Assembly (NCBI RefSeq): GCF_001898315.1
Contig: NZ_MKTQ01000028.1
Span: forward strand, 234,763 to 298,762
Origin: Microbacterium sp. 70-16
Lineage (GTDB): Bacteria; Actinomycetota; Actinomycetes; Actinomycetales; Microbacteriaceae
Direction: 5' to 3'
DNA: 64,000 nt
Below the pieces are notes generated by a model, which worked only from the letters and a program-made list of their open reading frames with translations, did not search any database and was not told the origin of the DNA. Of the stretch, positions 1 through 64,000 are shown piece by piece. Position numbers and translations under genes: made by a program. Each line of letters starts with the position of its first letter. The stretch's first letter is position 1.

Positions 1-227
1 TCGTCGAGCCACGAGAAGTCGAACTCGCCGGGACGCGGCTCGAGCAGCGCCCACGAGAAGATCCCGAGCGAGACGATGTTCACGCCCGCCTCGCGCATGA
101 GGCGCACGTCTTCGTGCCACACGTCGCGCGACCACTGTTCGGGGTTGTAGTCGGCGCCGTAGCGCATGCGCCCGGGGCCGAGCTCTCCGTCGTTTACCCA
201 GCGGTAGGTCTTCTCGTCTGCTGCCAT
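1..227 (-). CDS. GH42-type beta-galactosidase, N-terminal part (truncated by window edge)
   Basis: Reverse-strand translation from ATG at 227: MAADEKTYRWVNDGELGPGRMRYGADYNPEQWSRDVWHEDVRLMREAGVNIVSLGIFSWALLEPRPGEFDFSWLD; the GADYNPEQW...D..LM..AG.N.V..G.F.WA..EP..G.F.F.WLD pattern is typical of GH42. Missing from the ORF track because it runs off the edge. Confidence 0.85.
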   Translation of the reverse strand, partial: MAADEKTYRWVNDGELGPGRMRYGADYNPEQWSRDVWHEDVRLMREAGVNIVSLGIFSWALLEPRPGEFDFSWLD

Positions 228-247
228 GCGTCCATCGTAACCCAAAT

Positions 248-263
248 CCGTGCACATGCACGG
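248..263. promoter_or_regulatory. candidate TetR operator between divergent GH42 and TetR genes
   Basis: Perfect inverted repeat CCGTGCA-CA-TGCACGG in the short divergent intergenic region. Confidence 0.5.
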
Positions 264-296
264 TTTACCCATCACAGGCCGGTACGATCGGATGCC

Positions 297-902
297 ATGA
301 GCACAGCACCGGCCGCACGCCGCGGGCCGTATGCCAAGACCGCCGAGCGTCGCAGCGAGATCATCGCGTCGGCGACGGCGGTCTTCAGCGCGCACGGTTA
401 CCAGGGCGGATCGCTGCGCCAGATCGCGAAGCAGCTCGACCTCAGCCTGACGACCGTCATGCACCACTTCCCCACGAAGGTGTCACTGCTGGCGGCCGTG
501 CTCGAGCAAGAGGATGCCGCCGACCCCGACTTCGCCGAGCGCTCGCGCCGCGACGGGTTCGTCCCCTCGATCCTCGGAATCGTGCGCCGCAACCTCGGCC
601 GGCGCGAGCTCGTGCGCATGTTCTCGATCGTCTCGGCCGAGGCGACCTACCCCGGCCACGAAGCGCACGCGTGGCTGCAGCGGCGCTACGCGACCGTGAC
701 GGCCGACTACGCCGAGCTCATCGCGCACGACGTCGCGGCCGGCCGGCTTGCGCCCGCCGGCGGCACGGCCGACGCGGTCACGCTGGCGGGGCTCGTCGTC
801 ACCGGGTGGGAGGGCATCCAGATCCGCTGGCTCGCCGACGACACCGACCCCGTCGCCGCGATGGATGCCCTGCTGCACGCGCTGCTGCGCCCGCGCGGCT
901 GA
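297..902 (+). CDS. TetR/AcrR family transcriptional regulator
   Basis: N-terminal HTH (RRSEIIASATAVFSAHGYQGGSLRQIAKQLDLSLTTVMHHFPTKVSLLAAVL); start chosen at internal ATG 297 of ORF 114..902. Confidence 0.85.
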   Translation: MSTAPAARRGPYAKTAERRSEIIASATAVFSAHGYQGGSLRQIAKQLDLSLTTVMHHFPTKVSLLAAVLEQEDAADPDFAERSRRDGFVPSILGIVRRNLGRRELVRMFSIVSAEATYPGHEAHAWLQRRYATVTADYAELIAHDVAAGRLAPAGGTADAVTLAGLVVTGWEGIQIRWLADDTDPVAAMDALLHALLRPRG

Positions 903-1018
903 CGCCCCGCCCGCGGTCGAGGAGCGCAAACGGCTCTGTTTCGACCCGAAACGCGACCGTGTGCGCTCCTCGAATGGGAACCCTCGACAACTCAGTTAAT
1001 GAACGCTAACCTGACGGC

Positions 1019-2587
1019 ATGTATCCAACGACGGATGCCACCGACTACCGCGCACTCGTGGACGAGTTGCGCGCGCAGCGCGCTCGCGCCGCGCGGGGCG
1101 GCCCCGAGGCATCCCGTCGCCGGCACCTCGAACGCGGCAAGCTGCTCGCCCGCGACCGCGTCGATGCCCTCCTCGACCGCGGATCGCCGTTCCTCGAGCT
1201 CGCGCCGCTGGCCGGGTGCGACCTCGGCGACGAGTGGCCGTCGGCGGGAGTGGTCGCGGGGATCGGACTCGTGCACGGCCGTCACGTCATGGTCGTCGCC
1301 AACGACGCGACCGTCAAGGGCGGCACCTACCACCCGCTGACGGTCAAGAAGCACCTGCGCGCGCAGGAGGTCGCCGCCGAGAACCGCCTGCCGTGCATCT
1401 ACCTCGTCGATTCGGGCGGCGCGTTCCTGCCGATGCAAGACGAGGTCTTTCCCGACAAAGAGCACTTCGGCCGCATCTTCTACAACCAGGCCCGGCTCTC
1501 ACGCGAGGGCATCCCGCAGATCGCGGCCGTGATGGGGTCGTCGACCGCGGGCGGCGCGTACGTGCCGGCAATGAGCGACGAGACCGTGATCGTCCGGCGG
1601 CAGGGCACGGTCTTCCTCGGCGGGCCGCCCCTCGTGAGGGCCGCGACGGGCGAGATCGTCAGCGCCGAAGAGCTCGGCGGCGGCGACACGCACGCCCGCA
1701 TCTCCGGAGTCGTCGACCACCTCGCCGACGACGACGCGCACGCCCTGCGCATCGTGCGCGACATCGTCGCGACCCTGCCCGCCGCGGCGCCGCTCGCCGG
1801 CCCGCCCACGCCGGCAGCAGAGCCCGAGGCATCCGCCGATTCGCTCTGCGACCTCGTTCCGGTCGAGCTGACGACCCCCTACGACGCCCGCGAGATCATC
1901 ACGCGGCTCGTCGACGGCAGCCGCTTCGACGAGTTCAAGCGCGAGTACGGCGAGACGCTCGTGACGGGGTTCGCGCGCATCCACGGGCACCGCGTCGGTA
2001 TCCTCGCGAACAACGGCGTGCTGTTCAGCGAGTCGGCCCTCAAAGGCGCGCACTTCATCGAGCTGTGCGACCAACGGGGCATCCCGCTGCTGTTCCTGCA
2101 GAACATCACGGGGTTCATGGTCGGCCGCGAGTACGAGCACGGCGGCATCGCGAAGCACGGCGCGAAGATGGTGAACGCCGTCGCGTGCGCGCGGGTACCC
2201 AAGCTCACCGTCGTCGTGGGCGGCTCGTTCGGCGCCGGCACGTACTCGATGTGCGGCCGTGCGTACTCGCCGCGATTCCTGTGGCTGTGGCCGGGCGCAC
2301 GCGTGTCGGTCATGGGCGGGCCGCAGGCGGCATCGGTGCTTTCGACGGTGCGCAGCGAGCAGCTGGATGCCGCGGGCACGCCCTGGACCCCCGAAGAGCG
2401 CGCCGCATTCGAGCAGCCGATCCGCGAGCAATACGAGCGCCAGGGCAGCCCCTACTACTCGACGTCACGCCTGTGGGACGACGGCATCATCGCCCCCGAT
2501 GAGACCCGCGACGTCCTCGGCCTCGCGCTCGATGTCGTGATGCGCGCGCCGATGGAGCCGGTCGGCTACGGCGTCTTCCGGATGTGA
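1019..2587 (+). CDS. acyl-CoA carboxylase, carboxyltransferase (beta) subunit
   Basis: 522 aa; [20 protein letters not shown] and [24 protein letters not shown] motifs of biotin-dependent carboxyltransferases. Confidence 0.92.
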
Positions 2588-4815
2588 CCATGACCGCTTC
2601 ACGCCCCTTCGACACCAACCTCTTCGACACCGCTCTGTTCGACACCGTGCTCATCGCGAACCGCGGCGAGATCGCGGTGCGCATCATCCACACGCTGCGT
2701 CGCCTCGGCATCCGCTCGATCGCCGTGTACAGCGAGGCGGATGCCGGTGCCCTGCACGTCCGCGAAGCCGACGAGGCCGTGCGGCTCGGCCCGGCTGCGG
2801 CGGCGGAGAGCTACCTGTCGATCGACCGCGTGATCGACGCCGCGCGACGCACGGGCGCGCAGGCGATCCACCCGGGGTTCGGGTTCCTCGCCGAGAACGC
2901 CGCGTTCGCGCGCGCGTGCGCCGCGGCGGGCATCGTCTTCATCGGGCCGACGCCAGAGTCGATCGAGGCGATGGGCGACAAGATCTCGGCGCGTGCCGCC
3001 GTCGAAGCGCGCGGCGTCGCGACCGTGCCCGGGCTCGCGCGGGCGGACCTGACCGACGCCGACCTCATCGCGGGAGCGTCCGCCGTCGGCTTCCCCGTGC
3101 TGATCAAGCCGTCGGCCGGGGGCGGCGGCAAGGGCATGCACGTCGTGACGGATGCCACGGAACTGCCCGCCGCGCTCGCTGCCGCGCGGCGCGAGGCCGC
3201 GGCATCCTTCGGCGACGACACGCTCTTTCTGGAGCGCTACGTGGCCTCACCCCGGCACATCGAGGTGCAGATCGTCGCCGACGCGCACGGCAACGTCATC
3301 CACCTGGGCGAACGCGAGTGCTCGCTGCAGCGCCGACACCAGAAGGTCATCGAGGAGGCGCCGTCGCCGCTGCTCGAAGGGCTCGAGAACGGTGCGGTGC
3401 TGCGGGCGCAGCTCGGCGCGGCGGCGTGCGAGACCGCGCGTAGCGTCGACTATGTCGGAGCTGGCACGGTCGAGTTCATCGTCTCGGCGGATGCCCCCGA
3501 CGAGTTCTTCTTCATGGAGATGAACACCCGTCTGCAGGTCGAACACCCCGTGACCGAGCAGGTGACTGGCCTCGACCTCGTCGAGTTGCAGGTGCGCATC
3601 GCCGCCGGCGAGACCCTGCCGGTGAGCCAGGACGACATCGTGCTGACGGGGCACAGCATCGAGGCACGCGTGTACGGGGAAGACCCGCAGGCGGGATTCC
3701 TGCCGACGGGCGGGCGGGTGCTGCGGGTCGTGCACCCGGGGCCCGCTGTGGGTTCGGGGGTGGCGGTCGCGCGCCCGGGGCTCCCCGTGGGTTCGGGCGT
3801 GCGGGTCGACACCGCGCTCGCCGATGGCCTCGACGTGTCCACCGACTACGACCCGATGCTTGCGAAGATCATCGCGACCGGCACCGACCGCGCCGAGGCG
3901 CTACGACGTCTCACCACCGCGCTGAGCTCGACCGCGGTGCTGGGGTTCGAGACGAACCTCGAGTTCCTGCGGCTGCTGCTGCAGACGCCCGAAGTGGTGG
4001 CGGGCGACCTCGACACGGGACTGATCGCGCGGGTTTTCGACGCCCTGCCGTTCGCCGAGCCGGATGCCCGGCGCTTCGCCGAGGCGGCCCTCGTGTGGGA
4101 TGCCGTGGGTTCGGGCGCTCCGCGGGGTGGCGGCGCGACTGGTGTGGGCGGCACGGGTGGCGCGGCTGGGCCGTGGCTGCGGGGCGACGGCTGGCGGCTC
4201 GGGCCCGCGGCGGCGCGGCGATGGCGGTTGGAGGCGGGCGGGCGGGAGCGCGTGGTGGCGGTGCGGGGGGCGGCTCATCCGTCCGGAAGTGCGGCTTCGG
4301 GGCATCCCACCCCGCCGAACGGGACGGATGAAGCCCGCGTGCAAGTCGACGACGGCCCCGAGTGGCGGGCATCCGTCACCATCGCCGGCGACGGCCACAC
4401 GCTGGTGACGATCGCCGGGGTCACGCGCCCCGTCGTGTGGGCCGCCGATCCCGATGGGCCGGGCGGCGGCGGGCCGGGCCCCGACGGCTCGGGCGGCCTG
4501 TGGCTCGCCGCCGGCGGCGCGACCTTCCGGTTCACCGAGCGGGTTGCGGGCCGCGCGTCGGCGGCGGATGCCGAGGGGTCACCCCAGGTGGTGTCGCCCC
4601 TTCCCGGGACCGTCGTACTGGTGCCGGCATCCGACGGAGGTGCCGTGGCGGTCGGCGACCCGCTCGTCGTCGTCGAGGCGATGAAGATGGAGCACGTCCT
4701 GCGCGCCGCTGTCGCCGGCACCGTGCGGATCGCCGTCTCCCCCGGCGATCGCGTCACCCGCGGCGCCGTCGTCGCGACGGTCGAACCGCTCCCCACCGCC
4801 GCCCCGCCGCAATAA
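2584..4815 (+). CDS. acyl-CoA carboxylase alpha subunit (biotin carboxylase + BCCP)
   Basis: [53 protein letters not shown]-terminal EAMKMEH biotinylation motif; ATG also at 2590. Confidence 0.93.
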
Positions 4816-4894
4816 CTCAGGAGTTGCGCCCCGGAAACGGCCCACGACCGCCCGAATGGGGCTCGATGCGGGCTCCGTTCCTGAGTTATTGCGG
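4807..4894. repeat. 88-bp imperfect long palindrome (family A, copy 1)
   Basis: CCGCAATAACTCAGGA ... TCCTGAGTTATTGCGG; the TAA in the left arm is the stop codon of the upstream carboxylase gene. Confidence 0.85.
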
Positions 4895-4938
4895 GTGGGC
4901 GGTGCATGCCGGCCCCCGCCCGCGGGCGCGAGCGGCGC

Positions 4939-5313
4939 TCAGTACGGAGCGACAAGCCCCGGGATCATCGGGAAGTGCTTCACGTTGCGGGTCAGCAACG
5001 GCACGCCGAGCCCGAGCGCCGTTGCCGCGATGGCCAGGTCGGCGCTGTCGATGCCGCGATGCGACGGCAGCCACTCGCGCCCGAGCGCTCCCGCGCGCTC
5101 TGCAACGCCCTCATCAACGGGATGCCACGTGAGCAGCCGCAAGAGTGTGCGCGTCGGCGCTTCCTCCCTCGGGCGCATTCCGGCGAGGACTTCCATCCGA
5201 GTGATCTCGCTCGCGTGCAGCGGCCCGCGCCGATGCGAGGCCTGCAGCACGGCGACCGCGGCATCCTGCCCCCGCAGCACGTCGATGAGGATCGACGTGT
5301 CGACGAGGGTCAT
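4939..5313 (-). CDS. vapC: PIN-domain toxin, VapC-like
   Basis: MTLVDTSILIDVLRGQ... EITRMEVLAG ... GIDSADLAIAATALGLGVPLLTRNVKHFPMIPGL; PIN acidic residues present; overlaps the antitoxin gene by 4 nt. Confidence 0.88.
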   Translation of the reverse strand: MTLVDTSILIDVLRGQDAAVAVLQASHRRGPLHASEITRMEVLAGMRPREEAPTRTLLRLLTWHPVDEGVAERAGALGREWLPSHRGIDSADLAIAATALGLGVPLLTRNVKHFPMIPGLVAPY

Positions 5314-5552
5314 GAGCCGAGTCGCGCGCCGGAGCGCACGCGCTCGACGTACGAGCGCCCGCCCTCGTCGCGGCCGCTCCACGCTCCTGCGACGGCAGCG
5401 ATCGTGGCTTGCCCCTCCGGCGCGCTCGCGCCACCGTAGACACTCACCACTGCGTTGCGGATGAGCGCCGACATCGACAGCCCCGTGCGCGCGGCCGCCG
5501 CATCGAGCAGCCGACGCTCCTCGTCGCCGAGCGAGATCTGCGTGCGCATCAT
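5310..5552 (-). CDS. vapB: RHH-type antitoxin, VapB-like
   Basis: MMRTQISLGDEERRLLDAAAARTGLSMSALIRNAV ribbon-helix-helix N-terminus directly upstream of the PIN gene. Confidence 0.82.
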   Translation of the reverse strand: MMRTQISLGDEERRLLDAAAARTGLSMSALIRNAVVSVYGGASAPEGQATIAAVAGAWSGRDEGGRSYVERVRSGARLGS

Positions 5553-5570
5553 GATGTAAGGCTACATCAT
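5551..5570. promoter_or_regulatory. candidate VapBC autoregulatory operator
   Basis: Perfect IR ATGATGTA-AGGC-TACATCAT overlapping the vapB start codon. Confidence 0.6.
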
Positions 5571-5615
5571 AAACCCATCGTGGGCCACCGGCAGTCCGGC
5601 GCCAGCACCGCCCCG

Positions 5616-5703
5616 CCGCAATAACTCAGGACTCGCGCCCCTGAAACGGCCCGCGACCGCCCAAATGGGGCTCACCGCGGGGTCCGTTCCTGGATTATTG
5701 CGG
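5616..5703. repeat. 88-bp imperfect long palindrome (family A, copy 2)
   Basis: CCGCAATAACTCAGGA ... TCCTGGATTATTGCGG, loop near-identical to copy 1 (GAAACGGCCC.CGACCGCCC.AATGGGGCTC). Confidence 0.85.
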
Positions 5704-5774
5704 TGGGCGGCACGAGCCGAGCGCACCGCGAGCAGCGCGGCGCGCGGCGGCCGCGGCGCGCCCGCGCGCCTGCC

Positions 5775-6815
5775 TCAGGGCCGCACGAGGGTCTTGATCG
5801 CGCGGCGCTCGTCCATGGCGGCGTACGCCTCGGCGATCTCGCTCAGGGGCAGCTCGAGGTCGAAGACGAGACCCGGGTTGATCTTGCGCTGCCACACGAG
5901 ATCCATCAGGTGCGGGAGGTACGCGCGGCAGTTGGCGGGCCCGCCCTTGAGCCCGACGTTGCGCCAGAACAGCTGGTCGACGGGCAGGTCACCGTGCGGC
6001 ACGCCGACGATGCCGATGTTGCCGCCGTCGCGCACGCTGCCGACGGACTGCAGTCGCGCGCTCTCGGTGCCGACGCACTCCAGCACGCAGTCCGCGCCGA
6101 TGCCGTCGGTCACCTCGCGGATGCGCTCGCTGCCGGCCTCGTCGCGCTCTTCGACGATGTGTGTCGCACCGAACTCGCGGGCCACGCGCTGGCGCGCCTC
6201 GTGCCGGCTCATCGCGATGATGGTCGTGGCGCCCAGCTCACGCGCGGCGAGGATGGCACACAGGCCCACGGCGCCGTCGCCGACGACCGCGACCGACGAG
6301 CCCGGGCCGACGCCCGCGCTGACTGCCGCGTGCCAGCCCGTGCACATGACGTCCGAGAGGGCGAGCAGGCTCGGGATGAGGTCAGCGGGCGGCGCCGCCG
6401 GCGTCGCGACGAGCGTGCCGTCGGCCATCGGGATGCGCACGACGTCGGCCTGCGCACCGTCGTAGTGCGACCCGTGCCGGCAGTTGGCGGTCGCGCCCTT
6501 GAGGCACAGCGGACACGTGCCGTCGGACGGGTTGAAGCCGCCCACGACGAAGTCGCCGACCTTGATCGTCGTGACGGCAGACCCGACCTCGGTCACGACG
6601 CCGCACAGCTCATGCCCGATCGGCGTCGGCCCGTCGACCTTCGAGATGCCGCGGTAACGCCACAGGTCTGACCCGCACACGCACGCGGCGGTGACCTCGA
6701 GGATCGCATCGGTCGGCTCGAGCAGCACGGGGCGCGGGCGCTGCTCATAGCGGACGTCGCCCGGCGCGTGGATGACGGCGCCGAACATCGTGCGGGTTTC
6801 AGTGACAGTGGTCAT
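5775..6815 (-). CDS. zinc-dependent alcohol dehydrogenase family protein
   Basis: MTTVTETRTMFGAVIHAPGDVRYEQRPRP...CGSDLWRYRG...GHELCGVVTEVG...VVGDGAVGLCAILAA. Confidence 0.88.
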   Translation of the reverse strand: MTTVTETRTMFGAVIHAPGDVRYEQRPRPVLLEPTDAILEVTAACVCGSDLWRYRGISKVDGPTPIGHELCGVVTEVGSAVTTIKVGDFVVGGFNPSDGTCPLCLKGATANCRHGSHYDGAQADVVRIPMADGTLVATPAAPPADLIPSLLALSDVMCTGWHAAVSAGVGPGSSVAVVGDGAVGLCAILAARELGATTIIAMSRHEARQRVAREFGATHIVEERDEAGSERIREVTDGIGADCVLECVGTESARLQSVGSVRDGGNIGIVGVPHGDLPVDQLFWRNVGLKGGPANCRAYLPHLMDLVWQRKINPGLVFDLELPLSEIAEAYAAMDERRAIKTLVRP

Positions 6816-6829
6816 GACAGTCCTTTCGA

Positions 6830-6896
6830 GGGAGCGAACCGAGGAGAGCGAACGGAGAAGAGCGGACGGAGGGAGCGAACCGAGGAAGCGAACGGA
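6830..6896. repeat. tandem repeat, about 26-bp unit with 41-bp period
   Basis: GGGAGCGAACCGAGGAGAGCGAACGGA ... GGGAGCGAACCGAGGAAGCGAACGGA. Confidence 0.7.
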
Positions 6897-6906
6897 AAAC
6901 GACAGG

Positions 6907-8319
6907 TCAGCGACGGCGCGTCGCCGGGACGATCGTGAACAGGATGACAGCGGTCGCGATCGCAAGGAAGGCGCTCGCGCCGAGCAGCGCCGTCGAGACC
7001 TCGGCCGTGACGGCGGCGGCTCCGGCGGTCGCCGACGACGCTGCGGCCGTTCCGATTGCGACGAGGATGCCCAGGCCCAGCGACGACCCGATCTGGTGGA
7101 AGGTGTTGAGCACTCCCGAGGCGGCGCCGGCGTCGGAGGCATCCGCCCCGGCGATGCCGAAGGACGTGAGCGGCGCGAGCGCGAGGCCTTGCCCTGCACC
7201 GATCAGCACCATCGGCAGCGCGACTGAGACGAGGTATGAGCTGTCGGCGGTGACGCGGCTGAGCCAGAAGATCCCGGCGAGGGTGACCACGACGCCGACG
7301 ACGAGGATGATCGTGCCGCCGAACCGGCGGACGAGACGCGGGATCGCAAGCGCGACGACGAAGTTGACGATCGTCATCGGCAGGAACGCGAGCCCCGCCT
7401 GCACCGGCGTGAACCCGAACACGAGCTGCAGGAACTGACTCGTGAAGTAGAAGAACCCGATCATCGACGCGAGGTACAGCAGGCGCGTGACGTAGGCGCC
7501 CGTGCGGACGGGGCTCGAGAACAGCTGCAGCGGCACGATGGGCTGCGCCGCGCGCGACTCGATGAACACGAACAGCGCGAGCGCGACGAGAGCGAACGCG
7601 GCCGAGAGGTAGGGGACGGGGCTGTCCCAGCCGAACTCGGCGCCGAACAGGATCGCGAACACGAGCGCACCGACACCGAGCATCGAGGCGACCGCACCGA
7701 GCACGTCGAAGCGGCCCGACTGCTTGCCACCGCCCGGCAGGAACCGCGGGGCAAGCAGCAGCATCGCGATGCCGATCGGCACGTTGATGAAGAATCCGGC
7801 GCGCCACGAGAAGAGGGATGCCGCGGCTCCGCCGACGACCATGCCCAGGCTCGCGCCGATGCCCGCCGCCGCGGAGTACCACGCGACCGCGCGATTGCGC
7901 TCCTCGCCCTCGAAGCTCGCGGTGATGAGCGCAAGCGACGACGGCGCGACGATCGCCGCGCCGATCCCCTGCAGGGCGCGGGCCGCGATGATGAGCCAGG
8001 ATGCCGGGGCGATCGCGATCAGCAGCGACGCGGTCGAGAAGATGATGAGCCCTGTGATGAACACGGGCTTGCGTCCGAGCAGGTCGCCGGCGCGGGCGCC
8101 GACCAGCAGCAGACCGCCGAAAACGAGCGTGTAGGCATCCTGCACCCATGCCAGCTCGGTCGCCGACATGCCGAACTCAGCCTGCAGACTCGGCAGCCCC
8201 GTGAAGATCACCGAGTTGTCCAGGATGATCATGAAGTAGCTGACGAGCACGATCGCGAGCATCGCGCCCTTGTGGAGCGCGCGCGAGGCGACGGTCTGGG
8301 TTCCGGTAGTCGTGGTCAC
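6907..8319 (-). CDS. MFS transporter (DHA2-like drug:H+ antiporter)
   Basis: 470 aa polytopic protein; MIILDNSVIFTGLPSLQAEFGMS...LAWVQDAYTLVFGGLLLVGARAGDLLGRK. Confidence 0.88.
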   Translation of the reverse strand: MTTTTGTQTVASRALHKGAMLAIVLVSYFMIILDNSVIFTGLPSLQAEFGMSATELAWVQDAYTLVFGGLLLVGARAGDLLGRKPVFITGLIIFSTASLLIAIAPASWLIIAARALQGIGAAIVAPSSLALITASFEGEERNRAVAWYSAAAGIGASLGMVVGGAAASLFSWRAGFFINVPIGIAMLLLAPRFLPGGGKQSGRFDVLGAVASMLGVGALVFAILFGAEFGWDSPVPYLSAAFALVALALFVFIESRAAQPIVPLQLFSSPVRTGAYVTRLLYLASMIGFFYFTSQFLQLVFGFTPVQAGLAFLPMTIVNFVVALAIPRLVRRFGGTIILVVGVVVTLAGIFWLSRVTADSSYLVSVALPMVLIGAGQGLALAPLTSFGIAGADASDAGAASGVLNTFHQIGSSLGLGILVAIGTAAASSATAGAAAVTAEVSTALLGASAFLAIATAVILFTIVPATRRR

Positions 8320-8487
8320 ACATCAAGTAGACGCGCGCCGTGGCATCCGCGGCAGTGTCGCCCGTGCCCGGTACTGGCGGAACCCCCTTCGCCGCCGCGG
8401 CCGCCGCGCGCGCCTACGCCTACGCCTCGCGAGTACCCTTCGATACACCGCGCTGCGCGCGGCACTCAGGGACCGACGGCTGCGAGG

Positions 8488-9384
8488 CTACGCCTCGCGA
8501 GTTATTGTGACCTGGACGTGCAGCTCGCTCTTGAACGGGCCGGCGTACACGCCGCGCAGGGGCGGCACGTCGTTGTAGTCGCGGCCACGGCCCACGAGCA
8601 CGTGCCGTTCGCCGATCTCGATGCGGTTGGTCGGGTCGAACCCCTGCCACTCGCCGGCGAACCACTCCACCCACGCGTGCGACTCGCCGGTGACGGCGAC
8701 GCCGACCTCGGGGTGGGCGCTGGGGTGCAGGTAGCCCGACACGTAGCGCGCCGGGATGCCGACCTCGCGCAGCGCGCCGAGGGTGATGTGGGTGATGTCC
8801 TGGCAGACGCCTTTGTGCTGTCCCCACGCGTCGGCCGCCGTCGAGTGGACGCCGGTCGTGCCAGGCATGTACTCCACGGCATCCCGCACCGCCGCCGCGA
8901 TCGCGAGGGCGGCGCGCGCCGGCTCGTCGTGCTGGGCGGCGATCGTGCGCGCGAGGTCTGCGACCTCGGCAGGCGGCGCCGTGCGGTGTGACTGCCCACG
9001 CATCTCGACCGTCGCGATCGACTGCGCACTCTCGAGCGCGAGGCGCTCCCACCCGTAGGCGAAGTACGCGAGCGGTCGCGGGCGCACCTCGACGAGCGAG
9101 CGGGCCGTGATCGACAGGTCGGTGTGCGCGGCGAGCACGTCGAATGCCGCCACGCGCGTGCCGAAGTAGTCGGTGTAGTAGTTGACGCTCGTGGACGGGT
9201 CGATGTCGAGCTGTGAACTCAGCACGAACTGCGTCTCGGTCGAGCTCGGCAGCATGCGCGCCTCGTTGTACGACGCGCCGACCTCGCCCTGGTAGGCGAA
9301 GCCCGTCGCGTGCTCGATCCGCAGCCGGTGCGGGCCCGACAGGGTCTGCGTGAAGGCCGCCGGCAGCGCCCGGTCGTCGGTCAT
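8488..9384 (-). CDS. transglutaminase-like family protein
   Basis: MTDDRALPAAFTQTLSGPHRLRIEHATGFAYQGEV...AWGQHKGVCQDITHITLGALREVGIPARYVSGYLHP...ESHAWVEWFAGEWQGFDPTN (Cys/His/Asp triad contexts). Confidence 0.88.
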   Translation of the reverse strand: MTDDRALPAAFTQTLSGPHRLRIEHATGFAYQGEVGASYNEARMLPSSTETQFVLSSQLDIDPSTSVNYYTDYFGTRVAAFDVLAAHTDLSITARSLVEVRPRPLAYFAYGWERLALESAQSIATVEMRGQSHRTAPPAEVADLARTIAAQHDEPARAALAIAAAVRDAVEYMPGTTGVHSTAADAWGQHKGVCQDITHITLGALREVGIPARYVSGYLHPSAHPEVGVAVTGESHAWVEWFAGEWQGFDPTNRIEIGERHVLVGRGRDYNDVPPLRGVYAGPFKSELHVQVTITREA

Positions 9385-10313
9385 GAGGTCTCTCCGATCC
9401 AGCTGGGCTCGGCGTGCGTCGGGAAGAACCGGGCGCGGATCGCCTCGGATGCCTCGCGCGTGACCTTCTGCACCTGCTCCATGTGCTCGGGCAGCTCGCT
9501 GAGGATCTCTTCGATCGGCCGGTACTCGAGGTCGTTGCGGATGCGTCCGAGCGCGCGCAGCACCGTGTTCGAGTGCCCGACGCGGTCGGCGACCGGGTCG
9601 ATCGCGCTCATGCACTTCTCGGCGCGGGCGATCGAGTGGATGACCGAGCGCGGGAACAGCCGGTCCAGCAGCAGGAACTCGGCGGCGTTGGAAGCACTGG
9701 GCATCCCCCGGTACGTGCGCAGGTACGCCTCGTAGGCACCGCACGAACGCAGGATCGTCGTCCACGACGGGCCGGATGCCTCGGTCAGCGACCGCGTCGC
9801 GAGCAGCCGCGCCGTCATGTCGGTGCGCTCAATCGCGCGCCCGAGGGCGAGGAACTGCCAGGCCTCGTCGCGGCTCGTGGACGAGTCGGTGATGCCGACG
9901 GCGAGGGCCGAGCGCTCGCGCACCCACTGGAAGAACTCGTGCACCTTCTCGTTGTTGATGCGTCGGGGCATCCGCGAATAGGTCGTGTTGAGGGTCTCCC
10001 ACAGGTCGGTCGAGACGATCTCGCGGGCGCGCCGGGCGTTCTCGCGCGACGCCTGCACGGCGTACGCGATGCTCGACGGGTTGGTCCGGTCGACGGCGAG
10101 GCTCGTGAGCACGTCGCTGCGCGTGACCTTCTCGGTGCCTTCGGGCGGGAACGAGCCCATGACCCCCATAAGCGAGCGGCACGCGGTGTCTTCGTCGACC
10201 CAGGGGTCTTCCAGCAGCAGCTGCAGGTGCACGTCGAGGATGCGCGCCGTCCCGTCCGCACGCTCGATGTAGCGCCCGATCCAGAACAGGCTCTCGGCGA
10301 TGCGGCTCAGCAT
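9381..10313 (-). CDS. alpha-E domain-containing protein
   Basis: MLSRIAESLFWIGRYIERADGTARILDVHLQLLLED; overlaps the transglutaminase start by 4 nt. Confidence 0.88.
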   Translation of the reverse strand: MLSRIAESLFWIGRYIERADGTARILDVHLQLLLEDPWVDEDTACRSLMGVMGSFPPEGTEKVTRSDVLTSLAVDRTNPSSIAYAVQASRENARRAREIVSTDLWETLNTTYSRMPRRINNEKVHEFFQWVRERSALAVGITDSSTSRDEAWQFLALGRAIERTDMTARLLATRSLTEASGPSWTTILRSCGAYEAYLRTYRGMPSASNAAEFLLLDRLFPRSVIHSIARAEKCMSAIDPVADRVGHSNTVLRALGRIRNDLEYRPIEEILSELPEHMEQVQKVTREASEAIRARFFPTHAEPSWIGETS

Positions 10314-12091
10314 CCGCCCTCACCTCCCCGCCCGTGTCCCACTTCCGGCAGACCATGTCCCAAATGATGCTGGTCCAGGCCCTCAGAAGCAGCATTTTTT
10401 GGGACATGGTTCGGGAGCGACGCGGATGCCTGCTGCTGCTGTTCCTGCTGCTGCTGTTCCTGCTGCTCGGCCATCGAGCGGGGGCGATCCTGCGGCGAGT
10501 GGGTCTGCTCGTCCTGCGGGTCGTAGATGATCGGGATCGCCTGCGTGACGGATGCCTGGTCGGCGACCAGTCCGGCAAGACCGTCCGGCCCGCGCAGGCC
10601 GCGCTGCGGCGCATCGCCGCCGACGATCCAGGTGTCCTTCGAGCCGCCGCCCTGCGACGAGTTCACGACGAGCTGCCCCTCGGGCAGCGCGACGCGCGTG
10701 AGGCCACCGGGCAGCACCCACACCTCGTCGCCGTTGTTGACGGCGAAGGGGCGCAGGTCGGCGTGCCGGGGCCGCATGCCGTCTTCGACGAGGGTCGGGA
10801 TCGTCGAGAGCATGATGACCGGCTGCGCGATCCAGCCGCGCGGGTCGGCGATGAGCTTCTTGCGCAGCTTGTTGAGCTCTGCTGGTGAGGCATCCGGCCC
10901 CACGACCAAGCCCTTGCCGCCCGACCCGTCGACGGGCTTGACGACGAGCTCGTCCAGCCGGTCGAGGACTTCTTCGAGCGCGGCGGGCTCTTCGAGCCGC
11001 CAGGTGTCTACGTTCTTGAGGATCGGCTCTTCGGCCAGGTAGTACCGGATCAGGTCGGGCACGTACGTGTACAGCAGCTTGTCGTCGGCGACGCCGTTGC
11101 CGACGGCGTTGGCGATCGTGACGTTGCCCAGGCGCGCGGCGAGCATGAGCCCGGGGGCGCCGAGCATCGAGTCGGCGCGGAACTGAAGCGGGTCGAGGAA
11201 GTCATCGTCGACGCGGCGGTAGATCACGTCGACGCGCTTGAGGCCGCGCGTCGTGCGCATGAACACCTTGCCGCCGATGCACTGCAGGTCGCGGCCCTCG
11301 ACGAGCTCGATGCCCATCAGGCGCGCCAGCAGCGTGTGCTCGAAGTACGCGGAGTTGTAGACGCCGGGGGTGAGCACGACGACGTTGGGGTCGTCGATGC
11401 CCGACGGCGCGGACGCCCGCAGGGCCTGCAGCAGCTTGTTGGGGTAGTCGCCGACGGGCTGCACGCGCATCGAGTGGAACAGCTCGGGCAGGGTCTGCGC
11501 CATCACCCGGCGGTTGGAGATCACGTAGCTGACCCCGGAGGGCACCCGCACGTTGTCTTCCAGCACCCGCATCTCGCCGTGCTCGTCGCGGATCAGGTCG
11601 ATGCCGGCGACCTGGATCCGCACGCCGTTGGCGGCGTGAATGCCGGATGCCTGACGGTAGAAGTACTGGCTCGACGCGATGAGCGCGGCCGGCAGCACTC
11701 CGTCGCGCACGCAGTGCTGGTATCCGTACGCGTCGTCGAGGAACGCCTCGAGCGCGCGCACGCGCTGCTGCACGCCCTTCTCGATCGTCGTCCACTCGTC
11801 GTACGCGATGACGCGCGGCACGGCGTCGAGCGGGAAGGGCCGCTCTTCACCCGCGAAGTCGAACGTGACGCCCTGCGCGAGGTACGAACTGGCGAGCGAT
11901 TCGGTGCGCCCGCGCAGTTCTTCCTGGGTCAGCTGGGCCAGCGCCTGGTACAGCTCGCGATACGCCGCGCGCGACGGCGCAAGCCCCTCGGCACCGACGG
12001 ATGCCTCGAACATCTCGTCGAACGCCGGGACACCCGACACGGTCTTCCGTGGCGCCAGAGTGGAGCCGTAGCCCTCGAACAGGTCACCCAT
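10307..12091 (-). CDS. circularly permuted type 2 ATP-grasp protein
   Basis: MGDLFEGYGSTLAPRKTVSGVPAFDEMFE...VKPVDGSGGKGLVVGP; operon with alpha-E and transglutaminase genes. Confidence 0.9.
   Translation of the reverse strand: MGDLFEGYGSTLAPRKTVSGVPAFDEMFEASVGAEGLAPSRAAYRELYQALAQLTQEELRGRTESLASSYLAQGVTFDFAGEERPFPLDAVPRVIAYDEWTTIEKGVQQRVRALEAFLDDAYGYQHCVRDGVLPAALIASSQYFYRQASGIHAANGVRIQVAGIDLIRDEHGEMRVLEDNVRVPSGVSYVISNRRVMAQTLPELFHSMRVQPVGDYPNKLLQALRASAPSGIDDPNVVVLTPGVYNSAYFEHTLLARLMGIELVEGRDLQCIGGKVFMRTTRGLKRVDVIYRRVDDDFLDPLQFRADSMLGAPGLMLAARLGNVTIANAVGNGVADDKLLYTYVPDLIRYYLAEEPILKNVDTWRLEEPAALEEVLDRLDELVVKPVDGSGGKGLVVGPDASPAELNKLRKKLIADPRGWIAQPVIMLSTIPTLVEDGMRPRHADLRPFAVNNGDEVWVLPGGLTRVALPEGQLVVNSSQGGGSKDTWIVGGDAPQRGLRGPDGLAGLVADQASVTQAIPIIYDPQDEQTHSPQDRPRSMAEQQEQQQQEQQQQASASLPNHVPKNAASEGLDQHHLGHGLPEVGHGRGGEGGC
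10352..10410. repeat. 59-bp inverted repeat inside the 3' coding tail of the ATP-grasp gene
   Basis: ACCATGTCCCAAATGATGCT ... AGCATTTTTTGGGACATGGT. Confidence 0.75.
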
Positions 12092-12215
12092 GGCATGAGC
12101 CTAGTCCGCGCCGTGTTTCGGGAGTGTGACGCGCCCGTCGACCCGTCCGGTCAAGCCGGCGAGACCAGCCGGTCAGCCGGCGAGGCGACGCGATCAGCCC
12201 ACGACAACGACGCGG

Positions 12216-13436
12216 TCAGCCGGCGAGGACGAGGCGGAGCTGCTCGACGGCCCAGTCGAGCTCGGTGGCGCGCACCACGAGCGGCGGGGCCATGCGGATG
12301 GTCTGGCCGTGCGTGTCCTTGACGAGCACGCCGCGGGCAAGCAGCCGCTCGGCGACCTCGCGTCCCGTGCCGTGCACCGGGTCGATGTCGATGCCGGCCC
12401 ACAGCCCCGCGATGCGGACGGCCGTGACACCGCTGCCGACGAGCGATGCCAGCGACGCGGCGAGGTGCTCGCCGAGCGCGTGCGCGCGGGTCTGGAACTC
12501 GCCCGAGGCGAGCATCTCGACGACCTGCAGGCCGACGGCGCACGCGAGCGGGTTGCCACCGAAGGTCGACCCGTGCTCGCCGGGGCGGATGACCCCGAGC
12601 ACGTCGGCGTTCGCGACGACCGCAGACAGGGGCAGGATGCCTCCGCCGAGCGCCTTGCCGAGCAGGTAGATGTCGGGTACGACGTCCTCACGGTCGCACG
12701 CGAAGGTCGTGCCGACGCGGGCGAGTCCGGACTGGATCTCGTCGGCGATGAACAGCACGTTGTTGCGGTCGCAGATCTCGCGGATCTGGCGCAGGTAACC
12801 CGTCGGCGGGATGATGACGCCGGCTTCGCCCTGGATCGGCTCGACGAGCACCGCCGCGGTGCTCTCGTCGATCGCGGCTTCGATCGCCGCGGCATCCCCA
12901 TAGGGCACCGACACGAATCCGGGGGTGAACGGGCCGAAGTCGTCCCGCGCCTGCGGGTCGTCGCTGAAGCTCACGATCGTGGTCGTGCGGCCGTGGAAGT
13001 TGCCGTCGGCGACGATGATCTTCGCCTCGCCCGCGGCGACGCCCTTGACGCGATACGCCCACGCGCGCGCGACCTTGATGCCCGTCTCGACGGCTTCGGC
13101 GCCCGTGTTCATCGGCAGCACGAGGTCTTTGCCGCAGAGTTCGGCGAGCGCTCCCGCGAAGGCGCCGAGCTTGTCGTTGTGGAACGCGCGGCTCGTGAGC
13201 GTGACGCGGCCGAGCTGCTCGGTGGCGGCCGCGACGATCGCGGGGTGGCGGTGCCCGAAGTTCAGCGCGGAGTACGCCGACAGCAGGTCGAGGTAGCGCT
13301 TGCCCTCGACGTCGGTGACCCACGCGCCCTCGGCGCGCGCGACCACGACCGGCAGCGGGTGGTAGTTGTGTGCGACGTGGGCTTCTTCGGCGGCGATCAG
13401 GTCACCGGTCAGCGCGTCGATGGTGGGGGTGGTCAT
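12216..13436 (-). CDS. rocD: ornithine--oxo-acid transaminase
   Basis: MTTPTIDALTGDLIAAEEAHVAHNYHPLPVVVARAEGAWVTDVEGKRYLDLLSAYSALNFGHRHP; PLP motif YLLGKALGGGILPLSAVVA. Confidence 0.92.
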   Translation of the reverse strand: MTTPTIDALTGDLIAAEEAHVAHNYHPLPVVVARAEGAWVTDVEGKRYLDLLSAYSALNFGHRHPAIVAAATEQLGRVTLTSRAFHNDKLGAFAGALAELCGKDLVLPMNTGAEAVETGIKVARAWAYRVKGVAAGEAKIIVADGNFHGRTTTIVSFSDDPQARDDFGPFTPGFVSVPYGDAAAIEAAIDESTAAVLVEPIQGEAGVIIPPTGYLRQIREICDRNNVLFIADEIQSGLARVGTTFACDREDVVPDIYLLGKALGGGILPLSAVVANADVLGVIRPGEHGSTFGGNPLACAVGLQVVEMLASGEFQTRAHALGEHLAASLASLVGSGVTAVRIAGLWAGIDIDPVHGTGREVAERLLARGVLVKDTHGQTIRMAPPLVVRATELDWAVEQLRLVLAG

Positions 13437-14311
13437 GGCTTTCCTCGCAGTTCGAGTGTGCAGCATTTGATGCCGCCGCCGCCGAGCAGCAGCTCGGACA
13501 GGTCGATCAGGATCGGGTTGTAGCCGCGCTCGCGCAATTGGGCCTCGAAGCCCGTCGCGCGCGGCGAGATGAAGACGTTGTAGCCGTCGGATGCCGAGTT
13601 GAGGCCGAACACGGCACCGTCGGCATCCGACACCTGGATCGCATCGGGGTAGCGCTCGCGCAGGATCTGCAGCGACGGCTCGTCGAACGCTGATGGCAGG
13701 TAGGCGATGTTCGCCTTCTCGACGCCGCTGGCGCCTTGGACCGGGTCGAGCACCGAGATCGCGGTGTCGAGGTGGTAGAACCGCGGGTCGACCAGGCGCA
13801 GCGAGACGACCTCGCGGCCGAAGACCTCGGCGACTTCGCGGTGGCTGTCGCCGACCGAGCGGAATCCGGTGCCGGCGAGGATCGTGTCGCCGACGAGCAG
13901 GAAGTCGCCCTCACCTTCCTGCACCTCGATCGGCTCGACGACCTCGAACCCGTGGGCGGCGAACCAATCCATGAACGGACGCTCCTCGCCACGGCGCTCG
14001 TCCACACGGAAGCGCACACCGAGGGCGCGACCGTCGATGATGAAGCCGCCGTTGGCGGTGTAGACCATGTCGGGCAGGCCTTCGACGGGGTCGATCAGCT
14101 CGACCTCGTGACCGAGCGCGAGGTACGTGTCGTAGAGGGTCTGCCACTGCGCGACGGCCTTGGCGGTGTCGGTCGGCTTGGCCGGCTCCATCCACGGATT
14201 GATGCGGTAGCTGACCGTGAAGTGCTCGGGCCGGCACATGAGGTACCGCCGGTGGTGCGCGCGCCGCGCGGGTGTCGTCTGCGGCTGCTGCGCTGGTGAA
14301 AGGGTGGACAT
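13433..14311 (-). CDS. dimethylarginine dimethylaminohydrolase / arginine deiminase-fold amidinotransferase
   Basis: MCRPEHFTVSYRINPWMEP...PDMVYTANGGFII...GEGDFLLVGDTILAGTGFRS...FYHLDTAISVLD...GGGGIKCCTLELR; overlaps rocD by 4 nt. Confidence 0.88.
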   Translation of the reverse strand: MSTLSPAQQPQTTPARRAHHRRYLMCRPEHFTVSYRINPWMEPAKPTDTAKAVAQWQTLYDTYLALGHEVELIDPVEGLPDMVYTANGGFIIDGRALGVRFRVDERRGEERPFMDWFAAHGFEVVEPIEVQEGEGDFLLVGDTILAGTGFRSVGDSHREVAEVFGREVVSLRLVDPRFYHLDTAISVLDPVQGASGVEKANIAYLPSAFDEPSLQILRERYPDAIQVSDADGAVFGLNSASDGYNVFISPRATGFEAQLRERGYNPILIDLSELLLGGGGIKCCTLELRGKP

Positions 14312-14531
14312 CTCGCTCCTCGACGTGAAGGGCGGCGGACGCTGTCCAGAGGCCCGTTGCTCTTGCGAGAACCCTTCGACCCGGCTCGCTGCGCGTCGCA
14401 CGGCGGACGAGGAAAGGCTGTGGCGGGCACGCCGGCATCCATTGTGCCACGCGGATGCCGTGCTGACGCCGAACCGGCACCGGGTGGATGCCGAGCGACC
14501 ACCTCGCCAAAAGTGAGTAGATTTCTTCTCT

Positions 14532-15290
14532 ATGGGGCGTCGTACGGGGGACGAGACACGCGCGCTGTTGCTGCGCGTGGGGATGCAGATGTTGCTCGAA
14601 CGCGGAGTGTCCGCGGGGGTGCAGCACATCAGGTTGCAGGACGTGTTGCGTCACGCGGGGCTGACAACGGGGGCTGCCTACCGACTGTGGGCCGACCAGA
14701 ACGACTACCAGCGCGATCTTGCCGTCGCGATGGTGCGGCTGCGGCTCAGCAGCCCTGCCGACTACGCCCGCACGGCCGTGCAGGACCTCATCGACGCCGG
14801 CGCGACCGGCGATGACGTCATCCGCGCCGCCGCCGAGGCGCACGTCCGCACCGCCGATGCCGACGTCGACGACCCCGCGCAGGCGCGCGACGCGCAGCAG
14901 TTCCTCATCGCTCTCGCGCTGCGCACGACAGCGGACACGTGGCCCGAGCTGCGGGATGCCAGCCGCGCGCGCCACCACGAGTCGATGGCCGCATTCGCGG
15001 ATTTCTACACCGACGTGATGGCGATCTACGGCATGCGCATGAAGGCGCCGATGACCGTCATGGACTTCACCGAGGCGATGGCGGCGATGGGCGAGGGGTT
15101 CGCGGTCCGCGCACTCGAGGGCATCGATCACCCGCGCTACGACGTGGGCGAAGCCGACGAGATGCCGACTGGCCAGTGGACGCTGTTCGCACTGGGCGTC
15201 AGGGCCCTGGTGAACGAGTTCATGACGACAATCGACGGCGCCGAAGAGGCAGAGCGTCCCGACGGGGGCGGGAGCTCTGGGGCCGAGTGA
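14532..15290 (+). CDS. TetR-like transcriptional regulator
   Basis: N-terminal HTH-like segment (TRALLLRVGMQMLLERGVSAGVQHIRLQDVLRHAGLTTGAAYRLWADQNDYQRDL), divergent from the DDAH gene. Confidence 0.7.
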   Translation: MGRRTGDETRALLLRVGMQMLLERGVSAGVQHIRLQDVLRHAGLTTGAAYRLWADQNDYQRDLAVAMVRLRLSSPADYARTAVQDLIDAGATGDDVIRAAAEAHVRTADADVDDPAQARDAQQFLIALALRTTADTWPELRDASRARHHESMAAFADFYTDVMAIYGMRMKAPMTVMDFTEAMAAMGEGFAVRALEGIDHPRYDVGEADEMPTGQWTLFALGVRALVNEFMTTIDGAEEAERPDGGGSSGAE

Positions 15291-15307
15291 TCCCCCAACC
15301 CCAGAGC
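15274..15307. terminator. hairpin at the end of the TetR-like gene
   Basis: GCTCTGGGG ... CCCCAGAGC perfect 9-bp arms overlapping the stop codon. Confidence 0.6.
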
Positions 15308-15517
15308 GACACTCCCCCCGGCGTGTCAGTGACGGTCCGACCTACGGCGAATGCCGCGCTGGAACCGGTCTCCGTCGGCGCTCCCCAGATGCGCCACTGC
15401 TATCGTGGCCCGACTCACGCGCGGGGGTACAGAAAGATAAGTTGTTTCTCTTGATTCCAAAATGCTGGCCTGACTCCAGAGATTTCGGCCCGCCGAATCA
15501 GGGTCGCTGAAGGGCCG

Positions 15518-17032
15518 CTACGCCAGCGCGATCGCGGTCCACGACACCGGCGGCAGGGTGATGGTCAGCTCGCCTCCGGCGATCCGGGCCGTGTCGTTGG
15601 GCTTCGGCGAGACACGCTCGCGGTCGTCGAGCGTGTTCTTCGCGTACACGTCGTCGTCGCTGATCGTGTGCGACTCGACGACGGCCACCTCGCCGAGCGC
15701 CGCGACGTCGATCGTCAGGGTGACGGGTTCTGTCGTCGAGCGGTTCACGAGGAAGACTGCGCTGCGCCCCGCCTCGGCGTCGTGCGTCGCCACGGCATCC
15801 ACCAGGGATACCTCGCCGTAGGCCTCGGTCTCATACGTCGGCGCGTCAAGCTTCACCCGCAGTGCTTCGCCGCGCGCGAGGCGCGACGTGATCGAGAACG
15901 GGAAGAACGTCGTCTGGCGCCAGGCCGGGCCGCCGGGCTCGGTCATGATCGGCGCGATGACGTTGACGAGTTGCGCGAGCGACGCGGATGCCACACGATC
16001 GGCGTGCTTGAGCAGCGAGATCATGAGGTTGCCGAACACGACCGCGTCGACGACCGAGTAGACGTCTTCGAGCAGGCGCGGCGCGATCGGCCAGTTGTCG
16101 ATGCCTTCGATCTTGTCGACGCCGTGGTAGCGCTCGAGGTACCAGACGTTCCACTCGTCGAACGAGATGTCGATCTGCTTGCTCGAACCGCGCACGGCCT
16201 TCACGTGGTCGGCGGTCGCGACGACCGACTCGATGAAGCCGTCCATATCGACGGCAGAAGCGAGGAAGCTGCCGATGTCACCGCCGCGCTCTTCGTAGTA
16301 GGCGTGGCACGAGATGAGGTCGACGTCGTCGTACGTGTGCGTCAGCACGACGCGCTCCCACTCGCCGAACGTCGGCATGTGGGCACTCGACGAGCCGCAC
16401 ACGACGAGCTGGACATCGGGGTCGAGCTGGCGCATGCCCTTGGCCGCCTGCGACGCGATCTTGCCGTAGTCGTCGGCCGAGCGGTGGCCGAGCTGCCACG
16501 GGCCGTCCATCTCGTTGCCGAGGCACCACATGCGCACGTTGAACGGCTCGATGCGTCCGTTGGCGATGCGGCGCTCGCTGAGGGCCGTGCCGCCGGCGAT
16601 GTTCGAGTACTCGAGCAGGTCGATCGCCTCGAGCGTGCCGCGCGTGCCGAGGTTGACCGCCATCATCAGGTCGCTGCCGACCTTGTCCAGCCACGAGGCG
16701 AACTCGTGCAGGCCGACCTCGTTGGTCTCGGTCGAGTGCCAGGCGAGGTCGAGCCGACGCGGGCGCTGCGCGACGGGTCCGACCGAGTCTTCCCAGCGGA
16801 AACCCGACACGAAGTTTCCGCCGGGGTAGCGGATCGTGTCGACGCCGAGCTCGCGCACGAGGTCGATGACGTCGGTGCGGAAGCCCTCGGCATCCGCCGT
16901 CTCGTGCCCCGGCTCGTAGATGCCGTCGTAGACGTGCCGGCCGAGGTGCTCGACGAAGCCGCCGAACAGCTTGCGGCGGATCGGTCCGATCGAGAAGTGC
17001 GGGTCGATGGTCAGGCGTGCGGAGGGCATCAT
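15518..17032 (-). CDS. alpha-L-arabinofuranosidase (GH51)
   Basis: ARLTIDPHFSIGPIRRKLFGGFVEHLGRHVYDGIYEPGHETAD...DTIRYPGGNFVSGFRWEDSVGP...WCLGNEMDGPWQLGH. Confidence 0.92.
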   Translation of the reverse strand: MMPSARLTIDPHFSIGPIRRKLFGGFVEHLGRHVYDGIYEPGHETADAEGFRTDVIDLVRELGVDTIRYPGGNFVSGFRWEDSVGPVAQRPRRLDLAWHSTETNEVGLHEFASWLDKVGSDLMMAVNLGTRGTLEAIDLLEYSNIAGGTALSERRIANGRIEPFNVRMWCLGNEMDGPWQLGHRSADDYGKIASQAAKGMRQLDPDVQLVVCGSSSAHMPTFGEWERVVLTHTYDDVDLISCHAYYEERGGDIGSFLASAVDMDGFIESVVATADHVKAVRGSSKQIDISFDEWNVWYLERYHGVDKIEGIDNWPIAPRLLEDVYSVVDAVVFGNLMISLLKHADRVASASLAQLVNVIAPIMTEPGGPAWRQTTFFPFSITSRLARGEALRVKLDAPTYETEAYGEVSLVDAVATHDAEAGRSAVFLVNRSTTEPVTLTIDVAALGEVAVVESHTISDDDVYAKNTLDDRERVSPKPNDTARIAGGELTITLPPVSWTAIALA

Positions 17033-17136
17033 CGCCTTTCTGCTCGTGTCAGCACGACTATAACGTTTCAACGGCACCGATGGCGGGCGTATGCGCTGGC
17101 CACGGCCGCGCTCGGGCTCGGTCTCCACATCCGCGC

Positions 17137-17236
17137 GGCGCATAACTCAGGCAGTTCGGTCGGGTCGTAGCGGCCGACCCGCGGATTTCCGCGGGTTCGG
17201 CGCTCGAGCCCACGCAGATTGCCTGAGTTATGCGCC
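17137..17236. repeat. 100-bp imperfect long palindrome (family B, copy 1)
   Basis: GGCGCATAACTCAGGCA ... TGCCTGAGTTATGCGCC (17-bp perfect arms) plus internal CCCGCGGATTTCCGCGGG. Confidence 0.88.
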
Positions 17237-17243
17237 ATGGCGG

Positions 17244-20200
17244 TCAGATGACGGCGCGGCTCCAGTCGTCGGGGTTGCCGAAGCGGTGCGCGGTGATGGT
17301 GACCGACTGCTCATGCAGGAACGGCAAGAGTTCGATGCGGCCGGCCGTCGTGACCGGCCCCGCGTAGACGGCGAGGTCGGGGTCTCCGCCGGATGCCTCG
17401 GCGAGCGCCGTCTGCAGGGCACGCACCGACTCGACCGCACCCACGAGCCGCGCGCGCGGCACCCGCTCGGCCGCGTCCGTTCCGGTGAACGCAACGATGC
17501 GCCCGATCCATTCGTCGTCGGTCTCGACCCACACCGGCACGCCGAGGTCGCCGAGTTCTCGGCGCACGGCTGCGGGCACGGGACCGGGCACGCTGAGGTC
17601 GAACCGGCCGCCCGCGCGGACACCCGCCACGACGACGCGCAGGATGCTCTGCCACGTGGCATCCCGCGTCGCGCGCACGGCCACGTGGTCGACGGGCCGG
17701 TAGCGGAACAGGTTGCGCTCGATCTTCAACTGCGAGACGTCCTGCACGCGCCCGAACTCGCGGTCCCACGCGACGGCATCCGACAGCGCGCCTCGGCGCA
17801 GCCACTCGAACGCCTCGTAGTCGAGCGTCGGCTGGGCCGCCTCGATCAGATCGGTGATGCGCGAGTCGAGCCCGCGCAGGTGCAGCGTGGACGACGGCGC
17901 TCCACCCGACGACGGCCGCCACGACCCGAGCCCGATCAGGTAGTTCGGGCCACCCGCCTTCGTACCGGCCCCGACCGACGACCGCTTCCAGCCGCCGAAC
18001 GGCTGGCGCTGAACGATCGCGCCGGTGATCCCGCGGTTCACGTACAGATTGCCCGCCTGCACGCCATCGAGCCACAGCTGCAGATCGGCGGGGTTCTGCG
18101 TGTACAGCCCCGCCGTCAGGCCGTATGCGACCGCGTTCTGCAGCTCGATCGCCTCGGCGAGCGAATGCGCGTGCATGATGCCCAGCATCGGGCCGAAGAA
18201 CTCTTCGAGGTGCGTCCGCGATCCCGGCCGCACGCCCACCCGGATGCCCGGCCGCCACAGCCGGTCGGCATACTCGGGCGGCGCATCGGCGATCCGCTCG
18301 GGCTCGACGAGCCACTGCTCGCCCTCTTCGAGGGTCGTCAGCGCCCAGGCGAGCTTGCCGCGGGGCGCCTCGATCACGGGCCCGACCTCACTGCGCGGGT
18401 CGGAGGGGACGCCGACGCGCAGTGATCGCGTCGCGTCGATGAGCTGGCGGGCGAAGCGCTCCGACCGGCCGACCGGCCCGACGAGGATCGCGAGCGAGGC
18501 CGCCGAACACTTCTGGCCGGCGTGCCCGAAGGCGCTCTTGACGAGATCGGATGCCGCGAGGTCGAGATCGGCCGACGGCATGATGATCATCGCGTTCTTG
18601 CCGCTCGTCTCCGCCAGCAGCGGAAGCTCGGGCCGCCACGACCGGAACAGCGCCGCCGTCTCCCACGACCCGGTCAAGATCACCCGGTCGACATCGGGGT
18701 GGGCGATCAACTGCCGGCCGAGACCGCCCTCATCGATGTCGACGAGTGCGAGGACATCGCGCGGCACGCCGGCATCGTCGAGCGCCTGCCACAGCGCTTC
18801 GGCGACGACCGCCGCACAGCGGCGCGCCTGCGGCGCGGGCTTGAACACGACGCCCGACCCGGCGGCGAGCGCTGCGAGCACGCCGCCCGCGGGGATCGCG
18901 ATCGGGAAGTTCCACGGCGGAGTCACCACCGTCAGTCGCGCCGGTGTGAAGACCGCGCCGGCGACCCGGTCGAGCTCTTTCGCCGTCGCGGCGTAATAGT
19001 TCGCGAAGTCGACGGCCTCGCTGACTTCGACGTCGGCCTCGGCGAACACCTTGCCGGTCTCGGATGCCGCGACGTCGATCAGCTCGCCGCGGCGCTCTTC
19101 GAGCGCGCGAGCCGTGGCCTGCAGCACGGCCGCCCGCTCGGCGGCGGGCTTCGCGCCCCACCCCGCTGCAGCCGTCCGCACCCGCTGCACGGTCTGCTCA
19201 AGGAGTTCCTCGTCGACGATGCGGGCGGCGGTGATCGTGGCATCCCCCGCCGTCGACGTCTCGACGTGCGCGAGGATCTCGGTCGCCCACGCCCGGTTGG
19301 CGGGCAGCGCCGGGTCGGAGTCGGGCGCATTCGCGAACCCGGGCGCCCCGGCGAAGCGTGCGTCGGACTCGCGCGCGGCGTACACCGCGGTCTCCACGAA
19401 CTCGGGGCCGAACAGCGAACCCGCACCGTCGGCGACGACCGCGTCATCGTCATCCCGGGTTGTGCGGGCGATGCCGAGCACAGCCTGGGTCAGTCCGTCG
19501 TCGGCGGGCCCGGCCGCCCGCACGAGACGCCGCGCGGCCCGTCCGTCCGCGGCCGCCTCACCCGGCCCGTGACCTGCCGTCCGGTCCTGTCGCCGGTTTG
19601 GCCCGACCGGCAACGCCGGGTCGGCGGCGCGATCGAGCGACGCGAGGAAGCGGTCACGCTCGCGTGCGAACAGCGTGGGGTCGGATGCCAGATCGAACGC
19701 CGCGGAAAGGAAGTTGTCGCTCGAGGCGTTCTCTTCGAGCCGCCGCACGAGGTAGCTGATCGCCACATCGAACTCGTCGGGACGCACGACCGGCACGTAC
19801 AGCAGCACGTGCCCGACCTCGCGCGTGACGGCCTCGACCTGCCCCTGCGCCATGCCGAGCAGCATCTCGAACTCGACGTCCGCGCGTACCCCGCGCTCCC
19901 CCGCCAGCAGCCACGCGTACGCGATGTCGAAGAGGTTGTGGCCCGCGACGCCGACGCGCACGGCGCGCGTGTGCTCGGGGCGCAGCGCTTCGTCAAGGCA
20001 GCGCAGGTAGCTGGCATCCGAATCGAGCTTCGACGCGTGGGTCGCGAGCTCCCACCCGTGCATGACGGCGTCGACGCGCTCCATCGCGAGGTTCGCGCCC
20101 TTGACGAGCCGCACCTTGATGCGGGCGCCGCCGGCGTCGACCCGCTGCTGCGCCCACGCGGTGAGCTGCTGCAGCGCGGGCAGCGCGTCGGGCAGATACG

Positions 20201-20987
20201 CCTGCAGCACGATGCCTGCCTCGAGGCCTCGCAGCCGTGGGTCCTCGAGCAGCCGAGTGAACACCGCGATCGTCAGGTCGAGATCGCGATACTCCTCCAT
20301 GTCGAGGTTGATGAACGTGGTGGTTGCGGACGCCGTCAGATACAGCGGCAGCAGCCGCTCGACGACGAGGTCGACGGTCTCATCGAACGCCCACATCGAG
20401 ATGTGACTCGCGATCGCCGAGACCTTGACCGAAACGTAGTCGACGTCGTCGCGGCGGATGAGGTCATGGATGCCTTCCAGACGGCGCAGCGCCTCGTGCT
20501 CGCCCAGCACGGCCTCACCCAGCAGGTTGAGGTTCAGCCGCGCCCCGCCCTCGCGGATCTTCGCGAGCGCGGGGCCGAGCTTCTCGGGCCGCGCGTCGAC
20601 GATGAGGTGGCCGACCATCTCGCGCAGCACGCGGCGCGCGATCGGCACGACGGGGCTCGGCAGTACGGGGGCTACGGCTCCACCCGTCCGCACCGCAGCG
20701 CGCAGGTACCAGGGCAGGAACTCCGGGACGAGCGGCGCGATGCGCTGCAGGTTCGCGGCGGCGGCGCCCAGCGCTTCGGGGCGCATCACGCCGTCGACGA
20801 ACCCGAGCGTGAAGGGCAGGCCGTGGGGATCCTTGAGCACGCCGGCGAGCCGCTGCGCGGCGGGGTCGGCATGCACCTCGGCTGCTTCGCCGACCCAGCG
20901 CTGGGCGAGAGCGATCGCGCGCTGCGCCCGTTCAGCGGTAGCCGGGTCGGATATGGCGATGTCGTCGGTCACGGTTCCAGATTGCAC
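17244..20987 (-). CDS. putA: bifunctional proline dehydrogenase / L-glutamate gamma-semialdehyde dehydrogenase
   Basis: 1247 aa; N-terminal PRODH region (VRLVKGANLAMERVDA), C-terminal ALDH (TPPWNFPIAIPAGGVLAALAAG, AETSGKNAMII, GHAGQKCSA). Confidence 0.92.
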   Translation of the reverse strand: MQSGTVTDDIAISDPATAERAQRAIALAQRWVGEAAEVHADPAAQRLAGVLKDPHGLPFTLGFVDGVMRPEALGAAAANLQRIAPLVPEFLPWYLRAAVRTGGAVAPVLPSPVVPIARRVLREMVGHLIVDARPEKLGPALAKIREGGARLNLNLLGEAVLGEHEALRRLEGIHDLIRRDDVDYVSVKVSAIASHISMWAFDETVDLVVERLLPLYLTASATTTFINLDMEEYRDLDLTIAVFTRLLEDPRLRGLEAGIVLQAYLPDALPALQQLTAWAQQRVDAGGARIKVRLVKGANLAMERVDAVMHGWELATHASKLDSDASYLRCLDEALRPEHTRAVRVGVAGHNLFDIAYAWLLAGERGVRADVEFEMLLGMAQGQVEAVTREVGHVLLYVPVVRPDEFDVAISYLVRRLEENASSDNFLSAAFDLASDPTLFARERDRFLASLDRAADPALPVGPNRRQDRTAGHGPGEAAADGRAARRLVRAAGPADDGLTQAVLGIARTTRDDDDAVVADGAGSLFGPEFVETAVYAARESDARFAGAPGFANAPDSDPALPANRAWATEILAHVETSTAGDATITAARIVDEELLEQTVQRVRTAAAGWGAKPAAERAAVLQATARALEERRGELIDVAASETGKVFAEADVEVSEAVDFANYYAATAKELDRVAGAVFTPARLTVVTPPWNFPIAIPAGGVLAALAAGSGVVFKPAPQARRCAAVVAEALWQALDDAGVPRDVLALVDIDEGGLGRQLIAHPDVDRVILTGSWETAALFRSWRPELPLLAETSGKNAMIIMPSADLDLAASDLVKSAFGHAGQKCSAASLAILVGPVGRSERFARQLIDATRSLRVGVPSDPRSEVGPVIEAPRGKLAWALTTLEEGEQWLVEPERIADAPPEYADRLWRPGIRVGVRPGSRTHLEEFFGPMLGIMHAHSLAEAIELQNAVAYGLTAGLYTQNPADLQLWLDGVQAGNLYVNRGITGAIVQRQPFGGWKRSSVGAGTKAGGPNYLIGLGSWRPSSGGAPSSTLHLRGLDSRITDLIEAAQPTLDYEAFEWLRRGALSDAVAWDREFGRVQDVSQLKIERNLFRYRPVDHVAVRATRDATWQSILRVVVAGVRAGGRFDLSVPGPVPAAVRRELGDLGVPVWVETDDEWIGRIVAFTGTDAAERVPRARLVGAVESVRALQTALAEASGGDPDLAVYAGPVTTAGRIELLPFLHEQSVTITAHRFGNPDDWSRAVI

Positions 20988-21041
20988 CGTCCGCGCGCGA
21001 ACGCGATGCGGCGTGCGCAGGTTCCGGAAAAGCTCCGGCGC

Positions 21042-21098
21042 CGGTCAGTCCCAGGTGCCGCGGTCAGTCCCAGGTGCCGCGGTCAGTCCCAGCTGCTC
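21042..21098. repeat. three tandem 19-bp repeats overlapping a stop codon
   Basis: CGGTCAGTCCCAGGTGCCG repeated with a 19-bp period; the third copy carries the stop of the thioesterase gene. Confidence 0.8.
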
Positions 21099-21643
21099 GG
21101 CGCGGATGCCTTCGTCGAGGGCAGCGCGGCGCCGGCCGCCCAGTCGGCGATCCAGTCCGGCAGCGGTGGCAGGTCGTCGGGTGTGCCCAGGGCCGCGAAC
21201 AGCTCCTCCGTGTTCACGACGCCGCCGCTCTTGCGCAGGAACCGCGCGCGCACGATCATCTCGGCGTAGATCTCGCCGTCGACCACCGCGCGGTGGATCT
21301 GGTAGACCGCCTTGTCGTCGTGCCCGTACAGGCGCGACTCGACCGTGAACTTCTGCCACAGCTGCAGCGACTTGCGGAAAGTCACCGTCTCGCTCGCGAC
21401 CACGGCGTACCAGTCGTGCGCATTCATGGCATCCCACAGTCCCGTGCGGATCAGCAGGTCGAAACGTCCCAGATCGAACAGTGAGGCGTACCGCCCGTTG
21501 TTCATGTGCATGAGCAGATCGATGTCAGTGGGCAGCGTGCGCAGTCGCACGCGACCCACGGAACGCGTCGGGATCGGGCCTCTGCGGCGCAGCAGCACCT
21601 TCGCGCGCCAGATCGTCAGCAGGGTCCGCCACCACACATTCAC
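21083..21643 (-). CDS. acyl-CoA thioesterase (hotdog fold)
   Basis: VRLRTLPTDIDLLMHMNNGRYASLFDLGRFDLLIRTGLW... typical 4HBT pattern. Confidence 0.85.
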   Translation of the reverse strand: MNVWWRTLLTIWRAKVLLRRRGPIPTRSVGRVRLRTLPTDIDLLMHMNNGRYASLFDLGRFDLLIRTGLWDAMNAHDWYAVVASETVTFRKSLQLWQKFTVESRLYGHDDKAVYQIHRAVVDGEIYAEMIVRARFLRKSGGVVNTEELFAALGTPDDLPPLPDWIADWAAGAALPSTKASAPSSWD

Positions 21644-21767
21644 GCGGGGATGTTACCGGCAGCGGTGACCAGGGTGCGATATCGGTTGTAGGCATCCTCC
21701 ACACGGCACCCGTCCGGTCTGGACGGGCCGATTTCGCGTTTTCATAGGCCCGACGTAGAGTCTGGCC

Positions 21768-22286
21768 ATGGAAGCCACCACTGACACTGCAGCGCAGACC
21801 GACATCGTCGTCCGTCCCGTTCGCGACGTCGACGCCGAGGCCCTGGGACGCGTCCACGCGGCCTGCTGGCATCAGACGTACGACCACCTGATCAGCAAGG
21901 CGGCCCTGGAGAACGTGTCGCCGCGGCGCCTCGCCGAACTGTGGACGCACTGGGCCGCACAGGGGCCTGAGTTCCACATGTTCGCCGCCCTCGTGCAGGG
22001 CGAGATCGTCGGTTTCGTCGGGTCGGGTCCCGCGCGTGACCGCGACGCTCCGCGCAACCGCGAGCTGTACTTCATCTACCTGCTCGAGGAGTATCAGGGC
22101 ACGGGCACCGGCCAGCGCCTGTTCGACGCGGCGATCGACGCCGACGAGCCGGTGTACCTGTGGGTCGCCGACGACAACCCGCGCGCGCACCGGTTCTACA
22201 CCCGCAACGGCTTCGCCCTCGACGGCGCGACGCACACCGAGCCGTTCCTGGGCGAGACCCTCACCGAGGTGCGGTTCGTCCGCTGA
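21768..22286 (+). CDS. GNAT family N-acetyltransferase
   Basis: IVVRPVRDVDAEALGRVHAACWHQTYDHL...ELYFIYLLEEYQGTGTGQRLFDAAI...NPRAHRFYTRNGFALDG. Confidence 0.9.
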   Translation: MEATTDTAAQTDIVVRPVRDVDAEALGRVHAACWHQTYDHLISKAALENVSPRRLAELWTHWAAQGPEFHMFAALVQGEIVGFVGSGPARDRDAPRNRELYFIYLLEEYQGTGTGQRLFDAAIDADEPVYLWVADDNPRAHRFYTRNGFALDGATHTEPFLGETLTEVRFVR

Positions 22287-22314
22287 CGGCCTCGCGGGTG
22301 TTTCTCGCGGCACG

Positions 22315-22388
22315 AACTCCGCAGAATCGCATGAACTCCGCAGACATCCATGGGGATGCCTGCGGAGTTCGTCACATTCTGCGGAGTT
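22315..22388. repeat. 74-bp bipartite inverted repeat
   Basis: AACTCCGCAGAAT-N5-GAACTCCGCAG ... CTGCGGAGTTC-N5-ATTCTGCGGAGTT between convergent genes. Confidence 0.85.
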
Positions 22389-22399
22389 GACGACCCCCG

Positions 22400-24040
22400 T
22401 CAGCGCCCGCTGACCGTCCCGAACAGCTTCGCGATCGGCGCGAGCACGAGCGGCCGCGCCGCGACCCATGCGCCGGCGATGACGGCCAGCGACAGCACGA
22501 ACATCCAGAAGCCGGTCCAGTTGTCGGCGTAGGCGACGCCGTCGACCGAACCCTGCGCCGCGTACATGTGGTTGAGGTTGCGCAGCGCACCGGTCGCGAG
22601 CACGAGCACGACGTGGATGATGATGAACACGACGAAGAACAGCATCGTCGGGAAGTGCAGCTTGCGCGCCCACTCGATCGGGTAGGCGGCGCTGAGCTTC
22701 GCGTTCTTCTTCGGCCACAGTCCGCTCATCCGGAAGCCCGTGACCACCGCGAGCGGCGCGGCGATGAACACCGTCGTGAAGTAGGCGAGCTGCTGCAGTG
22801 AGTTGTAGTTGACCCAGCCGTTCTCGGTCGGCCAGTCCAGCGACACGTACTGCAGCGCGGCGCTCACCGCGTTCGGGATCACTTCCCAGCTCGTCGGGAC
22901 GATCCGCATCCACTGCCCGGTCACGAACAGCAGCACGACGAAGACGACGCCGTTGATGATCCACAGCAGATCGAGGCTCTGGTGGAACCAGATCGTGAGA
23001 CTCGTCTTGCCCTTCTTGTTGTTGCGGGGCGTCCAGAACACCGCCGGCCGCTTCTCGGTGCGGATCGTGAGACCCGTCCGGATGATCAGCACCATCAGGA
23101 ACACGTTGAAGAAGTGCTGCCAGCCGAGCCACGCGGGGATGCCCACGGGTGCGCCCTCGGGCAGGTGGTACTCGCCCGGGTAGGTGACGAGGAAGTCCTG
23201 CATGAACTCGAGGCTCAAGAACCAGCGCACGAACAGGACGGCCATCGCCGCAGCAAACAGCAGGCCCGCTCCGCCGACGATGACGGCGCCCGCCCACTGC
23301 GCCTTCGTGAAGGGACCGATGCGGGCCGGCTCGGGCTTCGGCGCGGGGCGATGCGCTGCCGCGCGGCCCGGCCAGACCGACGGGGTGAACGGCAGCGGCG
23401 CGCGATCCGCTGGCGCGACGGCGACCGGCGCGGCGGGCTTCGGTGTGGCGGGCTCAGTTATCGGCACGACCGGAACTCCGTGCTCAGGTACGGATGCCAC
23501 GACCGTGGCATCCGCGACAACGCGCGCGACACCCGCGGGCGGCCACGGCTCGCCGCCGACCTCGCGGGGCAACCCCTGCCGCAGACTGGCACCGGCACTG
23601 GCCCCTGCGCTTGTCGCACTGGCCCCCAAGCTTGCCGCACTGGCCCCCGAGCTTGTCGAGGGGCCATCCGCCACAGCCACGGCCGCCGCCTCGACAGGCT
23701 CGGCGACCGGGGCGACATCGGCGACCGCTGCCGCAGCTCCCGCCGGCGGCCACGGTTCGCCACCGGCCACGCGCGGCAGCCCGCGCCGCAGGCTGACCCC
23801 CGCGACCGCACTGGCCCCCGAGCCCGCCACCGGACTGGCCCCCGAGCTTGTCGAGGGGCCGCTCGCCGCCACAGCCGCCGCGCCCGCAGCCGCCGCCTCG
23901 ACAGGCTCGGCAACCACAGCAGCCGCCGCCTCGACAGGCTCGGCGACCAGGGCGACCGCCGCAGCGCCCGCGGGCGGCCACGGCTCGCCACCGGCGACGC
24001 GAGGCAGGCCGCGGCGCAGCGCACTTCCGAAGGTGGCCAT
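22400..24040 (-). CDS. cytochrome b/b6-like membrane protein with repetitive N-terminal extension
   Basis: Polytopic C-terminal region (WLGWQHFFNVFLMVLIIRTGLTIRTEKRPAVFWTPRNNKKGKTSLTIWFHQSLDLLWIINGVVF); N-terminal 190 aa of LRxGLPRxxGGEPWPPAG and AEPVEA/GPSTSSGAS repeats. Confidence 0.8.
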   Translation of the reverse strand: MATFGSALRRGLPRVAGGEPWPPAGAAAVALVAEPVEAAAAVVAEPVEAAAAGAAAVAASGPSTSSGASPVAGSGASAVAGVSLRRGLPRVAGGEPWPPAGAAAAVADVAPVAEPVEAAAVAVADGPSTSSGASAASLGASATSAGASAGASLRQGLPREVGGEPWPPAGVARVVADATVVASVPEHGVPVVPITEPATPKPAAPVAVAPADRAPLPFTPSVWPGRAAAHRPAPKPEPARIGPFTKAQWAGAVIVGGAGLLFAAAMAVLFVRWFLSLEFMQDFLVTYPGEYHLPEGAPVGIPAWLGWQHFFNVFLMVLIIRTGLTIRTEKRPAVFWTPRNNKKGKTSLTIWFHQSLDLLWIINGVVFVVLLFVTGQWMRIVPTSWEVIPNAVSAALQYVSLDWPTENGWVNYNSLQQLAYFTTVFIAAPLAVVTGFRMSGLWPKKNAKLSAAYPIEWARKLHFPTMLFFVVFIIIHVVLVLATGALRNLNHMYAAQGSVDGVAYADNWTGFWMFVLSLAVIAGAWVAARPLVLAPIAKLFGTVSGR

Positions 24041-24046
24041 GGGGCG

Positions 24047-25036
24047 TTAGGCCTTCTTGGCTTCGAGTGCGGCGATGAGCTGGGGCACGACGGTGAACAC
24101 GTCGCCCACGATGCCGTAGTCGGCGATCTCGAAGATCGGCGCATCACCGTCCTTATTGATGGCGACGATCGTCTTCGAGGTCTGCATGCCGGCCTTGTGC
24201 TGAATGGCGCCGGAGATTCCGAGAGCGACATACAGCTGCGGCGCGACCGAGACACCGGTCTGCCCGACCTGGTGCGAGTACGGGATGTAGCCCGCATCCA
24301 CGGCCGCGCGCGAGGCGCCGATGGCCGCGCCCAGCGCGTCGGCGAGCTGCTCGACGAGCACGAACTTCTCGGCCGAGCCGAGTCCGCGGCCGCCCGAGAC
24401 GACCTTCGCCGCTCCGCGCAGTTCCGGGCGAGACGAGGTCGAGGTCTCGGCGGTGAAGCCCGTGACCTCCGCCGCGGCAGCACCCGAGGCATCCACCGTC
24501 AGCGGCACGACGACCGGTGCGGCGACGGCCTCGGCGCGCGCTTCTATCGCTCCCTGGCGCACCGTGATGACGGGGGCGCCGAAGGTCGCCGCGCTCGTGG
24601 CGTTGTAGGCGCCGCCGTACACCGAGTGCTGCGCGAGCACGCCTTCGTCGTCGCGGGCGACGCCGACGGCATCCACGGCGAGCGCCGAACGCGACCGCAC
24701 GGCGAACCGGCCGGCGACATCGCGACCCTCGATCGAGTTCGAGATCAGCACCGCGTCGGGCTTCACGAGCGCGGATGCCGCGGTCAGGGCATCTACGACG
24801 GGCACCGTCAACGCCGACGCAGCTCCCCCGTGCCCTGCCGTCAGCACGGTCGGCGCACCGAGGTCACCGGCCGCGGCCGCGAGCGACGCGAGCGCGTCGT
24901 CAGCGGCGACGACGAGTGCGACCGGCGTGCCGACCGACGCGGCGGCGCCGATGAGGCCGGCCGATGACGAGGCGAGCGTGCCCGCCGGAGTGACGTCCAG
25001 CAGGACGAGAATCGAGTCTGCAGCGAAATCCATCAC
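24047..25036 (-). CDS. etfA: electron transfer flavoprotein alpha subunit
   Basis: [88 protein letters not shown]. Confidence 0.95.
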
Positions 25037-25044
25037 AACGTCCC

Positions 25045-25821
25045 TTACGCCAGTCGGTTCTCGATGAGGTAGGCGGCGAGCTTCTCGCCCGCATCGCCCT
25101 CGTCGACGATCTTCACGCCCGCTCCGCGCGGCGGCTTCTCGCTGACGACGGTCAGGATCGACTGCGGAGCGGATGCCGGGTCGACGTCGACGCCGAGATC
25201 GGCCAGCGACACCGTCTCGAAGGGCTTCTTCTTGGCCGCCATGATCCCCTTGAAGTTCGGGAACCGGGCATCCGGAAGCGCCTCGGTGATCGAGATGACG
25301 GCGGGCAGCGACGTCGTGACCTCGGCCTTGCCGCCGTCGGTCGCGCGTGTGCCTGACACACTGTCGGCGCCGATCGTCACCGACGAGAGCGCGGTCGCCT
25401 GCGGCACCCCCAGGTGCTCGGCGAGCATCGCGGGGATGACTCCGCCGGAGCCGTCGGTGGAGAGGTTGCCCGTGATCACGAGGTCGAACCCGGTGCGCTG
25501 CACGGCGGCGGCGAGCACGGCGGCGGTCACGCCGAGGTCGGCGCCGACCAGCGCGGGGTCGACGACCTGCAGGGCGGATGCCGCGCCCATCGCGAGCCCC
25601 TTGCGGATCGTCGCGGCGGCGTCGTCGGATGCCATCGACACGACCTGCACCTCGGTGCCGGGGTTCGCGTCGGCGTAGCTCAGCGCAACCTCGAGTGCAC
25701 GCTCGCCGATCTCGTCGAGCACCCGGTCAGAGGCGCCGCGGTCGGCGAGCCCCGTCTCCAGACTCAGCTTGCGGTCGCCATAGGTGTCGGGGACTTCTTT
25801 GACCAGCACCACGATCTTCAT
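25045..25821 (-). CDS. etfB: electron transfer flavoprotein beta subunit
   Basis: [47 protein letters not shown]. Confidence 0.95.
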
Positions 25822-25905
25822 CGGTTCTCCTTCGCGATGCGCTCATTCTATGAGATGCGACGCAGTGTCGCCAATTGTGAGACTGAGAGTCAGTTGGGTT
25901 GGCTA

Positions 25906-25985
25906 CCCGAGAACAGGCATTCGCACCGGAACAGGCGGATGCCACGCGCAATCGGCCTGTTCTGGGCAGATCGCCTGTACTCGGG
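25906..25985. repeat. 80-bp bipartite inverted repeat
   Basis: CCCGAG(A)ACAGGC-N10-GAACAGGC ... GCCTGTTC-N10-GCCTGT(A)CTCGGG, 31-nt arms. Confidence 0.82.
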
Positions 25986-26001
25986 CACCGACAGCACCCG
26001 C

Positions 26002-26778
<777 letters not shown>

Positions 26779-26880
26779 GCGCTCAGTCTTCCAGCCGCGG
26801 GCGGCGCCGTCACGCGCTTCGCGCCGTGTATCCCGCGCGGTGCATCCCGCGCCGTGCGTCAACCGAGCGCGCCGGGCGGC

Positions 26881-28035
26881 TCAGCCGAGCACGCCGCGGC
26901 CGATCACGAGGCGCATGATCTCGTTGGTGCCCTCGAGGATCTGGTGCACGCGCAGGTCGCGCACGACCTTCTCGATGCCGAACTCCTGCAGATAGCCGTA
27001 GCCACCGTGCAGCTGCAGCGCCTGATTGGCGACCTCGAATCCGGCATCCGTCGCGAAGCGCTTGGCCATCGCGCAGCGCACGGCGACATCGTCGGCGTGC
27101 TCGTCGATCGCGTGCGCCGCGTCGCGCACGAGCGCGCGGGCCGCCTGCAGCTGCGTCGCCATGTCGGCGAGCGTGAACACGACCGACTGACGCTGTGCGA
27201 GCGCCTCGCCGAACGTGAAGCGCTCGTGCACGTACCGCACGGCTCGGTCGAGCGCCCACTGCGCGCCGCCGATCGAGCACGCCGCGATGTTGACGCGGCC
27301 GCCGTTGAGGCCGGTCATCGCGATGCGGAACCCGCCGCCGAGTTCGCCCAGCACGGCGGATGCCGGGACGCGCACCTCGTCGAGGATCACCTGCCGCGTC
27401 GGCTGCGCGTTCCACCCCATCTTGTGCTCGTTCGGCCCGAACGCCAGCCGCTCGGTGGCGGCCGGCACGAGGAACGCCGTGATCCCCTTCGCCCCGGGCT
27501 CGCCCGTACGCGCCATGACGACATAGACGGATGCCTCGCCGGCGCCGGAGATGAACTGCTTGACGCCGGTCAGCACGTACTCGTCACCGTCGCGGATCGC
27601 GCTGGTGGTGATCGCCGCGGCATCCGACCCGGCACCCGGTTCGGTCAGGCAGTACGCGCCGAGGTCGCGCATCGTGACCAGGCGCGGCAGCCATTCGTGG
27701 CGCTGCGCCGCGGTGCCGTGGGCGTCGATCATCCACGCGACCATGTTGTGGATCGAGACGTACGCCGCGATCGTCGGGTCGCCCATCGCGAGCTGCTCGA
27801 AGATCGCCGCGGCATCGCGCCGGGTCAGTCCCGAACCGCCCACATCGTCGCGCACGTAGATGCCGCCGAGGCCCAGCTCGCCGGCGGCGGCGAGCACGTC
27901 GCGGGGGAAGTGCTTACGGCGATCCCAATCGAGTGCATGGGGCGCCAGACGCGTGTCGGAGAACTCGCGCACGGCATCGAGGATGGCGGTGCGCTCTTCT
28001 GCGGAGAGAGCACCAGGAACGGCAGTCATGCTCAT
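26881..28035 (-). CDS. acyl-CoA dehydrogenase
   Basis: YCLTEPGAGSDAAAITTSA...QALQLHGGYGYLQEFGIEKVVRDLRVHQILEGTNEIMRLVIGRGVLG. Confidence 0.93.
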   Translation of the reverse strand: MSMTAVPGALSAEERTAILDAVREFSDTRLAPHALDWDRRKHFPRDVLAAAGELGLGGIYVRDDVGGSGLTRRDAAAIFEQLAMGDPTIAAYVSIHNMVAWMIDAHGTAAQRHEWLPRLVTMRDLGAYCLTEPGAGSDAAAITTSAIRDGDEYVLTGVKQFISGAGEASVYVVMARTGEPGAKGITAFLVPAATERLAFGPNEHKMGWNAQPTRQVILDEVRVPASAVLGELGGGFRIAMTGLNGGRVNIAACSIGGAQWALDRAVRYVHERFTFGEALAQRQSVVFTLADMATQLQAARALVRDAAHAIDEHADDVAVRCAMAKRFATDAGFEVANQALQLHGGYGYLQEFGIEKVVRDLRVHQILEGTNEIMRLVIGRGVLG

Positions 28036-28142
28036 ACGGTCACGTCCTCGTGAGACAGATCGACATCTTCGTCGCGGCCCGGTAGGGCACATTGCTCAGT
28101 CTAGCGGGGTACGCGGTGGTATGGCCAGGCGGGTGGCGCCGC

Positions 28143-29336
28143 CTACAGGCGCTCGATGATGGTCGCGTTGGCCATGCCGCCGCCCTCGCACATGGTCTGC
28201 AGGCCGTAGCGACCGCCGGTCGCCTCGAGGTAGGCCAGTAGGGTGCTCAGCAGGCGCGTTCCGCTCGAGCCCAGGGCGTGGCCGAGGGCGATCGCGCCGC
28301 CCCAGGGGTTGAGCTTCTGTGCATCCGCGCCGACTTCGGCCGCCCACGCGAGCGGCACCGACGCGAACGCCTCGTTGACCTCATAGGCATCCAAGTCGTC
28401 GATCGTCAGGCCACTGCGCTCGAGGATCCGCCGCGTCGCGGGAATGGGCCCCGTCAGCATCATGAGCGGGTCATCGCCGACGACCGCGAACGCGTGGAAC
28501 CGCGCGCGCGGCGTCAGCCCGAGCTCGCGCGCCTTGGCTTCGCTCATGATGAGCACGGCGGATGCCCCGTCGGTCAGCGGCGACGAATTGCCCGGCGTGA
28601 TGCGCCAGTCGATCTCGGGGAAGCGCGCGGCTGCGGCATCCGTCCGGAACGCCGGAGCGAGCCCGGCCAGGCCCGCGACCGTCGTGCCCGGGCGCACGGT
28701 TTCATCGACGGTCACCTCGCCCGCGTCGGCCGGCACCGGCAGCAGCTGCGACGCGAACCGGCCTTGCGCCGCCGCCTCGGCGGCCCGCTCGTGCGACTCG
28801 GCCGCGAACGCGTCGAGGTCGGTGCGACTGAGTCCCCATCGCTGCGCGATGAGCTCGGCCGAGATCCCTTGGTTGACCAGGCCCTCGGGGTAGCGCTCGC
28901 GCAGAGCGGGCGAGAACGGCGATCCGGCGACGGATGCCGAGACTCCCAGCGGCACACGGCTCATCGATTCGACGCCGCCGGCGATCACGATGTCGTACTG
29001 CCCCGCCATGACGCCCTGCGCGGCGAAGTGCGCGGCCTGCTGGCTCGACCCGCACTGCCGGTCGATCGTCGTCGCCGGCACCCGCTCGTCGAACCCGGCG
29101 GCCAGCACCGCCTGACGCGCGATGTTCAGCGTCTGCTCGCCGACCTGGCTCACGCAACCCAGCAGGACGTCGTCGATCTGCGTCGAGTCGAGCCCGTTGC
29201 GCTCGAGGACACCGCGGAGCACGTGCGCCGCGAGGTCGACGGGATGGATGCCGCTGAGTGCTCCTCCCGGCTTGCCGCGGCCGGACGGAGTGCGGACAGC
29301 GTCGACGATGACGGCGGTGCGGGCGGCGATGCTCAT
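28143..29336 (-). CDS. acetyl-CoA C-acyltransferase (thiolase)
   Basis: RQCGSSQQAAHFAAQGVMAGQYDIVIAGGVESMSRVPLG...NPWGGAIALGHALGSSGTRLL...MCEGGGMANATIIERL. Confidence 0.94.
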   Translation of the reverse strand: MSIAARTAVIVDAVRTPSGRGKPGGALSGIHPVDLAAHVLRGVLERNGLDSTQIDDVLLGCVSQVGEQTLNIARQAVLAAGFDERVPATTIDRQCGSSQQAAHFAAQGVMAGQYDIVIAGGVESMSRVPLGVSASVAGSPFSPALRERYPEGLVNQGISAELIAQRWGLSRTDLDAFAAESHERAAEAAAQGRFASQLLPVPADAGEVTVDETVRPGTTVAGLAGLAPAFRTDAAAARFPEIDWRITPGNSSPLTDGASAVLIMSEAKARELGLTPRARFHAFAVVGDDPLMMLTGPIPATRRILERSGLTIDDLDAYEVNEAFASVPLAWAAEVGADAQKLNPWGGAIALGHALGSSGTRLLSTLLAYLEATGGRYGLQTMCEGGGMANATIIERL

Positions 29337-29377
29337 GGCACCATCCTCCCCCTCTCCCGGCGAGCCGCGTACTCCGC

Positions 29378-32300
29378 TCAGTACGCGACCACCGGCAGCA
29401 CCCCTCGCGCACGGGAATCGAGCCAGCCCGGCGCTCCGGTGAACGTCACCCGGATGACGTGCAGGCCACGACTCACCTTCGGCAGCGTGACCGAGAAGCG
29501 TCCGCGGTCCGACGCATCCAGCTCGACCGTCCCGACCGTCTTGCCGTTGTCGGTCACCGTGACGGTGCCGATCGGAGCGCTCCGGTCATCCGCCGTGACC
29601 CGGCCCGACACGTCCACGGTCGAGCCGCCGCGCACGAAGGCGCGGTTCGGCTGCGCCGTCACGTGCGTGGCGACCGGCTGCACCTGCGCTTCGGTCAGCA
29701 CGGCGACCGAGCGCGCAGGCACCGTGACGGTTCCCGTCGTGGCATCCCACGTCGTCGTCTTCACGACGGCGTCCGCCCCGTTCGCCTGAGCCGCCGTCAG
29801 CGCGAACGCCCGGCCGGCGAGCGCCGGCAGCTGCTGCGTCGTCGGCTCGGTCGAGGCGTTGAACACGACGAGCGCGCCGGAAAGATCGGGATCGACGTCG
29901 TCGCCGACGAGATCGTCGATCAGCATCGTGATCACGCCGGGCGTCGCACCCGCGGCGCCGCTCGGGAACGACACCTTCTGCTCGATGCGCTCGGCCGAGC
30001 CGAGCCGCAGCAGGGGAACCTCGCCGCGCACCCGCAACAGGTCGAGAGCGGATGCCTCGGCCGCAGCGATGTCGGCGGCGCCCGGCTTGAGTGCGGGGTT
30101 CGCCAGCAGCGGCTGCATGATGCTCCACTTGTCCTGGTTGTCGGCGGCGGGCGGCAGGCCCGATCCGAAGGTCGACTCCTGCCCCGTCCAGTCGATGCGG
30201 TTGAACCAGTCACCCGAGTTGAAGCTGTTGCGGTCGAGCGATTTCGAGCGCAGCAGCTCGGTGCCCGCGTGCCAGAAGGACGGCGTCTGCGAAAGTGTCA
30301 CGGTCGCGAGCGAGAGCGTGTTCATGCGCACGCGATCGGCCATCGTCGTGTCCGTCGGCAGCTTGAGAACACCGAGGTCGTACAGCGTCTCGTTGTCGTG
30401 GGCGTCGACGTAACTGATGATCTCGTCGGGCTGCGCGGCGTACCCGGCCGCCTGCCCGTTGTAGTCGAGATCGGAGCCCTTCTTCAGCGTGCCGTCGGAT
30501 GTCGGGAACGAGAAGTCGGCGAGATTGCCCGCGAGCCCGAGCTTGACCAGGTCGGTCAGATGTCCGAGGTCGGCGAGCGCCTGCTCGGGCGTCCCGTTGA
30601 TCGCGTCGCCGTTGGGATCGGTCGCGAGGCCGGTGCCGAAGCCCTGCCGGAAGGTCGAGCTGCTGTCGACGGGGCTGCCGCCGTGCACCGCGTCGCGCAG
30701 CCGGTCGCTGAACGTGCCGATTCCCGTACCGCCGAGGTTTCCCTGCCGCGCCTGCACGAACAGGGCGTCATCGGCGACCTCGCCGAAGTTCCAGCCCTCG
30801 CCGTACAGGTAGACTTTCGATCCGTCGACGCCGTCCTTCTTCAGCGTCAGCTCATCGAGCGCGGCACGGACCGCGAGCATGTTCTCCTTCGAGTGATGCC
30901 CCATCAGATCGAAGCGGAACCCGTCGACCTTGTACTGCTTGGCCCACAGCACGACCGAGTCGACCATCAGCTTCTCGGCAACCTCGTGCTCGGTGGCGAC
31001 GTTCTGGCAGCACGTCGAGGTCTGCACCGCGCCGTTGCCATCGAGCCGCTGATAGTACCCGGGTACGACCTTGTCGAGCACCGACGTATCGGCCTGGCCC
31101 GATGCCGAGGTGTGGTTGTACACCTCATCGAGCACGACCTGCAGACCCATCGAGTGCAGCGAGCCGACCATCGAGCGGAATTCGCTGACGCGCGCCCCGC
31201 CCTCCGCATTCACCGCGTACGATCCCTCGGGCGCCTGGTAGTGATACGGGTCGTACCCCCAGTTGAAGCCGTCGGCGTCGGCGACCGCCGCGACGCACGC
31301 CTGCTGCTCCGCCGAGTCTGGCGCGAACGAGGCGAGGTCGCACGCGGGCGTCGCCTGCTCCGAGCGATCCTCCTCGATCGTCGCGATGTCGAACGAGGGC
31401 AGCAGGTGCACCGTGTTGATGCCGGCGGATGCCAGCTGCTTCAGCTGCCGCGTGCCGGCGCTGTCGCGCGCGAACGCGAGGTAGGTGCCGCGCTCGTTCT
31501 CGGGCACCGTCTCGTCGGTGATCGAGAAGTCGCGGATGTGCAGCTCGTAGATCGCGCGGTCGACGTCGCGCGCGATGACCGGCGCCTTCGCCTTCGTCCA
31601 GGTCTTCGGTTCCCACGCCTTGTCGTTCAGGTCGATCGCGACCGACCGGGTCGAGTTCGTCGTGAGCGCGATCGAGTACGGATCGGTGACGTCGTTCGTC
31701 TCGATCTTCCCCGTGGTCGGGGCGTAGACCCTGACCTCCCAGAGGTACTCGTCGCCCTTGAGTGCCTTCGCGCCCGTGACGGTCCACGTCCCGGATGCCG
31801 CGTCGAACGAGGCGTCGTGCCGTGCGGGGTCGCCGGTCTTCCCCGCATTCCACGTCAGCAGGGTCGCGGTCTGTGCCGTCGGCGCCCACAGCCGGAACGT
31901 CGGCTTCGACCCGCGGAACGACACACCGAGATCGTCGTCGGCCACGGCATCCGCATACAGATCGTCGAGCACGCCCGGAATCTGCACGCCCGTGAACGCG
32001 GTGAGCACACCGTCCGCGCCGCGCTGCGCGACGGCGAGTTGGCCGCGCAGCAATGCGGCGACGGCATCCCGATCCTGCCCCTCGACGTGCAGGGCGATGA
32101 AGCCCGACAGGGCGGGGAAGCGGCCCCGCTGCTCGCCGGTGAGTCCTGACGCGACGCGGGTCAGCGCGACGGGGTCACCGCCGGTGACGTCGCCGTTCGT
32201 CACCGCGAGCTCTGCCGAGGCCGAGCCGTAGAGCTGCCACGCCGCCCCATCGGCCGGTGCGCCCAGCTCGCCCGGCCACGCGATGGTGTCGGCGTCGATC

Positions 32301-35300
32301 CAGTGCGCGCGCGACTGTCCGATGCCGGTGAGCGGCGGGTCGGCCGACTCGATCTCGAGCGAGTGCGTCGCGGAGTCGTACGTGAACGTCACGCGCTTGC
32401 CCTCCGTCGCCGAGAACGCGATGTTGGGGCCGTCCTTCACGCCGCCGTCGCCGTAGTTCTCGTCCCAGCCGAGGCCGTGGGTGACCTTGAGTTCGTACGA
32501 CCCGGTCGGCAGCTTCGTCGTCGAGAATTCGTAGACGCCGTCGCGGTCGCCGTCGAACATCATGGCGCGCAGGCAGTCGGGCGCCCAGTCGCCGGCGCAG
32601 CCGAGCTCGGACTGGAACGAGCCCGCGAGCGTCACGACCGGCCCCTCGATGCTCGATTGCACGACCTTCGTGCGGGGATCGAACCAGAACGTGATCGGAC
32701 CGCCGGCATGGCTGATCGCGATGTTCGACCCGCTGAGCACACCGTTCGCGCCGTAGTTCTCGTCCCAGCTCTTCTCGGTCGCGACCTTGTACTCGTAGTC
32801 ACCCGCGGGCAGGTCGACCGTGAGGCGCCAGATGCCGTCCACCTGCGTCATCTGCGCCTGATCGCAGTCGGGCGCCCAATCCCCCGCGCAGCCCATCTCG
32901 GAGTTGAGCGATCCCGGAATGCTCACGAAGTCGTACGGTGTCGCGTCGTCGGGCTCTTCCGGCGTGGGCTCCTCGGTGAGGTTGACGCGGTTCCCGACCG
33001 ACGCGTAGGTGGACGCCGCGGAGCGGTGGCCGGCGGCATCCGTCGACACGGCGCGGTACTCGACGAGCGTGCCCGCCGCGAGCCCCGCGACGTCGTGGAA
33101 GACGCCGGGCGTCGTGTCTTCGGCGGTGCCGAGGTCGTGCCACTCGTCGCCGCCGACGACGCGCCACGCGAAGCTCGTCTGCCGCCACGATTGGTCGACG
33201 GTCGCCGAGACGGCGACCTGCCCCGACAGGCCGGCGCCCGCCACCGGCACTGCGACCTCGATCGGCGCCGCCTCGGCGGGCGCGGTGACCTTGCCCCCGG
33301 CGCGGTACACGACAGCCGACAGCGCGGGGACGGTGACGGATGCCGCGGCATCCGCACCCGTCGTCACCGTGCCGGTCGAGCCGTACAGGCCCGTGAAGCT
33401 CGCGTCGGCGGTGAGGGTCGGGACCGTGACGGTCGCAGCGGATGCCGTGTTGTTGAGCGCGACGAGGTATTCGACCTTCTCGTCGGTGCCGACACGCGAG
33501 AACGCGTAGACGCCGTCCTGCGCGTAGCGCTCGATCTGCGCCCCGTCGACGAGCGCGGGGTGGTCCTTCCGCAGCGAGGCGAGAGCCGCGATGTGCGTGT
33601 AAAGGCCCGTGTCGGTGCCGTATCGGTCGACCGACCCGACCGGCGTGCCGTCGATCAGGTTCTGGTTCTGATACTCGGGCACCTGGCTCGCGAACAGCGT
33701 CTGGCGGGCGCTCTTGTCGTTCCCCGGGGCGGCGCCCGTGAAGCCCTGCTCGTCGCCGTAGTAGACGACGGGCTGGCCGCGACTGAGGAACAGCAGGTCG
33801 TGGGCGAGAAGATCGCGCTGCTCGGCATCCGCCGTGTCCTTCAGGAAGTACCCGATGCGCCCCATGTCGTGGTTCCCGAGGAACGTCGGCAGCGCCGTCG
33901 CCGACGAGTCGGGCGTCGTATAGCGGTCATCGCCCGCGAACATCTTCTGCAGCACCTCCGCGTCGCCGCCCTTCGCGAAGCTCGTCGCGGCGGACTGGAA
34001 GGCGAAGTCGAGCACCGAATTCATGTCGGTGTCGCGCACGTACGGCGAGAGGACGGCGGGGTCGGCGTCGTACACCTCACCGAACATGAAGAAGTCCGGC
34101 TTGCCCTGGCTGTGCGCGTAGTCGAGCACCTTCGTCGTCCACTGCTGCCAGAACGGGAAGTCGACGTGCTTGGCCGTGTCGATGCGGAAGCCATCGATGC
34201 CCATGTCGATCCACGACTCGTAGACCTCGGCGAAGCCGTTCACGACGGTCGGGTTCTCGGTCATGAGGTCGTCGAGTCCCGAGAAGTCGCCGTAGGTCGT
34301 GGACTCGCCGGTATAGGTCGAGTCGCCGCGGTTGTGGTACAGAGTGACGTCGTTGAGCCACGCGGGGACCTTCACGTCCGCCTCGGACGGGTCGACCACC
34401 GGCGTGTAGGGGAAGCTCGTCGCGGCATCCATCGCCGGGAAGGTGCCGGTGCCCGCGTAGTCGGCGGGGTCGAACGCGTTGCCGGCGGCGTCGGTGTACG
34501 GCTTGGCCGCCTGGTCGATGTAGGTGTACTGGTTCTCGGCGTAGGAGATGACGTCGGCGGTGTGGTTCGTGATGATGTCGAAGTAGACGTCGATGCCCCG
34601 ACCGTGCGCGTCGTCGATGAAGGCCTTGAGCTCGTCGTTCGTGCCGAGGTGCGGGTCGATTCGGGTGAAGTCGGTGATCCAGTACCCGTGGTACCCGGCG
34701 CCGGCGTTCGCCCCCTCGCCCTGCACGGGCTTGTTCATGAAGCTCGGCGTCAGCCAGATCGCGTTCGTGCCGAGCCCCGCGATGTAGTCGAGGTTCGCGC
34801 GCAGCCCCGCGATGTCGCCGCCGTTGTAGAAGCCGGTCGAGGTGGGGTCGAAACCGGTCGTCAGGCGATCGCCGCTCAGTCCCCCGGTGTCGTTCGTGGC
34901 GTCGCCGTTGGCGAAGCGGTCGGTCATCACGAAGTAGAACTGCTTGCCGTCGCCGGGTTGACGCACCGGAGCGGAGACGAGCGCGTCATCGGCGGTCGTG
35001 TAATCGGATGCCAGGGACTCCGCCTCGATCGCGATGCGGTGCGACTCGTCGTCGTACACGAAGCGCAGCGTGGCGGGGCCGGCGACGGTGAGGGGGATGT
35101 TCGCGCCGCCCGCCGCGCCGTCGGCGCCGTAGCTCTCGTCCCAGGCGCCGTTCAGAGCGACCTTGTACTCGTAGGTGCCTGCTGGCACGTCGAACGTCTT
35201 CGCATACCGCGTCGTGCCGTCGATGGGCTCGAGCGCGGTTGCCGCACACGTGGGATCCCAGTCGCCGAGGCATCCCACCTCGCTCTGCAGATCGCCGACG

Positions 35301-35437
35301 AGGGCGGGGGTGCGGTCGGCCGCGAGCGTGGGGCTCGCCCCGACCGCGACCGCGCCGGTCGCGACCACGAGGGCGCTCGTCAGGACGGCGATGGCTCGCC
35401 GTGCGGAAGTGGACAGGGTCGTCGTCGACTGCGGCAC
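29378..35437 (-). CDS. secreted bifunctional GH13 alpha-amylase / pullulanase-type alpha-1,6-glucosidase (2019 aa)
   Basis: Signal-peptide-like N-terminus; three QSELGCAGDWAPDC-type modules; first GH13 (GIDGFRIDTAKHV, FLGNHDMGR); second GH13 pullulanase-like (MGLQVVLDEVYNHT, VDGFRFDLMGHHSKENM, YVDAHDNETLYD). Confidence 0.92.
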   Translation of the reverse strand: MPQSTTTLSTSARRAIAVLTSALVVATGAVAVGASPTLAADRTPALVGDLQSEVGCLGDWDPTCAATALEPIDGTTRYAKTFDVPAGTYEYKVALNGAWDESYGADGAAGGANIPLTVAGPATLRFVYDDESHRIAIEAESLASDYTTADDALVSAPVRQPGDGKQFYFVMTDRFANGDATNDTGGLSGDRLTTGFDPTSTGFYNGGDIAGLRANLDYIAGLGTNAIWLTPSFMNKPVQGEGANAGAGYHGYWITDFTRIDPHLGTNDELKAFIDDAHGRGIDVYFDIITNHTADVISYAENQYTYIDQAAKPYTDAAGNAFDPADYAGTGTFPAMDAATSFPYTPVVDPSEADVKVPAWLNDVTLYHNRGDSTYTGESTTYGDFSGLDDLMTENPTVVNGFAEVYESWIDMGIDGFRIDTAKHVDFPFWQQWTTKVLDYAHSQGKPDFFMFGEVYDADPAVLSPYVRDTDMNSVLDFAFQSAATSFAKGGDAEVLQKMFAGDDRYTTPDSSATALPTFLGNHDMGRIGYFLKDTADAEQRDLLAHDLLFLSRGQPVVYYGDEQGFTGAAPGNDKSARQTLFASQVPEYQNQNLIDGTPVGSVDRYGTDTGLYTHIAALASLRKDHPALVDGAQIERYAQDGVYAFSRVGTDEKVEYLVALNNTASAATVTVPTLTADASFTGLYGSTGTVTTGADAAASVTVPALSAVVYRAGGKVTAPAEAAPIEVAVPVAGAGLSGQVAVSATVDQSWRQTSFAWRVVGGDEWHDLGTAEDTTPGVFHDVAGLAAGTLVEYRAVSTDAAGHRSAASTYASVGNRVNLTEEPTPEEPDDATPYDFVSIPGSLNSEMGCAGDWAPDCDQAQMTQVDGIWRLTVDLPAGDYEYKVATEKSWDENYGANGVLSGSNIAISHAGGPITFWFDPRTKVVQSSIEGPVVTLAGSFQSELGCAGDWAPDCLRAMMFDGDRDGVYEFSTTKLPTGSYELKVTHGLGWDENYGDGGVKDGPNIAFSATEGKRVTFTYDSATHSLEIESADPPLTGIGQSRAHWIDADTIAWPGELGAPADGAAWQLYGSASAELAVTNGDVTGGDPVALTRVASGLTGEQRGRFPALSGFIALHVEGQDRDAVAALLRGQLAVAQRGADGVLTAFTGVQIPGVLDDLYADAVADDDLGVSFRGSKPTFRLWAPTAQTATLLTWNAGKTGDPARHDASFDAASGTWTVTGAKALKGDEYLWEVRVYAPTTGKIETNDVTDPYSIALTTNSTRSVAIDLNDKAWEPKTWTKAKAPVIARDVDRAIYELHIRDFSITDETVPENERGTYLAFARDSAGTRQLKQLASAGINTVHLLPSFDIATIEEDRSEQATPACDLASFAPDSAEQQACVAAVADADGFNWGYDPYHYQAPEGSYAVNAEGGARVSEFRSMVGSLHSMGLQVVLDEVYNHTSASGQADTSVLDKVVPGYYQRLDGNGAVQTSTCCQNVATEHEVAEKLMVDSVVLWAKQYKVDGFRFDLMGHHSKENMLAVRAALDELTLKKDGVDGSKVYLYGEGWNFGEVADDALFVQARQGNLGGTGIGTFSDRLRDAVHGGSPVDSSSTFRQGFGTGLATDPNGDAINGTPEQALADLGHLTDLVKLGLAGNLADFSFPTSDGTLKKGSDLDYNGQAAGYAAQPDEIISYVDAHDNETLYDLGVLKLPTDTTMADRVRMNTLSLATVTLSQTPSFWHAGTELLRSKSLDRNSFNSGDWFNRIDWTGQESTFGSGLPPAADNQDKWSIMQPLLANPALKPGAADIAAAEASALDLLRVRGEVPLLRLGSAERIEQKVSFPSGAAGATPGVITMLIDDLVGDDVDPDLSGALVVFNASTEPTTQQLPALAGRAFALTAAQANGADAVVKTTTWDATTGTVTVPARSVAVLTEAQVQPVATHVTAQPNRAFVRGGSTVDVSGRVTADDRSAPIGTVTVTDNGKTVGTVELDASDRGRFSVTLPKVSRGLHVIRVTFTGAPGWLDSRARGVLPVVAY

Positions 35438-35562
35438 GTGGAGCTCCCGGGGTGTGCGGGCACGGCGCCGTGCCCTCTGCGGTTGCTCTCCACGCTACTG
35501 GGACCGGTCACAGCGCGGTGTGAGAATCCTCTCATCCGGCTATGCGCGGGCTGAGTGCGGGC

Positions 35563-36759
35563 TCAGTCCTCCGCTTCAGCCGCCCGCAGCGAGATGGTCG
35601 ACGTGCCGACCTCGTCGACGAAGCCCTCAATGTGACGCTCGTCGGGGCCGACGTACTCCGACAGCGGGCGGATCAGAGCGTTGGCTCCCGCCTGCTCCAT
35701 GATGTGCGCCGTCCACCCCACCACGCGCGCCGCGACGAACAGCGGGGTGAAGGTGAGAGTGTCGAAGCCGATGAGGTTGTAGGCGGGACCCGACGGGTAG
35801 TCGAGGTTGGGGTAGATGCCCTTGCGCGCCACGAACTCGCGCTCGAGCGTCGCATACAGCGCCTCGACGTCGGGGCGGTCGTAGTAGGCGATGAGGGTGT
35901 CGAGCGCCGCCTTCATCGTGGGCACGCGCGAGTCGCCGTGTTTGTAGACCCGGTGCCCGAAGCCCATGATCTTGCGCTTGTGGGCCAGGGCGTCGTCGAG
36001 CCAGGCGACGACGTTGTCGGCGTCCCCGATCTCGTCGAAGATGTGCAGCACCGCCTCGTTGGCACCGCCGTGCAGCGGGCCCTTGAGCGCTCCGATGGCC
36101 CCGACGACGGCGGAGTAGAGGTCGCTGAGGGTCGAGGTGATGACCCGCGCGGTGAACGTCGACGCGTTGAACGAGTGCTCGGCGTAAAGGATCATCGACC
36201 GGTTGAACGCGTCGACCACGATGGGATCGAACTCCTCACCGAAGGTCATCCAGAGGAAGTTCGCGGCGTAGTCGAGGTCATCGCGCGGCGCGATGAGCTC
36301 CTGACCGCGGCGGCGGCGCTGGCCGTACGCGACGATCGCGGGGAGGGCGGCGAACAGGCGGATGCTGCGCTCGAGGTTCTCCTCGGCGGTCCCCGTCGCG
36401 TCGAGCACGGACCCCGTGCCGGCGAGGTCGCGGGCGCCCAGCACGCTGACGGCCGAGCGGACCTCGTCCATCGGGTGCGCGTCGAGCGGCGTCAGGTCGA
36501 TGACGGCCTTCACGTCCTCGGCGAGCCGTCGGTGGGCACGCTCGGTCGCGCGCAAGGCCGCGAGCTGGTCGGCGTCCGGAAGGTCGCCGTTCCAGAGCAG
36601 ATAGGCGACGGCCTCGAGGGACTGGGTCGCCGCGAGCTCGTGCACGGGGTAGCCGCGGTAGAGCAGCGAGTTGGTCTCCGGGTTGACCTTGCTGATGGCC
36701 GTAACGTCGGCGATGACGCCGGTCAGGCCCTTGTGGATGTCCTGGTCAGGCATGCTCAC
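35563..36759 (-). CDS. prpC: 2-methylcitrate synthase / citrate synthase
   Basis: IHKGLTGVIADVTAISKVNPETNSLLYRGYPVHELA...LKGPLHGGANEAVL...IMGFGHRVYK; operon with prpB/prpD. Confidence 0.9.
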   Translation of the reverse strand: MSMPDQDIHKGLTGVIADVTAISKVNPETNSLLYRGYPVHELAATQSLEAVAYLLWNGDLPDADQLAALRATERAHRRLAEDVKAVIDLTPLDAHPMDEVRSAVSVLGARDLAGTGSVLDATGTAEENLERSIRLFAALPAIVAYGQRRRRGQELIAPRDDLDYAANFLWMTFGEEFDPIVVDAFNRSMILYAEHSFNASTFTARVITSTLSDLYSAVVGAIGALKGPLHGGANEAVLHIFDEIGDADNVVAWLDDALAHKRKIMGFGHRVYKHGDSRVPTMKAALDTLIAYYDRPDVEALYATLEREFVARKGIYPNLDYPSGPAYNLIGFDTLTFTPLFVAARVVGWTAHIMEQAGANALIRPLSEYVGPDERHIEGFVDEVGTSTISLRAAEAED

Positions 36760-37658
36760 TCCTTCGTGATCTGGAAGTTGAAGACGTTCGTGTCGAAGTG
36801 GTTGTACGCCTCGTAGTCGATCAGGTCGTACAGCTCTGCGCGGTGCTGCATCTGGTCGAGCTGCCCCGTGAGGTGACCCTCGGAGTTCAGCGTATCCAGC
36901 GCACGCCCCGCCGCGCCCATGGCCATGCGCAGGAGCGATACCGGCCAGATGACGATCCGCACCCCGGCATCCCGCAGCTGGTCGACCGAGAACAGCTCAC
37001 TCTTGCCGAACTCGGTCATGTTGGCGAGGATCGGCACGTCGACGGCCTTCGCGACCGCCTCGAACTCGGCGACGTCGCGCATGGCCTCCGGGAAGATGGC
37101 GTCGGCCCCGGCATCCACGAGCGCCTTGGCTCGATCGATCGCGGCGTCGAGCCCGTCGATCGCACGGATGTCGGTGCGCGCCATGATCAGGAAGTTCGGG
37201 TCGCGGCGGGCGTCGACGGCCGCGCGGATGCGCTTGAGCGCCGTGTCTTCGTCGACGACCTGCTTACCGTCGAGGTGGCCGCATCGCTTGGGGTTGACCT
37301 GGTCTTCGATGTGGGTGCCGGCGATCCCGGCATCCTCGAGCGTCTGGATCGTACGGGCCACGTTCATCGGCTCGCCGAAGCCCGTGTCGGCGTCGATGAT
37401 CGCCGGCAGTTCAGTCATGCGGGCGATCTGCTGCCCGCGCCCGGCGACCTCCGTCAGCGTCGTCAGGCCGATATCGGGCAGGCCCAGGTCGGCACTGAGC
37501 ACCGCACCCGAGATGTAGACACCCTCGAAGCCCTTGCGCTCGATGAGTCGGGCGCTCAGCGGGTTGAACGCGCCCGGGAACCGCAGCAGCTCGCCCGCCG
37601 CGAGCCGTTCGCGCAGCAGCCGCCGCTTCTCTGTCGCCGGTGTCTGGCTGTACAGCAT
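36756..37658 (-). CDS. prpB: methylisocitrate lyase
   Basis: LRFPGAFNPLSARLIERKGFEGVYISGAVLSADLGLPDIGLTTLTEV...EDQVNPKRCGHLDGKQVV (KRCGH active-site motif). Confidence 0.94.
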   Translation of the reverse strand: MLYSQTPATEKRRLLRERLAAGELLRFPGAFNPLSARLIERKGFEGVYISGAVLSADLGLPDIGLTTLTEVAGRGQQIARMTELPAIIDADTGFGEPMNVARTIQTLEDAGIAGTHIEDQVNPKRCGHLDGKQVVDEDTALKRIRAAVDARRDPNFLIMARTDIRAIDGLDAAIDRAKALVDAGADAIFPEAMRDVAEFEAVAKAVDVPILANMTEFGKSELFSVDQLRDAGVRIVIWPVSLLRMAMGAAGRALDTLNSEGHLTGQLDQMQHRAELYDLIDYEAYNHFDTNVFNFQITKE

Positions 37659-37685
37659 CAGTTCCTCCCTCTCTTCTGTTCGGTA

Positions 37686-37769
37686 TTCAGTCTCCGCGCG
37701 GTGCGCGCGAACGCCGCGCCGCGAGATTCCGCGGGATGGCAGCCGCCCGCCGAGCGCGGAGACTGAATT
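37686..37769. repeat. long palindrome (family C, copy 1)
   Basis: ATTCAGTCTCCGCGC ... GCGCGGAGACTGAAT, with internal GATTCCGCGGGAT; between prpB and prpD. Confidence 0.85.
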
Positions 37770-37797
37770 GCGAACGCGCGCGCGGCGAGCCCCGCCA

Positions 37798-39318
37798 TCA
37801 GAACAGCCCGCGCGGGCTCGGCACCGCGGCCAGAACCCCCGCCTTCGCGACGATGTTGAGCTCGCGCACCTCGTCGGCGGTCAGCTCGGGCAGGCGCTGC
37901 GCGAGGGTCAGGAACCGCTCGATCTCCTCCGGCGTCAGCACGGGCTCGGCCAGCAGGCGGAACTTCGCGACGTAGTCGGCGCGGGCGAACGGGCGCGCCC
38001 CGAGCGGGTGCGCGTCGGCGACGGCGATCTCGTCGGTCAGCACGGTGCCGTCGGCGAGGGTGATCTCGACGCGGCCGCCGAAGGCCTTCTCGTCGGGGTC
38101 TTCGGAGTGGTAGCGGCGCGTCCACTCGGCATCCTCGGCCGTCGTGATCTTGTGCCACAGCGCGACGGTGTCTTCGCGCCCCGCCCGCGCGGGCAGGTAC
38201 GAGTCGACGTGGTGCCAGCCGCCGTCCTGCAGCGCGACCGCGAAGATGTACGGGATCGAGTGGTCGAGGGTCTCGCGGGATGCCTTCGGGTCGTACTTCT
38301 GCGGGTCGTTCGCGCCCGAGCCGATCACGTAGTGGGTGTGGTGGCTCGTGTGCAGGACGATCGACGCGACGTCGGCCGGATCGAAGGATGCCTCGCGGTG
38401 GAGCTTCCGGGCCAAGTCGATCCACGCCTGGGCCTGGTACTCGGCGGAGTGCTCCTTCGTGTACGAGTCGAGGATCGCGCGCTTGGGCTCGTCGGGGGCG
38501 GGCAGCGGCACGTCGTAGGAGGCATCCGGCCCATCGAGCAGCCACGCGATGACGCCGTCCTCGCCTTCGTAGATGGGCGAGGGCGAGGTCTGTCCGCGCA
38601 TGGCACGGTCGACGGCTTCGACCGCCATCTTCCCGGCGAAAGCGGGGGCGTGTGCCTTCCAGGTCGAGATCTCGCCCTTGCGCGACTGGCGGGTAGCGGT
38701 CGTCGTGTGCAGCGCCTGGCCGACGGCCTGGTAGATCGTGTCGGCGTCGAGGCCGAGCAGCGTGCCGATGCCGGCGGCGGCCGACGGGCCGAGGTGCGCG
38801 ACGTGGTCGATCTTGTGCTTGTGCAGCGAGATCGCCCGCACGAGGTCCATCTGGATCTCGTACCCCGTCGCGATGCCGCGCACGAGCGCCGCGCCGTCCT
38901 TGCCGGCGTGCTGGGCGACCGCGAGGATCGGCGGGATGTTGTCGCCGGGGTGCGAGTACTCGGCGGCGAGGAACGTGTCGTGGTAGTCGAGCTCGCGCAC
39001 GGTGACGCCGTTCGCCCACGCCGCCCACTCGGGGCTCGTGCGCGTCTCGCTCGGCTCGCCGAAGATCGTGCTGCCCGCGCCGCCGCGCGAGACGGGGTGG
39101 TCGAGCGCCTGCGCCCGCGCCGCCGTAACGGGTCCGCGGGTGAGGGATGCCGCGGCCACCGACGCATTGTCGATGACGCGATTGATGATCATGTCGACGA
39201 CCTCGGGCTCCACGGCGACGGGGTCGGCGGCGACCTCGGCGATCTTGAAGGCGAGCTGGTCGGCGCGGTCGAGGTTCTCTTCGCTGCGGTGGACGCGGAC
39301 GTGATGTGTGACGGTCAT
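37798..39318 (-). CDS. prpD: 2-methylcitrate dehydratase (MmgE/PrpD family)
   Basis: [59 protein letters not shown]...; context with prpC/prpB. Confidence 0.92.
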
Positions 39319-39950
39319 GCGCTGGTCTCCAGTGATTCGAGGATCGAGGTCAAGGCGTTGTGCAGGTGGACGTGGGTCGCGTGCGCGGCGAGGTCGGCGT
39401 CGCCCGCGCCGACCGCGGACGCGATGAGGCGGTGCTCCGAGACGGATGCCGCGAGGCGTTCGGGCTTGTCGCGGGCGAGCCGGCGCACACGCACGAGGTG
39501 GGTGCGCACGTTCCGCATGGCCGCCGTCAGGTAGTCGTTGGCGACCGCGGCATCCAGCGCCCCGTCGAATCGCGCGATGAGCGCGTAGTACGCATCGGGG
39601 TCGGCCGCGGCATCCGTTCGGGCGAACTCGGCCGCGAGGGCTGCGAAGCGGTCACGCTCGGACGTGTCGCGGGCGGCAGCCAGGCGCGCGGCGAGCTCTT
39701 CGAGCGCGCGGCGCAGGTCGAACAGCTCGCGGATGTCGTCCGCGTCGATGTCGCTGACGACCGTGACACGCGGGGATGCCTGGACGACGAGCCCGTCGGC
39801 GGCGAGGCGACCGAGCGCCTCGCGCAGCGGCGTGCGGCTCACGCCGAGCCGCGTCGACTGGTCGACTTCGCCGAGCACGGTGCCCGGCGCGAGGATGCCC
39901 GACTGGATCTCGTCGAGGATCGTGACGTATGCCCGGTCGCTCGCTCGCAT
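39315..39950 (-). CDS. GntR family (FCD) transcriptional regulator, probable prp regulator
   Basis: [55 protein letters not shown] wHTH; overlaps prpD. Confidence 0.9.
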
Positions 39951-39958
39951 GACGCCAT

Positions 39959-40017
39959 TGTATACATAATCTTACGGTTCTGTTCATGTCGGGATACCGA
40001 GCGGATGCAACGTATAC
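39959..40017. promoter_or_regulatory. pair of GTATAC-type candidate GntR operators
   Basis: TGTATACA at 39959-39966 and GTATAC at 40012-40017 directly upstream of the gntR-prpDBC operon. Confidence 0.55.
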
Positions 40018-40069
40018 ATCGCCGGCGGGGGCTGCGGGGGTCGAGCCGCGCATCGACTACCGTCGAGGG

Positions 40070-40606
40070 GTGACCGATTCCTCCCCCCGCTATGTCGTGG
40101 CCACCGACGGCGCCTGCAAGGGAAACCCCGGGCCGACCGGCTGGGCCTGGGTCGGCGAAGACGGCCAGTGGGCTGCGGGGGCGATCCCCGTCGGCACGAA
40201 CAACATCGGCGAGTTGATGGGACTGCTGAAGGCCATCGAGGATCACGCCGACGTCGCGCACCTCGTCGTGCAGGCTGACTCGAAGTACGCGATCGACACC
40301 TATTCGTCGTGGATGGATGCTCATCGCCGTCGCGGCTGGAAGACCTCGACGGGCGCACCCACGAAGAACCGCGATCTGCTCGAGCAACTCATCACCGCCC
40401 GCGACGCGCGGCGCGACGCGGGCCTGCCTGACGTCATGCTCGAGCACGTGCGCGGGCACCGCGGTCACGTGCTCAACGAGTGGGCCGACGAGCGCGCCGT
40501 GCGGGGCGCCGAGCACGCCGCGAAGGGCACCGCGAGCGCGTGGTCGTCGCTCGGCGGCCTGCATCCGACCCTCGACGTGTCGTCCGCCCCTTCGAAGAAG
40601 CGCTGA
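40070..40606 (+). CDS. rnhA: ribonuclease HI
   Basis: VTDSSPRYVVATDGACKGNPGPTGWAWV...NNIGELMGLLKAIE...QADSKYAIDTYSSWM...VRGHRGHVLNEWADERAV. Confidence 0.93.
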   Translation: MTDSSPRYVVATDGACKGNPGPTGWAWVGEDGQWAAGAIPVGTNNIGELMGLLKAIEDHADVAHLVVQADSKYAIDTYSSWMDAHRRRGWKTSTGAPTKNRDLLEQLITARDARRDAGLPDVMLEHVRGHRGHVLNEWADERAVRGAEHAAKGTASAWSSLGGLHPTLDVSSAPSKKR

Positions 40607-40614
40607 CCTGGCGT

Positions 40615-40696
40615 TCGTAATTCAGTCTCTGCGCCGCGAAAACCCCGATCGCAACGGTTCGACGGTCGGTACAACGCCGCTCAGACTGAATTACGA
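40615..40696. repeat. long palindrome (family C, copy 2)
   Basis: TCGTAATTCAGTCT ... AGACTGAATTACGA between convergent rnhA and VOC gene. Confidence 0.85.
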
Positions 40697-40705
40697 CCGC
40701 GCGAG

Positions 40706-41116
40706 TCAGTCGGTCGTGCCCTCGAACAGCCCGATGTGGTTGCCGTCGGGGTCGACGATGACGGCCCACCAGCTCTTGTCGGTGATGTTCGCCTTGGCCA
40801 TCGCGACGGTGCCGCCCGCGGCGCGCGTCTTCGCGACCGTCTCGTCGATCGAGTCGACCTCGACATACGACCGCGGCTGGGTGAACCCCTCGCCGCGCGG
40901 CGCGAGCCCGCCACCCGAGATGCCGTTGGGTGCCGACCACATGGGGTAGCCCTCGAACCCCTCGATCTCGGCGATCTTCCACCCGAACAGTCCGGAGTAG
41001 AAGTCGGCCGCCTTCTTCAGGTCAGAAACCGGGATGTCGATGTGCGTGATGTCTCCGTGCGCCACGATGGCCCCTTCCGTCGGCCCACAGTCTGCGCCGC
41101 ACGCCCCACACCTCAC
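40706..41116 (-). CDS. VOC family (glyoxalase-like) protein
   Basis: HGDITHIDIPVSDLKKAADFYSGLFGWKIAEIEGFEGYPMW...ADGNHIGLFEGT-like C-terminus; start probably downstream of 41116 (VAHGDITHIDIPV). Confidence 0.85.
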   Translation of the reverse strand: MRCGACGADCGPTEGAIVAHGDITHIDIPVSDLKKAADFYSGLFGWKIAEIEGFEGYPMWSAPNGISGGGLAPRGEGFTQPRSYVEVDSIDETVAKTRAAGGTVAMAKANITDKSWWAVIVDPDGNHIGLFEGTTD

Positions 41117-41123
41117 AAGAGGG

Positions 41124-41597
41124 TCAGGGCACCAGGAACGAGGCCAGGCGATCGAGCGCGGAGCGCTGGCCCGCGACGAGCCGCGGGCGGGCGCGGGCCA
41201 GCGGCATCCACTCGACGCGGTCGACCTCGGGGAAGGCCTGCACGCGGCCCGACCGCGGAGGCCACTCCAGCTCGAACTCGCCGAAGACCGCCCCAGCCGG
41301 GTCGAATCCCGCCCCGTCGGCCACGAAGACGGTCACCCGCTTGCCCGAGCTGTACGCGAACGTGCCGAGCTCGGCATACTCCCCGACCGGCGGCTCGAGC
41401 CCCAACTCCTCGCGGAACTCGCGCTTCGCGGCATCCAGCGGCGCCTCGCCCGATGCGTCGTATTCCCCCTTGGGAATGGACCAGGCGCCGTCGTCCTTCG
41501 CCGCCCAGTACGGGCCGCCCATATGTGCGACGAGCGCCGACACCTCGCCGTCCGGGTCGACCCGATACAGCAGGATGCCAGCGCTCGTAACAGCCAC
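41124..41597 (-). CDS. NUDIX hydrolase
   Basis: Nudix box GEAPLDAAKREFREELG. Confidence 0.9.
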   Translation of the reverse strand: MAVTSAGILLYRVDPDGEVSALVAHMGGPYWAAKDDGAWSIPKGEYDASGEAPLDAAKREFREELGLEPPVGEYAELGTFAYSSGKRVTVFVADGAGFDPAGAVFGEFELEWPPRSGRVQAFPEVDRVEWMPLARARPRLVAGQRSALDRLASFLVP

Positions 41598-41616
41598 GAC
41601 GGCTCAGGCCGGTGGC

Positions 41617-42630
41617 TCAGGCCGGGCGACCCTTGGGGGAGACCTTGTAGGTCTCCTCCGGGTCGGTCACCGACACCCCGGCGAGCGCGGCGTTGACGGC
41701 GTCGTACGCCGCCTGCTCGAGCACGATGTCGGATGCCTTGACGGTGTCCTCGAGCTGCTCGGGGCGCGAGGCTCCGACGAGGGCCGCGGCGATGTTCGGG
41801 TTGTGCAGCACCCACGCGAGCGCGAGCTGCGGCACAGTGATGCCGGCCTCGTCGGCGATCGGGGCAAGCTTCTGCACGGCCTCGAGGACCTCGTCGCGCA
41901 GGAACCGCTTGATGAAGTTCGCGCCGCTCTTCTCGTCGGTCGCGCGCGAACCGGCGGGCACCGGCTGGCCGGGCAGGTACTTGCCGGTGAGCACGCCCTG
42001 CGCGAGCGGCGACCACACGATCTGCGAGATGCCGAGCTCCTGCGAGGTCGGGATCACCTTCTCTTCGATCACGCGCCACAGCGCCGAGTACTGCGGCTGG
42101 TTTGACACCAGCTGGAAGCCCAGCTGCTTCGACAGTGCGTGACCCTCGCGCAGCTGCTCGGCCGTCCACTCCGAGACGCCGATGTAGAGCGCCTTGCCCT
42201 GACGGACGATGTCGGCGAAGGCCTGCATCGTCTCTTCCAGTGGGGTCTCGTAGTCGTAGCGGTGCGCCTGATACAGGTCGACATAGTCGACCTCGAGGCG
42301 GCGGAGCGACCCGTTGATGCCGTCGAAGATGTGCTTGCGCGACAGCCCCTGGTCGTTCGGGCCCATGCGCCCGATGGGCCAGTAGACCTTCGTGAAGATC
42401 TCGAGCTGCTCGCGGGGCTGCCCCTTGAGCGCCTTCGCGAGCACGACCTCGGCCGCCGTGTTGGCGTATGTGTCGGCCGTGTCGAACGTCGTGATGCCGA
42501 GGTCGAGAGCCTTGTGCACCGTCGCGATCGCCGCATCGTCACCAACCTGCGACGCGTGCGTCACCCAGTTTCCGTAGGTGATCTCCGAGACCTTGAACCC
42601 GCTGTTGCCGAGATAGCGATAGTTGACCAT
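41617..42630 (-). CDS. aldo/keto reductase
   Basis: MVNYRYLGNSGFKVSEITYGNWVTHASQVGDD...FDTADTYANTAAEVVLAKALKG...VDYVDLYQAHRYD. Confidence 0.92.
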   Translation of the reverse strand: MVNYRYLGNSGFKVSEITYGNWVTHASQVGDDAAIATVHKALDLGITTFDTADTYANTAAEVVLAKALKGQPREQLEIFTKVYWPIGRMGPNDQGLSRKHIFDGINGSLRRLEVDYVDLYQAHRYDYETPLEETMQAFADIVRQGKALYIGVSEWTAEQLREGHALSKQLGFQLVSNQPQYSALWRVIEEKVIPTSQELGISQIVWSPLAQGVLTGKYLPGQPVPAGSRATDEKSGANFIKRFLRDEVLEAVQKLAPIADEAGITVPQLALAWVLHNPNIAAALVGASRPEQLEDTVKASDIVLEQAAYDAVNAALAGVSVTDPEETYKVSPKGRPA

Positions 42631-42672
42631 GCCTCCACGCTACCCGCGCACGCGGGTGCCGCGGCGCGCGTA

Positions 42673-45600
<2,928 letters not shown>

Positions 45601-45676
45601 GGGTGGCTGCGCCGGGCGGGGTGCGCCGGGGTTCGTGCCCAGACTCCGTTCACCCGAGTACGAAAGGATGGATCAC

Positions 45677-46561
45677 GTGACTTCTGCTGAATCCCGTCCG
45701 CGAATCGTGTTCCTCGACGTCGACGGGACGATCCTCGAGCACGGATCGGTCATCGCGTCGTCGACCGTGACGGCCATCCGTACAGCACGCGCGAATGGGC
45801 ACCTCGTCTACCTGTGCACGGGCCGCGCCGAGGGCGATCTGCACCCGTCCGTGCGCGAGATCGGCTTCGACGGGGCGATCACCAACGGTGGCGCCTTCGC
45901 GACGCGGGGCGATGAGCTTGTCGTCGCGCACCCGATGGAGCGCGCCGATCTCGACCGGCTCACGGGGTATCTCGTCGACCACGGCATCCAGTTCTTCCTG
46001 CAGTCGCACGAGGCCGTCTTCGCGAGCGAGGGCATCTTCGCGATGATGGCCGACTTCCTGCGCATGCGCGCCGAGCGCCGACGCGAAGACCTGCACCACC
46101 TGGGACTCGACGACAGTGATGACCTGCTCGACAGCGTCATGGCCGAGGCCAGCCAGCGCTACCGGCCGCTCGAAGAGGCGCCGCTCGACGAGATCGCGAA
46201 GGCTGTCTTCATCAGCGGCGACTCCGACGCCGTCACCCGCGCGCAGCGCGATCTGGGCGACCGCTTCCACGTGATCCCGGGCAGCATGCCGCTGCCCGGC
46301 GGATCCAACGGCGAGATCTCACCCCTCGGGGTGAACAAGGGCGCGGGCATCCTCGAGATCTTGGCGCTGCTCGGCCGCGACGCCGCCGACGCAGTCGGCA
46401 TCGGCGACAGCTGGAATGACGTCGAGATGTTCGAGGTGTGCGGCGTCTCGTTCGCGATGGGCGGCGCCGATCCCGAACTGCAGGCGCTCGCGGGCCGCAC
46501 CACGACCGGTGTCCTCGACGACGGCGTCTGGAACGCCTTCGTCGAGATCGGCCTCGTCTGA
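45677..46561 (+). CDS. Cof-type HAD-IIB family hydrolase
   Basis: PRIVFLDVDGTILEHGSVIASSTVTAIRTARANGHLVYLCTGRAEGDL...VGIGDSWNDVEMFEVCGVSFAMGGADPELQALA; GTG start after AAAGGA. Confidence 0.9.
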   Translation: MTSAESRPRIVFLDVDGTILEHGSVIASSTVTAIRTARANGHLVYLCTGRAEGDLHPSVREIGFDGAITNGGAFATRGDELVVAHPMERADLDRLTGYLVDHGIQFFLQSHEAVFASEGIFAMMADFLRMRAERRREDLHHLGLDDSDDLLDSVMAEASQRYRPLEEAPLDEIAKAVFISGDSDAVTRAQRDLGDRFHVIPGSMPLPGGSNGEISPLGVNKGAGILEILALLGRDAADAVGIGDSWNDVEMFEVCGVSFAMGGADPELQALAGRTTTGVLDDGVWNAFVEIGLV

Positions 46562-46589
46562 CCCCGCGCCGCGGGTGCGCTCGCGCCAC

Positions 46590-46676
46590 GGCGCATAACT
46601 CAGGCAATCTGACCTCTGAGCGGCCGTGCAGGCCGTGCAGGCCGTGCAGGCCGTGATCCTGCCTGCGTTATGCGCC
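46590..46676. repeat. 87-bp long palindrome (family B, copy 2) with a tandem 9-mer in the loop
   Basis: GGCGCATAACTCAGGCA ... TGCCTGCGTTATGCGCC; loop contains (GCCGTGCAG)n; between convergent genes. Confidence 0.85.
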
Positions 46677-46716
46677 CGCAATCACGCGCGCTGGCGGTGC
46701 GCCACGGCGCCGCGGG

Positions 46717-47559
46717 TCACAAGAAGATGTCGGGGAACAGCTCACTATCGGGCGTGCCGGCCGTCGCGGCGTAGCCGGAGAAATCGGTCACCCCGGCATC
46801 CCGCAGCACCTGCTCGACGATGAGGGTCTGCCCCGTGTACTCGCGCGCGGGGCGCGTGAGCACCTCGTAGGCGGCGTCGGCGTAGACCTCGGGCGTGCGA
46901 CTGACCTTCATCATGCGGTCGCCGCCGAGCGCGAACTGCACGGCGGCGGTCGCGATCGTCGTCTCGGGCCACAGGGTGTTCGCGGCGATGCCGTCCTTCG
47001 CGAACTCGGCGGCAAGGCCGAGCGTGGCCATCGTCATGCCGTACTTCGCGAGCGTGTACCCGGTGTGCGCGCCGAGCCACCGCGGCGTGATGTTCAGCGG
47101 CGGCGACAGCGACAGGATGTGCGGATTCTCGGCATCCTTCAGGATCGGCACCGCGGCACGCGACAGCATGAACGTTCCGCGGACGTTGACGTCCTGCATG
47201 AGGTCGTACTTCTTCGTGGCGAGGTCGAGCGAGCCCGACAGATCGATCACCGACGCGTTGTTGATGACGATGTCGATGCCGCCGAACTCGCCCTGCGCCT
47301 TCAGGACGGCCTCGGTGATGTCGTCGTCGCTGCGGACGTCGCCGACGATCGGCAGGGCGCGCCCGCCCGCCGCCTCGATCTCGGCGGCGGCCGAGTGCAC
47401 GGTGCCCTCGAGCTTCGGGTGCGGGGTGTCGGTCTTCGCCATGAGCGCGATGTTCGCGCCGTCGCGCGCGGCGCGCAGTGCGATCGCGAGGCCGATGCCG
47501 CGGCTGCCACCCGACATCAGGATCGTCTTGCCGGCGAGGCCGGCCCCTGAGCTTGTCAT
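46717..47559 (-). CDS. SDR family oxidoreductase
   Basis: GKTILMSGGSRGIGLAIALRAARDGANIALMAKT...VINNASVID...YTLAKYGMTMATLGLAAEF. Confidence 0.92.
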   Translation of the reverse strand: MTSSGAGLAGKTILMSGGSRGIGLAIALRAARDGANIALMAKTDTPHPKLEGTVHSAAAEIEAAGGRALPIVGDVRSDDDITEAVLKAQGEFGGIDIVINNASVIDLSGSLDLATKKYDLMQDVNVRGTFMLSRAAVPILKDAENPHILSLSPPLNITPRWLGAHTGYTLAKYGMTMATLGLAAEFAKDGIAANTLWPETTIATAAVQFALGGDRMMKVSRTPEVYADAAYEVLTRPAREYTGQTLIVEQVLRDAGVTDFSGYAATAGTPDSELFPDIFL

Positions 47560-48332
47560 GCCTTCTCCTTACGTCGGGCGGATGCCGCGGCGAACGCCGC
47601 CACCCGCACGCGGGATTCTTCGGTGTCGAATGCGGCGCCGATCGTGCGCGCCTCGTCGGCGAGGTTGTCGGCGAACGAGCGACCCGCGCCCGTGCGGACG
47701 AGCCGTTTGGCCTGTCCGAACGCGGCTGTCGCGTTCTGCAACCAGAAGTCGGCGACCTCAGCCGCGCGCTTTGCGGGGTCGATCGAGACCTCGCTGATGA
47801 GGCCCCAGTCGAGGGCCGTGTCGGGGTGGATCGTCTCGTCGCGCAGCAGCAGTCGCAGCGCACGCGTCTGGCCGATCGCCGCCACGAGCAGCGTCGAGAC
47901 GCCGAGGTCGGGCGTCAGTCCGATGTTGGCGTAGCGGCTGACGAACTGCGCGCGAGGCGACGCGACGATGTAGTCGGCCGTCAGCATGAGGCCGAGTCCC
48001 CCGCCCGCGACGGCGCCCTGCACCGCGGCGACGATCGGCTTGTCAGACTCGACGAACGTGCGGATGCCGTCGTGGATGACATCCGCCATCGCCGTCACGT
48101 CGGTGCCGCGCGCGCCGCCCGACCCCATCTCGAGGACGTCGCCGCCGGCGCAGAAGGCAGGCCCCGCGGCATCCAGGATCACGGCACCCACGGAGGGGTC
48201 GGCGGTGACCTCGTGAGCGAGGTCGCGCCAGCGCCGCCCCATCTCGAAGCCCATCGCGTTGAGCGAGGCGGGGCGGTTGAACGTGAGGCGCGCGAGCGCG
48301 CCGTCGCGCGTGTACAGGATCGAATCGGTCAT
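47556..48332 (-). CDS. enoyl-CoA hydratase/isomerase family protein
   Basis: MTDSILYTRDGALARLTFNRPASLNAMGFEM...FCAGGDVLEMGSGG...VQGAVAGGGLGLMLTADYIVASPRAQF. Confidence 0.9.
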   Translation of the reverse strand: MTDSILYTRDGALARLTFNRPASLNAMGFEMGRRWRDLAHEVTADPSVGAVILDAAGPAFCAGGDVLEMGSGGARGTDVTAMADVIHDGIRTFVESDKPIVAAVQGAVAGGGLGLMLTADYIVASPRAQFVSRYANIGLTPDLGVSTLLVAAIGQTRALRLLLRDETIHPDTALDWGLISEVSIDPAKRAAEVADFWLQNATAAFGQAKRLVRTGAGRSFADNLADEARTIGAAFDTEESRVRVAAFAAASARRKEKA

Positions 48333-48392
48333 CAGCGGCTCCTTGGGTCGGTCACGAAGGCGTTGGCCACGGATGCGGTCGCAGCGGGCGTC

Positions 48393-48492
48393 CCGCAATA
48401 ACTCAGGAACGACGCCCCTCGCTGCGGACCCGGGCCGCGGAATTCCGCGGCCCGGCGTGCGGCAGGGACGCGCAACTCCTGAGTTATTGCGG
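48393..48492. repeat. 100-bp long palindrome (family A, copy 3)
   Basis: CCGCAATAACTCAGGA ... TCCTGAGTTATTGCGG with internal CCGGGCCGCGGAATTCCGCGGCCCGG. Confidence 0.88.
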
Positions 48493-48516
48493 CGAGGTCG
48501 TGGAGCATGCCGCGCG

Positions 48517-49278
48517 TCACTTCGGCGCCATGCGGATCGCGCCGTCGAGGCGGATCGTCTCGCCGTTGAGGTAGCCGTTGTCGACGATGTGGGCGACGAG
48601 CGCCGCGTACTCGTCGGGTCGGCCGAGGCGGGCCGGGTAGGGCACCTGCTCGCCGAGGCTCGCCTGGGCGGCTTCGGGCAGCCCCGCGAGCATGGGGGTC
48701 TCCATGATTCCCGGTGCGATCGTGCAGACGCGGATGCCGTAGCGCGCGAGCTCGCGCGCGATCGGCAGCGTCATCGCGTGCACTCCGCCCTTGCTCGCGG
48801 AGTACGCCGGCTGGCCGATCTGGCCGTCGAAGGCGGCGACGGATGCCGTGTTGATGATGACGCCGCGGTCGCCACCCTCGGTCGGCTCGGTCTTCGCGAT
48901 CGCGGCGGAGCTTTGCGCGATGACGTTGTAGGTGCCGATGAGGTTGACCCGGATGATCCGCTCGAAGTGCGCGAGGTCGGTCGGCGCACCCTCGCGGTCG
49001 AGCACCTTCGCGGGCGGGGCGACGCCCGCGCAGTTGACGACGACGCGCAGCGGCCCGTGGTCGCCGGCCGCACCGACCGCGAAAGCGATCTGCTCGGGGT
49101 CGGTCACGTCGGCGGGAACGAAGGTCCCGCCGATCTCGGCCGCGCGCTCGGCTCCCGGCGACGTGGGCAGGTCGACGATCACGACGTGCGCGCCCGCGGC
49201 CGCGAGGCGGGTCGCGGTGGCGAACCCCAGACCGCTGGCACCGCCCGTGACGAGGGCGGATGCTCCGACGATGTCCAT
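48517..49278 (-). CDS. SDR family oxidoreductase (3-hydroxyacyl-CoA dehydrogenase type II-like)
   Basis: [37 protein letters not shown]...[13 protein letters not shown]...[38 protein letters not shown]. Confidence 0.92.
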
Positions 49279-49300
49279 CTGTTCTCCTTCGAACGGGCGC

Positions 49301-49324
49301 TACCGCGTATCAGCATACGCGGTA
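49301..49324. promoter_or_regulatory. candidate operator or hairpin upstream of the SDR gene
   Basis: Perfect TACCGCGTAT-CAGC-ATACGCGGTA. Confidence 0.5.
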
Positions 49325-49422
49325 CTGAGTCTCACATGCGATCTTTTGCGGGATGCCTCCGCGTACCCCTCCATCTCAGCATGGGCCTGGCGACGGCGCG
49401 AGCTTCGGAGTTGACTGCGAGC

Positions 49423-49782
49423 ATGGAGTTGCAGACCAAGCACGTGTACGACGAGGCATCCCCCGGCGACGGATACCGGGTGCTCACCGACCGGTTGTGG
49501 CCGCGGGGACTCTCGAAGGAGCGCGCCCACCTCGACGAGTGGGCGAAGGAGCTCGCCCCCTCGACCGAGCTGCGGACGGCGTTCCATCACGAGGGTCTGC
49601 CGTGGCCCGAGTTCGAGCAGCGCTTCCGCGCCGAACTCGCCGCCAACCCCGAGCTCGCCGAGCGCGCGGCAGCCTGGGCAGAGCACGACGTGGTCACGCT
49701 GCTGTACGGGTCGCACGACGCGCAGCACAATCAGGCGGTCGTGCTGCAGGAGGTGCTGGAGGCGAGGGCCGAGGGTCGCTGA
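49423..49782 (+). CDS. DUF488 family protein
   Basis: MELQTKHVYDEASPGDGYRVLTDRLWPRGLSKERAHLDEWAKELAPSTELRTAFHHEGLPWPEFEQRFRAEL in frame with ORF 48259..49782. Confidence 0.85.
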   Translation: MELQTKHVYDEASPGDGYRVLTDRLWPRGLSKERAHLDEWAKELAPSTELRTAFHHEGLPWPEFEQRFRAELAANPELAERAAAWAEHDVVTLLYGSHDAQHNQAVVLQEVLEARAEGR

Positions 49783-49864
49783 CCCGGCATCCGCTCGCCT
49801 TCATCGGTTCCGATACGCGGCTCGCGGGCCGTCACATGGGACGGACGAAGCTCGCCCACGCGCG

Positions 49865-50653
49865 TCACCCCGGCCCGAGGATGAAGTTCCACGTCCCCGC
49901 GGCGACGGCGGATGCCACGGCTACGGCCGAGATCGCCGCGCCGATCGCGACGAGGGCCCACTCGCGTCCGCCGAAGCGCGACTCGCGCGCCCACGTGCGT
50001 CGCCCGGGGGCGCCGAATCCGCGGGCCTCCATCGCGGTCGCGAGCTTCGATCCGCGCCGGATCGAGAGCACGAGCAGGGCGAACGCCATGCCGACGAACC
50101 GGCGCACACGCCCCCGGTCGGCGACACCCCGCGCCCGGCGCGCAAGCTCGAGCGCGCGCCAGTCGTCGAGGAAGAGCCCGACCATCCGCAGCCCGGCGAG
50201 CGCCCCGAGCACGAATCGCGCGGGCAGCCGCACGATCTGCGCGAGACCGTCGGCGAGATCGGTCGGGTCGACCGTGACGAACAGCACGACCGACGGCAGC
50301 GCGACCGCGAGCACGCGGAACAGCGTCGCGACCGCAAGTGTCAGCGAGCCCTCGCTGATGCGGATCACGAACCACTCGACGTACACCTGACCGGATGCCT
50401 CGCCGTACAGCGCGATCGTCAGCGCCGTCAGCGGCGCCGCGATCCACACCGGCAGCGTGCGCAGCCAGAACTCGCGCCAGCCGAGCCCCGCGAACAGGAA
50501 CAGCAAGCTCTCGAGCACAAGCGCCACCGCCGCCGACACCCAGTCGAGCGTCAGGATCAGTGGCAGCGCGATCAGCGCGCTCGCGGCGAGCTTCGCGACG
50601 GGGTTGATCCCCGCGACCACCCCGGTGCGCGCACGCGTGTCGAGCAGGGTCAT
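49865..50653 (-). CDS. ykoC: ECF transporter transmembrane (T) component
   Basis: INPVAKLAASALIALPLILTLDWVSAAVALVLES...GLRMVGLFLDDWRALELARRARG; downstream of the ECF ATPase. Confidence 0.85.
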   Translation of the reverse strand: MTLLDTRARTGVVAGINPVAKLAASALIALPLILTLDWVSAAVALVLESLLFLFAGLGWREFWLRTLPVWIAAPLTALTIALYGEASGQVYVEWFVIRISEGSLTLAVATLFRVLAVALPSVVLFVTVDPTDLADGLAQIVRLPARFVLGALAGLRMVGLFLDDWRALELARRARGVADRGRVRRFVGMAFALLVLSIRRGSKLATAMEARGFGAPGRRTWARESRFGGREWALVAIGAAISAVAVASAVAAGTWNFILGPG

Positions 50654-52146
50654 GTCGCCGCCCCCAGCACGAAGCGCCGCGCCTGCAGCGCGCGCACGAC
50701 GGCGTCGTCGTGCGTGATCGTGACGATCGCGACGCCGTCGTCGCGCAGCGCGGCGAGCATCGCGACGAGCTCGGCCCAGGTGCGGGCATCCTGCCCGAAC
50801 GTCGGCTCGTCGAGCACGAGTACGCGCGGCGCCGTCGCGAGGGCGGCCGCGACTGTCAGCCGCCGCTTCTCACCGCCCGACAGCGTGTACGGGTTGGCGC
50901 GCGCGAGCGGCGCAAGCCGCAACCGCTCGAGCAGTTCGCCGACGCGCGGCGCAATCACGTCGTCGGTCAGCCCCAGCGCGCGCGGACCGACCTCGAGCTC
51001 TTCGCGCACGGTCTTCGCGAGCAGCTGATGCTCGGGGTCCTGGAACACCATCCCGATGCGCGTCAGCAGCTCGCGTGACCGCCACGCGATCGGCGACCCT
51101 CCGGCGTCGCCGGCGAGAACGGATGCCGCGGTCACCTCCCCCGCGGCCGCCGGCAGCAGCCCCGCCAGCGTCAGCCCCAGCGTCGACTTGCCGGCGCCAT
51201 TCGCGCCCACGATCGCGAGCGCCTCACCCGCCCGCACCTCCAGATCGATGCCCGACGCGACCGGCACACCGCGCACGCGCGCGACCGCGAGATCCCGCGC
51301 GTCGAGCAGCACCTCGCCGCCGACAGAAGAACCCGCAGGCCCCAAACCACCCACAGACCTCAAGCCACCCACAGAAGCCGGAACCACCGGCGGAATCCCC
51401 GGCACCCACACCCCGGCATCCGCCAGCTCGGCACCGCGCTCACCGAGCACCGCCTCCGGCGACCCGTCGGCGATCACGCCGTCGGGCCCGATCACGATGA
51501 CGCGGGTCACGAGCGGCAGCCACACCTCGACGCGGTGCTCGACGACGACGAGCGACGCGCCGGTCTCGTCGAGCACGCGCTCGACGGCACCACGCACTTC
51601 GGCGACGCCGCCCGGGTCAAGGTTCGCCGTCGGCTCGTCCAGCAGCAGCAGGCCGGGCCGCATCGCGAGGGCGCCTGCGAGCGCGAGCCGCTGCTTCTGC
51701 CCGCCCGACAGCGCCTTGGTCGGCCGGTCGAGCGGGACGTCGAGCCCGACGGCATCCAGCGCCCAGCGAACCCGAGGCCAGATCTGCTCGCGCGGCACCC
51801 CGAGGTTCTCGCACCCGAACGCGACGTCGTCGCCCACGCGCGCGAGGATCATCTGCGCGTCGGGGTCTTGCAGCACGAGTCCGCTGCGTCCGCGGGATGC
51901 CGCGGCGAGCGCGCCGTCGACGAGCAGCTCGCCGTGCGACTCGCCCTCGTCTTCACCGCCGAGCACGCCCGCGAGTCCCTGCAGGAGCGTCGACTTGCCC
52001 GCGCCGGAGGCGCCGAGCAACAGCACGCGCTCACCGGGCTCGATGTGGAACGAGACGTCGCGCAGCGCCCATGCCCGCCGCGACGCGTGGCGCCAGCCCC
52101 AGCCGTGCGCGTCGACAGACGCCGGCGCGACGGACTCCACCCGCAC
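50650..52146 (-). CDS. ykoD: duplicated ECF ABC transporter ATPase
   Basis: Two Walker A (GASGAGKSTLL, GANGAGKSTLG) and two signature motifs (LSGGQKQRLA, LSGGEKRRLT). Confidence 0.92.
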   Translation of the reverse strand: MRVESVAPASVDAHGWGWRHASRRAWALRDVSFHIEPGERVLLLGASGAGKSTLLQGLAGVLGGEDEGESHGELLVDGALAAASRGRSGLVLQDPDAQMILARVGDDVAFGCENLGVPREQIWPRVRWALDAVGLDVPLDRPTKALSGGQKQRLALAGALAMRPGLLLLDEPTANLDPGGVAEVRGAVERVLDETGASLVVVEHRVEVWLPLVTRVIVIGPDGVIADGSPEAVLGERGAELADAGVWVPGIPPVVPASVGGLRSVGGLGPAGSSVGGEVLLDARDLAVARVRGVPVASGIDLEVRAGEALAIVGANGAGKSTLGLTLAGLLPAAAGEVTAASVLAGDAGGSPIAWRSRELLTRIGMVFQDPEHQLLAKTVREELEVGPRALGLTDDVIAPRVGELLERLRLAPLARANPYTLSGGEKRRLTVAAALATAPRVLVLDEPTFGQDARTWAELVAMLAALRDDGVAIVTITHDDAVVRALQARRFVLGAAT

Positions 52147-52153
52147 GCCCGGG

Positions 52154-52798
52154 TCAGACCAGCGCGCGGCGCTCGCGCCCCGAGGCGAAGCGGTCGAGCG
52201 CGCCCGTTGCGGCGAGGCCCCGCGCGAGCACCCACGACAGGCCACCCGCGATGACGGCGCCCGAGACGACTGTGCTGATCAGGTAGACGGTCGTGAACGT
52301 GGCATCCGCCCCCGCGTACCAGAGGATCAGGTTGTTGATGCCGCCGGCGAACGCCGCAGCGGCACCGGCGACCAGCGCGACCGGCAGCGACCACGCCCGG
52401 TAGAGGAAGAGCAGGAAGATGATCTCGGCGCCGAGGCCCTGAACAAGCCCCGCCTCGATCGTGAGGAAGCCGCCCCACTGGTTGCCGACGAGCGCCGAAA
52501 CGACCGCGGCGAGCGTCTCGACGTAGATCGCGGCGCCGGGCTTGCGAATGATGAGCGCCCCGAGCACGCCCGCAAACAGCCACGGCCCGTCGAGCAGGCC
52601 CTGCAGGCCCGGCAGCAGTGGGTCCAGCAGCGCCTTGGGTCCGAGATAGCCGAAGTTCCAAAGCAGGAAGATCAGGCCGGATGCCACGCCGATGACGCTG
52701 GCGACGACGATGTCGACGATGCGCCAGCGCAGGCGACCGAGGGCCGAGTTTGCGGCAGACGTGGGCCGAACGGTGGATGGGGACGCAGATGCGTGCAT
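52154..52798 (-). CDS. ykoE: ECF transporter substrate-binding (S) component, thiamine/HMP type
   Basis: RWRIVDIVVASVIGVASGLIFLLWNFGYLG...VLGALIIRKPGAAIYVETLAAVVSALVGNQWGG...QGLGAEIIFLLFLYR; TPP riboswitch upstream. Confidence 0.9.
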   Translation of the reverse strand: MHASASPSTVRPTSAANSALGRLRWRIVDIVVASVIGVASGLIFLLWNFGYLGPKALLDPLLPGLQGLLDGPWLFAGVLGALIIRKPGAAIYVETLAAVVSALVGNQWGGFLTIEAGLVQGLGAEIIFLLFLYRAWSLPVALVAGAAAAFAGGINNLILWYAGADATFTTVYLISTVVSGAVIAGGLSWVLARGLAATGALDRFASGRERRALV

Positions 52799-52805
52799 GT
52801 TCTCT

Positions 52806-52890
52806 CCTCCCTGCGCCGGCATGATCCGGATCAGGTTCGACGGTCGAAGCGTGGTTCGCTTCCTCTCAGCCCGGCTCACCGGACTCCCGT
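52806..52890 (-). ncRNA. TPP riboswitch (THI element)
   Basis: Minus-strand ACGGGAGTCCGGTGAGCCGGGCTGAGAGGA...CCTGATCCGGATCATGCCGGCGCAGGGAGG: CTGAGA and GGATCATGCCGGCGCAGGGA cores. Confidence 0.93.
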
Positions 52891-52933
52891 GGTTGTGTCG
52901 TTGAGTATAGCTGTGACCGGGTAGTTTTGGCGG

Positions 52934-54466
52934 GTGACCATGGAAGACGCGCCACCATCGTCACGTCGCGCGCGCCGTGAGCAGGCTGTCGCCACCGGCG
53001 AGATCGACGCACCGACGGGCACGGGCACGGATGCCTCCGACGCTGACACCCCCGACACCGACATCCTCCGCGCGGACGACGCCGTAGCATCCGTCCTTCG
53101 ACCCACACCCACATCTGCCCCGGCCGGTCGCGTCGCTCTCGGCTGGATCGACGAGGACGCCGTCGCCGCGCGTCTCTCGCCGCAGGATCTGACCAGCTCG
53201 ACGCATCCGTACGCGGCCGCCTACCCCGACCTGCTGGCCCGCCGCCCGCGCCGTTCACCGGTGCGAGCGGGCGTCGTCGCGCCGGTGCTCGGCACGCTCG
53301 GCCTGCTCGGCGCGTACGCCGCGACGACGCTGCTGTGGCCGCTGTACGCGGTCGCACCCGCCGTGGAGACCGTCGCGATCGCCGACATCACCTCCCCTGC
53401 GACGGCCGTCGTGTGGCCGACCGAAGGCTCGGCCGCGATCGGCGTCGCCGGCTTCGACGGATCACCCGCAACGACGACGGATGCCGTGCCGATGGCGAGC
53501 ATCACGAAGCTTGTGACGGCGCTCATGATCGTCGAGGAGCTGCCGCTGTCCGTCGGCGAGAGCGGGCCTGAGTTCTCGTTCACCGCGCGCGATCGCCAGA
53601 CGTATTACAACTACCTGGCGGCCGACGAGTCGGCGCTGAATGTGCCGGTCGGGGGAACGCTGACGGAGTATCAGATGCTCCAGGGCATCCTGATCGGCTC
53701 TGCCGGAAACTACACCGACCACTTGGCGAGCACCATCTGGCCCACCGACACCGTCTTCGCCGCGGCGGCGACGAACTGGCTGTCACGGCACAATCTGACC
53801 GGCATCACCGTCGTCGAGCCGACGGGAATCGAATCGGCCAACGTCGCCGACCCCGCCTCACTCATCACCCTCGCCCGGTATGCGATGGCCGATCCGGTGA
53901 TCGCCGAAATCGTGCGCACACCGTCGGTGACCCTGCCGGGAGCCGGCGAGGTCGTCAACACGAACGACCTGCTGGCCGATCCCGAAGTCGTGGGGCTCAA
54001 GACCGGCACGCTCTACGGCGCCTACAACCTGCTCGCCGCGAAGGAGATCACCGTCGGCGACACAACCGTGCGCGTCTACGCGACGGCGCTCGCCCAGACC
54101 AGCGATGAGGCCCGCGACAGCGAGACGGCGAGGTTGCTGAGCGACGTCGCGGCCGAGGTCGCGCAACCGCGCGTCCTGCCGGCCGGCACCATCGCCGGTG
54201 TCGTGACGACCGCGTGGGGCGCGACGGCGAACATGGTGACGGATGACGAGGTGTCGCTGCTCCTGTGGAACGGCGCGACCGCCGCGGTCACGAGCGACCT
54301 CGCGCTCGGCGATGCGCGCGAGGCGAACGACACCGTCGGCTCGATCAGCACGAAGGGCCCGCTGGGCACGGCATCCACCGGCGTTCACCTCACGGCCGAC
54401 ATTCCGGGGCCGGATGCCCTCTGGCGCCTCACCCACCCACTCGAGCTCTTCGGCCTCGTCGACTGA
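52934..54466 (+). CDS. D-alanyl-D-alanine carboxypeptidase-like serine hydrolase
   Basis: SITKLV (SxxK), SAGNYTDHL (SxN), KTGTLYGAYN (KTG) motifs; N-terminal TM segment. Confidence 0.85.
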   Translation: MTMEDAPPSSRRARREQAVATGEIDAPTGTGTDASDADTPDTDILRADDAVASVLRPTPTSAPAGRVALGWIDEDAVAARLSPQDLTSSTHPYAAAYPDLLARRPRRSPVRAGVVAPVLGTLGLLGAYAATTLLWPLYAVAPAVETVAIADITSPATAVVWPTEGSAAIGVAGFDGSPATTTDAVPMASITKLVTALMIVEELPLSVGESGPEFSFTARDRQTYYNYLAADESALNVPVGGTLTEYQMLQGILIGSAGNYTDHLASTIWPTDTVFAAAATNWLSRHNLTGITVVEPTGIESANVADPASLITLARYAMADPVIAEIVRTPSVTLPGAGEVVNTNDLLADPEVVGLKTGTLYGAYNLLAAKEITVGDTTVRVYATALAQTSDEARDSETARLLSDVAAEVAQPRVLPAGTIAGVVTTAWGATANMVTDDEVSLLLWNGATAAVTSDLALGDAREANDTVGSISTKGPLGTASTGVHLTADIPGPDALWRLTHPLELFGLVD

Positions 54467-54735
54467 GCCCGCCAGCAGCCCCGCGACCGCCGGGGCACGA
54501 GTCCCGTCGACAGCAACGCGATCATCGCGCCGAGGATCACGAGCGCGCGCTTCGCACCGTGCCCGAGCGGCACGACCCGCTGCACCGACTGCCGCAGCGT
54601 GACCGCGATGATGTCGGGCGACTGCACGTAGCGCTGCAGCGGGGCCCACGGCCCCTGCACGAGCACCGCGTCGCAGGTGGCAGGCTGGAGGGTGTCGGCC
54701 GGAGCCGGCGCCTCGCCCACGACCGGAGGTCACTC

Positions 54736-55626
54736 ATGCAGCAGCGCCACATCGGAGAGTTCACCGTCTCGGCGATCGGTCTCGGCGGCATGCCGATGTC
54801 GATGAACGGCGACAATGAGTTTCCCGACCACGAGACGGCGATCGCGACCGTCCATGCCGCGCTGGATGCCGGGGTCACACTCATCGACACGGCCGATATC
54901 TACGCGCCCTCGTGGGATCTGATGGGTCACAACGAGCGGATCGTGCGGGATGCCCTGGCATCGTGGGACGGGGATCGCTCGGGCATCCTCGTGACGACCA
55001 AGGGCGGGATCACGCGCACCGCTGAGAAGGACTTCGGTCGCGACGGATCGCTCGCGTACCTGCGCAGCGCCGTCGAGCGCTCGCGCGAGAACCTCGGCGT
55101 CGACGTCATCGACCTGTACCAGTACCACCGACCCGACCGGTGGATGGTCTACGGCGAGATCATCAAGAACCTGGCGACGCTGAAATCGGAGGGACTGATC
55201 CGCGCGATCGGCATCTCGAACGCGAGCGTCGAAGAGATCGCCATCGCGCAGGAGGTGCTCGGCGAGGGCGAGCTTGTCAGCGTGCAGAACGAGTTCTCAC
55301 CGCGGCATCCGGGTAGTTACGACGAGCTGCGCTACTGCCACGATCGCGGCATCGCGTTCTTGCCGTGGAGCCCCCTGGGTGGCACGGGTGGCGGCGGCCG
55401 CACGATCGGCGAGCGGTTCGGCGTGTTCCGCCAGATCGGCGACGCGCACGGCGTGAGCCCGCAGCAGGTCGTCCTGGCGTGGGAACTGTCGCTCAGCCCC
55501 GTCGTCGTGCCGATCCCCGGCGCGCGGCGCCCGGCATCCATCACCGACTCTGCACAGGCGGCCGACCTCGCGCTGAGCGACGACGAGCTCGCCCGCTGCT
55601 CGGTCGCCGTCGGACTCGAGGTCTGA
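54736..55626 (+). CDS. aldo/keto reductase
   Basis: MQQRHIGEFTVSAIGLGGMPMSMNGDNEF...LIDTADIYAPSWDLMGHNERIVRDAL...VDVIDLYQYHRPD. Confidence 0.92.
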   Translation: MQQRHIGEFTVSAIGLGGMPMSMNGDNEFPDHETAIATVHAALDAGVTLIDTADIYAPSWDLMGHNERIVRDALASWDGDRSGILVTTKGGITRTAEKDFGRDGSLAYLRSAVERSRENLGVDVIDLYQYHRPDRWMVYGEIIKNLATLKSEGLIRAIGISNASVEEIAIAQEVLGEGELVSVQNEFSPRHPGSYDELRYCHDRGIAFLPWSPLGGTGGGGRTIGERFGVFRQIGDAHGVSPQQVVLAWELSLSPVVVPIPGARRPASITDSAQAADLALSDDELARCSVAVGLEV

Positions 55627-56962
55627 GGGGCGGCCGCGCGGGCGATGTCTGAGGCGCGGCCGCGCGCGTCAGGGCGATGGCCCGGTCAGACGCGACGGTA
55701 GGTCGCGACCATCGGGCAATCGAAGGGATCGCGTGCGGCAAGCCCCACGCGGTTGAGGTAGTCGATCACGATCGCGTAGGAGCGTCCGAGCGACGTCTCG
55801 ACATACGGCACGCCCAGCGTGGCGCACTGTTCGCGCACGATCGTCCGCGCGTGGGAGAGGTACGGGCGCGGCATGTTCGGGAACAGGTGGTGTTCAACCT
55901 GGTAGTTCAGCCCGCCCATGAGCCACGTCGCCCACCAGCCGCCGCGGATGTTGCGGGACGTGCGCACCTGCTTGCTGAAGAAGTCGAGCTTCGCATCCGG
56001 GGCGATGATCGCCATGCCCTTGTGGTTGGGCGCGAACGAGGCCCCCATGTACACACCGAAGACGGCCAGCTGGACACCCGCGAACGCGAACGCCATGCCG
56101 ATCGGTAGGAAGACGAAGACGGGGACGACGAAGATCGAGAAGCGCAGTACCAGCAGGCTGATCTCGATCCAGCGACCCTTGACCTTCTCGCGGCTGGCGA
56201 GGTGACGGAAGGCGAGCGCGTGCAAGTTGAGACCCTCGAGTGTCAGCAGCGGAAAGAACAGCCACCCCTGCCGCTTCGTGATCCACCGGCGGAGGCCGCG
56301 GGCGCTCGCGGCATCCTCATCGAGGAACGAGATCGTGTCGATCTCGATATCGGGGTCCTTGCCGACCTTGTTGGGGTTGGCGTGATGGCGGGTGTGCTTC
56401 GTTGTCCACCACGAGTAGCTCATGCCGACGACCCCGTTGGCGAGCAGGCGCGCGAGCCGGTCGTTGCCGGGTCCGGAGGAGAGGATCTGCCGGTGGGCTG
56501 CTTCGTGGCCGAGGAAGGCGACCTGCGTGAACAGGATGCCGAGGGCGCCGGCGATCAGCAGTTGGAACCAGCTGTGCCCGAACAGGATGAAACCCGTGAT
56601 GCACCCGGCGAAGCCGAGAGCGAGGGCGGTGCCGACGATCGCGTAGAACCACGGGGTACGTCGCAGCAGGCCCATCTCGCGGACGACCTGTGCGACATCG
56701 GTGAAAGCGCGGGTCAAGTGCGGGAACTCTGCTGTGCCCGCGTACGTCTGCCGGACGGGTCCGAGGCGAGCCTCGGTAAGTGACGAAGAGATGATCTGCC
56801 CCCGGATGTTCGGGGCCCTGAGGCCGAGAAGCCATGGGCTGCTGCCGATCGCTGTGGCCTACCGTACGGGCAACGACATGGCCGGCGCGGCATGAAGGCG
56901 GATTGAGGGCGAATCCTCAGGACCGCCGGCCGCCGACCACCGCCGACTCGAGGTCTGAGGGG
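55613..56962. repeat. 18-bp exact direct repeats flanking the desaturase gene
   Basis: GACTCGAGGTCTGAGGGG at 55613-55630 and 56945-56962. Confidence 0.8.
55686..56717 (-). CDS. acyl-CoA / fatty acid desaturase
   Basis: Three His boxes: GHEAAHRQ, HTRHHANPNK, NYQVEHHLFP. Confidence 0.93.
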   Translation of the reverse strand: MTRAFTDVAQVVREMGLLRRTPWFYAIVGTALALGFAGCITGFILFGHSWFQLLIAGALGILFTQVAFLGHEAAHRQILSSGPGNDRLARLLANGVVGMSYSWWTTKHTRHHANPNKVGKDPDIEIDTISFLDEDAASARGLRRWITKRQGWLFFPLLTLEGLNLHALAFRHLASREKVKGRWIEISLLVLRFSIFVVPVFVFLPIGMAFAFAGVQLAVFGVYMGASFAPNHKGMAIIAPDAKLDFFSKQVRTSRNIRGGWWATWLMGGLNYQVEHHLFPNMPRPYLSHARTIVREQCATLGVPYVETSLGRSYAIVIDYLNRVGLAARDPFDCPMVATYRRV

Positions 56963-56964
56963 GT

Positions 56965-57534
56965 CTACTGCTGCCGGGGAAGCACGGTCAGCACGCGTTG
57001 CACGTGCTCGCGGAACTCGGCCATGAAGCCGCGGAGGAACTCTTCGGTGCTCGGGTTGTGCACCGTGCCGTCGGCCGCGAAGACCTCTGGCGAGAAGGTG
57101 ATGTAGGCCTCCGGCGCGGTCATCTGGCGGGCGTTGCAGAAGCTGAGCACACCGCGCAGACTCTGCTGGGCCACCGCCGTGCCGATCTGACCGATGGATG
57201 CCCCGATGACAGCAGCGGGAATGTGGTCGAAGGAGTTCTGCCCCCACGGGCGGGAGGCCCAGTCGATCGCGTTCTTCAGGCCACCGGGGATGGAACGGTT
57301 GTATTCGGGGGTCACGAACAGCACGGCATCCGAGGTCTCGATCGCGTGCTTGAGGGCGACCGCCGCCGCCGGGTAGTCGGCGTCATAGTCCGGGCTGTAG
57401 AGCGGGAGGTCCCGGATCGGGATCTCGGTGAACTCGAGGTCGTCGGGCGCGAGTCGGATCAGCGCCGACGCGAGCACCCGGTTGATCGAGGTCGAGGAGA
57501 GGCTCCCGACGAAGTATCCGACCTTGTACGACAT
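56965..57534 (-). CDS. NADPH-dependent FMN reductase family protein
   Basis: MSYKVGYFVGSLSSTSINRVLASALIRLAP...VLFVTPEYNRSIPGGLKNAIDWASRP. Confidence 0.92.
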   Translation of the reverse strand: MSYKVGYFVGSLSSTSINRVLASALIRLAPDDLEFTEIPIRDLPLYSPDYDADYPAAAVALKHAIETSDAVLFVTPEYNRSIPGGLKNAIDWASRPWGQNSFDHIPAAVIGASIGQIGTAVAQQSLRGVLSFCNARQMTAPEAYITFSPEVFAADGTVHNPSTEEFLRGFMAEFREHVQRVLTVLPRQQ

Positions 57535-57643
57535 GTTGTTGCTCCCATCGCTGCGGTCCTGACCGGACGTGTGGCCAGTATGCGTCGCCGCCGCGCGGCG
57601 CACCAGCCCCTTGGGGTTGGACTTCGCGCGCGCGGCCCGGCAC

Positions 57644-57700
57644 GAAGTTGGCGCAACACGCGGCTACCCCCGTGGAGTTCTCGCGTGTCGCGCCAACTTC
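57644..57700. repeat. 57-bp inverted repeat
   Basis: GAAGTTGGCGCAACACGCG ... CGCGTGTCGCGCCAACTTC (19-nt arms, 1 mismatch). Confidence 0.82.
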
Positions 57701-57811
57701 TTGGCGCTGCAAGCCTCGCGCACCCTCGGCGCGTGCTTTCGAGCGACCGCTGGATACCCTGGCATCCAGCGGTGTTTTTCGCACCCGCGCGCGTGTCGTA
57801 AGATAGACGAC

Positions 57812-57902
57812 GGTGACGTGTCCGAGCGGCCGAAGGTGCAACTCTCGAAAAGTTGTGTAGGGTAACCCCCTACCGTGGGTTCAAATCCCACCGTCACCGC
57901 CA
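57812..57902 (+). tRNA. tRNA-Ser (CGA), with encoded CCA
   Basis: Acceptor GGTGACG/CGTCACC-G-CCA, anticodon stem-loop CAACT-CTCGAAA-AGTTG, long variable arm, T-loop GGGTTCAAATCCC. Confidence 0.95.
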
Positions 57903-57916
57903 GAAAAACACCATAT

Positions 57917-57981
57917 CAGCGCTCCTTTCGAGGGGCGCTGATTGGCGTTTGGGTAAAGAATGGGTATGAATTCTTTACCCA
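57917..57981. terminator. two hairpins downstream of tRNA-Ser
   Basis: CAGCGCTCC-TTTCGA-GGGGCGCTG and TGGGTAAAGAA-TGGGTATGAA-TTCTTTACCCA (11-bp perfect arms). Confidence 0.5.
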
Positions 57982-58795
57982 TTCCCGCTCGCAGAGGCCC
58001 GAGATCGCCGCCGAGGCTTCGCGTATTCCCGCCTGTCACCAGGACTTTCCTACGGCTGGCAACCCTCACTTACGGTGGGAATCTCGCCCACGGTAGGTGA
58101 CGTGCATTCGATCGGCGTGCGCCGGTGTGTTTGTTGGCCTCTCGACAGGCCACCGGCGGTCGCAGGCGTAGTCAGAATTGGCCACGCGATTGACGTACCT
58201 CGATCGGGCATCATTCCGGGCGGCTCAATCGAGCGGCCGCTCCTTTCGCCCTTGAAGATGTGACAGTCGCTCTCGCGGATGTACGGTTCACCACCGGCTA
58301 ACGACACTCCCTGAGCTGCACGCCACGCAGCCTCCTGCGCAGCGGGCGCTGCATCCTGCCGGCGTGCGGTCGAGCTCGCATCGCGAGGGTCGGGATGGTG
58401 ACTAGCGGGTTCAAGTGACGATCAGGGACTGGGCTGCACATGGCTGGTGCCCTCGCCGGCAATCATCAGCCCGCGGTCGCCGCGGCGCGAGCCCGAGGGC
58501 GACACGCGGCAATGTCCGACGCGGACTGTGTCGACACCCGCCGCGACCCGGCGCTCGTTCGCGATGAGATCCGGGGCTTCGACGTACCGTTCGTTCGAGT
58601 CCTGGGAGGCGAGTACAGGCCGATAGTCGGGGTGCAGAACATGTGAGGGCTACCTCGTCTTGGGACCGCAGAGGCCGCAGCTCGGCGCCCTTACCTCCGC
58701 GGTCGGCGCCGCCCTTTTGCCCCACACGAGCCACCCGTGCGCCTCCCGGACCCTGGCTGATTATGCCGCGAGACCGGACGGACCCCGCTACTTCA

Positions 58796-59350
58796 TTACG
58801 CCCTTCGCTTGGCGAGCCTTCGTAGTCTGATGACGGTGCCGCCAGACTCCCGCATTCGCCAGACGGCCATTTCTTCGCTGACTCCATATTGCATGGCGAG
58901 TCCAGACGGCGCGCCACCACGGATGGCGTGCGAACGGGCCGCGGCGGCGGGGATCAGGAGAGCGCCTCCGAGCTCGGCAGCCTCTCGCTCGTGCTCGGAC
59001 GACGCGCCACACTTTCCTTTCTGATCCATCCAAGATCCATTCAGACGATGCTCGCCCAAGATGTGCGCGATCTCATGGGTGAGGTCCGAGAGTATGCGTG
59101 GGGGGCTGTGGACGTGGTTGTAGAGAATCACATGACCTTCACCCTCGCGTAGGAGGGCTGCAGACCAGAGGTGGGGAGCCTCGACGGTGAAGCGTCTCAA
59201 TGCCACTGGGTCATCGGTCGCCTGCGCAAGGGACAGGACGGGGACTCCCCACAGGGCTGACCAGCGGGGCACGTCGAATGGCTCGCTGGGTGTGAGTCCT
59301 ATCTCATCTCGAACCTCGGTTGCGAGTCGGGCGAGCGCGGCCTTGTTCAC
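58796..59350 (-). CDS. ImmA/IrrE family metallo-endopeptidase
   Basis: VNKAALARLATEVRDEIGLTPSEPFDVPRWSALWGVPVLSL...LSDLTHEIAHILGEH (HExxH)...HEREAAELGGALLIPAAAA; GTG start at 59350 inferred because the longer ORF overlaps the upstream HTH gene. Confidence 0.9.
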   Translation of the reverse strand: MNKAALARLATEVRDEIGLTPSEPFDVPRWSALWGVPVLSLAQATDDPVALRRFTVEAPHLWSAALLREGEGHVILYNHVHSPPRILSDLTHEIAHILGEHRLNGSWMDQKGKCGASSEHEREAAELGGALLIPAAAARSHAIRGGAPSGLAMQYGVSEEMAVWRMRESGGTVIRLRRLAKRRA

Positions 59351-59351
59351 G

Positions 59352-59714
59352 TCAGTTTGCGGGTCGGGTGCTCCGAAGAACCTGCAGACCGGACTTGAAC
59401 ACGTTCTCGAGCAAGGTCTTGTCGGTCTCGGTGAGGTCCTTCCGGGCGCGCAGAAGCGCCGCGACCTCACTCATCAATTCCGGCTCAGACTCCGTCCGCA
59501 CGGTCGAGCCCAAGAAGTCGTCGGCCGACATCTTCAGCCACTGCGTGATTTGCACGAACGCGTCTAGGTCCGGTCGCTGCCCGTTCCGCAGCCGAGACAG
59601 TAACGAGGGACTCACTCCAATCTGACTCGCGGCTTGGCGCCATGAAATGTTCTCGGACTCGATCCTCGCGCTGAGCACGGCAGCAAGACGGCCGACATCA
59701 ATGTGGGTAGGCAT
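59352..59714 (-). CDS. XRE-family helix-turn-helix regulator
   Basis: MPTHIDVGRLAAVLSARIESENISWRQAASQIGVSPSLLSRLRNGQRPDLDAFVQITQWLKMSADDFL; next to ImmA/IrrE. Confidence 0.92.
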   Translation of the reverse strand: MPTHIDVGRLAAVLSARIESENISWRQAASQIGVSPSLLSRLRNGQRPDLDAFVQITQWLKMSADDFLGSTVRTESEPELMSEVAALLRARKDLTETDKTLLENVFKSGLQVLRSTRPAN

Positions 59715-59753
59715 GTCGCTTCTCTCTTTCTGCGATGGTACGACACCGACCTG

Positions 59754-59773
59754 GTGTTGCGCTACTGAAACAC
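59754..59773 (-). promoter_or_regulatory. candidate XRE operator site 1
   Basis: Minus-strand GTGTTTCAGTAGCGCAACAC, matching site 2 at 16 of 20 positions. Confidence 0.6.
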
Positions 59774-59787
59774 TTCCGGTACCTTGA

Positions 59788-59807
59788 GTGTTGCAGTAGC
59801 AAAACAC
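59788..59807 (+). promoter_or_regulatory. candidate XRE operator site 2
   Basis: GTGTTGCAGTAGCAAAACAC; inverted relative to site 1, centres 34 bp apart in the divergent promoter. Confidence 0.6.
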
Positions 59808-59830
59808 TGTCCCTCAAGAGAAAGGCTGTC

Positions 59831-60307
59831 ATGTCCATCACCACGCAGGACCCGCGTCACGAAGATGCGGGACGGCGCCCGAAGATCGCGATCACCATCG
59901 ATGGGGCGAGATTCACTACCCGCGATGACGACCAGGAAGCGGCCAGCCTTCTTCGCCTGGCGGGCCGTGATCCGAAGTCATGGAACCTCGCACGCCTGGT
60001 GCCCAGCGGCGAGCCGCAGCGGTTCAAGGACGGCAAGGTCATCGATCTCCGCGACGGCGATGCCTTCATCTCCGTCAAGCAGCGCGTCGAGTTGACCATC
60101 GTGATCGATGGCGAGTCCTTCACCACGAAGGATGATGATCAAGAAGCGGCCGCGCTGCTTCGCCTGGCAGGACTCAACCCGAACGAGTACGACCTCGCTC
60201 GAGTCCGCGACGGCGAAGAGCCGAAGGTCTACAAGGACACCAAGATCGTTGAGCTCCGCGACGGCGATGTCTTCGTCTCGGTGAAGCAGAGCAGCCCGGT
60301 CGCCTGA
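59831..60307 (+). CDS. tandem ubiquitin-like (multiubiquitin) domain protein
   Basis: Two related beta-grasp-like repeats: KIAITIDGARFTTRDDDQEAASLLRLAGRDPKSWNLARLVPSGEPQRFKDGKVIDLRDGDAFISVKQ and ELTIVIDGESFTTKDDDQEAAALLRLAGLNPNEYDLARVRDGEEPKVYKDTKIVELRDGDVFVSVKQ; first gene of an Ubl/E2/E1-JAB operon. Confidence 0.87.
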   Translation: MSITTQDPRHEDAGRRPKIAITIDGARFTTRDDDQEAASLLRLAGRDPKSWNLARLVPSGEPQRFKDGKVIDLRDGDAFISVKQRVELTIVIDGESFTTKDDDQEAAALLRLAGLNPNEYDLARVRDGEEPKVYKDTKIVELRDGDVFVSVKQSSPVA

Positions 60308-60672
60308 TGGATGCCCAGGTCAGCTCCCCCGTCGCCGCGTTCATTGCGGACCTCGCCGAGCAAGGTATTCATGCGCGAGTAAACGGACCCGCTGTGGTCT
60401 ACGAGGTTGTCGCGGTGACGGGGGCGCTGGCAGGTCAGTCCGTCTCGACCGCTGTGAGCATCAATGAGCTAGGGGGGTGGCCCGCGGCGCCGCCGCACTG
60501 GATTCATTTTCCGGCGAACGTGCAGTTCGCTTCCACGAACACCGACCTCATCGACTGTTTAGAGGGCTGGACGCGACATTCTCGAGACATCGGGAACTGG
60601 AGTATGGACCGGCCTGCGATAGCCAACTGGCTTGCGCATGTGCGGGGAGTCCTAGGAGGGGTATCGGCATGA
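60307..60672 (+). CDS. E2-like (prokaryotic E2 family E-type) protein
   Basis: 121 aa; PPHWIHFP...F.STNTD...CLEGWTRHSRDIGNW...WLAHVRGVL pattern; TGATG overlap with the Ubl gene; ATGA overlap with E1-JAB gene; single Cys (C84). Confidence 0.8.
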   Translation: MDAQVSSPVAAFIADLAEQGIHARVNGPAVVYEVVAVTGALAGQSVSTAVSINELGGWPAAPPHWIHFPANVQFASTNTDLIDCLEGWTRHSRDIGNWSMDRPAIANWLAHVRGVLGGVSA

Positions 60673-62153
60673 CAATCTCAATCGCTATGACACAAGAGCT
60701 CTCCAACGAACTCGAAGCACACCTCGCTCGCGCCGATGGGCAAGAGGATGTGGTCATCGCAACTTACGTCTGGTCGACGGGCAACACGCGACGCACCGCC
60801 ATCCTGGGTCGGGCAGTCATGCCGGCTCCAGGCGAACGCAAAGTCCACGGCAATGCGTCGTTCACGGGCGGGTATGTCGTGAGAGCTGCCACCGAAGCGC
60901 GCGAACGGAGCGAGGGCATCGTGCTGCTGCACTCACATCCGGATGCCACGGGCTGGCAGGGGCTTAGTGGGCCCGACCACAACACGGAGTCCGAGTACGA
61001 ACGCGTCGCACGTTCTATCACCGGCCTCCCTCTCGTCGGCATGACGCTCGGGACTCGGGGGAGCAGTTGGTCCGGCAGGGTCTGGGAAACCAGCGCGGAG
61101 CCAACCCACGCGGAGTCGGTGCGTGTCTCTGGTTCGACCCTGAGGGTAACGTGGAACGAAGACCGGCGCCGCGCGCCACGCGCCACTGAGTACCAGCGCC
61201 GGACTGTGGCCGCGTGGGGTGAGTCCATCCAGCGCGACATCGCGCGGCTCAAGGTCCTCGTCGTGGGCGTTGGCAGCGTAGGCCTGGATATCGCGGCAAG
61301 GATCGCAGCCACCGGTGTCGAGCATCTTGGCGTGATGGATGTGGACGTCGTCGAGGAGTTGAATCTTGATCGAATGATTGGGGCAACCCGTGAGGATGCC
61401 CGTGAGCGTCGATTGAAGACGGAGGTCGCCGCGCGAGTCGCGCGAACGGCTGCCACTGCTACCGATTTCGAGCTGCAGACCCACGACGTGAGCATCACCA
61501 CTCCTGAAGGCTTGGCTGCGGCTCTGGACTACGACGTGATCTTTTCGTGCGTCGACCGACCGTGGCCTCGTGCGGTGCTCAATTCCGTGGCGTACGCCGA
61601 CCTCATTCCGGTCATTGACGGGGGTATCGCAATCGATACTCTCCCTGACGGCCGAATGCGCGGCGCGACGTGGAAGACGCACGCCATCGTTCCGGGTCGG
61701 CCGTGCATGCAGTGCAATGGGCAGCTCCGTGTGAACGAGCTCACGCTGGATCGTGCGGGCCTGCTTGATAGCCCGAAGTACATTCGCCAGTCCGGCATCC
61801 AGCCCGGTACAGGTGCACCCAATGTCGCCGCGCTGGCCGCGTCCGTAAGCGCAGGAATGCTTGCCACGTTCGTCAGCTTGGTGGCAGCACCTGCCGGAAT
61901 CGGAGTCCCGGCTCCGCTGCGGTACGCGTTGGCGGTTCACCAGCTCGAACATCTGCCCGCGACGAGCGGGATGTTCTGCACCTACGAGAAGGGGACGGCG
62001 CTGGGCGACAAGCGCCTCAGCCTCGTGTCCAACTCTTGCTCTCCGACGAGCCAGCGTACTGACTCGCGGCGGGGACGTCTCCGCCGATGTGCGCGGCGGT
62101 TGTTGGCCGCGTTCACCGGTCGGCTGGCTCGCTTGGCGGAAAGGACCGGGTAG
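60669..62153 (+). CDS. JAB/JAMM isopeptidase-E1 (ThiF) fusion protein
   Basis: N-terminal JAMM-like LLHSHPDATGWQGLSGPD; C-terminal ThiF/E1 VLVVGVGSVGLDIAARI, MDVDVVEELNLDRM, IFSCVDRPWPRAVLNSVAYADLIPVIDGGI; CMQC. ATG at 60669 is in frame with ORF 60477..62153. Confidence 0.9.
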   Translation: MTISIAMTQELSNELEAHLARADGQEDVVIATYVWSTGNTRRTAILGRAVMPAPGERKVHGNASFTGGYVVRAATEARERSEGIVLLHSHPDATGWQGLSGPDHNTESEYERVARSITGLPLVGMTLGTRGSSWSGRVWETSAEPTHAESVRVSGSTLRVTWNEDRRRAPRATEYQRRTVAAWGESIQRDIARLKVLVVGVGSVGLDIAARIAATGVEHLGVMDVDVVEELNLDRMIGATREDARERRLKTEVAARVARTAATATDFELQTHDVSITTPEGLAAALDYDVIFSCVDRPWPRAVLNSVAYADLIPVIDGGIAIDTLPDGRMRGATWKTHAIVPGRPCMQCNGQLRVNELTLDRAGLLDSPKYIRQSGIQPGTGAPNVAALAASVSAGMLATFVSLVAAPAGIGVPAPLRYALAVHQLEHLPATSGMFCTYEKGTALGDKRLSLVSNSCSPTSQRTDSRRGRLRRCARRLLAAFTGRLARLAERTG

Positions 62154-62246
62154 TAGACCTGCGGCTTGGCTGCTGATGGCGGCGCAGCGCGCTCGGTACT
62201 ATGCCGCTAGAGTTCGGAGGTCGAGTATTTCTGTGTAGGGAGACAC

Positions 62247-63323
62247 ATGGAAGCCCGCCCATCCAAGAAGCCTGCGCGCGCAGCGGAGCCGAAGCCTTCA
62301 GCCGGTGAACCGGTCCAAGATGCGCTCCCGGTCGACGAGCCGCTGACAGCTGACGATTCAGTCGACGACAAGGTGCGTTCCGAGAACGCAGATGGGGCTT
62401 CGGATCCCGTCGACGAATCGACGTCGCCTGCGGACTGGGACGTGCTGATGCTCCTCCAGATGGGACCTGGCGCCAACAGTTCGCTGATGCGACCAGTCGT
62501 GCAGGACATAATCCAGCGACTCGGGGGGCTCGATGCACCGCGAGAGCCTGGCTCTCGCATCGATGTCTGGCTGGATTCCCCTGGAGGGGATGCTCACGCA
62601 GCGTACAAGCTCGGTCTCTATTTGCGATCGCGGTTCGAAGTTGTCAACTTCGTCATCGTTGACTACGCCAAGAGTGCGGCCACGCTGCTCGCGCTTGCAG
62701 GCGACGAGATCTTCATGGGGCCGGCCGCAGAGCTTGGCCCGCTTGACACTCAAGAGAGCCGCGAAGGCGAGGTTCGGATGCGCTCGAACCTCGACACCGC
62801 AAATACCATCGACAACGTTTACTTCCAGGTCGTTTCGAACGCCATCGCGGCGGGCAGCGAGATTCTGCGATCCACCGCGTTGACTCGAGAACAGACCATT
62901 CAGCATGTGCTCGACTTCTCAGCCCAGTTCGCCAGGCCGCTTCTCGAGCAAATCGATCTAGTTGCCGTGAACGCCGCGAGCACCAGCCTCGACGTCGCGA
63001 TTGAATACGGAGCCCGGCTACTGTCATACCGTCACAATCGGACCGGGTTCGCTTCCGCCAAGGCACGCATGTCTCAACTCGTTCGCGGATACCCCACGCA
63101 CGGGTACGTAATCGACCGCGATGAGGCGCGAGACGGGCTGGGCCTACCAGTGAAAAATCTGGAGGACTACGGGCTGTTGTCTCAACTCGATGCTGTCTAT
63201 GCTGGCGCTCAAAGCCAGCAAATGAACATCATCGAAATAACTAAAGCGTCAGCCATCGTTCGAGTCTCTGAGGAGGAAGAGCATGTGGAGCCTGAAGCAG
63301 GGACCGAGCCCGGAGCAGCATGA
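62247..63323 (+). CDS. SDH-type serine protease (ClpP/SppA/crotonase fold)
   Basis: RIDVWLDSPGGDAHAAYKLGLYLRSRFEVVNFVIVDYAKSAATLLALAGDEIFMGPAAELGPLDTQ; SPGGD oxyanion loop and YAKSAATL nucleophile region; acidic disordered N-terminus. Confidence 0.85.
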   Translation: MEARPSKKPARAAEPKPSAGEPVQDALPVDEPLTADDSVDDKVRSENADGASDPVDESTSPADWDVLMLLQMGPGANSSLMRPVVQDIIQRLGGLDAPREPGSRIDVWLDSPGGDAHAAYKLGLYLRSRFEVVNFVIVDYAKSAATLLALAGDEIFMGPAAELGPLDTQESREGEVRMRSNLDTANTIDNVYFQVVSNAIAAGSEILRSTALTREQTIQHVLDFSAQFARPLLEQIDLVAVNAASTSLDVAIEYGARLLSYRHNRTGFASAKARMSQLVRGYPTHGYVIDRDEARDGLGLPVKNLEDYGLLSQLDAVYAGAQSQQMNIIEITKASAIVRVSEEEEHVEPEAGTEPGAA

Positions 63324-63468
63324 ATCGCGGAGCGCCCGGTCGAGCTACGTCTTCAAGACCCGAAGAGAGGCGGGCTACGCCGCTCTCGACCGGATCCATG
63401 CTCGCAACGAGGCTCGACAGGGGCGGGTTACGGGCGAATGGCGGCGCGCGCTCCGCGAAGGGCGGTAA
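63283..63468 (+). CDS. small basic hypothetical protein overlapping the protease 3' end
   Basis: 61 aa MWSLKQGPSPEQHESRSARSSYVFKTRREAGYAALDRIHARNEARQGRVTGEWRRALREGR; preceded by GAGGAGGAAG. Confidence 0.4.
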   Translation: MWSLKQGPSPEQHESRSARSSYVFKTRREAGYAALDRIHARNEARQGRVTGEWRRALREGR

Positions 63469-63571
63469 GTCCGCTTTGAACGGCCGTGGTGAACAAGGCC
63501 GTTCAATGCGGCGACGGTCCCCTAGGACGTGTCTGACAAAGGTTGAGGGGTCTGGCTGAGAATCTCGACGG

Positions 63572-63690
63572 GTGTCGCGGTTTCGATTGCTGCCGGATGC
63601 AAAAGGGGCGTTGATCCGGGAGATGCTGCCGCCGACCACTGGCGGCCGGGGCCGAAGTTCCCGGATGGGCGGCCGATGGTCGAGCGCAGC
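63572..63690 (+). pseudogene. IS5-like transposase N-terminal remnant, frameshifted
   Basis: SRFRLLPDAKGALIREMLPPTTGGRGR then +1 frame FPDGRPMVE; possible IS end GGACGTGTCTGACAAAGGTTGAGG just upstream. Confidence 0.65.
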
Positions 63691-64000
63691 GCACCGCACC
63701 TTGACGTCCCGCACGGCTTGTCGAACGCTTCGCGTTCAACGAGCTTCGCCGGGTCGCACCCCGCTCGGGGACCGGAGATTTCAGAGGGGATCGCCGTTGC
63801 AGTGCGTGAGGTGGCGCAGGTGGTCGCGAACCAGCTGACACCGTCGCAGTTCCCGCTGGCGAGTGTTACCGCGTTCCTCTGTGGGCGCCATCGACGATCG
63901 CGAAACGCCCAGCAAGTACGAATCGGTCCCGCTCAGGTGAGTATTCGCGCTTCTGAGGGCCGCTGATATTGGGGTTCGGGGCCACCCTGCCGTCGACGCG

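Follow-up and report, generated by a model that had tools for sequence, protein, structure and literature searches.

In Microbacterium sp. 70-16, an operon for ubiquitin-like (Ubl) proteins is transcribed divergently from a gene pair encoding an XRE repressor and an ImmA/IrrE protease, which raises the question of whether this pair controls the operon, and how. An initial annotation of the window (the whole 64,000-nucleotide stretch of DNA that was analysed) proposed that the Ubl system is kept silent and is de-repressed by ImmA-mediated cleavage of the repressor after a stress or phage cue. Sequence comparison suggests that a repressor-protease switch of the CapH/CapP type probably controls the operon, with a probability of roughly 0.77. 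The relevant features are the following.

58796 to 59350, minus strand: ImmA/IrrE (M78) metallopeptidase, CapP-like, 184 aa, probable GTG start, HEIAH motif, Glu121/Glu123, loop Cys
59352 to 59714, minus strand: XRE repressor, CapH-like, 120 aa (Pfam HTH_3, PADLOC capH, AF2 model, Foldseek)
59754 to 59773, minus strand: putative operator 1, GTGTTTCAGTAGCGCAACAC on the minus strand (pair conserved in 7/7 closest XRE loci)
59757 to 59785, plus strand: predicted Ubl promoter, TTGCGC-17 bp-TACCTT (same placement in 7/7 loci)
59788 to 59807, plus strand: putative operator 2, GTGTTGCAGTAGCAAAACAC (pair conserved in 7/7 closest XRE loci)
59831 to 60307, plus strand: tandem ubiquitin-like protein, two Ubl repeats, 158 aa (Multi_ubiq)
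60307 to 60672, plus strand: E2/RWD-like protein, 121 aa (operon position and type-6e description)
60669 to 62153, plus strand: JAB-E1 (ThiF) fusion (ThiF, 93.9 bits)
62247 to 63323, plus strand: ClpP-like SDH-type serine protease (PF01972, 37 bits)

As first annotated, the XRE and HExxH ImmA genes abut on the minus strand and diverge from the Ubl operon, a layout that coordinates and Pfam matches confirm. The cargo consists of a polyUbl protein, an E2/RWD-like protein and a JAB-E1 fusion, as in type 6e prokaryotic Ub operons (row 6e of Iyer, Burroughs and Aravind 2006; PMC1779556), with the E2-like and JAB parts assigned by position and motif. Unlike that type, metal-binding protein Y is not seen in the window and a ClpP-like gene lies downstream instead. 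The Multi_ubiq match falls below the cutoff in the window protein (22.0 vs 24.5 bits) but above it in the homologue at L015/L027 (31.3). The E2/RWD-like protein has no Pfam match, nor does Pfam detect a JAB domain in the JAB-E1 protein, in whose N-terminal part a JAMM-like HSH...SGPD motif can be read. The ClpP-like gene begins 93 bp past E1; since no tblastn match to it was found beside E1 in the related type-6e operons inspected, it may belong to a unit of its own or have been added in this lineage. The operon may be a defence or stress system.

Several features of the homologues can be recorded here. All compared Ubl proteins terminate in VA. The HSR motif is invariant in E2-like homologues, and the Cys is absent in L074 and L108, a loss that fits an E2/RWD-like fold without a classical active site. 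At about 6800-9300 of L077, some 2.5 kb of transposase-like ORFs splits the E1 gene.

The ImmA protein matches Peptidase_M78 (PF06114) with 40 bits against a Pfam cutoff of 22. Its listed ORF of 224 aa begins within xre in another frame; since the tblastn alignments of relatives mostly begin at residue 41-49 of this ORF, the start is probably the GTG at 59350 (184 aa), one base past the XRE stop. H92, E93, H96, E121 and E123, which form the HExxH-plus-Glu zinc site, are invariant across 31 ImmA sequences. In 28 of these 31, the window protein among them, the loop that follows HExxH contains a Cys. A loop cysteine of this kind serves as a switch in CapP and M. tuberculosis VapB52, where it keeps the zinc capped as long as no ssDNA is bound (PMC13273310). 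The best PADLOC model for ImmA is capP (2.2e-6), and a family profile compared with the PDB gave CapP (7t5t, 8e-8) as the best match, followed by IrrE. Profiles were needed for this comparison because PDB searches with single proteins gave no match for ImmA and nothing beyond a weak HTH match for XRE. The AF2 model of ImmA (pLDDT 92.6) has its best Foldseek matches in IrrE/PprI, including the PprI-ssDNA complex. The model keeps a predicted C-terminal helical, HTH-like part and stops after it, with no GAF domain (184 aa vs 291 aa in CapP), so the sensing step may differ from that of CapP.

In the XRE protein, HTH_3 scores 27.5 bits against a Pfam cutoff of 23, and capH is the best PADLOC model (9.5e-6). 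The AF2 model, with a pLDDT of 79 and a pTM of only 0.52, shows an HTH domain joined by a flexible linker (residues 71-75) to a C-terminal hairpin of two helices. Its Foldseek matches include DdrO and the N-terminal domain of CapH, but none falls below an E-value of 0.001, so the structure is of little help here. At the hairpin turn, by alignment and AF2 model, XRE carries a conserved L-L-R-A-R sequence (residues 87-91) with an invariant Arg89. The cleavage site of DdrO lies in a C-terminal loop that includes E-L-R-G, and a model of the PprI-DdrO-ssDNA complex has Arg118 of DdrO touching ssDNA (PMC10904395); the XRE sequence appears to resemble this cleavage-site loop. A Ser-rich XRE tail was considered as a kinase target and dropped, being present in L027 and missing from L026.

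As the initial annotation described, the two 20-mers between the divergent genes are inverted, with centres 34 bp apart; they are identical at 17/20 positions. Each is an imperfect palindrome (14/20 and 12/20), and their joint palindrome score is 26, whereas shuffling the 150-bp region 40 times gave no score above 22. Across the 3.13-Mb genome, the originally annotated pattern has exact matches at these two sites only and one further site with three mismatches; the reversed control pattern has none. A relaxed family consensus was not enriched elsewhere in the genome, with 24 matches vs 115 for its reversed control. The predicted -35 element of the Ubl promoter (TTGCGC, 59757-59762) lies within operator 1, and the predicted -10 element (TACCTT, 59780-59785) lies between the two operators.

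The question of whether these motifs belong to the repressor or to its cargo can be addressed through relatives of XRE. A scan for the family in 85,462 species genomes returned 44 relatives. The seven closest XREs (that of the window and six others at 53-72% identity to it) form one clade with a support of 100/99. All seven have the operator pair upstream, with spacings of 34, 34, 34, 36, 40, 40 and 35 bp. Across their 14 sites read both ways, G3, T4, A17 and C18 are invariant and the consensus is nTGTkkCrgTA... Nevertheless, the cargo differs: a type-6e Ubl operon in four of the seven (the window, L025, L026 and L027), PDC-M36A in L023 and L024, and a Beta-protein gene in L028, the latter two cargoes being candidate defence genes. 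Ubl and PDC-M36A labels are interleaved on the XRE tree, and its well-supported branches require the Ubl label to have changed two or more times. Since all seven XREs keep the pair while the cargo differs, the motifs go with the repressor, and comparison indicates that they are almost certainly XRE binding sites. That the operators follow the repressor clade even where the cargo has changed is the best evidence for XRE binding to these sites.

The best cargo-strand promoter is placed alike in all seven loci: the -35 element falls in the operator nearer to XRE, the -10 element in the spacer. Individual promoter scores are ordinary, with 0.07-0.58 of shuffles equally good, so only the common position is informative. 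In a further XRE subclade (L016/L017/L054), the recognition region reads SxSTISRM vs SPSLLSRL and the palindromes are of a TGCTCGA type, the class of operator varying with this region of XRE; the three ImmA proteins without the loop Cys are exactly those of this clade.

ImmA lies immediately downstream of XRE in 42 of the 44 relatives, 14 of which face a CD-NTase (CBASS) and six a Ubl operon. A mainly Pseudonocardiaceae XRE/ImmA lineage (L031, L033, L037, L047, L050, L053, L064) sits beside a GH3 glycosidase, and nothing resembling defence cargo was recognised there; this glycosidase gave 12 matches among the scanned neighbour proteins, mostly from one Pseudonocardiaceae lineage.

Viewed from the cargo side, an ImmA-domain regulator adjoins 11 of the 15 type-6e Ubl operons examined, which are search returns and not a random sample. 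Besides the window pair, these are L025, L077 (an unrelated XRE and ImmA pair), L078, L103-L107 (L103 being from M. abscessus), L108 (from Nocardioides) and L112; L026, L027, L074 and L076 have no such regulator. L078, L104-L107 and L112 have HTH-ImmA fusions, in some cases accompanied by RelE-type toxins. For L077, L104 and L112, the M78 match stays under the Pfam cutoff, and the gene arrangement of L112 is that of L107. Because different ImmA regulators repeatedly accompany the same cargo, a functional link between the two is supported. Many of L077, L078, L103-L108 and L112 are on plasmids, in Mycobacteroides, Rhodococcus, Clavibacter and others, and a DarT-like gene lies near the L112 Ubl operon.

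Two relatives complicate this picture. In Cryobacterium flavum (L026) and Diaminobutyricibacter (L027), XRE, the operators and the Ubl cargo are all retained, but ImmA is absent, its place being occupied by a Ser/Thr kinase and a TPR protein (L026 7732-10409; L027 8398-10979). In Diaminobutyricibacter, xre overlaps at its end with the kinase ORF, and in L015, the same locus as L027, PADLOC reports PDC-M71A (2e-104) plus PDC-M71B. A kinase homologue was found in only two of 300 family genomes, the second (G221) having another XRE nearby. Cleavage may thus not be the sole control of the repressor. A tentative extension, which we consider somewhat doubtful, is that the repressor-operator unit is a plug-in for different input devices, with phosphorylation by a Hanks-type kinase replacing proteolysis as the release step. 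If true, a kinase-run repressor of this kind would represent a class of regulator separate from CapK/CapS.

For the window, the proposed CapH/CapP-type switch would work as follows. An XRE dimer on the two palindromic operators would cover the divergent promoter region, blocking the predicted Ubl promoter and so repressing the Ubl operon; it would also repress xre-immA by autoregulation. ImmA would then be activated, most likely by ssDNA from DNA damage or phage replication, a signal that we favour with somewhat better than even confidence. Active ImmA would cut XRE in its C-terminal dimerisation hairpin, and with loss of the dimer, the Ubl, E2 and JAB-E1 genes would be expressed. Comparison provides the gene pairing, the operator-repressor linkage, the catalytic residues, the loop cysteine and the fold; DNA binding and dimerisation by XRE and its cleavage by ImmA are steps that we infer. 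The operators, their overlap with the predicted promoter and the ImmA gene in 42 of 44 relatives fit the de-repression model of the initial annotation; the two relatives without ImmA speak against cleavage as the only route. The similarity to the CapH and CapP models is also weak, at about 25 bits.

The surroundings of the cassette have features of their own. The 3' end of tRNA-Ser(CGA), at window 57812-57905, is repeated at G000:C23:24306-24335 without a tRNA there, and the repeat is followed by a terminator resembling that after tRNA-Ser in G700. Past it, C23 encodes what reads as a copper-ATPase-like gene, a DUF305-like lipoprotein and a MerA-like reductase. The two repeats are possible attL/attR ends of a genomic island; an empty-site proof failed, as the neighbours of the second repeat are not beside tRNA-Ser in relatives. 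At window 57625-57705, a hairpin-like sequence (GAAGTTGGCGCAACACG...) has many genomic copies at 74-86% identity, by which it is classed as a dispersed intergenic repeat.

Three rival explanations of the pair can be set against this. In the first, the repressor and its operators are as above, but the cue for ImmA is not ssDNA: it could be a redox change sensed by the loop cysteine, a RapI-like partner or a phage protein. The missing GAF sensory domain would suit such a cue, as would a conserved loop Cys that could be redox-active and the three subfamily ImmA proteins without it. However, ssDNA is used by PprI, CapP and VapB52 (PMC10904395, PMC13273310), and the predicted C-terminal helical/HTH-like part of ImmA is kept, which makes a different cue rather unlikely.

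Much less probable is that the pair chiefly runs an integrative element, as an ImmR/ImmA-type immunity switch with the Ubl operon as a bystander. A genomic-island setting would fit the tRNA-Ser next to the cassette, since a second copy of its 3' end exists elsewhere in the genome, and the ImmA is short, as is that of ICEBs1. Against this, the operators occur genome-wide at this divergent promoter only (in an assembly that is interrupted where the window ends), relatives of XRE number zero in 50,697 phage records, and relatives face CBASS and Ubl operons. XRE-ImmA pairs are also often annotated as toxin-antitoxin modules, and RelE/HigA-ImmA units adjoin related Ubl operons on plasmids. Yet the idea of an addiction module merely adjoining the Ubl operon is the least credible of all: the promoter anatomy ties the operators to the cargo promoter, Pfam detected no toxin domain in the pair, and test data for the similar S. 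mutans immRA pair opposed such a role (PMC10233336).

If the CapH/CapP-type reading is right, DNA damage or deletion of xre should turn the Ubl pathway on, and conjugates can then be sought. Comparison has defined, for a type-6e Ubl operon of Actinomycetota, the operator and promoter that such a switch would use. The cargo swaps within one repressor clade, together with the change from protease to kinase, suggest that candidate defence genes share control modules.

Among known systems, CapH/CapP, reportedly described by Lau et al. (2022, EMBO J), is the closest. As in that system, the window has an HTH repressor followed directly by an M78 protease at the promoter of an immune-type or Ubl operon, with similar catalytic residues, loop Cys and best database matches (albeit with weak scores); it differs in that its protease lacks the C-terminal GAF domain present in Thauera CapP, a domain not known to be required. 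CapW or CapH plus CapP lies beside 219 of 544 Bub operons and controls its neighbours upon DNA damage, Bub operons in general not being known to protect against phage (PMC13373217), so the window switch is of an expected kind. The initial annotation cited ImmR/ImmA and DdrO/IrrE as precedents; CapH/CapP is closer and has already been reported at CBASS and Bub operons, so the switch is less new than was implied. DdrO/IrrE (PprI) shares the repressor plus M78 protease, the protease fold and possibly an L-R loop in the C-terminal domain, but controls a Deinococcus regulon with many scattered promoters, whereas the window has a single local target (two local sites only) and a protease without a GAF-like domain. 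ImmR/ImmA of ICEBs1 and TnSmu1 is likewise a two-gene module with an ImmA-type protease; in the window, the cargo is instead a Ubl operon, the operators lie at the Ubl promoter only and there is no sign of excision-gene control. CapK/CapS and CapW at Bub operons are also DNA-damage regulators at Ubl operon promoters, but use a kinase-phosphorylated STAS repressor or a WYL repressor, which are non-homologous (PMC13373217). What sets the locus apart from these switches is its short GAF-less protease, its type-6e Ubl cargo and its two relatives with a kinase and TPR protein.
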